DNA from: Actinomycetota bacterium
GTDB taxonomy: Bacteria; Actinomycetota; Acidimicrobiia; Actinomarinales; Actinomarinaceae
Reading direction: 5' to 3'
Assembly: GCA_014239265.1 (NCBI GenBank)
Contig: JAAZZH010000001.1
Coordinates: 171,419 to 213,850 of the forward strand
Length of the DNA: 42,432 bases
How positions within the stretch are numbered: position 1 is the stretch's first letter; the number at the start of each line of letters is the position of its first letter. The translations under genes and the position numbers were made by a program. Below, piece after piece: positions 1-42,432 of this stretch. Below the pieces are notes generated by a model. That model saw nothing but the letters and a program-made list of their open reading frames with translations, was not told where the DNA came from and ran no database searches.

Positions 1-1204
1 TGGATAATCTTTGTTTCTGCTCGAACATTCTCTCATATCTGCCAGAAGCTAATAACAAGGGTACATGTGGAGAAAGATCACCTTGATCGTATCCACTAAT
101 CCTTTGTCTTTTCTGATTATGGATGAAGTATGGTTTAATTTTATTTGTAACTTCATGTACGGGTAAGTTCCACTCCTGAAGTAGGTTATTATATGTCTTT
201 ATTCCTGATGCATACAAGTTGTTAAAAGTGTGAGGTAGATTCGTGTTAACTAGTTTTGAAACTTTTCCATTTGGTAAATAAACAGTTTCCGAACTACCAA
301 TTTTAGAAACGTGGTCATCCATAAAATTAAGTTTTTCGTCATCAGACTGCTTACCTTTTTCACCAAGAAACTTCTCCAGTGTGTTTCCTGTTGTTACATT
401 TGTAGAAGAGGGGATTAAAACCTTATTTAACTCATCAACAATATTGTCGTCCATACTTTCAAGTATTTCCCTTTGTTCACCCAAGCTATATTCACGAAGA
501 TCAGGTAAAAGCTTGTTAACTCTACATATGTCAATAATCTGAATAGTTAACTCGATAACTTCCTCTAAATTATTACTATCGTATGTAAATTTAGAGAGCA
601 ACTTGTCTGATTCAATAACAGAAGTTTGTATATTTTTATTAAAAGACGATATGTCGACCTGCAAATAAGCGGTTATGTTATGAAACAATAGTGAAAGAAA
701 TTGATTAAAAGCCTTTAGATTTTTTATCTGATTAAATGATTCTTTGTATACATCTTCAAATATGGAGCTTAAACCTTGGAATTCTTTAACAAAATAGTAC
801 TCCTCATAGGAATGAATCAAAATTTCAAATACATATTTGCCAAATGGTCCAGCGAGAACTTCTAAAACCTCTTCAATATTTGATAGTCCAGTTGTTTCTT
901 CTACATATTTTTTAAGATCTTTATCTATTTCAAAATTGTAATCTTGCATCGAGTGGATAGCTTCATGAACAACAGTCCCAATTATTAATTCTTTAAAATC
1001 TAATTTTGAAGTTGTTACCGAGTTAACAAGAATCGACGGGTTAATAATAATTTCATTAGTATTGATATTTTTAGATTTACCTAAATTAATATTCAGCTCT
1101 TTGTTCCCAGTTTGAGATTGGAGTAGTCTTGTTATTGCTGGTCTTATTTTCTCGAACTCTAAGACTATTTCAGATTCTATATTTTTATCATTAGGTTTCA
1201 TCAT
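1..1204 (-). CDS. HExxH-containing protein, 3' end beyond window (partial)
   Basis: Reading leftward from ATG at 1204 (or the adjacent ATG at 1201), an open frame of 401 codons runs off the window edge. The clearest motif is HEAIH at residues 80-84, a zinc-metalloprotease-type HExxH helix following a hydrophobic stretch. The middle is helical and acidic without recognisable domains. The last visible residues (GYDQGDLSPHVPLL, then an ERMFEQKQR-type basic stretch) recall the linker before the von Willebrand A domain of CobT/NorD-like or DUF2201-like proteins, but that comparison is weak. It is divergent from dapB with about 50 bp between starts. The peptidase motif is seen; enzymatic activity and the VWA relationship are inference. 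The missing C-terminus would decide the family. Confidence 0.7.
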   Translation of the reverse strand, partial: MMKPNDKNIESEIVLEFEKIRPAITRLLQSQTGNKELNINLGKSKNINTNEIIINPSILVNSVTTSKLDFKELIIGTVVHEAIHSMQDYNFEIDKDLKKYVEETTGLSNIEEVLEVLAGPFGKYVFEILIHSYEEYYFVKEFQGLSSIFEDVYKESFNQIKNLKAFNQFLSLLFHNITAYLQVDISSFNKNIQTSVIESDKLLSKFTYDSNNLEEVIELTIQIIDICRVNKLLPDLREYSLGEQREILESMDDNIVDELNKVLIPSSTNVTTGNTLEKFLGEKGKQSDDEKLNFMDDHVSKIGSSETVYLPNGKVSKLVNTNLPHTFNNLYASGIKTYNNLLQEWNLPVHEVTNKIKPYFIHNQKRQRISGYDQGDLSPHVPLLLASGRYERMFEQKQRLS

Positions 1205-1242
1205 TTATAACATTATCATTAATTACTGTGGATATAAGAAAT

Positions 1243-1248
1243 TAGAAT
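1243..1248 (+). promoter_or_regulatory. Predicted -10 (TAGAAT) of dapB
   Basis: TAGAAT lies 7 nt before ATG 1256, the same geometry as at many other genes here, so dapB may be transcribed leaderless from that ATG. An alternative, TATAAG at 1233-1238, is 8 nt before ATG 1247. Confidence 0.45.
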
Positions 1249-1255
1249 GATAAAT

Positions 1256-2017
1256 ATGAGTAACAATGAAACAGTGAAAATTGCTATATCAGGTGGTATG
1301 GGAAAAATGGGCTTACTGTTATCTGAATTTATAGAGAACAAAGATGGATATGATATCTCTGGTATCTTTGATCCAGAAAAAGAAAGCAACACGTATCATA
1401 ACTACAAATCCATTGATGAAATAAATGCAGATATTTTAGTTGAATTCTCTCCAGCTAATTCCATTAATGAAAATCTTGCCGTACTAGCTAAAAAGAAAAT
1501 TAATCTTGTTGTTGGATCTTCAGGAATCAATAAAAGATCACTCGAAGTACTAAAAAGTAATATTGATGATGATCAATTCATATGTATTATTCCAAATTTT
1601 TCAATAGGTGCATCATTTCAAAAAATTTTTTCAGGATTGTTGAATAACAATTTTCCTGAGGTTTCTATTGAAGAAAGACATCACAATAATAAAAAAGATT
1701 CTCCATCTGGAACTGCCGTTGACATGGCTCAATCATTAGAACATGAAGAAAGAACTTCCACAGAAATTCAAGAATCAAGTGACTACGAAGAAAATATAAT
1801 TAATGAGATTAACATCAAATCAATACGCAGCGACAAATACATCGCGGAGCAGACTGTAACATTCAGCACAAGTGATGAATCTATTAGTATCGATCATAAA
1901 GTAACAAACAGAACAGCTTATCTTGAGGGGATAGGGTATATTCTCGATGTCCATAGTGAGTTAAAAGGATTTCATCATGGTTTAGAAAATATTATGATTG
2001 AAAGGTTTAAGATATAA
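1256..2017 (+). CDS. dapB: 4-hydroxy-tetrahydrodipicolinate reductase
   Basis: DapB reduces the DapA product with NAD(P)H, the second committed step of the diaminopimelate/lysine pathway in the cytosol. The N-terminal nucleotide-binding motif is ISGGMGKMG, and the family signature E-R-H-H-N-N-K-K-D-S-P-S-G-T-A sits near residues 140-155, carrying the catalytic His pair and Lys. The 253-aa length fits the family. ATG 1256 is preferred because of the -10 hexamer 7 nt upstream; ATG 1247 would add three residues. The gene is followed after 2 nt by dapA, so the two are one operon. The region between the cofactor and substrate domains is divergent, but the identity is secure. Confidence 0.95.
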   Translation: MSNNETVKIAISGGMGKMGLLLSEFIENKDGYDISGIFDPEKESNTYHNYKSIDEINADILVEFSPANSINENLAVLAKKKINLVVGSSGINKRSLEVLKSNIDDDQFICIIPNFSIGASFQKIFSGLLNNNFPEVSIEERHHNNKKDSPSGTAVDMAQSLEHEERTSTEIQESSDYEENIINEINIKSIRSDKYIAEQTVTFSTSDESISIDHKVTNRTAYLEGIGYILDVHSELKGFHHGLENIMIERFKI

Positions 2018-2019
2018 TC

Positions 2020-2898
2020 ATGGATCACTTCGGACAATTATTGACTGCAGCTATTACTCCCTTTGACAGCAACGGAGTAATGGAAACAGATACATTTTGG
2101 AGACTTTGTAAAAAACTTGTGGGAGAGGGCTCGGATGGAATTGTATTAACTGGTACGACGGCTGAATCGCCTAACCTTACTGAATCAGACAGACTCAACA
2201 TATACTCAACGGCAAAAGATGCAGTTGGGGACAAATCTAAATTAATTGCTGGTACCGGCACATACTCCACTAAAGAATCAATTCATTTTACTAAGTTGGC
2301 TGAAGAAATAGGTATGGATGGAATCATGATTGTAACCCCGTATTACAATAAACCATCTCAAATAGGAATTCTTAAACATTTCGAATCTATCAAAAATACT
2401 ACTGAGCTTCCAATCATGGCCTACAACATACCAGGGAGAACAGGAACTTTAATAGAACTTGATACTATTGAAAAACTAATTAAAGATGTAGGGATACATT
2501 CAATAAAGGATGCTGTTGGTAATTTTGATTTCTCTCGAGAAGAACTAACAAGATTTAAAGATGATGTTTTTATTTACTCCGGTGATGATGCACTAACTAA
2601 AAACTTTATTGAAAACGGAGCAGTAGGTGTTGTTTCAGTAGCTTCTCATTTAGTAGGACGTCAAATTAAAGAAATGATCAATCTAATACTTGAGAATAAA
2701 GAAACTGAAGCTGAAAAAATACACCAGATGTTGCTACCTTTTATCGCAGCTATATTTGAGGAACCAAGTCCAGGTCCAGTGAAGTATCTTCTTTCTGAGT
2801 CATGGGAGAATGTAGGTAAGCCTTTATTGCCAATGACTGATGTGTCTCTTGAATTAGCCAAAAAACTTAATGATCAGTACACCAAAATAAATATCTAA
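2020..2898 (+). CDS. dapA: 4-hydroxy-tetrahydrodipicolinate synthase
   Basis: DapA condenses pyruvate with aspartate semialdehyde, the first step specific to lysine and diaminopimelate. Diagnostic features are GTTAESPNLT (pyruvate-binding loop), the catalytic Tyr in VTPYYNKP, the YNIPGRTG segment, and the Schiff-base lysine K163 in SIKDAVGN. At 292 aa it is a full-length TIM barrel of the family. It starts 2 nt after the dapB stop, so translation is probably coupled. Within a typical actinobacterial dapB-dapA-ftsK neighbourhood the genes thyX and rnj often intervene; neither is present here. Confidence 0.97.
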   Translation: MDHFGQLLTAAITPFDSNGVMETDTFWRLCKKLVGEGSDGIVLTGTTAESPNLTESDRLNIYSTAKDAVGDKSKLIAGTGTYSTKESIHFTKLAEEIGMDGIMIVTPYYNKPSQIGILKHFESIKNTTELPIMAYNIPGRTGTLIELDTIEKLIKDVGIHSIKDAVGNFDFSREELTRFKDDVFIYSGDDALTKNFIENGAVGVVSVASHLVGRQIKEMINLILENKETEAEKIHQMLLPFIAAIFEEPSPGPVKYLLSESWENVGKPLLPMTDVSLELAKKLNDQYTKINI

Positions 2899-2902
2899 AA
2901 CC

Positions 2903-2929
2903 TTTACCCACAAGATAATGTGGTATAAT
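2903..2929 (+). promoter_or_regulatory. Promoter of ftsK (leaderless)
   Basis: TTTACC at 2903-2908 and a perfect TATAAT at 2924-2929 are separated by 15 bp. The GTG start lies only 5 nt after the -10, so the transcript would begin at or very near the start codon. No Shine-Dalgarno sequence is present. Confidence 0.7.
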
Positions 2930-2934
2930 GTATT

Positions 2935-5331
2935 GTGGCTGTTAAGACATCCACTCGCAAAAGGGTAAATGGGCGTAAGCGGGTGTCAAAACAAAACAAT
3001 TTAATAAAAGTTAACAAGGGCTTTAAAACACTTAACTCTTCGATTTCTAGTGTCTTAAAAAAGTTCTTTAATTCGTATCAATCTGTTGCATCTTTTATGT
3101 TCATAGTTGCATTATTTACTGCACTTTCTAGTGTTCAAAAAGCTGGCCCGATGGGTGAATTATTCTATGGCCTACTTACTTGGTGTTTTGGGTATGGTGC
3201 ACTAGCTCTACCTGTTTTGATGCTCTATGGTGCAGCAATTCTTGTTAGAGATAAAGAATTTATTAAATCTCAGAAAGTATTAGTAGGAACCTTTTGGGTT
3301 CAGATATTTTCATCTGCTCTTTTTCATTTTTATATACACCCTCAACCATTACCAATAAGTGTTGGTGGTGAAATCCTTCAAAGAGCAGGTGGTTTTGTTT
3401 CCGCATTCATTGTGTATCCATTAAACAACCTAATTGATGTTGAAATGACTCATGCAGTTCTTTTACTTGGATTAATAATATCTGTCCTTTATATGACTGA
3501 TATTGAACTAAAAGATTTAATTGGCGGCATACAGGCAATATTTTCTTATACATTTAAGTTCATTGTTGCTTTTTTCAAAGCGCGAAGAGAAGCTTCTAAG
3601 GTAAACTTTGATCAAATACTCACTCAAACTGAAATTAACGATGTTGAAAATGTCTCTATCAAAGATAATGTATTAAAGCTAAAGCCTAAAAAATCTAATA
3701 AACCAGTTAAAGATAGTCTTATAGTCAAAGAAGATAAAAAGAATATTAAAAAACCATCTCTGCCAAAAAAATCGACTACCTATAAGCTTCCTCCTGTATC
3801 CCTTCTGGAAAAGGGGTCATCTGTATCTTCATCTAAAAAACTTCTTCAACAAACTGCAACAGATCTAACTAATTTATTAAAAGAACATGGTGTAGAGGCA
3901 GAACTTACAAATATAGTTCCAGGACCTACAGTTACTAGGTATGAGATAGAACTTGCACCAGGTGTAAAGGTTTCTAAAGTTACTTCATTATCTCACGATA
4001 TTGCTTATGCTTTAGCAACTCCTGACGTGCGTTTACTTGCACCGATTCCTGGCAGAAGTGCTATTGGTATTGAGATTCCTAACAGACAACGTAAGCTTGT
4101 TTCATTAGGAGACGTTTTACAATCACCTGAAGCTAAAAATAATGCGCATCCTTTATCTGTTGGATTAGGTTTAGATATATCAGGTACAGCTCGACTTGTT
4201 AACTTATCTGAACTACCTCACGTGCTAATTGCTGGACAAACAGGTGCCGGTAAATCATCCTGTATTAACTCTATCGTTACTTCTTTATTGGTTAGGGCAA
4301 ATCCTGATGAAGTCAAAATGGTAATGGTTGATCCAAAAAGGGTTGAACTAGGACAATACAATAATGTTCCACATTTATTAACTAAAGTGATTACAAATCC
4401 GAAAAAAGCTGTTGATGCTTTAAGCTGGGCAGTTGCTGAAATGGACAGACGCTACGATCTTCTTGCCGATAGTCAGGTTAGAGATATTAATGGTTATCAT
4501 GAAAAATTCGATGCAGGGTTACTTGATGAAGAAAAATTCGACCGTTTCCCATATATTGTAGTTTTTATAGACGAGCTTAATGACCTCATGATGGTAGCTG
4601 GTAGGGAAGTTGAATCAGCGATTGTACGTCTAGCTCAAATGGCAAGAGCAATAGGTATTCATTTAGTTGTTGCTACTCAGAGACCTTCTGTCGACGTGAT
4701 AACCGGTGTAATGAAAGCGAACATCCCTTCAAGACTCGCATTCTCCGTTGCATCTACAACGGATTCACGAGTTATTCTTGATCAATCTGGAGCTGAAAAA
4801 CTTATAGGACTCGGTGACATGCTTGTAGTAACAGCTTCCAATCCAAGGCTAGAGAGAATCCAAGGTGCTTGGGTAACTGAAAAAGAGATACAAGATGTTG
4901 TTACATGGGCTAAAGACCAAAAAGATGCAGATTACAACCCTGCTGTTATTGAAGAACAAAAAAAGACTACCATAATCGGTGGTGAAGATTTTGGAGAGGA
5001 TGAAGATTTAATACTTGCGGCAAAAGATCTTGTTGTCCGCTCACAAATGGGATCTACTTCTATGTTGCAACGGAAATTAAGAGTAGGATTTGCCAGAGCT
5101 GGTAGGTTGATGGATATTCTTGAAGCTCAAGCTATTGTTGGTCCATCAGAGGGTTCTAAAGCAAGACAGGTATTAATTACTGTTGAAGAATACGAATCTG
5201 TAAATCTTGTATCCGTTAATGATACAGAAGATGGTGAATCACCAGTAACAAATGATAAGGAAGTCATAGAAGCAGAATCAGAAGCTGTTCAAAATAATAA
5301 TAATGATGAAGACGATAGCTGGTTTGAGTAG
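2935..5331 (+). CDS. ftsK: DNA translocase FtsK/SpoIIIE
   Basis: FtsK pumps chromosomal DNA through the closing septum and promotes dimer resolution. The 798-aa protein has a basic N-terminus, a membrane domain of about four hydrophobic segments (roughly residues 50-195), a low-complexity Lys/Ser linker (about 215-300), and the RecA-like motor with Walker A GQTGAGKS (about 434-441) and Walker B-like VVFIDEL. The C-terminal gamma winged helix (about 685-755, containing RSQMGSTSMLQRKLRVGF) is the KOPS-reading part. The GTG start sits 5 nt after TATAAT. The acidic Asn/Asp-rich tail is unremarkable. The gene ends convergent with phnE2, with one base between the stops. Confidence 0.96.
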   Translation: MAVKTSTRKRVNGRKRVSKQNNLIKVNKGFKTLNSSISSVLKKFFNSYQSVASFMFIVALFTALSSVQKAGPMGELFYGLLTWCFGYGALALPVLMLYGAAILVRDKEFIKSQKVLVGTFWVQIFSSALFHFYIHPQPLPISVGGEILQRAGGFVSAFIVYPLNNLIDVEMTHAVLLLGLIISVLYMTDIELKDLIGGIQAIFSYTFKFIVAFFKARREASKVNFDQILTQTEINDVENVSIKDNVLKLKPKKSNKPVKDSLIVKEDKKNIKKPSLPKKSTTYKLPPVSLLEKGSSVSSSKKLLQQTATDLTNLLKEHGVEAELTNIVPGPTVTRYEIELAPGVKVSKVTSLSHDIAYALATPDVRLLAPIPGRSAIGIEIPNRQRKLVSLGDVLQSPEAKNNAHPLSVGLGLDISGTARLVNLSELPHVLIAGQTGAGKSSCINSIVTSLLVRANPDEVKMVMVDPKRVELGQYNNVPHLLTKVITNPKKAVDALSWAVAEMDRRYDLLADSQVRDINGYHEKFDAGLLDEEKFDRFPYIVVFIDELNDLMMVAGREVESAIVRLAQMARAIGIHLVVATQRPSVDVITGVMKANIPSRLAFSVASTTDSRVILDQSGAEKLIGLGDMLVVTASNPRLERIQGAWVTEKEIQDVVTWAKDQKDADYNPAVIEEQKKTTIIGGEDFGEDEDLILAAKDLVVRSQMGSTSMLQRKLRVGFARAGRLMDILEAQAIVGPSEGSKARQVLITVEEYESVNLVSVNDTEDGESPVTNDKEVIEAESEAVQNNNNDEDDSWFE

Positions 5332-5332
5332 A

Positions 5333-6136
5333 CTAAATTTTAATAGATCTACCTTTTATTATTCTTCTTCTTATCGCAGCGGATATATTATCAACTATTA
5401 AGACCATTAGAATAGTTACAACCAAAACAGTTCCAGCCCTAGGAAAATCTCTGAATCGGAGCTGGTTTATTAATTCTGCGCCAACTCCACCAGCTCCAAC
5501 TATTCCTAATACTGCAGAAGCTCTTAAGTTTATTTCAAATCTATACAACCAGTATGAAGTTACAGTCGGCATTACTTGAGGGACTACACCAAAAAATAAT
5601 TCATTTAATTTAGATCCACCTGAGGACTTTATTGACTCCAATGGCCCTTCGTCAATCCCTTCTATCACTTCTGAAGATAATTTACCTAGTGTCCCTATAG
5701 AATGTATCCCTACAGCCAAGGTACCTGTTAAAGGTCCTAAACCAGTTACAGGAAGCAGCACAAATGCAAGAATCAACTCAGGAAATGCTCTAATAATATT
5801 TAATATTTGTTTAGTACCTCTACTGATAGCATTTATAGAAGTATTATTTGCAGCTAAGAAAGATACAGGAAAACTAAAAACAGCTCCTATTACAGTACCT
5901 GCCCAAGCAATAAATAATGATTCCGCAACTTTAGGAACTATTCTATCAATTGCTTCTTGTGATAAATCTAATGGAAACATTGCAGATACCAATATCCAAA
6001 TCTTACCTGGTGCACTTAAAAATCTATCAGGAGTTATCTCGAGACCAGATGCTGACCATATAGAACCAATAACAATTAATACAGTAATTAAATATTTTAA
6101 AAATTTTTGATTAAATGGCTGTTTAGGTATATTCAT
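5333..6136 (-). CDS. phnE: Phosphonate/phosphate-type ABC transporter permease (second)
   Basis: Inner-membrane permease of a PhnCDE-type importer. The 267-aa sequence has about six hydrophobic segments; the conserved cytoplasmic EAA loop that docks the ATPase reads EVIEGIDEGPLESIKSSGG around residues 158-176. A second family signature is VGAGGVGAELI near residue 215. Its ATG overlaps the stop of the upstream permease gene (ATGA), indicating translational coupling. The substrate cannot be read from the sequence: phosphonate, phosphite and phosphate are all transported by this family, and no C-P lyase or phosphonatase gene lies in the window. Confidence 0.9.
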   Translation of the reverse strand: MNIPKQPFNQKFLKYLITVLIVIGSIWSASGLEITPDRFLSAPGKIWILVSAMFPLDLSQEAIDRIVPKVAESLFIAWAGTVIGAVFSFPVSFLAANNTSINAISRGTKQILNIIRAFPELILAFVLLPVTGLGPLTGTLAVGIHSIGTLGKLSSEVIEGIDEGPLESIKSSGGSKLNELFFGVVPQVMPTVTSYWLYRFEINLRASAVLGIVGAGGVGAELINQLRFRDFPRAGTVLVVTILMVLIVDNISAAIRRRIIKGRSIKI

Positions 6137-6882
6137 AATATTTTTCTTCTAAGCCAAACACTAAATTGTTCAATTACAATCACTGCAGCGAGTATGAAAA
6201 CGATTATGGGAGAAATCCTATCAAAACGTAAGAAAATTCTCTGAGTTTCTATAATCCTTCCAACTCCTCCTGCTCCAACTAAACCTAGAATTACTGAAGC
6301 CCTAATACATAATTCGAAAATATATAAAAAATATGCCGCAAAATTTGGCAATATTTGTGGAAGTGCTGAAGTAAAAACTGCTTGATTATGTTTTGCGCCA
6401 CTTGCTTTAGCTGCTTCTAGAGGACCCAAGTCAATACTGTCAATAGTTTCTGACAACAATTTTCCCATAATAGCCATAGAAAACATTATTAATGCCAAAA
6501 CTCCTGCAAAAGGACCTAATCCAACGGCAACAGTAAATAACATAGCCCAAAATAAATCAGGAATAGTTCTTATAAAATTTAAAAAAGATTTATATATCAA
6601 ATAGGTTGTTGTTGTTTGGTTAGTAGCCTTAGATGCATAAAAAGATAATGGAAGAGCTATAAAGCATCCAAGAATGCTTGCTAGTATTGCAATCTGTATT
6701 GTTTCAATTAATGCTAAAGATGCATTTTCAATTGCCCAATCCCATTTTGGATTAAACAAAGTATCAGTAACAAGCCTTCTATTAGCTAAGTTTCTTTTAA
6801 AGTCTTCTAGATTGAAACCAACTTGAAAGAACGAAAAAATGCTGAATGCAATAGTAAAAGGATAACCTACAACAGTTAGCAA
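6133..6882 (-). CDS. phnE: Phosphonate/phosphate-type ABC transporter permease (first)
   Basis: Paralogous partner of the downstream permease: multiple hydrophobic helices, an EAA loop ETIDSIDLGPLEAAKASGA, and the VGAGGVGRII signature. The two permeases presumably form a heterodimer around one PhnC dimer. The start is uncertain. TTG 6882 opens the frame as given, but the frame extends upstream through a Lys/Pro-rich segment to the end of phnC, where an ATT codon at 6912-6910 sits about 7 nt after GGAG. Permeases of this family usually have a charged cytoplasmic N-terminus, so the longer form is credible. The stop TGA overlaps the next start. Confidence 0.9.
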   Translation of the reverse strand: MLTVVGYPFTIAFSIFSFFQVGFNLEDFKRNLANRRLVTDTLFNPKWDWAIENASLALIETIQIAILASILGCFIALPLSFYASKATNQTTTTYLIYKSFLNFIRTIPDLFWAMLFTVAVGLGPFAGVLALIMFSMAIMGKLLSETIDSIDLGPLEAAKASGAKHNQAVFTSALPQILPNFAAYFLYIFELCIRASVILGLVGAGGVGRIIETQRIFLRFDRISPIIVFILAAVIVIEQFSVWLRRKIL

Positions 6883-6907
6883 AGAAGGAAGGGGCTTCTT
6901 AGGTAAT

Positions 6908-7678
6908 TTAATTATCTTCTCCTAGTAAATCAGAAGATTTAATTGCTCTACCATATATGTTTTCAAAATCTTGGTCACTTACGTCATTTACTTTTCCGTC
7001 ATATACAAGTTCGCCATCTTTTAAACCAATTAATCTTTCACCAAACTCTTTAGCAAGATCAAGAAAGTGAAGATTTACAATTGTTGTTATTCCTAATTCT
7101 TGATTAATTTGCTTTAAATATTTCATAACAACACGTGAAGTAATAGGGTCTAATGATGCAACGGGTTCATCAGCTAACATTACTTTAGGTTTTTGTGCTA
7201 AAGCTCTTGCTATTCCAACTCTTTGTTGTTGTCCACCTGACAAGTTAGAACCTCTTACATATGCTTTTTCTAAAATCTCAACTTTATTTAAAGATTCAAA
7301 AGCAATATCTTTATCTTTTTGTGGCCACATACCAAATATTGAACGAATAGTAGAGACTTGACTTAACCTTCCAGTTAAAACATTTTTCAATACAGAAGAC
7401 CTGTTTACTAAATTAAATGTTTGAAATATCATACCTATATCAGATCGTATGGATTTCATTTCTTTTTTTGAAGCATTTGTAACATTTCGAGAATCTACAA
7501 TAACTTCACCTTCTGTTGGTTTTACTAAGTTGTTAATAGTTCTTAGAAGAGTAGATTTACCTGCCCCAGACATACCCACTATTATTACAAAATCACCTTC
7601 AGTGATATTTAATGAAACGTTATTGAGTGCTTTTACTCCACCTGGATAAGTTACACTTATGTTTTTAAATTCAATCAT
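6908..7678 (-). CDS. phnC: Phosphonate/phosphate-type ABC transporter ATP-binding protein
   Basis: Cytoplasmic ATPase of the importer. Visible motifs are Walker A GMSGAGKST (about residues 34-42), a Q-loop in IFQTFNLV, the ABC signature LSGGQQQR (about 146-153), Walker B VMLADEPVASLDP, and the switch His in NLHFLD. The 256-aa length and the A-S-L-D-P D-loop are typical of PhnC. It follows an intrinsic terminator that separates it from phnD, so it is probably made at lower level than the binding protein through partial readthrough. The weak ribosome site is GGA about 7 nt before ATG. Confidence 0.95.
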   Translation of the reverse strand: MIEFKNISVTYPGGVKALNNVSLNITEGDFVIIVGMSGAGKSTLLRTINNLVKPTEGEVIVDSRNVTNASKKEMKSIRSDIGMIFQTFNLVNRSSVLKNVLTGRLSQVSTIRSIFGMWPQKDKDIAFESLNKVEILEKAYVRGSNLSGGQQQRVGIARALAQKPKVMLADEPVASLDPITSRVVMKYLKQINQELGITTIVNLHFLDLAKEFGERLIGLKDGELVYDGKVNDVSDQDFENIYGRAIKSSDLLGEDN

Positions 7679-7695
7679 AATTTTTCCAAAAAAAA

Positions 7696-7721
7696 ACTAG
7701 GGCAGTAAATACTACCCTAGT
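7696..7721 (-). terminator. Intrinsic terminator between phnD and phnC
   Basis: On the minus strand an 11-bp stem (one G-U pair) closes an ATTT loop at 7707-7710 and is followed by a run of T residues near 7690-7695. It lies 14 nt after the phnD stop and 18 nt before the phnC start, so it likely limits transcription of the transporter genes relative to the binding protein. Confidence 0.85.
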
Positions 7722-7734
7722 TTTATATTAATTA

Positions 7735-8853
7735 TTAGTCGTCGTATAGACCAAATTCTTCTGCTGCTTCTCTTACAACATCAAATTCCGAATTTACTGC
7801 AGGGACTAAATCAGTCCAACCGTAAATTTCATCCATAATTGCTAGACCTTCATCAGTAGCAATATATTCCGCTAAAATATCATAAATTTTTTGCTTCATA
7901 TCTTCTGGTAGGTCTGTTCTTACCGCAATTACATCATTTGGTATTTCATCAGTGATTGCAAAGGCAATAACTTTTTCACCAACATCTGCATTTGTTTTTC
8001 TTAATGTTCTTCTTGCATCGTCATAGGTAACACCAAACTTAGCATCACCATTATAAAGTCCTGCAATTACACCATCATGTGAACCTGCAAATCTAGGTGT
8101 TATACCGTTTACATAATCTATTCCCATGTTCTTTAATTGTAATGCTGGATATAGGTATCCAGATGTTGAGCCTTCTTCAACAAATAAAACTTCTTCTCCA
8201 GTTACAACAGAAATATCTGCTTCACATGCAAGTCCTGGACTAGTTGTAACACCATCTCTTACTTCAGGTATTAAACCGTCATCTCCAAAACCCCAACCAA
8301 CTTGTAAGGCTGCTACATCTGGTGAAGCAGTTGTTGAACCTGTAACTAATGTTGGAACACCGTTTATATTTTCAAATGCTCCAATAACTGGTGTAGATTT
8401 ACAAATACTCGCATCTGTTGTCCACCAAGTTCCATGATAAGATCCTGAACCGTATCTAACAGATTTTGCAATTGCTTCAAATCTTGTAGGGAATGCATTC
8501 ATAGCAGTTACATATCCTAGAGTAGCAAATGCACCAACATCAGCTTGACCTGATCCCATTGCAACTAGTAGTCCTGAATAATCACTTGTTACGAAGCCTT
8601 CAACTTCAATACCCAAACCATCACTTAACAAATCCATCATAGGTTGAATGTTATCTAATAATTGTGCTTGTTCCGCACTAGGGACGAAACCAAAAACTAT
8701 TTTGTCTAATGTTTCAGCAACTGTTGTTGCTGGAGCATCTAAAGTTTCAACTTCTTCCGTAGCTGCGGGTTCTTCTACAGTCTCTTCTGCTGAGCCGCCA
8801 CATGCAACTAACAACATAGATAGACAAAGTAGAATCAGAAATGTTTTTTTCAC
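7735..8853 (-). CDS. phnD: PhnD-family substrate-binding lipoprotein
   Basis: Extracytoplasmic binding protein of the importer. The N-terminus is a lipoprotein signal (lipobox LVAC, Cys18) followed by a Glu/Thr/Ala-rich linker to about residue 48. The binding domain begins with IVFGFVPSAEQAQ and includes SDYSGLLVAMGSGQADVGAF, a pattern of the phosphate/phosphite/phosphonate-binding family. At 372 aa it is longer than typical PhnD, partly because of the linker and an insertion with two Cys (around 150 and 208) that could pair. The start is GTG 8853, chosen because GGAGG lies 4 nt upstream, an unusually strong ribosome site in this window. Ligand identity is not determinable from sequence. Confidence 0.92.
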   Translation of the reverse strand: MKKTFLILLCLSMLLVACGGSAEETVEEPAATEEVETLDAPATTVAETLDKIVFGFVPSAEQAQLLDNIQPMMDLLSDGLGIEVEGFVTSDYSGLLVAMGSGQADVGAFATLGYVTAMNAFPTRFEAIAKSVRYGSGSYHGTWWTTDASICKSTPVIGAFENINGVPTLVTGSTTASPDVAALQVGWGFGDDGLIPEVRDGVTTSPGLACEADISVVTGEEVLFVEEGSTSGYLYPALQLKNMGIDYVNGITPRFAGSHDGVIAGLYNGDAKFGVTYDDARRTLRKTNADVGEKVIAFAITDEIPNDVIAVRTDLPEDMKQKIYDILAEYIATDEGLAIMDEIYGWTDLVPAVNSEFDVVREAAEEFGLYDD

Positions 8854-8922
8854 TTTACCTCCGCTTAACTTACTCCCATAATAACGAATCTTATTTACCG
8901 AGTTATATTTTTTGCATCTAAT

Positions 8923-9384
8923 TTAATTCGTAGGTATGTATCCAAATTCTCTACTTAGAATTTCACCATTTGTATCAAAGATAATTGATATAGGTTGACC
9001 TACAACTTGGAGTTCATCTCTAAGATCATTCGTAGAAAATCCAATATTTAGATCTCCAATTAAATTATTGTTCACCCATTCCATAGTAGGTTCTACCTCG
9101 CTATGAGCTAAAGCTATAACATCGTACGTTTCAGAAAGTATTTCTATATTCTTTTCCAAGAGAGGCAACTCCTCCCGACATATTCCTCAGTAGTCTGCCC
9201 AGAAAACGATTAACGTCTTTTTATTTGTTAAATCTTCAATAACCTCTTCTCCATTCTGATTTAGATACGTAAGTGTGGTTGAAGATACTGCGATGGTGTC
9301 TTCACTTTCCTGAACAGAAATTTCTTGTGTTGCAGATGAAGAATTACAAAAACTAAAAATAAGAATCAAAAGTAATTTTTTCAT
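8923..9384 (-). CDS. Thioredoxin/TlpA-like protein with in-frame UGA at the first Cys of CxxC (candidate selenoprotein)
   Basis: The frame from ATG 9384 contains one UGA (9189-9187) and otherwise stays open to 8923, giving 153 residues if UGA is decoded as selenocysteine. The UGA is residue 66 in FWADY-U-GIC-REELPLLEK, exactly where TlpA-like proteins have FWATWCGPCREELP, so the active site would be UxxC. Further thioredoxin-fold support is the cis-Pro loop VVGQPISIIFD (Pro131) followed by NGEI. The N-terminus is hydrophobic with a possible lipobox (Cys13, FSFC), so the protein is probably membrane-anchored outside the cytoplasm. A hairpin of SECIS type starts just after the UGA. A -10 hexamer lies 6 nt before the start. 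A pseudogene or sequencing error is the main alternative; selA/B/C/D are not in this window. Confidence 0.75.
9160..9176 (-). promoter_or_regulatory. Candidate bacterial SECIS hairpin
   Basis: Beginning 10 nt after the UGA (9189-9187), GGGAGG (9176-9171) pairs with CCTCTC (9165-9160), one G-U pair, around the loop AGTTG (9170-9166). The loop begins 16 nt after the UGA, with G as its second base. Both features match the general bacterial SECIS pattern of a short hairpin within the coding region, a G in the first two loop positions and a UGA-to-loop distance from about 16 nt. Confidence 0.55.
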
Positions 9385-9390
9385 GATCCA

Positions 9391-9396
9391 ATTCTA
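9391..9396 (-). promoter_or_regulatory. Predicted -10 (TAGAAT) of the UxxC protein gene
   Basis: TAGAAT on the minus strand ends 6 nt before ATG 9384, the leaderless spacing seen across the window. An intact promoter argues for a live gene rather than debris. Confidence 0.5.
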
Positions 9397-9431
9397 CTTA
9401 TATATGGATTAAACATTGTTATCCTACAGTT

Positions 9432-10637
9432 ATGAAAATTGGTCTCTTATCCGTCGGAACTGAAATTCTATTAGGTGACACAGTAAACACTAACCTAGCA
9501 AAACTTGGTTCTGAATTATACAATTCAGGTAACACACTCACACATGAAGTAACAGTTTCAGATATTGACGAAGAGATAATTGCTGGGTTCGCATATTTAT
9601 ATAATCTTTGTGATGTTGTTATAACTTGTGGTGGGCTTGGTCCCACAGAAGACGATATTACACGAGAGGTTATTGCAGAGTATCTAAATATTGAACTCGA
9701 ATTAGATGAAGCACATGTTGAGTTTATGAAAAAAAGATGGCAAGCTCGGGGACTAATGATGCCAGAGACCAATATTAAACAAGCGCTTCTTCCTAAGAAT
9801 TCTACAAAGTTAACAAACACACAGGGAACTGCTCCAGGTTCCCTGATCGAAGTAGAAAGTAAAAAAATATTTATATTACCTGGACCACCTAGAGAGTTCA
9901 TACCATTAGTTCAAGATGAATTGATACCAAGACTTATGAAAGAATCTAGTGATAAGGTAAAAAATTATCAATTTATATTATTTTACAATCAAGCAGAATC
10001 TTCTTTAGCTCAAGAAATCAACAAATTTAAACCAGAAGCAATTGATATTGCTTATTTAGCTAGTAAAGGGATTATCAAATTAAGATACGATAAAAATACT
10101 ATTACTAATGACCAAGAAGAATCCTTTTTGCAAAATCTGAGAGATATTTTCACAGATGACATAATTGCTTATGAAAATATTGATATTTCTAAAATTCTCC
10201 TTAATCTTCTTTTAGAAAAGGAACTTACATTATCTTTTGTTGAAAGTGTAACTGGGGGAGAGCTTTCCGCAAGATTAACTAAAAATCCAGGATCTAGCAA
10301 AGTTTTAAAGGGTAGTTCTATTGTCTACACAAATGAAGCAAAAAAATTACTATTAGAAAATGATATTAATCTAAAAAATTGGCCCCAGGTAACAGAAGTA
10401 TTATCTGAAAGGGCAATACAAGATTATGCAAGCGATCTGAATCTTACAATATTAGGAGAGGCTGGCCCTATATCCTCAAGTAAATATGGGATTGGTGAGA
10501 TATTTATAACTATCTCCAATAATGATAAGTTAGTATCAACTACCCATAAACTTAATGGAAATAGAGAAGAAATTATCCAAAGAGCAGTAAATAAAGCTTT
10601 ATGGGAACTTATTAAATTTGTTAAAAACTTGTATTAG
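9432..10637 (+). CDS. cinA: CinA-like protein (competence/damage-inducible; nicotinamide-nucleotide amidase-like)
   Basis: Two-domain protein of 401 aa. The N-terminal molybdopterin-binding-like domain opens with IGLLSVGTEILLGDTVNTN and includes CGGLGPTEDDITREV and the LPGPPREF loop. The C-terminal PncC-like domain (from about residue 255) has ESVTGGELSARLT and GSSIVYTNEAK. Where PncC proteins usually read ESCTGG and TGIAGP, this one has ESVTGG and GEAGP, so amidase activity may be altered. A cinA gene directly before recA is classic actinobacterial and firmicute synteny. TATCCT lies 6 nt before the ATG. The gene is divergent from the UxxC protein gene, and its stop abuts the recA SOS box. 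Confidence 0.9.
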   Translation: MKIGLLSVGTEILLGDTVNTNLAKLGSELYNSGNTLTHEVTVSDIDEEIIAGFAYLYNLCDVVITCGGLGPTEDDITREVIAEYLNIELELDEAHVEFMKKRWQARGLMMPETNIKQALLPKNSTKLTNTQGTAPGSLIEVESKKIFILPGPPREFIPLVQDELIPRLMKESSDKVKNYQFILFYNQAESSLAQEINKFKPEAIDIAYLASKGIIKLRYDKNTITNDQEESFLQNLRDIFTDDIIAYENIDISKILLNLLLEKELTLSFVESVTGGELSARLTKNPGSSKVLKGSSIVYTNEAKKLLLENDINLKNWPQVTEVLSERAIQDYASDLNLTILGEAGPISSSKYGIGEIFITISNNDKLVSTTHKLNGNREEIIQRAVNKALWELIKFVKNLY

Positions 10638-10657
10638 AACAAATGTTCTAGTAAAAT
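10629..10657 (+). promoter_or_regulatory. recA promoter with LexA (SOS) box
   Basis: TTGTAT (10629-10634) and TAAAAT (10652-10657) are 17 bp apart. Between them sits a perfect GAAC-AAAT-GTTC palindrome (10637-10648), the GAACNNNNGTTC-type LexA box of Gram-positive bacteria, placed to block RNA polymerase. The -35 lies within the end of cinA. Unlike most promoters here, it leaves a leader of about 45-50 nt. Confidence 0.85.
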
Positions 10658-10711
10658 ATGTCTTATCAAGATGTTTTAATATAAATTAATTAATCTAATT
10701 AGGAGAAAAAA

Positions 10712-11776
10712 ATGGATAAAGACAGGGCAAAAAAACTAGATACAGTATTCGATCAGATTGAAAAACAATTTGGCGAAGGTTCTTTGATGAAACTTGGATC
10801 AGCTGAAATTAAGAAGATACCAGCAATCTCAACTGGAGCATTGTCTATTGATTTAGCTTTAGGCATAGGTGGTATACCTAGAGGAAGAGTTGTTGAGATA
10901 TACGGACCAGAAAGCTCAGGTAAGACAACATTATCACTACACGTTGCTGCTGAAGCTCAAAAAGCTGGTGGTGTAGCTGCATTTATCGATGCTGAACACG
11001 CACTTGATCCAATTTATGCAGCAGCTCTTGGAGTAGACATAGACGAATTACTAGTTTCTCAACCAGACACAGGTGAACAAGCCCTTGAAATAGCTGATAT
11101 GCTTATTGAATCAGGTGGTGTTGACATTGTTGTAATTGATTCAGTTGCAGCATTGGTTCCAAAAGCTGAAATTGATGGCGAAATGGGTCAATCCCATGTT
11201 GGTTTACAAGCTCGGTTAATGTCCCAAGCACTACGTAAATTAACAGGTTCAATCAACAAAACACAAACAACCGTAATTTTTATAAATCAAATTCGAGAAA
11301 AAATTGGTGTTATGTGGGGATCTCCAGAAACTACCAGCGGTGGTAGGGCACTAAAATTTTATGCCTCAGTACGCATAGATATTAGAAGAATAGAAACACT
11401 TAAAGTTGGTGCGGAAATGATTGGTAATAGAGTTAGAGCTAAAATAGTTAAAAATAAAGTAGCTCCACCATTCAAAGAAGCACAATTCGACATTATGTTT
11501 GGTAAAGGTATATCAAGAGAAGGTAGTTTATTAGATGTTGGTGTAGAACACGGAATAGTACGTAAAGGCGGAGCTTGGTTTACCTATGATGAGGTGCAAC
11601 TTGGACAAGGTAAAGAAAACTCTAAGAACTACTTAAGGGAAAATCCAGACTTAGCATTACAACTAGAAAATGATGTTTACAAAGCTGTTGGTATGATTGA
11701 ATCTGACTCTGATGAAGAAACAACTGAGGAGCCTGCAGAAACAAAAGAGGCTAAGGCTTCTAATAAAGAAAAATAA
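10712..11776 (+). CDS. recA: Recombinase A
   Basis: RecA forms filaments on single-stranded DNA for homologous recombination and triggers LexA self-cleavage. The 354-aa protein shows Walker A GPESSGKT (65-72), the MAW-type segment [11 protein letters not shown], Walker [18 protein letters not shown], the L1/L2 DNA-binding loops ([19 protein letters not shown] and SPETTSGG), and an acidic C-terminal tail. AGGAG lies 6 nt before ATG. The gene is under an SOS box. The usual actinobacterial follower recX is absent; miaB comes next with its own promoter. Confidence 0.99.
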
Positions 11777-11801
11777 TATATATATTCTTTAAAAACATCC
11801 A

Positions 11802-11807
11802 TATAAT
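11802..11807 (+). promoter_or_regulatory. -10 (TATAAT) of miaB
   Basis: Perfect TATAAT 6 nt before GTG 11814, with no Shine-Dalgarno sequence. This gives miaB a leaderless promoter independent of SOS-regulated recA and fixes the GTG start. Confidence 0.65.
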
Positions 11808-11813
11808 TTAACT

Positions 11814-13190
11814 GTGAAATCAACAGTTGAGTTAACGAAAACAGTAAAAGCGAAGCCATCTAGAAATGGCCTCAATTATTTTGTAAAAACATTTGGATGC
11901 CAAATGAATGAACACGATTCAGAACGTATTGCTGGTTTGTTTGAATACGATGGAATGCAAAAAGCTTCATCTGTCGATGAAGCAGATGTTTTATTTGTAA
12001 ATACATGCACTATTCGTGAAAATGCAGATGATAAATTGTACGGCACACTTGGACAACTTAAAAAATGGAAAGGTGAAAGACCTAAAAGAAAACTTCTTGT
12101 TGGTGGTTGTGCTGCCCAGAAAGATAAAGAGTTAGTTAGACAGAGAGCACCTTGGGTGGATGTCGTTATAGGAACTCATAACCTCACTAATATAGTCAAT
12201 CTTTTAAATCAAACTGAAGACTGGGGTCCAATAACTGAAGTTATTGAAGAGATACAATCTCTACCAACTGATGCACCATCAATTCGTGAATCAGAAGTTT
12301 CAGCATGGCTAACAATTCAAATAGGATGTAACAATAGTTGTACATTCTGTATTGTTCCTTCTGTCCGAGGTCCAGAAATTAGTAGAAGACCTTCTGATAT
12401 CGTTAACGAAGCTAAAGCAATGGTTGCTAGTGGTGTCAAAGAAATAACACTGTTAGGTCAGAATGTCAATTCTTATGGAAGAGACTTGAAAATAAACGGA
12501 TCCTCAAAACCATATTTCACAGAATTATTAACTGAATTAAATGAAGTTGAAGATCTGAAACGTATACGTTTCACCTCACCACATCCTAAAGATTTCAAAG
12601 AACACACCTTACAAGCCGTAAATGAGCTATCTAAAGTATCAAAACAAATCCACATGCCCTTGCAAAGTGGAAGTAATAAGATATTAAGAAACATGCAACG
12701 TGGATACACACAAGAAAAATATATGGAAAAACTTTATTTAGCTAAAGAAACCATTGCAGACGTTTCTCTTACAACAGATATAATTGTCGGTTTCCCAGGT
12801 GAAACAGATAAAGATTTTGAAGAAACACTTAAAGTTATTAGAGAAGGCAAGTTCGATGCTGTTTATATGTTCAAATTTTCTCCACGGCCTGGAACAAAAG
12901 CAAACTACATGAAAGATGATTTTGTGGAAAAAGCTATTATTGATTCTCGTTTTATGGAATTAAAACATCTTCAAACTGAGATAAGTCATCAACGATACAA
13001 AAGATTCATTGGAACACAACAAGATTTGTTAATTGAGAAATATTCAAAGAAAACGGATGAATTTCTTAGTGGAAAAATAGATGGAGGTCAAACAACTCAC
13101 ATTTCATCAGAAACTGTCCAAATTGGAGATTATATTAAAGTCAAAATAACTGACGCAACTCCTTTTGCATTGACTGCGGTACCTGTTTAA
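11814..13190 (+). CDS. miaB: tRNA-2-methylthio-N6-isopentenyladenosine synthase (methylthiotransferase)
   Basis: MiaB is a radical-SAM enzyme that adds a methylthio group to i6A37 of tRNAs, acting after MiaA. The N-terminal domain carries the three cluster cysteines in FGCQMNEHDSE, NTCTIRENAD and GGCAAQ. The radical SAM motif CNNSCTFC is near residues 174-181 (CxxxCxxC), and the C-terminal TRAM domain follows from about residue 390. The 458-aa length is typical. It starts at GTG 11814 after TATAAT, and its stop is directly followed by the miaA start, so miaB-miaA-dapF is one tight operon. Confidence 0.97.
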   Translation: MKSTVELTKTVKAKPSRNGLNYFVKTFGCQMNEHDSERIAGLFEYDGMQKASSVDEADVLFVNTCTIRENADDKLYGTLGQLKKWKGERPKRKLLVGGCAAQKDKELVRQRAPWVDVVIGTHNLTNIVNLLNQTEDWGPITEVIEEIQSLPTDAPSIRESEVSAWLTIQIGCNNSCTFCIVPSVRGPEISRRPSDIVNEAKAMVASGVKEITLLGQNVNSYGRDLKINGSSKPYFTELLTELNEVEDLKRIRFTSPHPKDFKEHTLQAVNELSKVSKQIHMPLQSGSNKILRNMQRGYTQEKYMEKLYLAKETIADVSLTTDIIVGFPGETDKDFEETLKVIREGKFDAVYMFKFSPRPGTKANYMKDDFVEKAIIDSRFMELKHLQTEISHQRYKRFIGTQQDLLIEKYSKKTDEFLSGKIDGGQTTHISSETVQIGDYIKVKITDATPFALTAVPV

Positions 13191-14015
13191 TTGTTATATT
13201 TTTTAACTGGTGTTACCTCATCTGGTAAATCTTATGTTGCTCATGAGATTGCAATAGAACGTAATATTCCAATTCTTTCATTAGATTCAATGGCTGTATA
13301 TAAGGGCCTTGATATCTTAAGCGCTAAACCTACAGATGTTATGCAAGCACAAGTAGAGTATCTAGGAATAGATATAGCAGATCATGATCAGAACTTCTCA
13401 GTTGTTGACTATCTAAACTATTTGATAGATATTGATTTTCCTAAAATGACTTATGAACAAGACATATTGGCGGTAGGTGGCACAGGATTATATTTTTCAT
13501 CAATGATTAAAAACTTCGAATTCAAACCAACTGATCCAACTATTCGAGCAGAACTTGAACATTTGAACTATGGACAATTACTAAAATTTCATGAAATTTA
13601 TAAAATTGAACTCCCAAATGTTGAGCTCAATAAACGTAGACTAATCAGAAACATTGAAGCAAGTCTTCTTGAGGACTCAAAATATGTATTTCCAAAACTA
13701 AATATTAAAAATGATAATGTAGGTATATTTTGGAATAATCCAGACTATAAAATAAATATCCAGAAAAGGACTAAAAACATGATTGAAGATGGTTTGGCAG
13801 ATGAACTTAGATCATTAAAGAATCCTTCAAAAACAATAATGCAGGCTATTGGCATGAATATAGACACAGACATTGAAACCAATATTAATCAAAAAACTTA
13901 TAAATTAGCAAAAAAACAGATTACCTGGTTTAAAAAGGAATTGTCTTTAGTTAGTCACACAACAAATGACTCAAATTTTATTAAACAAAAAATGATAGAG
14001 TTAATGCATGAGTAA
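13191..14015 (+). CDS. miaA: tRNA dimethylallyltransferase
   Basis: MiaA isopentenylates A37 of tRNAs reading UNN codons, creating the substrate of MiaB encoded just upstream. Motifs are the P-loop LTGVTSSGKS, LSLDSMAVYKGLDI with the substrate-binding region, SAKPT, and the GGTGLYF motif near residue 100. At 274 aa it is a little short of the usual 300 or so; the insertion domain is reduced. The start is TTG, immediately after the miaB TAA with no gap, and there is no ribosome site, implying reinitiation by ribosomes finishing miaB. The 3' end overlaps dapF by 8 nt. Confidence 0.95.
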   Translation: MLYFLTGVTSSGKSYVAHEIAIERNIPILSLDSMAVYKGLDILSAKPTDVMQAQVEYLGIDIADHDQNFSVVDYLNYLIDIDFPKMTYEQDILAVGGTGLYFSSMIKNFEFKPTDPTIRAELEHLNYGQLLKFHEIYKIELPNVELNKRRLIRNIEASLLEDSKYVFPKLNIKNDNVGIFWNNPDYKINIQKRTKNMIEDGLADELRSLKNPSKTIMQAIGMNIDTDIETNINQKTYKLAKKQITWFKKELSLVSHTTNDSNFIKQKMIELMHE

Positions 14016-14742
14016 TTTTGCATACATGTCCGGAACAGGAAATGACTTCATTGTATCCACATATACTGGTCCAACTTCTGAAATTCAGATAATTTCTCTT
14101 GTTGCTGATTCTGACTACGATGTAGATGGAGTAATTTTTGTTGAATCAATTAATAACCAAACTGTAAAAATGCATTACTTTAACAGCGATGGTACAACTG
14201 CTGAGTTATGTGTAAATGGTGTACGATGTACTGCTAAATATGCATATGATAATGATCTAGTAACAGAGTCGATGATTACCGTCCAAGCTCCTGTAGGAAC
14301 TCTCATAGCAACGATTGAAGACTCAATCGTTAAAGTTAGTGCACCGACACCCACCTATGTGGACAAACCAATTTATATAGATGAACTTAGTGGTATTAAA
14401 GCAGAAATAGGAAACCCGCACCTGTTAGTAGAGGTTGATGAAGTTGACTCTTTTGATCTGCAAAGCTTCTCAAAGAAAGTTGCTATGTCTAATACATTTC
14501 CAGATGGAGTTAATGTAGAAATATACCAAATAATTAACGATAACTTTATAAAAACAAGAGTGTTTGAAAGGGGAGTTGGAGAAACAGATGCCTGCGGTTC
14601 TGGAGCGTTATGTCTTTTCAATTACGCATATTCTGAAAAAAAAGTTTTAAACCCAACAACAATTCAGTTTCCTGGGGGCGAATTGGATCTCGAATATAAA
14701 AATGAAGAATTCTTTTTAAGTGGAACAGTTACATATCTCTAA
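14008..14742 (+). CDS. dapF: Diaminopimelate epimerase
   Basis: DapF converts LL- to meso-diaminopimelate for peptidoglycan and lysine. The signature segments are MSGTGNDFIV at the N-terminus, the first catalytic Cys in AELCVNGVRC (about residues 66-75), and the second in ETDACGSGA (about 191-199). The 244-aa length is at the short end of the family. The ATG overlaps the end of miaA by 8 nt (ATGAGTAA). It converges with lexA, and the two coding regions overlap by 14 nt at their 3' ends, leaving no room for a terminator. Confidence 0.96.
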   Translation: MSNFAYMSGTGNDFIVSTYTGPTSEIQIISLVADSDYDVDGVIFVESINNQTVKMHYFNSDGTTAELCVNGVRCTAKYAYDNDLVTESMITVQAPVGTLIATIEDSIVKVSAPTPTYVDKPIYIDELSGIKAEIGNPHLLVEVDEVDSFDLQSFSKKVAMSNTFPDGVNVEIYQIINDNFIKTRVFERGVGETDACGSGALCLFNYAYSEKKVLNPTTIQFPGGELDLEYKNEEFFLSGTVTYL

Positions 14743-15316
14743 ATAAAGATACGACTTTGCCTACAGTACTAATATTTTCACTTATCTCAATGTTTTCATA
14801 GTTTTTGTTAGCTGGTATTAAATATTGTTTATTTCTTATGGTATCTATATATTTAACTGTCGCCTCTGTGTCATATACTAAAAATGCACCAATATCTCCA
14901 TCAAGGGGTTTTTTTGATTTGTCTACAACTACTAAGTCTCCATCATGTATACCTGCATCAATCATTGAGTCACCATTTACTTTTAATGCTATTAAAGAAT
15001 CATTGAAATTACTTTCTGGATAGGGGAGTTCTCCAATTTGATTCTCTTCTGCACTAAGCGGTAATCCAGCAGCTATTTCACCCACAATCGGAACACTTCT
15101 GAATTCACTTATTGAATTATTTAAATGCAGAGATCTCGATTTTCCGTCTGATTTATTTATAACACCCTTTTTTTCAAGTTTATTTAGATGGTATTGAACT
15201 GTGCTAGTTGATTTCAGATTGACTGCTTCACAAATTTCTCTAACAGATGGTGAATAACCATCATTTTTTAAGGTGAAGTTTATGAATTCTAAAATCTCTT
15301 GTGCTTTATTGCTCAT
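14729..15316 (-). CDS. lexA: LexA repressor
   Basis: SOS repressor of 195 aa. The N-terminal winged helix-turn-helix (about 1-65) includes GYSPSVREIC and the recognition region STSTVQYHLNKLEKKG. The autocleavage site is Ala83-Gly84 in EIAAGLPL, and the catalytic dyad is Ser117 (NGDSMIDAG) and Lys155 (ATVKYI). It has its own SOS box overlapping the promoter, so it is autoregulated. ATG 15316 lies 5 nt after TATAAT. The divergent neighbour is a small LysM protein, as in mycobacteria and corynebacteria. Confidence 0.98.
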   Translation of the reverse strand: MSNKAQEILEFINFTLKNDGYSPSVREICEAVNLKSTSTVQYHLNKLEKKGVINKSDGKSRSLHLNNSISEFRSVPIVGEIAAGLPLSAEENQIGELPYPESNFNDSLIALKVNGDSMIDAGIHDGDLVVVDKSKKPLDGDIGAFLVYDTEATVKYIDTIRNKQYLIPANKNYENIEISENISTVGKVVSLFRDM

Positions 15317-15321
15317 ATTTC

Positions 15322-15340
15322 ATTATAGCACATATGTTCT
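15322..15340 (-). promoter_or_regulatory. lexA -10 with overlapping SOS box
   Basis: On the minus strand TATAAT (15327-15322) ends 5 nt before the lexA ATG. Just upstream, GAAC-ATAT-GTGC (15339-15328) is a LexA box with one mismatch in the second half-site. The box also lies 40 bp upstream of the divergent LysM gene and may control both. Its imperfect half-site, compared with the perfect recA box, fits weaker autoregulation. Confidence 0.75.
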
Positions 15341-15367
15341 AATAAAAAAACTGTCACTGCAAGTTTC

Positions 15368-15373
15368 TAATCT
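15368..15373 (+). promoter_or_regulatory. Predicted -10 (TAATCT) of the LysM gene
   Basis: TAATCT lies 6 nt before ATG 15380. The shared SOS box (15328-15339) is 29-40 bp upstream of this hexamer, close to its -35 region. Confidence 0.4.
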
Positions 15374-15379
15374 TAAATT

Positions 15380-15643
15380 ATGAATAATTTTAAAAATGTA
15401 TTGTATCTGTTAACTTTTGTAGTGGTTTTTTCTTATATTTCGACCCCATTTTTAATTAACAATAATCAACAAGTTGCTATTTCAAATGAAACCTCTTACA
15501 AAGTCGTTAAAGGAGATAATTTATGGAATATTGGCTACAAATTAAATGTAGATAATATTAATAAGTTTATTTTTGAGGTTAAAAAAGTGAATAATCTTGC
15601 AGAATCAACACTCTCTGTTGATCAAATAATTAAAATTCCATAG
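15380..15643 (+). CDS. Small membrane-anchored LysM protein (possible SOS division inhibitor)
   Basis: An 87-aa protein with an N-terminal transmembrane or signal segment (about residues 7-27) and one LysM domain (about 38-87: YKVVKGDNLWNIGYKLNV through SVDQIIKIP), so it would bind peptidoglycan outside the membrane. Position is informative: between lexA and nrdR, divergent from lexA, exactly where mycobacteria carry the LysM protein Rv2719c/ChiZ and corynebacteria carry DivS, both SOS-induced cell-division suppressors. The shared SOS box supports the parallel. It is shorter than those relatives, so function as a division inhibitor is inference. Confidence 0.8.
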   Translation: MNNFKNVLYLLTFVVVFSYISTPFLINNNQQVAISNETSYKVVKGDNLWNIGYKLNVDNINKFIFEVKKVNNLAESTLSVDQIIKIP

Positions 15644-15677
15644 ATTTATTGCTTATTTCATGAAAAATCTTTATAAT

Positions 15678-15693
15678 ATACTATATATGGTAT
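15678..15693 (+). promoter_or_regulatory. Possible NrdR box over the nrdR start
   Basis: ATACTATATATGGTAT is a 16-bp near-perfect palindrome (two mismatched positions forming one asymmetric pair) matching about 13 of 16 positions of the NrdR box consensus acaCwAtATaTwGtgt. It directly follows TATAAT (15672-15677) and contains the ATG at 15687, so NrdR binding would block its own gene. AT-richness makes a chance match possible. Confidence 0.45.
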
Positions 15694-16127
15694 GTCCATT
15701 TTGCCAATTAGAAGAAACTTCAGTAGTTGATTCACGTAAAAATAGTGAAGGTACCTCAATACGCAGAAGAAGGAACTGCTCTGCTTGTAATCTCAGATTT
15801 ACTACATACGAAAAGGCATCAATCGGCATCATAGTTAAAAAAAGGAACGGGAATCGTGAAGAGTTTAATCTCGAAAAGCTTTATCAGGGAGTTCAGAATG
15901 CTTTTGGTGGTCAAGAACTAAGCGAAAAAAAATTAAAAGCACTTGTTGAAGCTATTCACAACGAAATAAAAGAACAAGGAAATAAAGTTCAATCAGAATT
16001 TATCGGCGAAACTGTGCTTAAACACCTAAAAGATATAAATGAGGTTGCTTACGTAAGGTTTGCCTCAGTATATAAAGAATTCTCTGACGCTTCAGATTTT
16101 GAAAAAGAAGTTGCTGAATTCAATTAA
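15687..16127 (+). CDS. nrdR: Transcriptional repressor NrdR (ribonucleotide reductase regulator)
   Basis: NrdR senses ATP/dATP and represses ribonucleotide reductase genes. The 146-aa protein has the N-terminal zinc ribbon with CPFC and CSAC cysteine pairs, the RRRRNC region, and an ATP-cone domain (about residues 49-139, from IVKKRNGNREEF). An upstream in-frame ATG at 15660 exists, but all NrdR proteins begin a few residues before CPFC, and TATAAT plus the palindrome place the promoter between the two ATGs, so ATG 15687 is chosen. The 3' end overlaps the convergent neighbour by 4 nt. Confidence 0.96.
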   Translation: MVCPFCQLEETSVVDSRKNSEGTSIRRRRNCSACNLRFTTYEKASIGIIVKKRNGNREEFNLEKLYQGVQNAFGGQELSEKKLKALVEAIHNEIKEQGNKVQSEFIGETVLKHLKDINEVAYVRFASVYKEFSDASDFEKEVAEFN

Positions 16128-17209
16128 TCAAGTTTTTCAATATTTGAATAAAAAATTAATTTATTATTTTTAAAAATATTGAGTGAATTTTCAAAAGCAG
16201 CAATTTCTGTTTCTTTATTTAGCAGTAAAGCATTGCTAATTGATTTAACTACATCATATTCGGCATTTCTTAAAGCTGCTAAAAGTCTTCCGTGAAGGTC
16301 TTCAGCAGTTATTATCGCAGTATTTACCAAATTTCTGTGATTATTCATTTCTTCTATTATTGGTAGTTCTGCATAGTTACGCTTACTAGTTGCTGTTATC
16401 TCTGATAAAGATGTGGTTAATACATCAACTTGTGTAGTTTCGTCTATATCTAAAATATCATCATAAATTAAAATTTCTGAAATCAATATGCGGTATGTTA
16501 ATAAGTTATCTAATTCATTAATCAAGCTAAATATCGTTGATAAATTGTTGCTAACATCTTGAAGATTAAGATTCTCATTTTGTATAGCTAAGTTTTGGTA
16601 CTCCAGAACAGAAGATTCTACGGACTGTAAATATGCACTAGCATTTGAGATATCATATTTCGAATAAAAGGTATCAGTCGATATTGCAAGTACGTTTTCT
16701 AAACCATTGATTAGTACATTTGTATCAGTTGCAAGGTTGGAACTTATTTTTACTACTTCTTCTTGCTGCGATGACCGAGATATGAACGTAGTTACTGCTG
16801 TAGTAATGATAAAAAATGAAATGACTGATATCATTAATGGCATAACCCACTTACGTCTAGATTCTACATCTGTCCAAATCTTTTTTACTTTACTTGTTAC
16901 ATTTACTGGTTTAAATGTTTCTGTAGCAAAGTTTTTATTTTCGCTTTCCTCAGTTACTTTTTCTGTGTATCTATATTCTGTATCTTTTATATATGATTCT
17001 ATTGAAGACTGTTGGGACTCTACTTTAATTTCCGTTTGTATATCTGTGTAAGAATTTAACTCTAAAGATTCATCGTCATTTTGTAAATCTGAAACTACTT
17101 CAGTGTTCTGTGTGATTACTGTTTCTGTTTCAAAGCCCAACATCTCCAAAATTTTAATTCTGTCTGTGGATTTTGCTTTATTTATAAAAATAATATCTCT
17201 AATATTCAT
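16124..17209 (-). CDS. Single-pass membrane protein of unknown function
   Basis: 361 aa, not recognised. The first 110 residues are polar, rich in Glu, Ser and Thr, and open with NIRDIIFINKAKSTDRIKIL, which resembles a small cytoplasmic helical module. One transmembrane helix follows at about 122-144, preceded by basic residues (RRKW). The rest (about 145-361) is predicted extracytoplasmic, helical with repeated Leu/Ile/Asn heptad-like spacing, suggesting a coiled-coil or four-helix sensor-like domain. No kinase, HAMP or enzyme motif is visible. ATG 17209 is preferred to ATG 17245 because the longer form would overlap the divergent dut start. The topology resembles anti-sigma-like or cell-envelope proteins, but no function is assigned. 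Confidence 0.75.
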   Translation of the reverse strand: MNIRDIIFINKAKSTDRIKILEMLGFETETVITQNTEVVSDLQNDDESLELNSYTDIQTEIKVESQQSSIESYIKDTEYRYTEKVTEESENKNFATETFKPVNVTSKVKKIWTDVESRRKWVMPLMISVISFFIITTAVTTFISRSSQQEEVVKISSNLATDTNVLINGLENVLAISTDTFYSKYDISNASAYLQSVESSVLEYQNLAIQNENLNLQDVSNNLSTIFSLINELDNLLTYRILISEILIYDDILDIDETTQVDVLTTSLSEITATSKRNYAELPIIEEMNNHRNLVNTAIITAEDLHGRLLAALRNAEYDVVKSISNALLLNKETEIAAFENSLNIFKNNKLIFYSNIEKLD

Positions 17210-17231
17210 CAATGAAAGGTTACCATTGTGT

Positions 17232-17663
17232 ATGAGTAAAAACATTGAAATAAAATTACTAGATTCTTCAGCAGTAATACCTCAAAAACAACATGAAGAT
17301 GATATAGGATATGATCTATCTTCATGCGGAGAGTTAATTCTTCCATGTAAAAAAGTGACACTAGTTAGTACAGGAGTAGCTATATCTTTGCCTACAGGAA
17401 TTGCTGGATTTGTTCTACCGAGATCAGGATTGGCTAGTAAACATCTAATTACTCTTATTAATACACCTGGATTGATTGATCCCGGTTACACGGGAGAATT
17501 AAAAATACCATTGATAAACCACGGCGAAAATGATTACACCGTTAAAAAACATGAGAGGATAGCACAACTAATAATTCTGAAAACAGAAGCTATTTTATTT
17601 CAAGTTGTAGACGAGTTACAGTCGACAGATAGAGCTACAAACGGTTTCGGCTCCACAGGATAA
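17232..17663 (+). CDS. dut: Deoxyuridine 5'-triphosphate nucleotidohydrolase
   Basis: dUTPase hydrolyses dUTP to dUMP, keeping uracil out of DNA and supplying thymidylate synthesis. The 143-aa trimeric-type enzyme shows motif 1 (DIGYDLSS), motif 2 (PRSGLASKH), motif 3 (NTPGLIDPGYTGELKIPL) and the C-terminal P-loop-like motif 5 (RATNGFGSTG). The frame opens further upstream, but ATG 17232 (MSKNIEIKLL) is the family-typical start; the extension would run into the divergent gene. TACCAT 5 nt upstream may be a weak -10. Two tRNA genes follow. Confidence 0.96.
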   Translation: MSKNIEIKLLDSSAVIPQKQHEDDIGYDLSSCGELILPCKKVTLVSTGVAISLPTGIAGFVLPRSGLASKHLITLINTPGLIDPGYTGELKIPLINHGENDYTVKKHERIAQLIILKTEAILFQVVDELQSTDRATNGFGSTG

Positions 17664-17687
17664 TTAATTATTTTATCCTGACATTTA

Positions 17688-17699
17688 GCTAATATTAGC
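17688..17699. repeat. 12-bp perfect palindrome before tRNA-Gly
   Basis: GCTAATATTAGC, ending 5 bp before tRNA-Gly. It contains TAATAT, usable as a -10 for the tRNA. Too short for a terminator hairpin and without a T-run; an operator is possible but unsupported. Confidence 0.5.
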
Positions 17700-17704
17700 A
17701 TTAC

Positions 17705-17776
17705 GCGGGTATGGTATAACGGCTAACACACGACCTTGCCAAGGTCGAGCTGGGGGTTCGATTCCCCCTACCCGCT
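17705..17776 (+). tRNA. tRNA-Gly (GCC)
   Basis: Cloverleaf with acceptor GCGGGTA/TACCCGC, anticodon stem CGACC/GGTCG, loop TTGCCAA (anticodon GCC), and T-arm GGGGG-TTCGATT-CCCCC. CCA is not encoded. Five nt separate it from tRNA-Cys, so both are probably one transcript. Confidence 0.97.
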
Positions 17777-17781
17777 CACAT

Positions 17782-17855
17782 GGCGACGTGGCGGAGTGGC
17801 TACGCAGCGGTCTGCAAAACCGTGTACACCAGTTCGATTCTGGTCGTCGCCTCCA
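17782..17855 (+). tRNA. tRNA-Cys (GCA)
   Basis: Acceptor GGCGACG/CGTCGCC, anticodon stem GCGGT/ACCGT with loop CTGCAAA (anticodon GCA), T-arm ACCAG-TTCGATT-CTGGT, discriminator T and encoded CCA at 17853-17855. It is followed only 16 nt later by the start of the S51-like peptidase gene. Confidence 0.97.
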
Positions 17856-17871
17856 ACCGTCGGGGAAAAAA

Positions 17872-18549
17872 GTGATAGCAGTTACTGGATCAGGTGAATA
17901 TTTATCAGGCATAATTGATGCAGATTTAACACTTATATCAAAACTAAAAAATCGTCCAAATATCATCACTTTACCAACTGCTGCTGGCAAGGAAAGTAGT
18001 GACAGAATTAATTACTGGTGTGAGTTAGCAACAACCCATTTTTCAAAATTTGATGTTGACCATAAAAATATTAAAGCTCTTAAACACAATGATTTTTTTG
18101 ATGAGGAACTCTTGGAAGCTACCAAAAATGCAAATTTTATTTATTTTTCTGGAGGTAACCCTACTTATTTATATGAGACTATAAAAGATACTCCATTTTT
18201 TAAGGAAATGATAAATACTCATACAAACGGAGGAATCATAGCTGGTTGTAGTGCTGGAGCAATGATTATGGGTGAAAAGATGATTAAAGGCTATGGATTT
18301 AATCTTATTAACAATGTGATTGTTATTCCTCATTATGGAGAGTCATTTTATTCTTGGGTAACGAATACTGTTAAATTGCTAAATAGAGGTAACTATAAAC
18401 TTTTATGTTTAGAAAAAGATACATACTTTACTCTAAATGATGACCATATTGAGATAATCGGTAGTAATAATGTACATCTAATTTTTAAAGATAAACATGA
18501 CACTTATAAAAATGGCGATGTATTTAGTACAAAAGAACTCGTGATTTAA
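17872..18549 (+). CDS. Peptidase S51-like protein (peptidase E/cyanophycinase family)
   Basis: 225-aa class I glutamine amidotransferase-like fold of the S51 type. It starts IAVTGSGEYLSG; it has an IYFSGGNPTYLY strand-loop near residue 90 and the nucleophile elbow GCSAGAM (Ser near residue 120), followed by a candidate catalytic His in VIPHYGES. Family members are dipeptidase E (Asp-X dipeptides) and cyanophycinase; no cyanophycin synthetase gene is nearby, so a dipeptidase role is more likely. The start is GTG 17872, with GGGGA about 6 nt upstream; the upstream frame would translate tRNA-Cys. It is probably co-transcribed with the tRNAs and with the SRAP gene, which begins at the next base after its stop. 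Confidence 0.85.
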   Translation: MIAVTGSGEYLSGIIDADLTLISKLKNRPNIITLPTAAGKESSDRINYWCELATTHFSKFDVDHKNIKALKHNDFFDEELLEATKNANFIYFSGGNPTYLYETIKDTPFFKEMINTHTNGGIIAGCSAGAMIMGEKMIKGYGFNLINNVIVIPHYGESFYSWVTNTVKLLNRGNYKLLCLEKDTYFTLNDDHIEIIGSNNVHLIFKDKHDTYKNGDVFSTKELVI

Positions 18550-19191
18550 ATGTGTGGACGTTATCACTTGGATGTAAATACTTTATATGAAGAAAATATG
18601 CAAGAAGAAGAAAATTTTAACTATGAAAATAATTTTAACATAACCCCACAATCTAAAGTTCCTCTAGTTATCGATGATAAATTAACAATGGCAATCTGGG
18701 GGTTTTTCCCAGAGTGGTTAAAGAGTCAAAAAAATTCAAAACCACTTTTTAATACTCGTTGGGAAACAATTCAAGAAAAAAGAACTTTTCAAAGTGCGTA
18801 CAAAAAACATCGTTGTCTTGTCCCAATTTCAGGTTGGTATGAATGGAGAAATATTGATAATGAAAAACAACCTTATTATTTCTACAAAGAAAATCAACTT
18901 CTAAAAGCTGCTGGTTTGTATTGGTTAAGATCTAATGGAAATATAGAGTTTTCAATTATTACTAAAGAGGCTTATGGTGATCTTTCTTCTATACACCATA
19001 GAACACCACTTATTCTAGATTCAAGCAAACAAGCTATGTGGATGTCTCAAGTTGACGAGAATTTACTTTATGAAGACATTTCTAATCAAAGTGAAATACC
19101 AATCAAATTCCACAGAGTTAATAAATCTGTTAATAATCCAAAAAATAAAAACTCTTCATTAATAAATGAATACACAGAGGTACCTTTTTAA
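18550..19191 (+). CDS. SRAP domain protein (YedK/HMCES family)
   Basis: SOS-response-associated peptidase-type protein that crosslinks to abasic sites in single-stranded DNA through its N-terminal Cys. The hallmark residues are all present: Cys2 exposed after Met removal (MCGRYHLD), Asn in FNTRWET (about residue 75), Glu in GWYEWRN (about residue 99), and His in IHHRTPLIL (about 157-158). The 213-aa length is typical. ATG directly follows the S51 peptidase stop, and the stop overlaps the next gene (TAATG). No SOS box is seen; expression probably follows the upstream tRNA/peptidase transcript. Confidence 0.93.
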   Translation: MCGRYHLDVNTLYEENMQEEENFNYENNFNITPQSKVPLVIDDKLTMAIWGFFPEWLKSQKNSKPLFNTRWETIQEKRTFQSAYKKHRCLVPISGWYEWRNIDNEKQPYYFYKENQLLKAAGLYWLRSNGNIEFSIITKEAYGDLSSIHHRTPLILDSSKQAMWMSQVDENLLYEDISNQSEIPIKFHRVNKSVNNPKNKNSSLINEYTEVPF

Positions 19192-19394
19192 TGAATTCAC
19201 AATCACCTATATATTCATTTAAATTTACAATCTCTTGGATTGCTATCTATCTAGTCATCGTTTACTTTGTTGGGCTATATCTTAATATTTTTATTTCTCT
19301 GTATGTAGGGTTGTGGATTCTCAACCTTTTAATTGAACTTGCAGAAAGATTTCTATTGAGATTTGGTAAGCGTATCTATACTGTCGAACGTTAG
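19191..19394 (+). CDS. Small two-helix membrane protein
   Basis: 67 aa, unrecognised. Two hydrophobic stretches (about residues 12-33 and 34-50) precede a basic tail (RFLLRFGKRIYTVER), so a hairpin membrane protein with both ends cytoplasmic is likely. The ATG overlaps the SRAP stop (TAATG), strong evidence of real coupled translation. It closes the peptidase-SRAP operon. Confidence 0.65.
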   Translation: MNSQSPIYSFKFTISWIAIYLVIVYFVGLYLNIFISLYVGLWILNLLIELAERFLLRFGKRIYTVER

Positions 19395-19396
19395 CA

Positions 19397-19425
19397 TTTA
19401 CTTAATATATTATTGTTGCTATATT
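19397..19425 (+). promoter_or_regulatory. Promoter of tRNA-Val
   Basis: TTTACT (19397-19402), a 17-bp spacer and TATATT (19420-19425), with the mature tRNA starting 8 bp after the -10. Confidence 0.7.
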
Positions 19426-19433
19426 TGTGAAAA

Positions 19434-19507
19434 GGGAGATTAGCTCAGTCTGGCAGAGCGCTACCTCGACAAGGTAGATGTCACAAGTTCAAATCTTGTA
19501 TCTCCCA
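19434..19507 (+). tRNA. tRNA-Val (GAC)
   Basis: Acceptor GGGAGAT/ATCTCCC, D-arm GCTC/GAGC, anticodon stem CTACC/GGTAG, loop TCGACAA (anticodon GAC), T-arm ACAAG-TTCAAAT-CTTGT, discriminator A, no encoded CCA. Position 33, almost always U, reads C here. Confidence 0.95.
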
Positions 19508-19575
19508 CAAAATATGAAACTATTCCTTAAGAAACTTACTCCTATTTATTTCAGGTACAACCACATTTGGATTAC

Positions 19576-19609
19576 AAAAAGACTGGAGAAATTAATCTGG
19601 TCCTTTTTT
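19576..19609 (+). terminator. Likely intrinsic terminator downstream of tRNA-Val
   Basis: AAAAAGACTGGA pairs with TCTGGTCCTTTTT (two G-U pairs, one bulged C) around an 8-nt loop, running into a T-rich tract. It lies about 70 nt past the tRNA and would give a precursor with a 3' trailer. Confidence 0.6.
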
Positions 19610-19621
19610 ATTTCTTTAGCC

Positions 19622-19686
19622 TTTTATAGTTTCTTAAACAACTATTAAAACAATGAGCTATTTAAGAAATTAGTTGTTTTATAGTT
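19622..19686. repeat. Interleaved inverted repeats in a gene-free stretch
   Basis: TTTCTTAAA (19630-19638) is complementary to TTTAAGAAA (19661-19669), and AAACAACTA (19636-19644) to TAGTTGTTT (19671-19679). The order A-B-A'-B' with shared bases means the two 9-bp pairings compete or form a pseudoknot. The block is bracketed by a direct repeat TTTTATAGTT at 19622-19631 and 19677-19686. No ORF with coding character covers 19508-19835. Confidence 0.5.
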
Positions 19687-19758
19687 AAGTTGACCGTTTA
19701 TTTGGGCAGTATTCAACTCAAATAAGTATGTATAAAGGAATTTACAGTGGTCATTTAG

Positions 19759-19796
19759 AAAAGAGGGGTTTCTCCAGGATGGGAATTCCCTTTTTT
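19759..19796 (+). terminator. Rho-independent terminator closing the non-coding stretch
   Basis: AAAAGAGGG (19759-19767) pairs with CCCTTTTTT (19788-19796), one G-U pair, and the interior is further paired (GGGAATTCCC lies at its 3' side). A T-rich tail follows. No gene ends here, so it may terminate a small RNA from 19508-19758 or act bidirectionally. Confidence 0.6.
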
Positions 19797-19823
19797 CTTT
19801 TATAAGTAAATTATTCCTCAACA

Positions 19824-19829
19824 TAGACT
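19824..19829 (+). promoter_or_regulatory. -10 (TAGACT) of the DUF1295 gene
   Basis: TAGACT 6 nt before ATG 19836, no ribosome site: leaderless pattern. Confidence 0.45.
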
Positions 19830-19835
19830 TCACAC

Positions 19836-20738
19836 ATGACATCAAAAAACATTGGTCACTTACGGCTCATCATTGTCTTTACAGTAATAATTGGCTTTCT
19901 ATCTCTAATTACTCCTGATACAAACTTGAAAATATTAGATATTAATATTCTTCAATTCATCTTATTTTATATCTGGTTAGTACAGATTGTTGCTTTCATA
20001 TTTGCCTTCATCTATCAAACTGAAAAGTATTATGATTTTATAGGAAGTTTAACTTATTCAACTTCAACATTAATTGTCTACTACTCACTTCCAGTTAAAA
20101 CACAGACTGATACTGTTCTTCTTGCCCTTGTATTAATTTGGTCCTTGAGATTAGGACTATTTCTTTTTAGAAGAATACTTGAAGATGGTAAAGATAACCG
20201 TTTCACTAAGCCTAAACAGTCATTTTTACATTTTCTGCAATATTGGACAGGACAAGCAATGTGGGTTTCGTTCACTTGTATTGCTGTTTACGTTGCAATG
20301 ATATCCGAAGAGGAAAACACTCTCACTACAGTTTCTTTATTTGGTTTAATTATCTGGATTTTTGGATTCACAATAGAAGTTATCTCAGATGCTCAAAAAA
20401 GAACTTTTCGTAAAGATCTAAACAATAAAGGAAAATTTATCTCGAATGGTCTGTGGAGTAGAAGTCGACACCCTAATTATTTTGGTGAAATTACACTATG
20501 GGTAGGGGTAGCAGTGATTTCTTTGTCTAGCTTAAATGGTATTGGCTATGTCGCACTTATCTCACCACTGTTTGTATACGCTTTACTTTCAAAAGGAAGT
20601 GGGATACCTCTATTAGAACGAAGTGCTGACAAGAAATGGGGTAGTGAGCCTGAATACCAAGCCTACAAAAACAACACGCCAGTATTATTTCCTAAATTGT
20701 TTAATAATATAGAAAACACCCACAGCAATAGCGATTAG
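19836..20738 (+). CDS. DUF1295 / steroid 5-alpha-reductase-like membrane protein
   Basis: 300 aa with about six to seven hydrophobic segments. The C-terminal signature SRSRHPNYFGEITLWVG (about residues 207-223) is that of DUF1295, a group related to isoprenylcysteine methyltransferases and 3-oxo-5-alpha-steroid reductases that use the C-terminal region for cofactor binding. It is therefore probably an integral-membrane, NADPH- or SAM-dependent lipid-modifying enzyme; the substrate is unknown. The preceding promoter and terminator isolate it as a single gene. Its last 54 nt are overlapped antisense by a 48-aa ORF coupled to the panB-like gene. Confidence 0.88.
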   Translation: MTSKNIGHLRLIIVFTVIIGFLSLITPDTNLKILDINILQFILFYIWLVQIVAFIFAFIYQTEKYYDFIGSLTYSTSTLIVYYSLPVKTQTDTVLLALVLIWSLRLGLFLFRRILEDGKDNRFTKPKQSFLHFLQYWTGQAMWVSFTCIAVYVAMISEEENTLTTVSLFGLIIWIFGFTIEVISDAQKRTFRKDLNNKGKFISNGLWSRSRHPNYFGEITLWVGVAVISLSSLNGIGYVALISPLFVYALLSKGSGIPLLERSADKKWGSEPEYQAYKNNTPVLFPKLFNNIENTHSNSD

Positions 20739-20831
20739 TTGATAATATGGCAGAGTCTCATATCTTATAATAAAGTTGTAACCTATACCTATAGTTCCTA
20801 AACCTACCGCTAGTTTCTGCCAGTTTTTCAT
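20685..20831 (-). CDS. 48-aa membrane protein coupled to the panB-like gene
   Basis: Unrecognised ORF. Its ATG shares bases with the stop of the panB-like gene (TAATG, 20833-20829), the coupling seen at authentic gene pairs elsewhere in the window (aceA-aceB, SRAP-67 aa). The product starts MKNWQKLAVGLGTIGIGY and has two hydrophobic stretches (about 7-22 and 29-44) with a basic end (KQFRK). It overlaps the 3' end of the DUF1295 gene in antisense by 54 nt, so conservation would need checking against that constraint. Confidence 0.5.
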   Translation of the reverse strand: MKNWQKLAVGLGTIGIGYNFIIRYETLPYYQLIAIAVGVFYIIKQFRK

Positions 20832-21661
20832 TATATAGAGTCAAGTTTTTCTAAAAGAATATCTTTTTCACCCGGTAGCATCTCAACAACATGATCACCA
20901 TCTGGATAAGTTTTATTCTCTACTTCATCTTTAAAAGATTTTATAGCATTTGCCCTTTCTAAATTTAACTCATCTTTTATAGATTTAGCATCTCCCCAGG
21001 ATTTAGCATGACGTGGCATTTTAATCCCTGTAGTTTCACCACATATATCTTCAAAAAAAAGAAACATAACATCTCCGCCTGAACCTGAACCAAGAGAGTT
21101 TAAAACGAGTGATGTATGTTTTTTAAGTTCAATAAGCGCATCTTCTGCAACACATTCAACTTCAGCTCCAAATGCTCCAGCATCTTCTAATCTTTTCATG
21201 TCGCCTAAGATGCTCATAGCTTCATCTGCTGTTTTACCAACTGTTCTGATTCCACCGTACTTAGTAGCCATCGAAGGCACCATTCCTATGTGTCCTTGAA
21301 CTTGCATTCCTTCTTTTGCTAACATTTCAACAACATCCATACTTCTTGGTGTTAAAACAGAGTCCGCACCATTCATCATTACATCAAATGCTCCGCGGAG
21401 GATCTCTTCATTTGTAACAAATCTTCCAGCAAATAGTGCTGCAGTAATAAAGGTATTAGGTGCACCTTTTCTTACATCTTGATACCAGTCACTACCCGTA
21501 ATAATCATATCAATTTCTTGACTCGATATTATTTCAGCTTCTTCTTGATTTGCAGCAGTAACTTGCGTCATTTTAATATCGTTTTTTTTATTATCAATCA
21601 TGTCACCAACTGTTATGTTTCTATCAACTTGTTCATGTCCGAATGTATAGATTTTTTTCAT
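20831..21661 (-). CDS. PanB-like protein (3-methyl-2-oxobutanoate hydroxymethyltransferase family, divergent)
   Basis: 276-aa TIM-barrel protein of the PEP-mutase/PanB superfamily. PanB-like traits are VQGHIGMVPSMATKYGGIRTVGKT (near residues 120-143; canonical PanB has GHIGLTPQ and GGYKVQGKT) and AGAFGAEVECV with the catalytic Glu. Other sites differ: the usual VGDS reads ITGSDWYQ, the metal-binding ADMPF motif is missing, and the GIGAG loop reads LGSGSGGD. Either the substrate has changed or this is a diverged pantothenate enzyme. ATG 21661 is chosen over ATG 21697 because TATACT lies 6 nt upstream and the extension lacks similarity. No panC or panD is nearby. Confidence 0.75.
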   Translation of the reverse strand: MKKIYTFGHEQVDRNITVGDMIDNKKNDIKMTQVTAANQEEAEIISSQEIDMIITGSDWYQDVRKGAPNTFITAALFAGRFVTNEEILRGAFDVMMNGADSVLTPRSMDVVEMLAKEGMQVQGHIGMVPSMATKYGGIRTVGKTADEAMSILGDMKRLEDAGAFGAEVECVAEDALIELKKHTSLVLNSLGSGSGGDVMFLFFEDICGETTGIKMPRHAKSWGDAKSIKDELNLERANAIKSFKDEVENKTYPDGDHVVEMLPGEKDILLEKLDSI

Positions 21662-21667
21662 ACTATA

Positions 21668-21673
21668 AGTATA
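21668..21673 (-). promoter_or_regulatory. -10 (TATACT) of the panB-like gene, within an inverted repeat
   Basis: TATACT on the minus strand is 6 nt before ATG 21661. The overlapping stretch ATACGTGGGCACGTGTAT (21671-21688) is an imperfect palindrome and could be an operator. Confidence 0.4.
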
Positions 21674-21740
21674 CGTGGGCACGTGTATGAAAAACAAGGT
21701 TTCACTATCTAGAACTATTATTTTTTCGTTACTGTAAAAA

Positions 21741-21756
21741 TATGTACCGGTACATA
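21741..21756. promoter_or_regulatory. 16-bp perfect palindrome, operator-like
   Basis: TATGTACCGGTACATA in the 167-bp spacer between the panB-like gene (minus) and a 63-aa gene (plus). A GC-centred perfect palindrome in AT-rich DNA resembles TetR-family half-sites (ACCGGT core). No candidate regulator is adjacent. Confidence 0.5.
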
Positions 21757-21813
21757 AAAGAAAGAAATAATTATAAATAAACGTTTGTTAAGGTTTTTAT
21801 TTAATTGTATAAA

Positions 21814-21828
21814 TTGTAAGATATCAGT
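21814..21828 (+). promoter_or_regulatory. Predicted -10 region of the 63-aa gene
   Basis: TAAGAT ends 6 nt before ATG 21829, the common leaderless arrangement of this window. Confidence 0.4.
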
Positions 21829-22020
21829 ATGAGTTTATGGAAAAAATTTTTAAACCTTGAAAAGAGAGCCTTTTCTGCGCCTTATAAGTGGTTACTTAAA
21901 AAAGGTATCATTGCCATAGGTACAATTGCCAAAAGAATCTACCTTTCAATGGATGATTTGTACGAAGACAATTTTTTAGATGAATATAAGGGAAACCCAA
22001 ATTGGGCTGGCGATGATTGA
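21829..22020 (+). CDS. Small hypothetical protein, 63 aa
   Basis: Not recognised. The basic N-terminal two-thirds (MSLWKKFLNLEKRAF, then a moderately hydrophobic GIIAIGTIAKRIYL segment at about residues 26-40) is followed by an acidic tail (DDLYEDNFLDEY). It could be an amphipathic membrane-associated peptide. Evidence for reality is the -10 hexamer at the right distance, a good ATG, typical local codon use, and no overlapping gene. It ends with TGA, showing UGA serves as a normal stop in this genome. Confidence 0.6.
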   Translation: MSLWKKFLNLEKRAFSAPYKWLLKKGIIAIGTIAKRIYLSMDDLYEDNFLDEYKGNPNWAGDD

Positions 22021-22106
22021 TGATTAATACATATAATTATCTAAGCACAGTTTTTTACCTTAGTTTAAGAAATTTTAACTAGTAGGTTGTAAATTTAGTT
22101 CGGTTC

Positions 22107-22832
22107 ATGAAAATATCCTACAAACCTATTGATAGTGACTATCAAGTATTAATTAAAAATGATTACGATTCTTGGGAAAGCTCACACTATTCACCAGATG
22201 GATTTTTTAAATATGAATTTCCAATGAGTGAATTTCTTCTTCCAACTGAAGGACGAACTCTTCATGCAATGGAAAATAGATTGGTCTTAACAATTGAGTG
22301 TAAAATGAAAAAAAATAGGTTTTACAACTTTCAAATAACGGAACACATGAAAGATAAGAATTTAGGCATATCTTTAAAAGATATATATGAAAATGTTAGA
22401 ACTGCGAGTGTGATGGTTTTTGACTATAATTTAACAAAAATCCTTCCTGTTCCGATGTGGGATAAAAACAATATATCTAACTATATAGATAAATCATCAA
22501 ATGAAGAGTTCTCTATGCATATAAAGAGTGTGTTACTTGCAACTGAATATATTGAATACAGTAATTACTTTATGGCTGAACCATACGCAATTTGGCTTAT
22601 TGCTCAGCCGTCATTTTTTAGAAGAAATACAGTTATAGGTAAAACTACTCCCAATTCTCAAGAGGTGCTAAATCTCTCTTCTGCACAAGAAATTGATAAA
22701 GCTATAAATAATATAGATAGAGATCTTTTTACGCGAAGTACTTCAGGAACAAATGGTGGGAAATTAACGGATAAAGGCCAACAAATACTTTATGACTTTC
22801 TTAGTGCCTACGATTATGAAATGTATGAATAG
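22107..22832 (+). CDS. Hypothetical protein, 241 aa
   Basis: Not recognised. Predicted soluble: mixed alpha/beta, many aromatic residues (Tyr, Phe, Trp), no signal peptide, no transmembrane segment and no catalytic motif I can name. A polar stretch with STSGTNGGKLTDKG (about residues 211-224) looks like a flexible loop near the C-terminus, followed by an acidic end. It lies alone between two intergenic gaps and converges with trhO across an 88-bp spacer in which I see no clear terminator. Confidence 0.7.
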   Translation: MKISYKPIDSDYQVLIKNDYDSWESSHYSPDGFFKYEFPMSEFLLPTEGRTLHAMENRLVLTIECKMKKNRFYNFQITEHMKDKNLGISLKDIYENVRTASVMVFDYNLTKILPVPMWDKNNISNYIDKSSNEEFSMHIKSVLLATEYIEYSNYFMAEPYAIWLIAQPSFFRRNTVIGKTTPNSQEVLNLSSAQEIDKAINNIDRDLFTRSTSGTNGGKLTDKGQQILYDFLSAYDYEMYE

Positions 22833-22920
22833 TTAATTATATTTATCTTGAAATAGGCTAACTGACAAATATTGGTTACCAGTTTACCCTTTTAGAACTA
22901 CAAGCTAATTGATACAATTA

Positions 22921-23751
22921 TTAAATTTTAGCGAACACATCATCAAAACAATATGGACAGTATTCATCAATTTTGTACTTTTCTGAACCTATCTCTTCTT
23001 TATTAAGAGGTTCTCTACATCGAAAACAAAGAACATAATCCGTTTCAAGAAGATCTTTATCAAGAGCAACTCTATCATCAAATACAAAACAATCTCCATT
23101 CCAATGTCTTCCTCCAGTTTCTTTAAAATAGTTGATTACTCCGCCATCAATCTGTTGTATATTTTCAAATCCATTTTTAAGCATTAAAGCTGAAGCCTTT
23201 TCACATCTGATTCCACCCGTACAAAACATTACAACTTCTTTACCATTAAGTTTTTTTCTTAATTTTTCAATCTCTTTTGGGAAGTCTCGAAAAGAATCTA
23301 AGTTAAGATCGATAGCATTTTTAAAAGTACCTAATCTTACTTCATATTCATTTCTTGTATCAAGAAGCACAATATCTTCATTATTATTTAATTTCTTGTT
23401 AAGTTCTTTTGGTGAGATTTTTTGCCCTGTAAATTGAAATGGATCAATCTCTTCAATTCCCATAGAGATAATTTCTTTTTTAATACGAACTAACATTTTA
23501 CGAAAGGGTTGATATTCGTTATAAGTTATTTTGACATCAACATCAGCAAATCTACTATCTGAACGAATAAAAAGTAGAAATTTATCTATGTTATTTTTGT
23601 TACCAGAAACTGAAAAATTAATTCCTTTTCTACTGATCAGTACTGTCCCCTTTAGATTGAGATTTGTCGAACGTTGTAATATAGTTTCTTGAAGAACTAA
23701 TTCATCTTTAATGGGTATGAATTTATATCCAGTTATGTTTGCAATTTTCAT
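22921..23751 (-). CDS. trhO: tRNA uridine(34) hydroxylase, rhodanese-family
   Basis: TrhO (YceA) oxygen-dependently hydroxylates U34 of some tRNAs to ho5U. The 276-aa protein shows the N-terminal alpha/beta domain (GTVLISRKGINFSVSGN, about 34-50), the rhodanese domain with LLDTRNEYE, and the active-site loop FCTGGIRCEKAS (catalytic Cys near residue 178). The C-terminal segment carries Cys pairs (CFRCRE and CPYC) that probably bind zinc. Length and motif order match the family fully. A 37-aa basic ORF ends 24 nt upstream and probably shares the transcript. Confidence 0.94.
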   Translation of the reverse strand: MKIANITGYKFIPIKDELVLQETILQRSTNLNLKGTVLISRKGINFSVSGNKNNIDKFLLFIRSDSRFADVDVKITYNEYQPFRKMLVRIKKEIISMGIEEIDPFQFTGQKISPKELNKKLNNNEDIVLLDTRNEYEVRLGTFKNAIDLNLDSFRDFPKEIEKLRKKLNGKEVVMFCTGGIRCEKASALMLKNGFENIQQIDGGVINYFKETGGRHWNGDCFVFDDRVALDKDLLETDYVLCFRCREPLNKEEIGSEKYKIDEYCPYCFDDVFAKI

Positions 23752-23775
23752 CGTTGGTACTTCAATTACAGCTGA

Positions 23776-23889
23776 TTACTTTCTTTTCCCAGTACGGCCA
23801 GTTCTAAAATCAAGCCGACCTTTTCTTTTAGAGACATGTTTATTTTTTCTTTTTTGACGTCTACCTTCTGGTATTGAAAAATCTTTCAT
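23776..23889 (-). CDS. 37-aa highly basic protein upstream of trhO
   Basis: Short ORF from ATG 23889: starts MKDFSIPEGRRQKRKNKH and ends RTGRTGKRK, with about 15 Lys/Arg among 37 residues. Such composition is typical of tiny ribosome- or RNA-binding proteins, but I do not recognise the family. TAATAT lies 6 nt before the ATG (leaderless pattern), and the ORF fills an otherwise empty gap before trhO, with which it would be co-transcribed. RNA association is inference. Confidence 0.5.
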   Translation of the reverse strand: MKDFSIPEGRRQKRKNKHVSKRKGRLDFRTGRTGKRK

Positions 23890-23929
23890 AAATATATATT
23901 AGTTATTTTATTAACTATTTAAATATAAT

Positions 23930-23959
23930 AGAAAAGGGAGTCGGCAAACCCCCTTTTCT
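23930..23959. terminator. Hairpin 1 between the 37-aa ORF and the aldo/keto reductase
   Basis: AGAAAAGGG (23930-23938) pairs perfectly with CCCTTTTCT (23951-23959) around a 12-nt loop. The T/A-rich ends make it terminator-like in either direction, although it lies at the 5' side of both flanking genes. Confidence 0.5.
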
Positions 23960-23989
23960 TGGCAAGTACTAGTGATAGAAACTTGCCAA
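23959..23989. repeat. Hairpin 2, perfect 9-bp stem
   Basis: TTGGCAAGT (23959-23967) pairs with ACTTGCCAA (23981-23989) around a 13-nt loop, immediately after hairpin 1. No poly-T follows. The pair of hairpins may be a processed RNA or a regulator site. Confidence 0.5.
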
Positions 23990-24065
23990 CCATATTTTAC
24001 ACTGAGATTCAAGTAAACTGATTAAATCTTATATCACTGATACATCTTGTGATATTTGATACTAG

Positions 24066-24096
24066 AAGGGGGAGTTCTCTGTCTGAACTCCTCTTT
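24066..24096 (+). promoter_or_regulatory. 5' leader hairpin before the aldo/keto reductase
   Basis: A 12-bp stem (two G-U pairs) with core GGAGTTC/GAACTCC and loop TCTGTCT (24078-24084) ends 8 nt before the Shine-Dalgarno AAGGAG (24105-24110). The 3' strand runs into CTTT, too few T for a strong terminator; an attenuator or RNA-stability element is possible. Confidence 0.55.
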
Positions 24097-24114
24097 CATA
24101 AGATAAGGAGAATA

Positions 24115-25011
24115 ATGACTATACATTCAAATATACCATCCATAGGTCTTGGTACCTACATGATGTCACCAGATGAGGCTGAAATGATGACTTATGAAGC
24201 AATAAAAATTGGATATAGACATATTGATACTGCTGAAGTGTACCGAAATGAACAAGGTGTTGCAAAAGGTCTCGAAAAAGCTTTGACGGATGGATTGGTC
24301 TCAAGATCTGAACTATTTATCACAACAAAAGTATTTCCAGGGAATGAAATGTGGGGTCAAAATCAAAAAAGCTTTGACGATGTCATGGAATCTTTCGACA
24401 ACAGTCTCAAGAGACTTAAATTAGATTATGTAGATTTATATCTAATTCATTCAGCTCATGCTAATAAAAAAAGGATAGAGCAGTGGAAAGCACTTGTTGA
24501 ACTTAAAGATAGTGGAAAGATTTCTTTTGCTGGCGTTGCAAACTGGAATATTAATCATTTTCAAGAAATTAATGACGCTAATCTTTCATTGCCTGATACA
24601 AACCAGATTGAACTACACCCTTGGGCCCAGCAACCAGAACTTGTAAAGTTCTTGCAAGATAAGAATGTACATATAATTGCTTACAGTAGTCTTGTCCCAC
24701 TTTCTACTTGGAGACAAAAAGATGGTGAAAATAGTCTCAAAACTAAAGATATGGAAAATGAGGGCTTTTCCGATGAGTCATTGTTTAAAATTTTAGCTAA
24801 TAAATACAATGTTAAAGAATCACAAGTACTTTTACAGTGGGCCCTTCAACTAAAGTATGCAATATTACCTAAGACAATAAAGATTCCAAGACTTAAAGAA
24901 AACTTTCATTTTTCATTCGTCATCGAAGAAGAAGATATGCTTTTGATACAAAAGGAAAATAAAGGTGGAGGAATTACATGGGAATGGGGAGATCCTTTAT
25001 TAGTTAAATAA
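24115..25011 (+). CDS. Aldo/keto reductase
   Basis: NADPH-dependent oxidoreductase of the AKR superfamily, 298 aa. The catalytic tetrad is visible: Asp and Tyr in HIDTAEVYRNE (about residues 40-50), Lys in FITTKVF (about 76), and His in YLIHSAH (about 112). The C-terminal cofactor region includes ILPKTIKIPRLKEN, where many AKRs have IPKS. The substrate is unknown. ATG 24115 is preferred over ATG 24049 because AAGGAG lies 4 nt upstream and the N-terminus then begins NIPSIGLGTY as in the family; the 22-residue extension would span the leader hairpin. Confidence 0.93.
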   Translation: MTIHSNIPSIGLGTYMMSPDEAEMMTYEAIKIGYRHIDTAEVYRNEQGVAKGLEKALTDGLVSRSELFITTKVFPGNEMWGQNQKSFDDVMESFDNSLKRLKLDYVDLYLIHSAHANKKRIEQWKALVELKDSGKISFAGVANWNINHFQEINDANLSLPDTNQIELHPWAQQPELVKFLQDKNVHIIAYSSLVPLSTWRQKDGENSLKTKDMENEGFSDESLFKILANKYNVKESQVLLQWALQLKYAILPKTIKIPRLKENFHFSFVIEEEDMLLIQKENKGGGITWEWGDPLLVK

Positions 25012-25060
25012 GCTATTTTGTCATAAGAAAATTCCAAATTGAAATCACAATATGGCAGTT

Positions 25061-25276
25061 TTATGAAAGTTTTCTTACACGAAGCAACCAAAATATACCC
25101 ATGATGATTGAAATTAAAAATATTATTATTCCAAAATTCTGAAACTCAGATATTTTAAACTCCCTATTTGAAAATAATATTCTGTCGATAATAGTAGTTA
25201 TAGTTCTCAATACTATACCTGTACCAATTACTGTTATAAAAAAACCTGTTATTTTTGTTGGAATCTTGTCATTCAC
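25061..25276 (-). CDS. Small two-helix membrane protein, 71 aa
   Basis: Unrecognised. Hydrophobic stretches at about residues 9-29 and 46-64, with a polar, charged loop (DRILFSNREFKISEF) between and a basic C-terminus (LLRVRKLS). It is the only plausible gene in the gap between the aldo/keto reductase and add. TATAAT occurs 13 nt before its ATG. The overlapping minus frame 24906-25091 is a shadow. Confidence 0.55.
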   Translation of the reverse strand: MNDKIPTKITGFFITVIGTGIVLRTITTIIDRILFSNREFKISEFQNFGIIIFLISIIMGIFWLLRVRKLS

Positions 25277-25317
25277 TTTTTAAAATTATATCAAAAAATT
25301 TTAATATTGTCTGATTC

Positions 25318-25346
25318 TTACATACGATGCAAATTATCAATATAAT
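25318..25346 (+). promoter_or_regulatory. Promoter of add
   Basis: TTACAT (25318-25323), 17-bp spacer, TATAAT (25341-25346), then 6 nt to ATG 25353: leaderless. Confidence 0.75.
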
Positions 25347-25352
25347 TAATTT

Positions 25353-26369
25353 ATGAAAGACTGGATACAAAGTACACCGAAAGCTGTTCTTCATGACCAC
25401 CTTGATGGCGGTTTACGTGTAAATACTCTCATTGAATTAGCCGAGTTGCAGGGTTATAAAAACTTACCATCTTCTGATAAATCAGAACTATTGAAGTGGA
25501 TTGAACCAAAACCAAACAAATCCTTAGCAATCAATTTGGAAGCATGGGATCATACAATAGCCGTTATGCAGGATGCAGATTCGATATATAGGGTAACAAT
25601 GGAAGCACTAGAAGATTTAGCAAACGATGGTGTTATCTATGCAGAATTGAGATTTGCTCCACTTGTTCATTGTGAAAATGGTCTTTTCCCAAATCAAGTT
25701 GTAGATGCAGTACTTAATGGTATCAAAGATGGTACCGAAAGATATGATATTTTATCTGGAGCTATATTGTGCGCTATGAGACATTTGAATAATTCAAAAA
25801 ATGTAGTCAAATTATGTATTGATAATCCAGATGTACTAGCCTTTGATCTTGCAGGGCCAGAAGTTGGGTTTTCTGCCCTGAATCACCAAGATGCAATAGA
25901 AATTGCTTATCAAAATAAAATTAACATTACTCTTCATGCTGATTGGGAAGTCCCTGAAGGTATACATGAAGTAATTTTAGAACTCAAGTCAAACAGGATA
26001 GGGCATGGTTCACAAATCGTAAACGATTACAAGTACACTAGTGATGGTATAAAGTTTAAAAACCTTGCAGCAAAGTTCGTACACGAAAACAACATTCCAC
26101 TAGAATTATGTCCAACTTCAAATATGCAATGTGGATCTTGTAATTCAATATCAGAACACCCTTTCAAAAAACTTTATGATGATGGGTTTAATGTCACTAT
26201 TAACACAGACAATAGGCTTATGAGCAACATAACTATGTCACAAGAGGTAAACAATCTTGTTGAAAGTTTTACTTTTACTCAAGATGAAATACTACAAATA
26301 ACAAAAAATACGATAGAAGCTGGATTTGTAGATAGTAAAAAAAGAGAGAAATTACTGAGTAGTTTTTAA
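25353..26369 (+). CDS. add: Adenosine deaminase
   Basis: Zinc-dependent conversion of adenosine or deoxyadenosine to inosine. The 338-aa TIM barrel has the metal-binding VLHDHLDGGLR near the N-terminus (usually HxHLDG), the NRIGHG motif with a zinc ligand/catalytic His, and NTDNRL carrying the Asp metal ligand. The usual HAGE motif with the catalytic Glu appears as HADWEVPEG, an insertion-like variant whose Glu position I cannot fix by eye. It is convergent with deoD, 7 bp apart; the inosine it makes is the substrate of that phosphorylase, so the pair covers purine nucleoside salvage. Confidence 0.92.
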   Translation: MKDWIQSTPKAVLHDHLDGGLRVNTLIELAELQGYKNLPSSDKSELLKWIEPKPNKSLAINLEAWDHTIAVMQDADSIYRVTMEALEDLANDGVIYAELRFAPLVHCENGLFPNQVVDAVLNGIKDGTERYDILSGAILCAMRHLNNSKNVVKLCIDNPDVLAFDLAGPEVGFSALNHQDAIEIAYQNKINITLHADWEVPEGIHEVILELKSNRIGHGSQIVNDYKYTSDGIKFKNLAAKFVHENNIPLELCPTSNMQCGSCNSISEHPFKKLYDDGFNVTINTDNRLMSNITMSQEVNNLVESFTFTQDEILQITKNTIEAGFVDSKKREKLLSSF

Positions 26370-26376
26370 TTTGTAT

Positions 26377-27081
26377 TCAATTAATTGAATCAAGTGTAAT
26401 TTCAACCATAGTTTTTAAACCGATTTCACGTTCTTCTGATGACATTTGCAAATTCTTCTCAATTACATCCGAGACAGTCGCAACAGCTAAAGCTTTAGCA
26501 CCATACTCTGCTGCAACGCCATATAGTCCTGCAGCTTCCATTTCAACCGCCAGGATTCCCATTCGTTTCATGATTTCAAATGTTTCTTTTCTAGGATCAT
26601 AAAAAAGATCACCAGAAAATATATTACCTACATGCACAGTTCTAGACATAGACTGAGCAGTATTTACAAAATTTTGTACTAATTCCCATGAAGCAGTTGC
26701 GGAGAAGTCAGCGTTAAAAAATCTTGCTCTGTTTACACCTGAATCTGTAGATGCTCCAACACCTACAACAATATCACCAAGTTCAAGATGTTCTGCTATT
26801 GAACCTGAACTTCCAACTCTTATTAAGGACTTTACTTTATATTCAGTAATTAACTCCTTAGCGTATATTGATATGGAGGGTATACCCATCCCTGTTCCCA
26901 TAACTGAAATACGACTTCCTTTATATTCACCAGTAAATCCAAGAATATTACGGACGTTTGTTACTTCCTTAGTTTTTTGAAAAAAAGTATCTGCAATATA
27001 TTTAGCTCTCAGAGGATCGCCAGGTAGCAGTATTGTTTCAGCGAATGCATTATTTTCGGCATTAATATGTGGTGTTACCAT
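26377..27081 (-). CDS. deoD: Purine-nucleoside phosphorylase
   Basis: Hexameric PNP (234 aa) cleaving inosine, guanosine or adenosine with phosphate to base and (deoxy)ribose 1-phosphate. Family motifs are HINAENNAFAETILLPGDPLRA (N-terminus, with phosphate-binding Gly and Arg), VMGTGMGIPS, LIRVGSSGS, and the ribose/base-binding AVEMEAAGLYG. The catalytic Asp is in ATVSDV near residue 205. TAGAAT lies 6 nt before the ATG on the minus strand. Confidence 0.96.
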   Translation of the reverse strand: MVTPHINAENNAFAETILLPGDPLRAKYIADTFFQKTKEVTNVRNILGFTGEYKGSRISVMGTGMGIPSISIYAKELITEYKVKSLIRVGSSGSIAEHLELGDIVVGVGASTDSGVNRARFFNADFSATASWELVQNFVNTAQSMSRTVHVGNIFSGDLFYDPRKETFEIMKRMGILAVEMEAAGLYGVAAEYGAKALAVATVSDVIEKNLQMSSEEREIGLKTMVEITLDSIN

Positions 27082-27087
27082 TTTGTA

Positions 27088-27093
27088 ATTCTA
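27088..27093 (-). promoter_or_regulatory. -10 (TAGAAT) of deoD
   Basis: Minus-strand TAGAAT, 6 nt before ATG 27081: leaderless. Confidence 0.5.
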
Positions 27094-27124
27094 ACATTTA
27101 TTGATCTACAAAAGGTAATTTAAG

Positions 27125-27130
27125 TAGAAT
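27125..27130 (+). promoter_or_regulatory. -10 (TAGAAT) of the HhH-GPD glycosylase gene
   Basis: TAGAAT, 6 nt before ATG 27137. The deoD and glycosylase promoters are divergent within 56 bp. Confidence 0.5.
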
Positions 27131-27136
27131 TTAAGT

Positions 27137-27733
27137 ATGCAATATTCAAAACAAGAACAATATCTAATGAGCAAAGATGTCCAACTCAAGAAAATTATTA
27201 TTTCTAATAAGCATATTAAGATAACAAGACCCACTGAAAATTATTACGATTCGCTCATTAATCTGGTAATAAGTCAATTTATATCAAGATCAGCAGCAAT
27301 ATCTATATCAAATAAATTATTACTAAGTTTTAATGCCAACATCTTTAAAGAAGAGTTTTTTGAAAACCTAACTTATCAACAAATACATAGACTTGGATTA
27401 ACTAAAAATAAAGCCAAGTCTATAAAAGATATTACATACCATTTTATTAATGAGGACTTCCGTAAAAAAATAACATCTTTACCTATGAAGGAGTTTGATA
27501 GGTACTTTTTATCAATCTATGGCTTAGGACCCTGGAGTTTGAATATGTTTAAGTTATTCTCCCTTGGTGATGAAGATATCTTTTCATCTTACGATGCAGC
27601 TTTAAGGCGAGCTATGGAAACAAGTGGCATGCTTAAATTAGGATCAGACCATAAAGACTTTGATTTGCATGCAATGAAGTGGAAACCCTTTAGATCTACA
27701 GCTTCATTACATCTTTGGCGATCCTTAGATTAA
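27137..27733 (+). CDS. DNA-3-methyladenine glycosylase-like (HhH-GPD superfamily)
   Basis: 198-aa base-excision repair glycosylase resembling the catalytic half of AlkA. The helix-hairpin-helix reads IYGLGPWSLNMF (about residues 132-143), and the catalytic Asp lies in FSSYDAALRRAM (about residue 156), corresponding to AlkA Asp238. Upstream helices include LVISQFISRSAA, the usual LVISQQ(L/I) motif with one Gln replaced. The N-terminal AlkA beta domain is missing, as in many short prokaryotic relatives. It likely excises alkylated purines; exact specificity is unknown. Confidence 0.88.
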   Translation: MQYSKQEQYLMSKDVQLKKIIISNKHIKITRPTENYYDSLINLVISQFISRSAAISISNKLLLSFNANIFKEEFFENLTYQQIHRLGLTKNKAKSIKDITYHFINEDFRKKITSLPMKEFDRYFLSIYGLGPWSLNMFKLFSLGDEDIFSSYDAALRRAMETSGMLKLGSDHKDFDLHAMKWKPFRSTASLHLWRSLD

Positions 27734-27744
27734 TTCTTTCACAA

Positions 27745-27774
27745 TTGCACAAAGATTAATTTTTGCGGTATAAT
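27745..27774 (+). promoter_or_regulatory. Promoter of the aceA leader
   Basis: TTGCAC (27745-27750), 18-bp spacer, TATAAT (27769-27774). The transcript would begin at or next to ATG 27781 of a 15-codon ORF. Confidence 0.75.
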
Positions 27775-27780
27775 ATTTAA

Positions 27781-27828
27781 ATGACAAATTACAACGTTGT
27801 GCAAGTGGTGAGTTACATATATATGTAG
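27781..27828 (+). CDS. Putative leaderless 15-aa leader peptide
   Basis: ATG 27781 lies 6 nt after TATAAT; the frame encodes MTNYNVVQVVSYIYM and ends at TAG 27826-27828. Four Val and three Tyr codons are the only enrichment. It sits between promoter and terminator like an attenuation leader. The segment GCAAGTG (27801-27807) is complementary to the terminator loop and 3' arm, so ribosome position on this ORF could decide RNA folding. Translation is inferred, not shown. Confidence 0.45.
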   Translation: MTNYNVVQVVSYIYM

Positions 27829-27875
27829 TGCCTTTTCGCAATCGTTTGAAATCCGGGCACTTGCCCGGTTTTTTT
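27828..27875 (+). terminator. Attenuator-type terminator with competing hairpin before aceA
   Basis: Terminator: CCGGGC (27853-27858), loop ACTT, GCCCGG (27863-27868), then seven T (27869-27875). Competing pairings: GTGCC (27828-27832) with GGCAC (27856-27860), and GCAAGTG (27801-27807) with CACTTGC (27858-27864). Either would break the terminator stem. It lies between the aceA promoter and the aceA coding region. Confidence 0.8.
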
Positions 27876-27893
27876 ATTTTAGGAAGGAAAATA

Positions 27894-27983
27894 ATGAAAG
27901 ACCAAACAAACACAGATACAAATAATAACAATATTAAGAAGACAAAAGCTGACTTGTATGAGAGTTTCTACGATGGAGAATAG
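27894..27983 (+). CDS. 29-aa upstream ORF overlapping the aceA start
   Basis: ATG 27894 has a strong ribosome site (AGGAAGG about 6 nt upstream), the only good one before aceA. It encodes a polar Asn/Lys/Asp-rich peptide ([20 protein letters not shown], then LYESFYDGE) and stops at TAG 27981-27983, 11 nt inside aceA in another frame. The arrangement suggests translational coupling: ribosomes loading here would terminate on the aceA start and reinitiate. No function for the peptide itself is known to me. A frameshifted aceA N-terminus is the alternative, but isocitrate lyases do not need it. Confidence 0.5.
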
Positions 27984-29253
27984 TTTTCTTGACACTGAGA
28001 AATTACAAAAGGATTGGGACACCAATGGTAGATGGAAAGGAATATCAAGAAACTATACATCTAATGAAGTAATTGGAATACGTAATTCTGTAGAAATTAA
28101 ACATACACTGGCTGAAAACGGTGCAAAGAAACTTTTTACTGCTTTAGGTAATAAAGATGATTGGATTTCTGCTCTCGGCGCATTATCGGGAAATCAGGCA
28201 GTACAAATGGTTAAAGCTGGCTTAAAAGCTATCTACCTTAGCGGATGGCAAGTAGCTGCGGACTCAAATCTTGGAGAGACAACCTATCCAGACCAATCCC
28301 TTTATCCAAGTAACAGTGCTCCTACTCTTGCGAAAAGAATAAATAATGCTCTTTTAAGAGCTGAACAAGTAGATCGAGTTGAAGGTAAAGATGATATTGA
28401 TTATCTTGTACCGATAGTAGCTGATGGGGAAGCAGGGTTTGGTGGAACATTAAACGTGTTCGAACTAACTAAAAAATTTATTGAAGCTGGTGCCTCCGCT
28501 GTACATTTTGAAGACCAATTAGCTGCCGAAAAAAAATGTGGCCATATGGGAGGTAAAGTATTAGTGCCAACTAGTCAACATATTAGAACATTAACTTCCG
28601 CAAGAGTAGGAGCCGACACTTTAGGTGTTCCAACCTTAATAATTGCTAGAACTGATGCGCTTGCAGCCAATCTTATAACAAGTGATATTGATGCTTCAGA
28701 CAGTCATTTTGTGTTAGGGGAAAGAACTGCAGAGGGATTTTTTAAGATAAAAAATGGTCCAGAGGCAGCAATAAGTAGGGGTCTTGCATACGCACCATAT
28801 TCTGATTTAATTTGGTGTGAGACAGGCCAGCCAGATATAGGGTTTGCAAAGGAATTTGCGGATGCAATTCATGCTAAGTATCCCGATAAACTTTTAGCAT
28901 ATAACTGTTCTCCTTCTTTTAATTGGAAAAAGTCATTATCCGATGAAGAAATATCTACATTTCAAGAGCAATTAAGTTCTTTCGGATATAAATTTCAATT
29001 TATCACTCTTGCAGGATTTCATTCATTAAATACATCTATGTTTGAATTAGCATCTAAGTATAAGGGTGGAAACATGAGTGCCTATGTCGAATTACAACAA
29101 AAAGAGTTTGCTTTAGAAAAAGATGGTTTTACATCTGTGAAGCATCAAAGAGAAGTTGGTGCGGGATATTTTGACACTGTTTCTACAATTATAACTGGTG
29201 GGGATGCATCGACACTTGCACTTTCTGGTTCCACCGAAGAGGAACAATTTTAA
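27973..29253 (+). CDS. aceA: Isocitrate lyase
   Basis: First enzyme of the glyoxylate shunt: isocitrate to succinate plus glyoxylate. The 426-aa protein aligns along its length with short bacterial ICLs, with [13 protein letters not shown]-type and [12 protein letters not shown] segments, the DGEAGFGG loop, the catalytic KKCGHMGGK (Cys189), and the TGSTEEEQF-like C-terminus. ATG 27973 is chosen because the family N-terminus starts a few residues before LQKDW and the upstream ORF ends on it; ATG 27958 is possible. The stop overlaps aceB (TAATG). The leader suggests transcription attenuation. Confidence 0.96.
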
Positions 29254-30815
29254 TGTTCGAAATAAATCATAACCAAAATACAAAAGCACTACTTACTGAT
29301 GAGTTTCTATCTTTTTTAGAAAAGTTTATCAATAGTTTCGAAGATGAGAGACAAATGCTACTCATTAAGAGGTTAGAAACTCAAAAATTAATTTCAAATG
29401 GTGGAAAATTTACATTTCCAGAAGACTCAACGATCAGAGATGGAGAATGGAAAGTTGTACCACCTCCTGCTGATGTACTCAATAGGAATGTTGAAATTAC
29501 AGGACCTGTAGATAGAAAAATGATTATTAATGCACTAAATTCTGGTTCAGACGTTTTTATGGCTGATTTTGAAGATTCTACATCACCAACCTGGGAAAAT
29601 ATACTTAATGGGCACCTCAATCTGATTGATGCTAATAACAGATCACTGTTCTTTGAAAACAAAGAAAATGGAAAAAAATATGAACTAAATCAAAATTCTG
29701 AAACTTCATTATTCGTTAGGCCTCGTGGTCTACATTTAAATGAACAAAATATAACCTATATGGGTAAAGAAGTTTCTGCATCACTATTTGATTTTTGCCT
29801 TTATGCATTTCACAATGCTGAAATAAGAATGAAAAATAGTTTAGGTTCATATTTTTACATAGCGAAACTAGAAAACTCTAACGAGTCCCAACTTTGGGAT
29901 AGTATTTTTACACTAGCCGAAAAAGAATTACATTTACCTGTCAGCACTATAAGAGCAACTGTTTTACTTGAAACCATTTCTGCATCATTTGAGATGGATG
30001 AAATTTTATATTCTTTGAAAGATCACTCCCTGGGTATGAATGCAGGTCGTTGGGATTATATTTTCAGCGCTATAAAAAGATATAGGGATGTAAAAAATGT
30101 TACTTTTCCAGATAGAGATCAGATAACCATGACTGTACCTTTTATGAAAGCATATACAGAACTTCTCGTAGAAAGTATGCACAAACGAGGTGCTCATGCA
30201 ATCGGTGGTATGGCTGCATTCATACCCGATAGAAAAAACCCACAAATTACAGAAGCGGCATTTAGTAAGGTTAAAGATGACAAAATTAGAGAAGCAGAAA
30301 TGGGATTTGATGGATCATGGGTCGCGCATCCAGATTTAGTTCCGATTTGTAAGGAAATTTTTACTGATTACCTTCATGGAAAGGACAACCAAATAGAAAC
30401 GGTTCCTAATTATCAAATTAATGCTGATATGCTACAAGACTTTAATATACAAAATAGTACAGTGACAGAACATGGAGTGCGTACAAACATAAAAGTTGGT
30501 ATTTTATACATACATTCTTGGCTTCTTGGGCAAGGTGCTGCAGCCTTGTTCAACTTAATGGAAGATGCAGCAACAGCAGAGATTTCTCGATCACAACTTT
30601 GGCAATGGTTACGAAATGATACTATAACTGATCAAGGAATAGCTATTACTAATGATTATGTTGAAAGTCTTATCAATGATGAAGTAACAGAGATTATCAA
30701 AGAAACTAAAAATGAATTAATGTTGTCTGAAGCCATACAACTATTTAAAGACTTAATCTTTAATGATGATTTTGAAGACTTTTTAACATTATCAGCTTAT
30801 AAATTTCTTAAATAA
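29253..30815 (+). CDS. aceB: Malate synthase (A type)
   Basis: Condenses glyoxylate from AceA with acetyl-CoA to malate. The 520-aa length and motifs identify the A isoform: FMADFEDSTSPTWENIL (about residues 102-118), RPRGLHLNE with the catalytic Arg, the ATVLLETISASFEMDEILY block with metal-binding Glu, GRWDYIFS, and IGGMAAFIPDR. The catalytic Asp is expected near residue 440 (NLMEDAATAEISRSQLWQW). One-base overlap with aceA means coupled translation, giving the full two-enzyme shunt as one operon, closed by a strong terminator. Confidence 0.97.
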   Translation: MFEINHNQNTKALLTDEFLSFLEKFINSFEDERQMLLIKRLETQKLISNGGKFTFPEDSTIRDGEWKVVPPPADVLNRNVEITGPVDRKMIINALNSGSDVFMADFEDSTSPTWENILNGHLNLIDANNRSLFFENKENGKKYELNQNSETSLFVRPRGLHLNEQNITYMGKEVSASLFDFCLYAFHNAEIRMKNSLGSYFYIAKLENSNESQLWDSIFTLAEKELHLPVSTIRATVLLETISASFEMDEILYSLKDHSLGMNAGRWDYIFSAIKRYRDVKNVTFPDRDQITMTVPFMKAYTELLVESMHKRGAHAIGGMAAFIPDRKNPQITEAAFSKVKDDKIREAEMGFDGSWVAHPDLVPICKEIFTDYLHGKDNQIETVPNYQINADMLQDFNIQNSTVTEHGVRTNIKVGILYIHSWLLGQGAAALFNLMEDAATAEISRSQLWQWLRNDTITDQGIAITNDYVESLINDEVTEIIKETKNELMLSEAIQLFKDLIFNDDFEDFLTLSAYKFLK

Positions 30816-30860
30816 GAATAAAAAATAGTATTTATTTACTTGTTCGGTTATTATTTGATT

Positions 30861-30880
30861 AGGTAATAAGCCTGTTACCT
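30861..30880 (+). repeat. Short hairpin before the aceB terminator
   Basis: AGGTAA (30861-30866) and TTACCT (30875-30880) form a 6-bp stem, 8-nt loop, directly upstream of the terminator. Confidence 0.45.
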
Positions 30881-30881
30881 C

Positions 30882-30913
30882 AAAAAAGAGTTCGAGAAAT
30901 CGGGCTCTTTTTT
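30882..30913 (+). terminator. Strong terminator after aceB
   Basis: AAAAAAGAGTTCGA (30882-30895) and TCGGGCTCTTTTTT (30900-30913) form a 14-bp stem with two G-U pairs and a stable GAAA tetraloop, ending in T residues. With A-runs on the other side it is probably bidirectional. Confidence 0.92.
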
Positions 30914-30958
30914 ACATTTAATAGTCTGTATAAATTAACCATTAAAGTTCACTGCATT

Positions 30959-30964
30959 TAGATT
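30959..30964 (+). promoter_or_regulatory. -10 (TAGATT) of the 86-aa gene
   Basis: TAGATT, 6 nt before ATG 30971. Confidence 0.4.
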
Positions 30965-30970
30965 GTTTAT

Positions 30971-31231
30971 ATGATAGAAGTTGTTCTTGCTCGAATAATA
31001 CAAGGAGGTCTTTCAGGCATTGGTATTGGATTTCTTTTTTACTGTTATCCCTTTGTGAGACATTTAGTATCTAGAGAATACAGATTCCGTTTCTATCAGA
31101 CTGAAGACAAAAACTTAGCGTTTAAAAAAGAATGTATTAAATATCTAAAAATTGGACTTACTTATGGATTTATTTATGGTTTCATAATGGGGACAATTAT
31201 TGGTCCATTTGGACAACGTAATGGTATTTAA
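30971..31231 (+). CDS. Small membrane protein, 86 aa
   Basis: Unrecognised. Two hydrophobic, Gly-rich helices (about residues 9-27 and 61-79, the latter GLTYGFIYGFIMGTIIG) flank a strongly charged middle (SREYRFRFYQTEDKNLAFKK). GxxxG-like spacing in both helices suggests helix packing or oligomerisation. It stands alone between the aceB terminator and the convergent permease gene, 6 bp from that stop. Confidence 0.6.
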   Translation: MIEVVLARIIQGGLSGIGIGFLFYCYPFVRHLVSREYRFRFYQTEDKNLAFKKECIKYLKIGLTYGFIYGFIMGTIIGPFGQRNGI

Positions 31232-31237
31232 TTAGTT

Positions 31238-31987
31238 TTATCCAAATAAAATTCTAACGGATAAGAGTATAGAGACTATTACTAATACTGGTCGAACTAC
31301 TTTTTCACCATTGGATATTGCGAATCTTGAACCTATATTTGCACCCCCAACTTGAGCTACAGCCATTATTAATCCAAGTTCCCATATGACATATCCTTGT
31401 ACAGCAAAGATGATAAAAGCAGCAAAATTTGATGCGAAATTAAGAAGTTTAGTTACTGCAGTTGCTTCCATAATTGAAATTCCTTTTATTATTACAAATG
31501 CCAGTACAAAAAATGAACCAGTTCCTGGTCCAAAAAATCCATCATAGAATCCAATTGAAATGACGATTAAATTAAAAACATAGAGGAATTTTGAATTTGT
31601 TGATGTTTTTGAAGGTCCTCTGTTGAGTATAAAAAAGAATGCAGCTGAGATAAGTAATATCGGTATTATCGTTTCTAAAAGTTCATTTGAAATTCTACTT
31701 ACTAAGAGAGTACCTATTGCAGAGCCGACAAATGATAAAAGAAAGTAAAACTTCTTTTTGGGGTCGGTAAGTAATCCATTTTTAAAATAATTATAAGTTG
31801 ATGTAAATGTACCAAAACATGATTGGAACTTATTTGTAGCCAGAGTATTTAATGGATTTATTCCTACTAACAACATTGCAGGTGTAGTTAATAATCCGCC
31901 CCCTCCTGCTATAGAATCAATAAGTGACGCTAAAAACGCTGCAAAAAATAAGATTATGTAAGTGCTAGTTTCTAAGGAAAATTCCAT
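31238..31987 (-). CDS. TauE/SafE (TSUP) family membrane transporter
   Basis: 249 aa with about seven to eight hydrophobic segments. The N-terminal repeat signature FLASLIDSIAGGGGLLTTPAML (about residues 18-39) and the second-repeat PGTGSFFVLAF region are typical of the TSUP family, which exports sulfite, sulfonates or other small organic anions. The substrate cannot be assigned, and no sulfur-metabolism genes are adjacent. It is divergent from glpK, with 71 bp between starts; TAAAGT, 7 nt before the ATG, is a weak -10. Confidence 0.9.
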   Translation of the reverse strand: MEFSLETSTYIILFFAAFLASLIDSIAGGGGLLTTPAMLLVGINPLNTLATNKFQSCFGTFTSTYNYFKNGLLTDPKKKFYFLLSFVGSAIGTLLVSRISNELLETIIPILLISAAFFFILNRGPSKTSTNSKFLYVFNLIVISIGFYDGFFGPGTGSFFVLAFVIIKGISIMEATAVTKLLNFASNFAAFIIFAVQGYVIWELGLIMAVAQVGGANIGSRFAISNGEKVVRPVLVIVSILLSVRILFG

Positions 31988-32047
31988 AGTTATTACTTTA
32001 AATAGAATTAAATATTCGGCAAAAAAATTTCAGATTACTTCATTTGG

Positions 32048-32053
32048 TATAAT
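32048..32053 (+). promoter_or_regulatory. -10 (TATAAT) of glpK
   Basis: Perfect TATAAT 5 nt before ATG 32059, no ribosome site: leaderless. Confidence 0.65.
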
Positions 32054-32058
32054 TATTC

Positions 32059-33522
32059 ATGGATTATTTTGGAGCTATCGATCAAGGTACAACTAGTACT
32101 AGATTTATTGTTTACGATGAAGAGCATAAACAAGTTGCACAGCATCAAATAGAAATTAAACAATATTTAAACCAACCAGGATATGTAGAACATAATCCTG
32201 AAGAAATCTGGAAGTCAGTTGTCGAATGTGTTAATGGGGTTTCTAAGAATTTTGATATGTCATTATTGTCCTCTATAGGAATAACTAACCAAAGAGAAAC
32301 TACTCTTGCTTGGAGAAAATCTACAGGTGAACATTTACATAATGCAATTGTCTGGCAAGACACTAGAACTCAAGATATATGTGATGAAATTCAAACTTTT
32401 ACTGAATTAAAAGATGAGTTTGATAAAACGGGATTACCAATAGCTACATATTTTTCCCTTTCTAAAATAATTTGGTTAATTAGAAATGTTGACGAAGTAA
32501 AACATGCATTAAGTGAGGATGATCTTTGCTTCGGAACAATTGACTCCTGGTTACTGTTTAAATTAACAGGTAAACATCAAACTGATATTACAAATGCAAG
32601 CAGAACACTTTTATACGATTTACATAACTTAGAGTGGAATAAATTAATATTAGAACAGTTTGATATACCTGAACATACTTTACCTACAATTAAACCCTCA
32701 CTATCTACGTTTGCAAAAGAAAGTTCTCTTTTTGGAAACGTTCCTATTACTGCTGTCCTTGGAGATCAGCAAGCATCTTTATTCGGACACAAAGGCTTCA
32801 ATCAAGGAAGCGTAAAAAATACCTACGGTACGGGATGCTTTATGTTATGTAATACTGGTGATAAGTTAGTAGTTTCGAATAATGGGCTTTTAACAACAGT
32901 TGCATACCAAATTGAAAATCAATCTCCTGTGTTTGCATTAGAAGGTTCAGTTGCATTTGCTGGCGCATCTGTTCAGTGGCTAAGGGATAATTTGGGTTTA
33001 ATAAAAAAAAGCAGTGATGTTGAAAAACTTGCACTAGAAGTGAAAGATAACGGTGATGTATATTTTGTACCAGCTTTTTCTGGACTTTTTTCACCACACT
33101 GGGACTCATCTGCAAGAGGTACCGTTGTAGGATTGAGCAGGTACTCTAATAAATCTCATATTGCTCGAGCAGTACTTGAATCTGTCGCTTATCAAACTGA
33201 TGAACTGTTAAGATCCTTAGAACTTGATGTAGGGGAGAAGGAAAATAAATTATTAGTGGATGGGGGAATGGTTGATAACAATTTACTTATGCAGTTTCAA
33301 TCTGATATTAGTAGTTTACAAATACAGGCTCCTAACATCAAAGAAGTAACCGCTTTTGGTGCAGGCTTAGCTTCTTATGTTTACATTAAAAAGACTGAAC
33401 TAAAGGACATACCTTCTACTAAAAGTTCTCAAAATTGGAATACCAACATGAGTATTGAATCACGCAATATGTACATATCTAAATGGAATAAAGCAATAGA
33501 GAAGGCTAGAAATTGGATTTAA
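32059..33522 (+). CDS. glpK: Glycerol kinase
   Basis: FGGY-family kinase forming sn-glycerol 3-phosphate from glycerol and ATP. The N-terminal phosphate-1 motif GAIDQGTTSTRFIVYD, the substrate-binding TNQRETTLAW and WQDTRT, the catalytic Asp in AVLGDQQASLFGH, and the FGGY-type signature region (SGLFSPHWDSSARGTVVGL) are present in order over 487 aa. No glpF or glpD is nearby, so glycerol may enter by diffusion or through transporters encoded elsewhere. The 3' end overlaps the DoxX gene by 10 nt. Confidence 0.97.
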   Translation: MDYFGAIDQGTTSTRFIVYDEEHKQVAQHQIEIKQYLNQPGYVEHNPEEIWKSVVECVNGVSKNFDMSLLSSIGITNQRETTLAWRKSTGEHLHNAIVWQDTRTQDICDEIQTFTELKDEFDKTGLPIATYFSLSKIIWLIRNVDEVKHALSEDDLCFGTIDSWLLFKLTGKHQTDITNASRTLLYDLHNLEWNKLILEQFDIPEHTLPTIKPSLSTFAKESSLFGNVPITAVLGDQQASLFGHKGFNQGSVKNTYGTGCFMLCNTGDKLVVSNNGLLTTVAYQIENQSPVFALEGSVAFAGASVQWLRDNLGLIKKSSDVEKLALEVKDNGDVYFVPAFSGLFSPHWDSSARGTVVGLSRYSNKSHIARAVLESVAYQTDELLRSLELDVGEKENKLLVDGGMVDNNLLMQFQSDISSLQIQAPNIKEVTAFGAGLASYVYIKKTELKDIPSTKSSQNWNTNMSIESRNMYISKWNKAIEKARNWI

Positions 33523-33881
33523 TAAGAATTTCGACATACTTATACGTACTTTTTTTTATAACAGCTGGAGTAAACCATTTTTTGAATCCCATTTTTTACG
33601 ACTCACTTGTACCTAAATTTATACCATTTCCTCGTCAAGTTCACCAACTAACAGGTGTTATCGAAATAATCCTTCCTATATTTCTACTTACAAAGTTCAG
33701 ATCAGAAGCAGCATTGTTGATGATTATATTTTTAATTGCAATCTACGGTGCAAATTTATATGTTTGGGTTGAAGGGTTGCCATACGGTAATCGTGTATTT
33801 ACAAACGCGCAGCATATATTTAGATTACTTCTGCAACTTGCATATATAGCTTTCGCATATATTATTTATCGTTATGACTAA
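33513..33881 (+). CDS. DoxX-like small membrane protein
   Basis: 122 aa with four hydrophobic helices. FITAGVNHFLNP near the N-terminus and the topology fit the DoxX/DoxD-related family, which includes terminal-oxidase subunits and proteins of unknown redox role. The listed start is TTG 33513, overlapping glpK; no better in-frame ATG precedes the first helix, so a coupled TTG start is accepted with reservation. The 3' end overlaps the GH1 gene by 8 nt, so glpK-doxX-GH1 forms one operon. Confidence 0.78.
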   Translation: MDLIRISTYLYVLFFITAGVNHFLNPIFYDSLVPKFIPFPRQVHQLTGVIEIILPIFLLTKFRSEAALLMIIFLIAIYGANLYVWVEGLPYGNRVFTNAQHIFRLLLQLAYIAFAYIIYRYD

Positions 33882-35142
33882 ATATAATTTTCCACCCGAA
33901 TTTATTTTTGGGACAGCTGTTGCCTCCTATCAAGTTGAAGGTGGTATTTATAATAATGATTGGACTCACTGGGAGAATAAATCAAAAACTGTATGTAATG
34001 AACCCTGTAAAGAAGCGTGTAATCATTTCGAATTAGTTGATAATGATATAGCTTTATTGAAAGACTTAGGAATTAAAGCTTTTAGATTTTCAATTGAATG
34101 GAGTAGAGTTGAGCCCGAAAGAGAAAAATATGATCAAATAAGTATCGATCATTATATACAAAAAGCCAAAAAATTAATCGATGAGGGGATAATTCCTATT
34201 ATTACATTTCATCACTTTACAACACCCGAATGGTTGGCACAAGATGGTTATTGGGCAAGCATTGATACTGCCGATGCTTTTGTAAAATATGTAGAAAGAA
34301 TGATGAAGGAATTGCCTAAGGAAATTAAATATTTTAATACAATAAATGAGCCTGGTATTTTTAGCATGTTTGGTTACTTCTCTAAAGAGAAATTTCCTCC
34401 CGGTATACGTAATGAAAAAATCTTTTTAAATACATCAGATAACATAATCAATGCACACAAAAGGGCAATAAAAGTAATAAAGTCAAGCAATGAGTATGCA
34501 AAAGTAGGCATGACACATGCCCTTCATGAATGGGATGACAGTGACAATAGTATTTTTAATAGATATCTTAAATATCATCTTGAAGACAAGTTTTTCTTTG
34601 CATCCGATGAGGATGATTTTATAGGATTACAAACATATTCTATAAAAAGAACTAGTCCAAATTTAGTATATAGAACAATTGCATGGCTTCTTATTAAAAT
34701 GCCCCTCTTGAGGAATAAAGTGTTTCCGTTTTTTCTTGATAAATTTTCAGGTCGAAATGATTACGTAGCAGCAAATGCTCGTAAAACTAAAATGGGTTAT
34801 GAATATCGGCCAGAAGCAGTTAAATACAATCTACACAGAATTCATGAGAAATTTCCTGACAAAGAGATTTTCATTACTGAAAACGGAATTGCCACCGATG
34901 ATGACAATGAGAGAATTCAATTTGTAAAAGAAGTTCTTAAAGATGTTCACGCATATGAAAAAGCAAATGGTCAGGTTATCGGTTATCTCTACTGGTCTTT
35001 ATTAGATAATTTTGAATGGGATCTTGGATATGAAATGAATTTTGGGCTGGTCGAAGTCAACAAATCTACCTACGAAAGAAGTCCACACCCCTCAGCTGAG
35101 TGGTTTGGTAGAGTGTCTGCTAGTAATTCATTTACTGATTAA
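33874..35142 (+). CDS. Glycoside hydrolase family 1 (beta-glucosidase-like)
   Basis: Retaining beta-glycosidase, 422 aa. It begins with FIFGTAVASYQVEGG (substrate-binding Gln) and has the acid/base Glu in FNTINEPG (about residue 159) and the nucleophile Glu in FITENGIA (about residue 336), then the aglycone/glycone site GYLYWSLLDNFEWDLGY. It is slightly shorter than typical GH1 enzymes (about 440-480), with compact loops. No signal peptide, so substrates must be imported. Specificity among beta-glucosides, galactosides or phospho-glycosides is unresolved. Confidence 0.94.
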   Translation: MTKYNFPPEFIFGTAVASYQVEGGIYNNDWTHWENKSKTVCNEPCKEACNHFELVDNDIALLKDLGIKAFRFSIEWSRVEPEREKYDQISIDHYIQKAKKLIDEGIIPIITFHHFTTPEWLAQDGYWASIDTADAFVKYVERMMKELPKEIKYFNTINEPGIFSMFGYFSKEKFPPGIRNEKIFLNTSDNIINAHKRAIKVIKSSNEYAKVGMTHALHEWDDSDNSIFNRYLKYHLEDKFFFASDEDDFIGLQTYSIKRTSPNLVYRTIAWLLIKMPLLRNKVFPFFLDKFSGRNDYVAANARKTKMGYEYRPEAVKYNLHRIHEKFPDKEIFITENGIATDDDNERIQFVKEVLKDVHAYEKANGQVIGYLYWSLLDNFEWDLGYEMNFGLVEVNKSTYERSPHPSAEWFGRVSASNSFTD

Positions 35143-35154
35143 CTCACTATTCTG

Positions 35155-35160
35155 TAGAAT
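35155..35160 (+). promoter_or_regulatory. -10 (TAGAAT) of the SDR-gcv operon
   Basis: TAGAAT 7 nt before ATG 35168. It is the only promoter candidate seen for the gcvH-gcvT-gcvPA-gcvPB run. No glycine riboswitch-like leader is present. Confidence 0.5.
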
Positions 35161-35167
35161 AAAACTT

Positions 35168-35878
35168 ATGACATACATCATTGCTGGTGCCACTGGAACA
35201 ACAGGAAGAGCTATAGCTACTGAATTAGCTCGTACAGATAAAGTTCACCTTATTGGCAGAGATGAATCAGCTCTTACAGAACTAGCTAATCATCTAGATT
35301 CCTCATATAGTCTCATTGATATTGAAAACCCCATTCCTGTAAAGGAATTTCAACAAACAGTAGAAATAGATGAGATAAAAGGATTGGTTAACTGCATAGG
35401 TTCTATTTACCTAAGACCCCTTCATGGTTCTACAATTGAAGATTTCAATAATGTAGTTAATACGAATCTATTCTCATCATTCTATCTTTTATCTGCTTTT
35501 GCTAGAAGAATGAAGAATGGCTCGGCTATCTTTTTTTCTTCGGTTGCTGCAACAAAGGGGTTATCAAATCATGAATTAATTTCAGCAGCTAAAGCAGGAA
35601 TAGAAGGAATGGCAAGGTCTGCTGCTGCTAGTTACGCTAAAGACAACCTTAGGGTAAACGTTATTGCTCCAAGTATTATGGACACTAATATGTCTGCCAA
35701 AATACTAAGTAGTGAAGCGGCTGTAGAGATGTCTAAATCAATGCATCCAATTCCTAAAATTGGTGACATAAGTGATATACTTCCTGTTGTGACTTGGTTA
35801 TTGTCTAGTGAATCAAAATGGATCACAGGGCAAACAATTCACGTTGATGGTGGATTCTCAACACTTAAACCTAGATAG
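35168..35878 (+). CDS. Short-chain dehydrogenase/reductase
   Basis: 236-aa SDR with the nucleotide-binding glycine motif IAGATGTTGRAIA at the N-terminus, NCIG (NNAG-equivalent, about residue 75), catalytic Ser in FFSSVAATKG, and a Lys in the SAAKAG active-site region. The usual YxxxK Tyr position reads HELISAAKAG, so the classic Tyr is not obvious (His/Leu in its place), which may affect activity. ATG 35168 is chosen over an upstream frame that overlaps the GH1 gene. It ends 7 nt before gcvH, so it heads the glycine cleavage operon. Substrate unknown. Confidence 0.88.
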   Translation: MTYIIAGATGTTGRAIATELARTDKVHLIGRDESALTELANHLDSSYSLIDIENPIPVKEFQQTVEIDEIKGLVNCIGSIYLRPLHGSTIEDFNNVVNTNLFSSFYLLSAFARRMKNGSAIFFSSVAATKGLSNHELISAAKAGIEGMARSAAASYAKDNLRVNVIAPSIMDTNMSAKILSSEAAVEMSKSMHPIPKIGDISDILPVVTWLLSSESKWITGQTIHVDGGFSTLKPR

Positions 35879-35885
35879 GAGAAAA

Positions 35886-36248
35886 ATGACAGAGAAAAAA
35901 TATTTAGAAACACACGAATGGTATTCACTCACAGATAATACAATAACAATAGGAATTTCTGATTATGCACAAGGAGAACTTGGAGATATTGTCTTTGTTA
36001 CTCTGCCAGAAGTCGGCCAAGAGTTTTCCAAAGGCGATTCCATGGTAGAAGTTGAAGCTACTAAAACAGTTGCCGAAGCTTACGCTCCAATGGATTGCGT
36101 TGTAGTAGAAATAAATTCTTCCTTAGATTCAGAACCTGAGATTATCAATTCTGATCCATGTGGTGAAGGCTGGATGGTTAAAGCTGAGGTTAAGAACCTA
36201 GATGATTCAGGCATGTTATATCAAGAATACGAAAATTTTATTTCGTAG
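35886..36248 (+). CDS. gcvH: Glycine cleavage system H protein
   Basis: Lipoyl carrier that shuttles the aminomethyl group between P and T proteins. 120 aa with ETHEWYSL near the N-terminus, GELGDIVFVTLPEVG, and the lipoylated Lys60 in VEATKTVAEAYAP (canonical ESVKA). Start ATG 35886 has AGGAG 5 nt upstream; the longer in-frame extension is a read through the end of the SDR gene and is rejected. The stop directly precedes the gcvT start. Confidence 0.96.
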   Translation: MTEKKYLETHEWYSLTDNTITIGISDYAQGELGDIVFVTLPEVGQEFSKGDSMVEVEATKTVAEAYAPMDCVVVEINSSLDSEPEIINSDPCGEGWMVKAEVKNLDDSGMLYQEYENFIS

Positions 36249-37271
36249 ATGCCCATTATTAAATACTCACCGCTACATAGTCTACATTTAAAAAATAAAG
36301 CTAAATTTATCGAATTTAGTGGTTGGACTATGCCATTTTCGTATAAAGGGACTATAAAAGAGCATCAGTTTGTAAGACAAAATAATGGCTACTTTGACGT
36401 ATCTCATATGGGGCGTCTTGTGATAGGTAATGATTATCTACAAAAAGTTTCAACTCTAATTTGTTCAGATCTTCTTGAGCTAAAGTCAGGCAAGGCTCTA
36501 TATTCTATATTTACAGACGACAATGGGTCTGCTTTAGATGATGTAATTTTTTGGAAGTACGACGAGTATGTTCTTCTAATTTGTAATGCTGCAAACACAG
36601 AAAAAATAAGAAATTATTTACAAACAGAAGAAATATTTTATCAAGATCTTACTGAAAAAACAGCATTAGTTGCTGTTCAGGGTCCTAAAGCAATCAGTAA
36701 TTTAGAAACCTTACTACCTATCCCAGGATCATTTTCATGTTTAAGTAATGATAAATATACATATGCAAGGACAGGTTATACGGGTGAAGATGGCCTAGAG
36801 ATTATGGTTGATATCGAGGATTTAGATGAGTTAATTTCATTTTTACATAACAACGAAATAGAACCATGTGGACTGGGCGCAAGGGATACCCTAAGACTTG
36901 AAGCAGCCTTACCTTTATATGGGTTTGAGTTAACAGAAGATATCACTCCTGTAGAAGCAGGATTGAAATGGACACTAACAAACAAACGTGTATATAGAGG
37001 CTCTCACATTATTGATCAGCAAATTAAAACTGGTAATCATAAAGTACTTAAAAAATTTGTTATAGATTCAAGAAATATAGCTAGAACTGGTACCAATGTT
37101 CTTGCTTGTAATATTCACGGTGTAGTTACCTCTGGAAACTTTTCTCCAATCTTGCAAAAATCAATTGGGTTCGTATTGTTCGAATCACAACCAGATACTG
37201 ATTTATTAGAATTCGAAATACGTGGTAAATTTATAGAAGGAAAGATTTTAAAAAAGAGGTTTTTAAGCTAA
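36249..37271 (+). CDS. gcvT: Glycine cleavage system T protein (aminomethyltransferase)
   Basis: Transfers the methylene group from H-protein-bound aminomethyl to tetrahydrofolate, releasing ammonia. The 340-aa protein has SPLHSLHLKNKAKFIEFSGW at the N-terminus, the YFDVSHMGRL folate-domain motif (conserved Asp), an ARTGYTGEDGLE segment, and GLGARDTLRLEAALPLYG. The folate and C-terminal beta-barrel domains are both complete. It begins at the base after the gcvH stop, and its stop overlaps gcvPA (TAATG). Confidence 0.96.
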   Translation: MPIIKYSPLHSLHLKNKAKFIEFSGWTMPFSYKGTIKEHQFVRQNNGYFDVSHMGRLVIGNDYLQKVSTLICSDLLELKSGKALYSIFTDDNGSALDDVIFWKYDEYVLLICNAANTEKIRNYLQTEEIFYQDLTEKTALVAVQGPKAISNLETLLPIPGSFSCLSNDKYTYARTGYTGEDGLEIMVDIEDLDELISFLHNNEIEPCGLGARDTLRLEAALPLYGFELTEDITPVEAGLKWTLTNKRVYRGSHIIDQQIKTGNHKVLKKFVIDSRNIARTGTNVLACNIHGVVTSGNFSPILQKSIGFVLFESQPDTDLLEFEIRGKFIEGKILKKRFLS

Positions 37272-38578
37272 TGTTTGTCCCACATTCAAGTCTAGATTTA
37301 AACGTAATTTTTGATGAACTAGAGATATCCTCCCTAGAAGAATTATTTAAACATATTCCAGATGATTTACTTATCAAAAACGGATTAGATGTTGAAGATT
37401 CATTGTCCGAAATTGAAGCAACGAAATACTTTGAAGATATATCAAATAAAAATAAGAATAACTTAGTTTGTTTCGCTGGAGGTGGACATTACGATGTCTA
37501 CTTACCACCTACTGTTAAATCTCTTACAATGCGACCAGAATTCATGACATCTTACACCCCTTATCAAGCTGAGATTTCACAAGGTATTTTACAAGTTTTG
37601 TTTGAATTTCAATCTTTAGTATGTGATTTAACTGAAATGGAACTTGCTAATGCCTCTTTATATGACGGTGCAACTTCAGTCGCAGAAGCTATTTCCGTAG
37701 CTATAAATAAAACTAAACGCGACTCAGTCATTATTTCTGATGGATTTAACCCTAACACAAAAGAAGTTGTTAATACATTGATTGATAAAGCAAAATTTGA
37801 TCTGAATTATGTTCCATTATCAGGTTATCTTTTTCCAGAAGATTACGAGTTTACTGATAAAGATGCAGCTTTTGTCGTTTCATTTCCACATTATGAGGGC
37901 TCTGCACAAGACTTATCAAAATTAGTTAAAAAAGCACAATCTAAAGGTGTAATCACTATATGTTATGTTGACCCTTCTATGCTAGGAGTATTGAAGACAC
38001 CAGGATCAATGGGTTTTGATATAGTAGTTGCAGAAGGCCAATCTATTGGAACGCCTCTATCTTTTGGGGGACCAACAGTCGGCTGGTTTGCTACTAAAAA
38101 AGATTTAGCTAGATTAGTTCCCGGTCGCATTATTGGAGAAACGATAGACAATAATCATAAAAAAACTTATGTTATGACTTTAAGAGCTCGAGAACAAGAC
38201 ATTAGAAGAGAAAAAGCATCCTCTAATATTTGCACTAATCAAACTTTAAACGCTATCGGATCAGCAATTCATCTATCTTGGATGGGCCCTGAAGGCATAT
38301 ATCAGGTAGGATATCAAGCGATACAAAAAGCTATGTATATGAAATCACAGTTAAAAGAGGCTGGGTTTAATGTAATTAACGATGAGTCTTCTTTGCGAGA
38401 ATTCCTTGTAGAAACAAACCTTCCGGCTAAAAAAATAATATCAGAAATGGGAAATAAAGGATTCTTAGCGGGTATCGAATATAGTGAAAATCTTTTGCTA
38501 GTTGCTTTAACTGAAAAACGAACTAAAGATGAGATTGACAACTACATAAACCTTTTCAGTGAGGTTAATCATGGTTAG
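37271..38578 (+). CDS. gcvPA: Glycine dehydrogenase (decarboxylating) subunit 1
   Basis: N-terminal half of the split P protein, 435 aa, which pairs with GcvPB for PLP-dependent glycine decarboxylation. Motifs include FAGGGHYDVYLPPTV, MTSYTPYQAEISQGILQ, NASLYDGATSVAEA, and GPTVGWFA, and RIIGET in the C-terminal part. The PLP-binding lysine is in the partner subunit. The split PA/PB form is common in Gram-positives, archaea and thermophiles, whereas proteobacteria and many high-GC actinobacteria have one fused GcvP. It overlaps gcvPB by 8 nt. Confidence 0.96.
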   Translation: MFVPHSSLDLNVIFDELEISSLEELFKHIPDDLLIKNGLDVEDSLSEIEATKYFEDISNKNKNNLVCFAGGGHYDVYLPPTVKSLTMRPEFMTSYTPYQAEISQGILQVLFEFQSLVCDLTEMELANASLYDGATSVAEAISVAINKTKRDSVIISDGFNPNTKEVVNTLIDKAKFDLNYVPLSGYLFPEDYEFTDKDAAFVVSFPHYEGSAQDLSKLVKKAQSKGVITICYVDPSMLGVLKTPGSMGFDIVVAEGQSIGTPLSFGGPTVGWFATKKDLARLVPGRIIGETIDNNHKKTYVMTLRAREQDIRREKASSNICTNQTLNAIGSAIHLSWMGPEGIYQVGYQAIQKAMYMKSQLKEAGFNVINDESSLREFLVETNLPAKKIISEMGNKGFLAGIEYSENLLLVALTEKRTKDEIDNYINLFSEVNHG

Positions 38579-40076
38579 TGGGGGTAACGCAAGTTCTCTT
38601 CCTTTAGTAGGAGGAGCATCAGAACCGACAATTAGAGAACTATCTAGACCTGGTCGTCGTGCTTCAAAGTATCCTAAATTAGATGTTCCAGAGGTAGACT
38701 TTAATCATCCAGCTATGAAAAATGAAAAAGCTCCATTACCTGAAGTATCCGAGCATGATTTAGTTATGCATTATTCACGATTAGCCCATAGGAATTTTGC
38801 TGTAGATTTAGGTTTTTATCCATTAGGGTCATGCACGATGAAATACAATCCTAGGTTTGCTGATTACGTTGCTTCTCTTGGGGCTTACTCAAATACTCAT
38901 CCAGCTACTCCTTCAGAATTTACTCAAGGTTCATTGGAGATTCTTAAAATCCTAGAGACTTATCTAACGGAAATAACAGGTATGGATGTTGCTAGTTTTC
39001 AACCTCCAGCAGGAGCATCTGGAGAACTTACTGGTCTATTAATCATTAAAAAATATCTTCAAAACCAAAACTTAACAAACAAAACTGAAATTATCGTACC
39101 TGATTCAGCTCATGGAACTAATCCGGCGTCTGCAAGAATGGCAGGTTTCAATGTTGTTGAAGTAGCTACAGATGAAAGAGGTATGGTTAACATCGAGGAC
39201 TTAAACTCGAAAGTTAATGAAAACACTGCAGGTTTAATGTTAACAAATCCCAATACTGGTGGCTTATTTGAAGAAGAGATATTAACAATTTCAAATATAA
39301 TTCACGACGCAGGGGGATTACTTTATTACGATGGAGCAAATCTCAATGCAATAGTAGGAGTTTGTCGACCAGGGGATATGGGTTTTGATATTGTTCATTC
39401 AAATCTTCATAAAACATTTGCTACTCCTCATGGTGGTGGCGGCCCTGGCTCGGGTCCCGTTGCAGTTAAAAGTTATCTCAAAGAATATTTACCTGGTCCT
39501 ATAGTTGAAAAAAATGAAAGTAATTTTTACTGGTATACGCCTGAAAACAGTATCGGACGAATGCACGGTTATCACGGCAACTTTTTAGTAGCTTTACGCG
39601 CACTCGTATATATGAAACTATTAGGGAAAGAGGGACTGGATACATTAGGTTCATATGCAGTATTGAATGCAAGATACCTTAGTTCAAAAGTTTCAAAATA
39701 CCTACCTCTTGCTTACAAAGAACCATGCATGCATGAATTTGTAGCTACAGTGAAGGATTTAAAGAAATCTCATAAAATAAAAGCATATGATGTTGGAAAA
39801 GCTTTATTAGATAAAGGCTTTCATTCACCAACAATCTATTTTCCGCTCATAGTTGAAGAGGCGTTAATGTTTGAACCTACAGAAACACAAACTGTTGAAA
39901 CACTAGATGACTTAGCTGAAAGTATAAAACATATTATTGAAGAACTATGTGCACCAGGTGTAAATCTTACAGATTACCCTAAAAACCTTCCAGTTGGTAG
40001 ACCTAATGAGTTAATACCCGCAAAACACCTTACTGTTCATTGGGGAGATTTTGAACTTCTTGAATTAACTGAATAG
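38571..40076 (+). CDS. gcvPB: Glycine dehydrogenase (decarboxylating) subunit 2
   Basis: C-terminal half of the split P protein, 501 aa, carrying the PLP-binding Lys281 in SNLHKTFATPHGGGGPGSGP. Other landmarks are FYPLGSCTMKYNPR near residue 82, PPAGASGE, PDSAHGTNPASARM, and the YYDGANLNA strand with the PLP-contacting Asp. ATG 38571, with GAGG upstream, is chosen over ATG 38559. Together with GcvPA, T and H, the cleavage complex is complete except for the shared lipoamide dehydrogenase (L protein), which is encoded elsewhere. Confidence 0.97.
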   Translation: MVSGGNASSLPLVGGASEPTIRELSRPGRRASKYPKLDVPEVDFNHPAMKNEKAPLPEVSEHDLVMHYSRLAHRNFAVDLGFYPLGSCTMKYNPRFADYVASLGAYSNTHPATPSEFTQGSLEILKILETYLTEITGMDVASFQPPAGASGELTGLLIIKKYLQNQNLTNKTEIIVPDSAHGTNPASARMAGFNVVEVATDERGMVNIEDLNSKVNENTAGLMLTNPNTGGLFEEEILTISNIIHDAGGLLYYDGANLNAIVGVCRPGDMGFDIVHSNLHKTFATPHGGGGPGSGPVAVKSYLKEYLPGPIVEKNESNFYWYTPENSIGRMHGYHGNFLVALRALVYMKLLGKEGLDTLGSYAVLNARYLSSKVSKYLPLAYKEPCMHEFVATVKDLKKSHKIKAYDVGKALLDKGFHSPTIYFPLIVEEALMFEPTETQTVETLDDLAESIKHIIEELCAPGVNLTDYPKNLPVGRPNELIPAKHLTVHWGDFELLELTE

Positions 40077-40085
40077 ACTGTCCTT

Positions 40086-41726
40086 ATGACAGTTTCAACA
40101 TTAGATGTGGATAGATATATTTCCACACTTCGTCTAAATTCAAAATCATTTTCTGAAATATCAAATGAAGCACTTGCTATTATGTTCGAGGAATCAATTC
40201 AAAATATTAAAAATATTGCATATTTCTGGGCAACTATTGGTGCTGACAATAAGGGTATAAAAGACACAATTGCAGAGGGTGAAGAATGGCTAGGTGGTCC
40301 ATTTGCCTCGACAATTGCACTCCAATACTATATTGAATATTTAACATCCTACAACTCAACTATTTCCGAAGAAGATATAGATCAAAACAAAATTCACGTT
40401 TTTCCAAATAAACGTATTGAGAAACTTTTATTCCCTTTCATCAAGGCGGATGTTCATTTTCATAAAAATATGTCTAATACTGATATATTAAACGCTAGAG
40501 GATTTGGGAATAGGCTTGGCTTTAAAAAAGGTATCACATTGATACTTGGTGCTGGAAACGTATCCTCAATCCCTTTACTTGACACAATCTTTGACATGGT
40601 AGTAAATAGACACTGTGTTCTTCTGAAGTTAAACCCAGTAAATGAATACTTAAAACCAGTTTTTGAACAAGTATTCGAAAACTTTATAAATAACGGATTT
40701 ATGATCGTTACCACAGGCAATGTTGATATTTCAAGTTATATGACTAAACATACGGGTATAACGAATATGCACCTCACTGGTTCTGATATAACATATGAAA
40801 ATATTGTTTATGGTTCAACATTAAAAGAAAAAGACAAAGGTAAAAAAACACTTCCCAAAGTTAACAAAAAACCATTTACAACAGAACTAGGCAATGTAAC
40901 ACCATTTATAATTCACCCAGGAACATGGTCTTCCTCTGAAATAAAATACCAGGCACGAAAAATAGTAACTGCAAAACTAAATAACAATGGATTCAATTGT
41001 ATTGCCGCACAAGTCGTTGTTCTACCAAAAGATTGGAAACATACCGACAAATTAGTATCTGCGATAAAAAATCAACTCTCAAATGAAAAAGATAGGCTTG
41101 CTTACTATCCGAAAAGTAGTGAAACTCTGAATTCATTGAAAGAATCTGAATACATCACACAAGAAAATGATTTAACTTGTTCTACACCTCATCTCACAAA
41201 GGATTTAGAACTCAATGACTATTTTGAACAAAATGAAGTATGGTCATCAACATTATTTTTTAAATATATCGAATATTCTGATGAATCAGATTTTGTAGCA
41301 AAATCAATTAACTATGTTAATAATCACGTTTGGGGAAATTTAGGTGCTGCTGTATTAATTAAACGTCATAACAATAAAACAAATAAAGTTCATACAGATA
41401 AATACATTGAAAAACTTAATTACGGGACTGTGGCTATAAATGAGTGGCCTGCATTAGGATTTATCATCCCAACCATGCCTTGGGGTGGGTTTCCTGGTAA
41501 CAAAGATTCCGATATTCAAAGTGGACAAGGCTATGTTCACAATGCTTACTTTTTTGAATCTCCACTTAAAGGAGTTCTGTATTCTAAATTTAAATTACCA
41601 TTTGTTGACCCAGTATGGTTCACTTCCAATAAAAAAGGTAAAAAGGTATTTAAACGTCTGACATATTATCAGATAGATAATTCAAAATTAAATCTGGTAA
41701 AGTTAATTTTTTCAGCGCTAATATAA
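40086..41726 (+). CDS. Aldehyde dehydrogenase-superfamily protein
   Basis: 546-aa NAD(P)-dependent ALDH-fold protein. The cofactor domain has TLILGAGNVSSIPLLD (an unusual Gly-rich turn) and VLLKLNPVNEYLKP, the LTGSDITYE strand, the general-base Glu in TTELGNVTPFII (canonical ELGG), and the catalytic Cys in NNNGFNCIAAQ. It has an N-terminal helical extension of about 100 residues. The closest known kinds are uncharacterised ALDH or acyl-CoA reductase-like proteins; the aldehyde is unknown. It starts 9 nt after gcvPB and is probably the last gene of the gcv operon, which hints at a role in one- or two-carbon aldehyde metabolism, but that is inference. Confidence 0.85.
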   Translation: MTVSTLDVDRYISTLRLNSKSFSEISNEALAIMFEESIQNIKNIAYFWATIGADNKGIKDTIAEGEEWLGGPFASTIALQYYIEYLTSYNSTISEEDIDQNKIHVFPNKRIEKLLFPFIKADVHFHKNMSNTDILNARGFGNRLGFKKGITLILGAGNVSSIPLLDTIFDMVVNRHCVLLKLNPVNEYLKPVFEQVFENFINNGFMIVTTGNVDISSYMTKHTGITNMHLTGSDITYENIVYGSTLKEKDKGKKTLPKVNKKPFTTELGNVTPFIIHPGTWSSSEIKYQARKIVTAKLNNNGFNCIAAQVVVLPKDWKHTDKLVSAIKNQLSNEKDRLAYYPKSSETLNSLKESEYITQENDLTCSTPHLTKDLELNDYFEQNEVWSSTLFFKYIEYSDESDFVAKSINYVNNHVWGNLGAAVLIKRHNNKTNKVHTDKYIEKLNYGTVAINEWPALGFIIPTMPWGGFPGNKDSDIQSGQGYVHNAYFFESPLKGVLYSKFKLPFVDPVWFTSNKKGKKVFKRLTYYQIDNSKLNLVKLIFSALI

Positions 41727-41732
41727 GAACAG

Positions 41733-42432
41733 ATGAAAAAAATATATTTAATTATCCTTATATTGTCATTAATATCTTGTTCCTCAGAAGCTGAAGTAGT
41801 GGATGAACAGGTTCCAACAACCTCAACTAATATCACATCAGAAGATTCGACTAACACAACTACAATGAATACATCAGAAGAGAATATTCCCGTAATTGAA
41901 AAATATGTATTTGATGTCGAAAGAATGTCAGCACTTACTGGGTTAGAGATTGCTCCGGAACTTTGGCTTAAAAGACCAAGGAGAGTCCTTGCATTTAAAA
42001 TTGATAACAATATTAATGCAAGACCACAATCAGGCCTCCAAGAAGCAGATGCAGTTTTTGAACTATTAGTTGAAGGTGGCATGACACGTTTTCTAGCATT
42101 TTTTCACGATAAATCATCATCGTATTTAGGTCCCGTTAGGTCAGCAAGGCCTACAGACCCAACAGTAATTAGACCTTACGGAGGAACACTTGTCGTTTCA
42201 GGTGCAACTGGAGGTTTAATACCAACTATTAGAGAATCTGGGGTACCTGTGCTAGAAGAAACTGGAGCACCAGCGATGTTTAGAATTTCTAATCGAAACG
42301 CTCCCCATAACCTTTATGCAGATACAGAGTTAGTTAGAGATGTAATTACTGATAAAGGCTACTACTTCCTACAACCAGGACCCGAACCACTATATTCGTT
42401 TGGTAATGATCAAACTAAGTGGGATGAAGGGG
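41733..42432 (+). CDS. DUF3048 (YerB-like) lipoprotein, 3' end beyond window (partial)
   Basis: From ATG 41733, at least 233 codons. The N-terminus is a lipoprotein signal (MKKIYLIILILSLISC, lipobox LISC at Cys16), followed by a Thr/Ser/Glu-rich linker to about residue 55. The visible domain matches DUF3048: a VLAFKIDNNINARPQSGL strand, ADAVFELLVEGGMTRFLAFF, and LGPVRSARP. The family is linked to cell-envelope processes and is common in Gram-positive lipoproteins, with no proven activity. ATG is 6 nt after the ALDH stop, so it may be in the same transcript. Confidence 0.88.
   Translation, partial: MKKIYLIILILSLISCSSEAEVVDEQVPTTSTNITSEDSTNTTTMNTSEENIPVIEKYVFDVERMSALTGLEIAPELWLKRPRRVLAFKIDNNINARPQSGLQEADAVFELLVEGGMTRFLAFFHDKSSSYLGPVRSARPTDPTVIRPYGGTLVVSGATGGLIPTIRESGVPVLEETGAPAMFRISNRNAPHNLYADTELVRDVITDKGYYFLQPGPEPLYSFGNDQTKWDEG

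Follow-up and report, generated by a model that had tools for sequence, protein, structure and literature searches.

A structured small RNA candidate near tRNA-Val in Candidatus Actinomarina, conserved beside different genes

Small RNAs of the Csr/Rsm systems are free-standing, end at a terminator and display AGGA in hairpin loops, with more than two AGGA motifs. The Yfr1-like sRNAs of marine cyanobacteria are short and lineage-wide, and they join a very conserved short motif to changing stems. Candidatus Actinomarina consists of tiny marine Actinobacteria. Vibrio csrB is described as having been duplicated and moved, its old copy being lost (PMC6262261). 6C RNA (RF01066), a widespread actinobacterial sRNA of ~100 nt, has two stem-loops (PMC4046766); each of them holds about six cytosines. 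ANTAR-target RNAs, common in actinobacteria, consist of two stem-loops with a short linker and are defined by dual hexaloops with A1 and G4 (PMC8164766). In the open-licence literature, as far as its texts were accessible, no account of an Actinomarina sRNA was found; the accessible text of the genus paper (PMC7771536) holds no word beginning 'sRNA', and the legend of its Figure 3 mentions an ncRNA track.

The window, a DNA stretch of 42,432 nucleotides, comes from a host genome of 1.05 Mb that is incomplete (84% complete). Within it, 328 nt (19508-19835) following a tRNA-Val had been singled out by the initial annotation for its length. The genus paper gives a median intergenic distance of 2 bp (PMC7771536), and the stretch therefore does stand out; the tRNA-Val before it is called by ARAGORN. 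The stretch splits in two: a gene for a small protein comes first, and a structured small RNA candidate follows it (Table 1). For the second part, from 19692 to about 19800, the main reading of the sequence, to which we give a probability of about 0.77, is a free-standing small RNA gene that would act in trans, with the downstream genes not being cis targets. We favour a free-standing regulatory RNA because the element is nearly unchanged in relatives and stands beside different genes from genome to genome.

Table 1. Features in and around the 328-nt stretch, in window coordinates
Feature	Position	Strand	Evidence
tRNA-Val (GAC)	19434..19508	+	ARAGORN; Rfam RF00005 65.7 bits
Small ORF, 44 aa (MKLFLKKLTPIYFRYNHIWITKRLEKLIWSFFISLAFYSFLNNY), C-terminal half hydrophobic	19514..19648	+	Homologues, dN/dS
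'tRNA terminator' of the initial annotation	19581..19602	+	Inside small ORF; terminator scan; no structure beyond chance
Interleaved A-B-A'-B' inverted repeats	19630..19679		Present; not conserved in relatives
-10 box TATAGT, 6 nt before predicted start	19680..19685	+	TAnnnT spacing across copies
Candidate small RNA, ~109 nt, predicted start G19692	19692..19800	+	Fold, conservation, covariation, genus-wide family
Helix P1, 19692-19696 with 19748-19752	19692..19752	+	Fold, RNAalifold
Arm P2, 19697-19706 with 19717-19726; window's clade only	19697..19726	+	RNAalifold
Hairpin P3 (19729-19732 with 19743-19746), ten-base loop UAAAGGAAUU	19729..19746	+	Fold
P4 hairpin with intrinsic terminator; T-rich run at 19791-19801	19757..19798	+	Terminator scan, fold
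TAGACT, promoter-like box of DUF1295, 6 nt before ATG (leaderless arrangement)	19824..19829	+	Arrangement also at other genes
DUF1295 protein gene (steroid 5-alpha-reductase-like), next downstream gene	19836..20738	+	Pfam PF06966 E 3.1e-63

The stretch had been described as gene-free. Against this stand the homologues and dN/dS of the 44-aa ORF, which is judged from these comparisons to encode a conserved small, partly hydrophobic protein. Homologues are present in 30 of the 42 genus genomes at E<=0.05 and in 28 at E<=1e-4, and most share W-(I/V)-T-K-R-L around their midpoint; four of the 28 have one stop within the matched stretch. Compared with the nearest relative, dN/dS is 0.068/0.441 (NG86) or 0.083/0.228 (YN00), values that rest on this relative, dS being not computable for two further ones. 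Pfam has no family for the protein, which is of the type missed when annotation uses a length cut-off.

A scan of the + strand of 19400-19900 yielded two terminator-like sites (19581-19602 and 19765-19789), against 0.2 +/- 0.5 in shuffled sequences. The first had been taken for a tRNA terminator and is indeed a scan site, but it lies in the coding sequence of the small ORF, and 19500-19610 folds worse than the mean shuffle (z +1.0, with 174 of 200 shuffles as good). We take P4 to be the real terminator of the two. The initial annotation had also pointed to this second terminator with no gene before it, and comparison with relatives gives strong support to P4 together with the RNA that precedes it.

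The segment 19692-19800 folds at -31.9 kcal/mol compared with -20.6 +/- 3.0 for shuffled sequences (z -3.80, none of 200 as good). Its P3 loop includes GGAAUUUA, the portion common to other clades, and the apical loop of P4, CAGGAT (19775-19780), lies inside the motif TTTCTCCAGGATGGGAA (19769-19785). AGGAU on P4 is present in all 20 copies compared, and AGGAAUU in P3 in 19 of them, the exception being L029 with ATGAAUU. In other clades the RNA takes a short form of ~80 nt, one copy of which gives z -2.42 (5 of 200 shuffles as good); there P1 directly encloses GAGGAAUUUA, with P4 next, and P1 reads AGCUAU/AUAGCU, GACUAU/AUAGUC, GGCUAU/AUAGCU or UGCUAU/AUAGCA. An earlier suggestion of a small RNA within 19610-19800 holds within tighter limits (19692 to ~19800, + strand), for which promoter-like box, terminator, covariation and conservation argue.

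The earlier proposal had leaned on the interleaved inverted repeats (A 19630-19638 with A' 19661-19669; B 19636-19644 with B' 19671-19679) and on the direct repeats TTTTATAGTT that flank them (19622-19631 and 19677-19686). These are present, and such an interleaved set arises in one of 2000 first-order random sequences, for a pattern picked after being seen. They do not serve as support for the sRNA, however, being unconserved and upstream of its predicted start. All four relatives compared lack the interleaved repeats, and identity over 19649-19691 is 81/67/67/44/49% to G040/G057/G045/G039/G002.

Over the core, 19724-19800, identity to the same five genomes is 100/99/99/99/96%, with 73 of 77 positions invariant; it is 97/91/91/91/84% over 19692-19723 and 93/75/74/75/77% for DUF1295. 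Values of 31% for genes upstream of the tRNA in G002 are an alignment artefact of a cassette and were excluded. Low conservation relative to the flanks, together with the lack of a transcript, had been set beforehand as the outcome that would refute a small RNA; for conservation the opposite was found, the RNA core being more conserved than DUF1295.

Covariation was assessed on alignment A3, which holds 18 of the 20 copies (near copies L024 and L034 left out), 15 of them distinct. Among these 15, 98.7% of cells pair. Cells changed on both sides number 14, compared with 4.3 after shuffling (none of 500 as high) and at most 7 when the alignment is slid. Two of the five covariation measures are not above shuffles: the number of pairs in which both sides change (4 versus 2.8, reached by 113 of 500 shuffles) and the number of additional pair types (12 versus 12.2). 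In P1, four of the five compared pairs vary between copies and all five pair in 20 of 20, a comparison that rests on our own placing of the long and short forms. The four that vary always hold standard pairs; position 1 is G-C in 9, A-U in 6, G-U in 4 and U-A in 1, position 4 is C-G in 6 and U-A in 14, and the third pair is C-G in all 20. For P2, RNAalifold on six sequences of the window's clade shows three pairs in which both sides change and three that each fail to form in two sequences; its covariation term is only -0.19.

The cells comprise 240 Watson-Crick pairs, 54 G-U, no A-C and 4 others, and the presence of G-U with no A-C therefore favours the + strand. Comparison of sequences shows the structure, strand and conservation of the predicted RNA. 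Over the whole of 19509-19835, a comparison that also takes in the ORF and the unconserved repeats, the minus strand folds better relative to shuffles (z -3.91, 0 of 100 as good); the plus strand reaches only z -1.49, with 10 of 100 shuffles as good. This better minus-strand fold counts against a + strand RNA.

A DNA search with 19670-19825 over the 42 genus genomes gave matches in 21. For the counts of structure and promoter, its 24 places were reduced to 20 by leaving out L041 (a contig-edge fragment) and L042-L044 (short and chance-like). A covariance model built on 18 copies (R1) also finds 21 of 42 genomes, with G013 in and G014 out relative to the DNA search, and one copy per genome except in G013, where L083 and L084 are the same decayed sequence on two contigs; these two count toward the 21 but were kept out of the structural tallies. 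The element is missing from half of the genomes of the genus, some of them incomplete, which speaks against the main reading. Across the class, R1 matches 21 of 247 genomes and one of 125 genera, under stricter filters by which weak matches may be lost. The element pattern occurs in 18 named records, several of which duplicate contigs of the genus search: 13 titled Ca. Actinomarina sp., one each Ca. Actinomarinales and OCS155, and three with broader names (Acidimicrobiia, Acidimicrobiaceae, Actinomycetota); on this basis we take the genus to be Ca. Actinomarina. With two mismatches allowed, the loop pattern occurs in 26 of 42 genomes. Of ten additional places inspected, nine look coding by eye and one is the decayed G013 copy; those of G021 and the second of G013 were also read, and G013 C19, G043 C3 and G003 C2 were left out. 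Viral carriage was considered, and the viral_contigs set gave no match to the pattern.

From the box before P1 and the terminator at its 3' end, we infer that the element is transcribed, and where the transcript starts and ends. TAnnnT precedes P1 in 19 of 20 copies, at 6 nt in 16 and 7 nt in three, with L036 lacking the last T; the background is 2.5% of window positions for TAnnnT at exactly 6 nt. A sigma-70 consensus scan of 19400-19900, which needs a -35 box, found no + strand promoter, and no -35 box was recognised. The T-run of P4 is strong among members of the window's clade but, judged by eye, weak outside it. RNA polymerase would start at about G19692 from TATAGT and stop at the P4 terminator, near 19798-19801, and the product would be an RNA of ~109 nt (about 80 nt in other clades).

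The terminator might instead close a transcript of tRNA-Val or the small ORF, of which the element would be the 3' end. No other terminator is seen between tRNA-Val, ORF and element in the window, and therefore read-through from tRNA-Val or the ORF may end at the element. As an account of the element itself this is very unlikely, since 14 of the 20 copies have neither the tRNA nor the ORF as an immediate neighbour and yet keep P1 and the -10 box (box in 13 of 14).

The gene following the 20 copies is DUF1295 in six, cytochrome b561 in seven, rmuC in three, an HTH protein in three (one assigned by sequence likeness of the flank) and a phosphonate-binding protein in one. The next gene follows the element and shares its orientation in each of the five contexts, and the motif is 63-85 nt from the start codon in four of them and 189 nt in one, with the HTH gene taken to start at its inner ATG. 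This arrangement is consistent with a cis-acting leader, a riboswitch or attenuator whose terminator switches the downstream gene. We consider such a leader unlikely. The five downstream genes are unrelated, and a riboswitch or leader would have a fixed link to related genes in one transcript. Moreover, the genes examined seem to have promoters of their own: TAnnnT lies 3' of the element and 6-7 nt before the ATG of DUF1295 (TAGACT) and, by eye, of rmuC (TATTCT) and the HTH gene, and the arrangement at DUF1295 is also found at other genes. TATTCT stands 6 nt before the rmuC ATG in all 30 loci read by eye, 25 of which are without the element. The b561 box TGTATTAT, likewise read by eye, is identical in the seven loci with the element and in two without it (G054, G051); the remaining 21 b561 loci without the element have different upstream sequence.

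The element shows traces of movement. G054 and G051 have the b561 site without the element. The rmuC sites of G009, G021 and G013 (L183, L189, L171) carry, by eye, decayed remnants without P1; G021 in addition holds an intact copy at b561. On an rmuC tree of 36 of the 42 genomes (of the 38 with rmuC at E<=1e-10, all but the two most distant), the contexts of the element are spread across the genus. From the remnants, the intact b561 copy of G021 and this spread, we infer that new copies form at other sites and old ones degenerate; G021 is not explained by loss alone. Seven of the 20 intact copies are no more than 2.5 kb from a contig end, against 3.1 expected; assembly breaks in variable islands may be the reason. 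Published island biology includes gene cassettes at tRNAs and a prophage in a tRNA-Val, and is a likely setting for the element's movement.

Change of place between genomes and the excess at contig ends would also suit an operator, a recombination site or a repeat that functions as DNA and not as RNA. We regard this as highly improbable, given the G-U pairs with no A-C, the covariation, the promoter-like box and the terminator, along with a single copy per genome by R1 apart from the decayed pair in G013.

Proximity raises another reading, a type I toxin-antitoxin pair in which the 44-aa hydrophobic protein is the toxin and the RNA its antisense antitoxin. Element and small ORF are 0.15-8.2 kb apart in 16 of the 19 genomes that hold both, their co-occurrence has a Fisher P of 0.0025 (uncorrected for relatedness or completeness), and the window contains one 9-nt complement between them (19583-19591 with 19769-19777). 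However, the ORF is found without a model-found element in nine genomes (eight when G014 is credited with its contig-edge fragment), and by eye the complement is not fully kept in relatives. We find this pairing scarcely credible.

The initial annotation had recognised no known RNA family, and no Rfam 15 family matches the element: at the gathering cut-off, the whole window gives three tRNAs only. Searched permissively, 19400-19900 and four loci taken from the other four contexts yielded, besides tRNA, only matches far below the cut-off. Very probably the family is not yet catalogued. Its resemblances to described systems are partial. Like CsrB/RsmZ, it carries GGA motifs in hairpin loops, but there are only two AGGA motifs; like Yfr1-like sRNAs, it is small and lineage-wide with a conserved motif and changing stems, but motif and lineage are different. 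The appearance of a copy elsewhere and the decay of the old one resemble what has been described for Vibrio csrB (PMC6262261). We reject membership among CsrA sponges because CsrA (PF02599) was found in none of the 42 genus genomes (control matches in 3 of 14 named genomes). Hfq (PF17209), on which an Hfq-dependent sRNA would rely, was likewise found in none of the 42 (control matches in 5 of 14). In contrast to 6C RNA, the element has no C-rich loops, and the RF01066 model matches 0 of 42 genomes, in a search of low sensitivity whose sole control genome scored below the cut-off; membership in that family is rejected. ANTAR-target RNAs (PMC8164766) share the two stem-loops, the short linker and the actinobacterial host. 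The element differs in having no fixed link to a downstream gene, and it was rejected as an ANTAR target since hexaloops with A1 and G4 are absent (the P4 loop is CAGGAU and the P3 loop has ten bases).

How the loops of the free-standing RNA are used, and its action in trans, is our guess. P1 and P4 would present two conserved AGGA motifs that resemble Shine-Dalgarno sequences, AGGAAUU in P3 and CAGGAU on P4. In trans, these motifs might bind an RNA-binding protein or the ribosome, or the RNA might pair to mRNAs. A tentative and rather doubtful extension is a global regulator RNA in a lineage where neither Hfq nor CsrA was found: a decoy that offers two AGGA motifs to a new RNA-binding protein or to the ribosome's anti-Shine-Dalgarno, under selection nearly as strict as that on a tRNA, from a gene that wanders by copying and decay. 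An RNA of ~109 nt kept near letter-for-letter in a Ca. Actinomarina genome must repay its cost, and it offers an sRNA family open to test, from a host in which Hfq, the common chaperone of sRNAs, was not found.

A search of the 42 genomes with CCATCCTGGAGA at one mismatch found no target. The matches listed number at least 191, the genes of the RNA itself among them, compared with 60 for the reversed control. One recurring match, TCATCCTGGAGA, is also present in genomes without the RNA, and therefore no target was drawn from the excess. Antisense pairing to Shine-Dalgarno sites via UUUCUCC may also be considered, but this stretch is largely paired in P4.

Several minor observations concern the surrounding loci. 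In the window's clade the ATG of the small ORF lies 5-7 nt 3' of the tRNA-Val CCCA, and in L009, L011 and L012 DUF1295 starts 6-8 nt 3' of it; cutting at the tRNA 3' end would yield a nearly leaderless mRNA for the small ORF or DUF1295. At rmuC (L170-L199), (T/C)TGTC-N12-TATTCT is strongly conserved before a leaderless-looking ATG, with a spacing that is too short for ordinary -35 and -10 boxes. No integration scar is seen at the window's own tRNA-Val. In G002 (L002/L045, contig C6 8657-10625), an insert of ~1.4 kb separates tRNA-Val from a duplicate of its 3' part, which is a tRNA integration scar; an integrase cassette was considered there and rejected, the 417-aa ORF of the insert having no Pfam match and no integrase being shown. 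Finally, a 67-aa ORF at 19191-19394, with no Pfam family, lies 3' of an SRAP gene, an adjacency that is kept in related loci.
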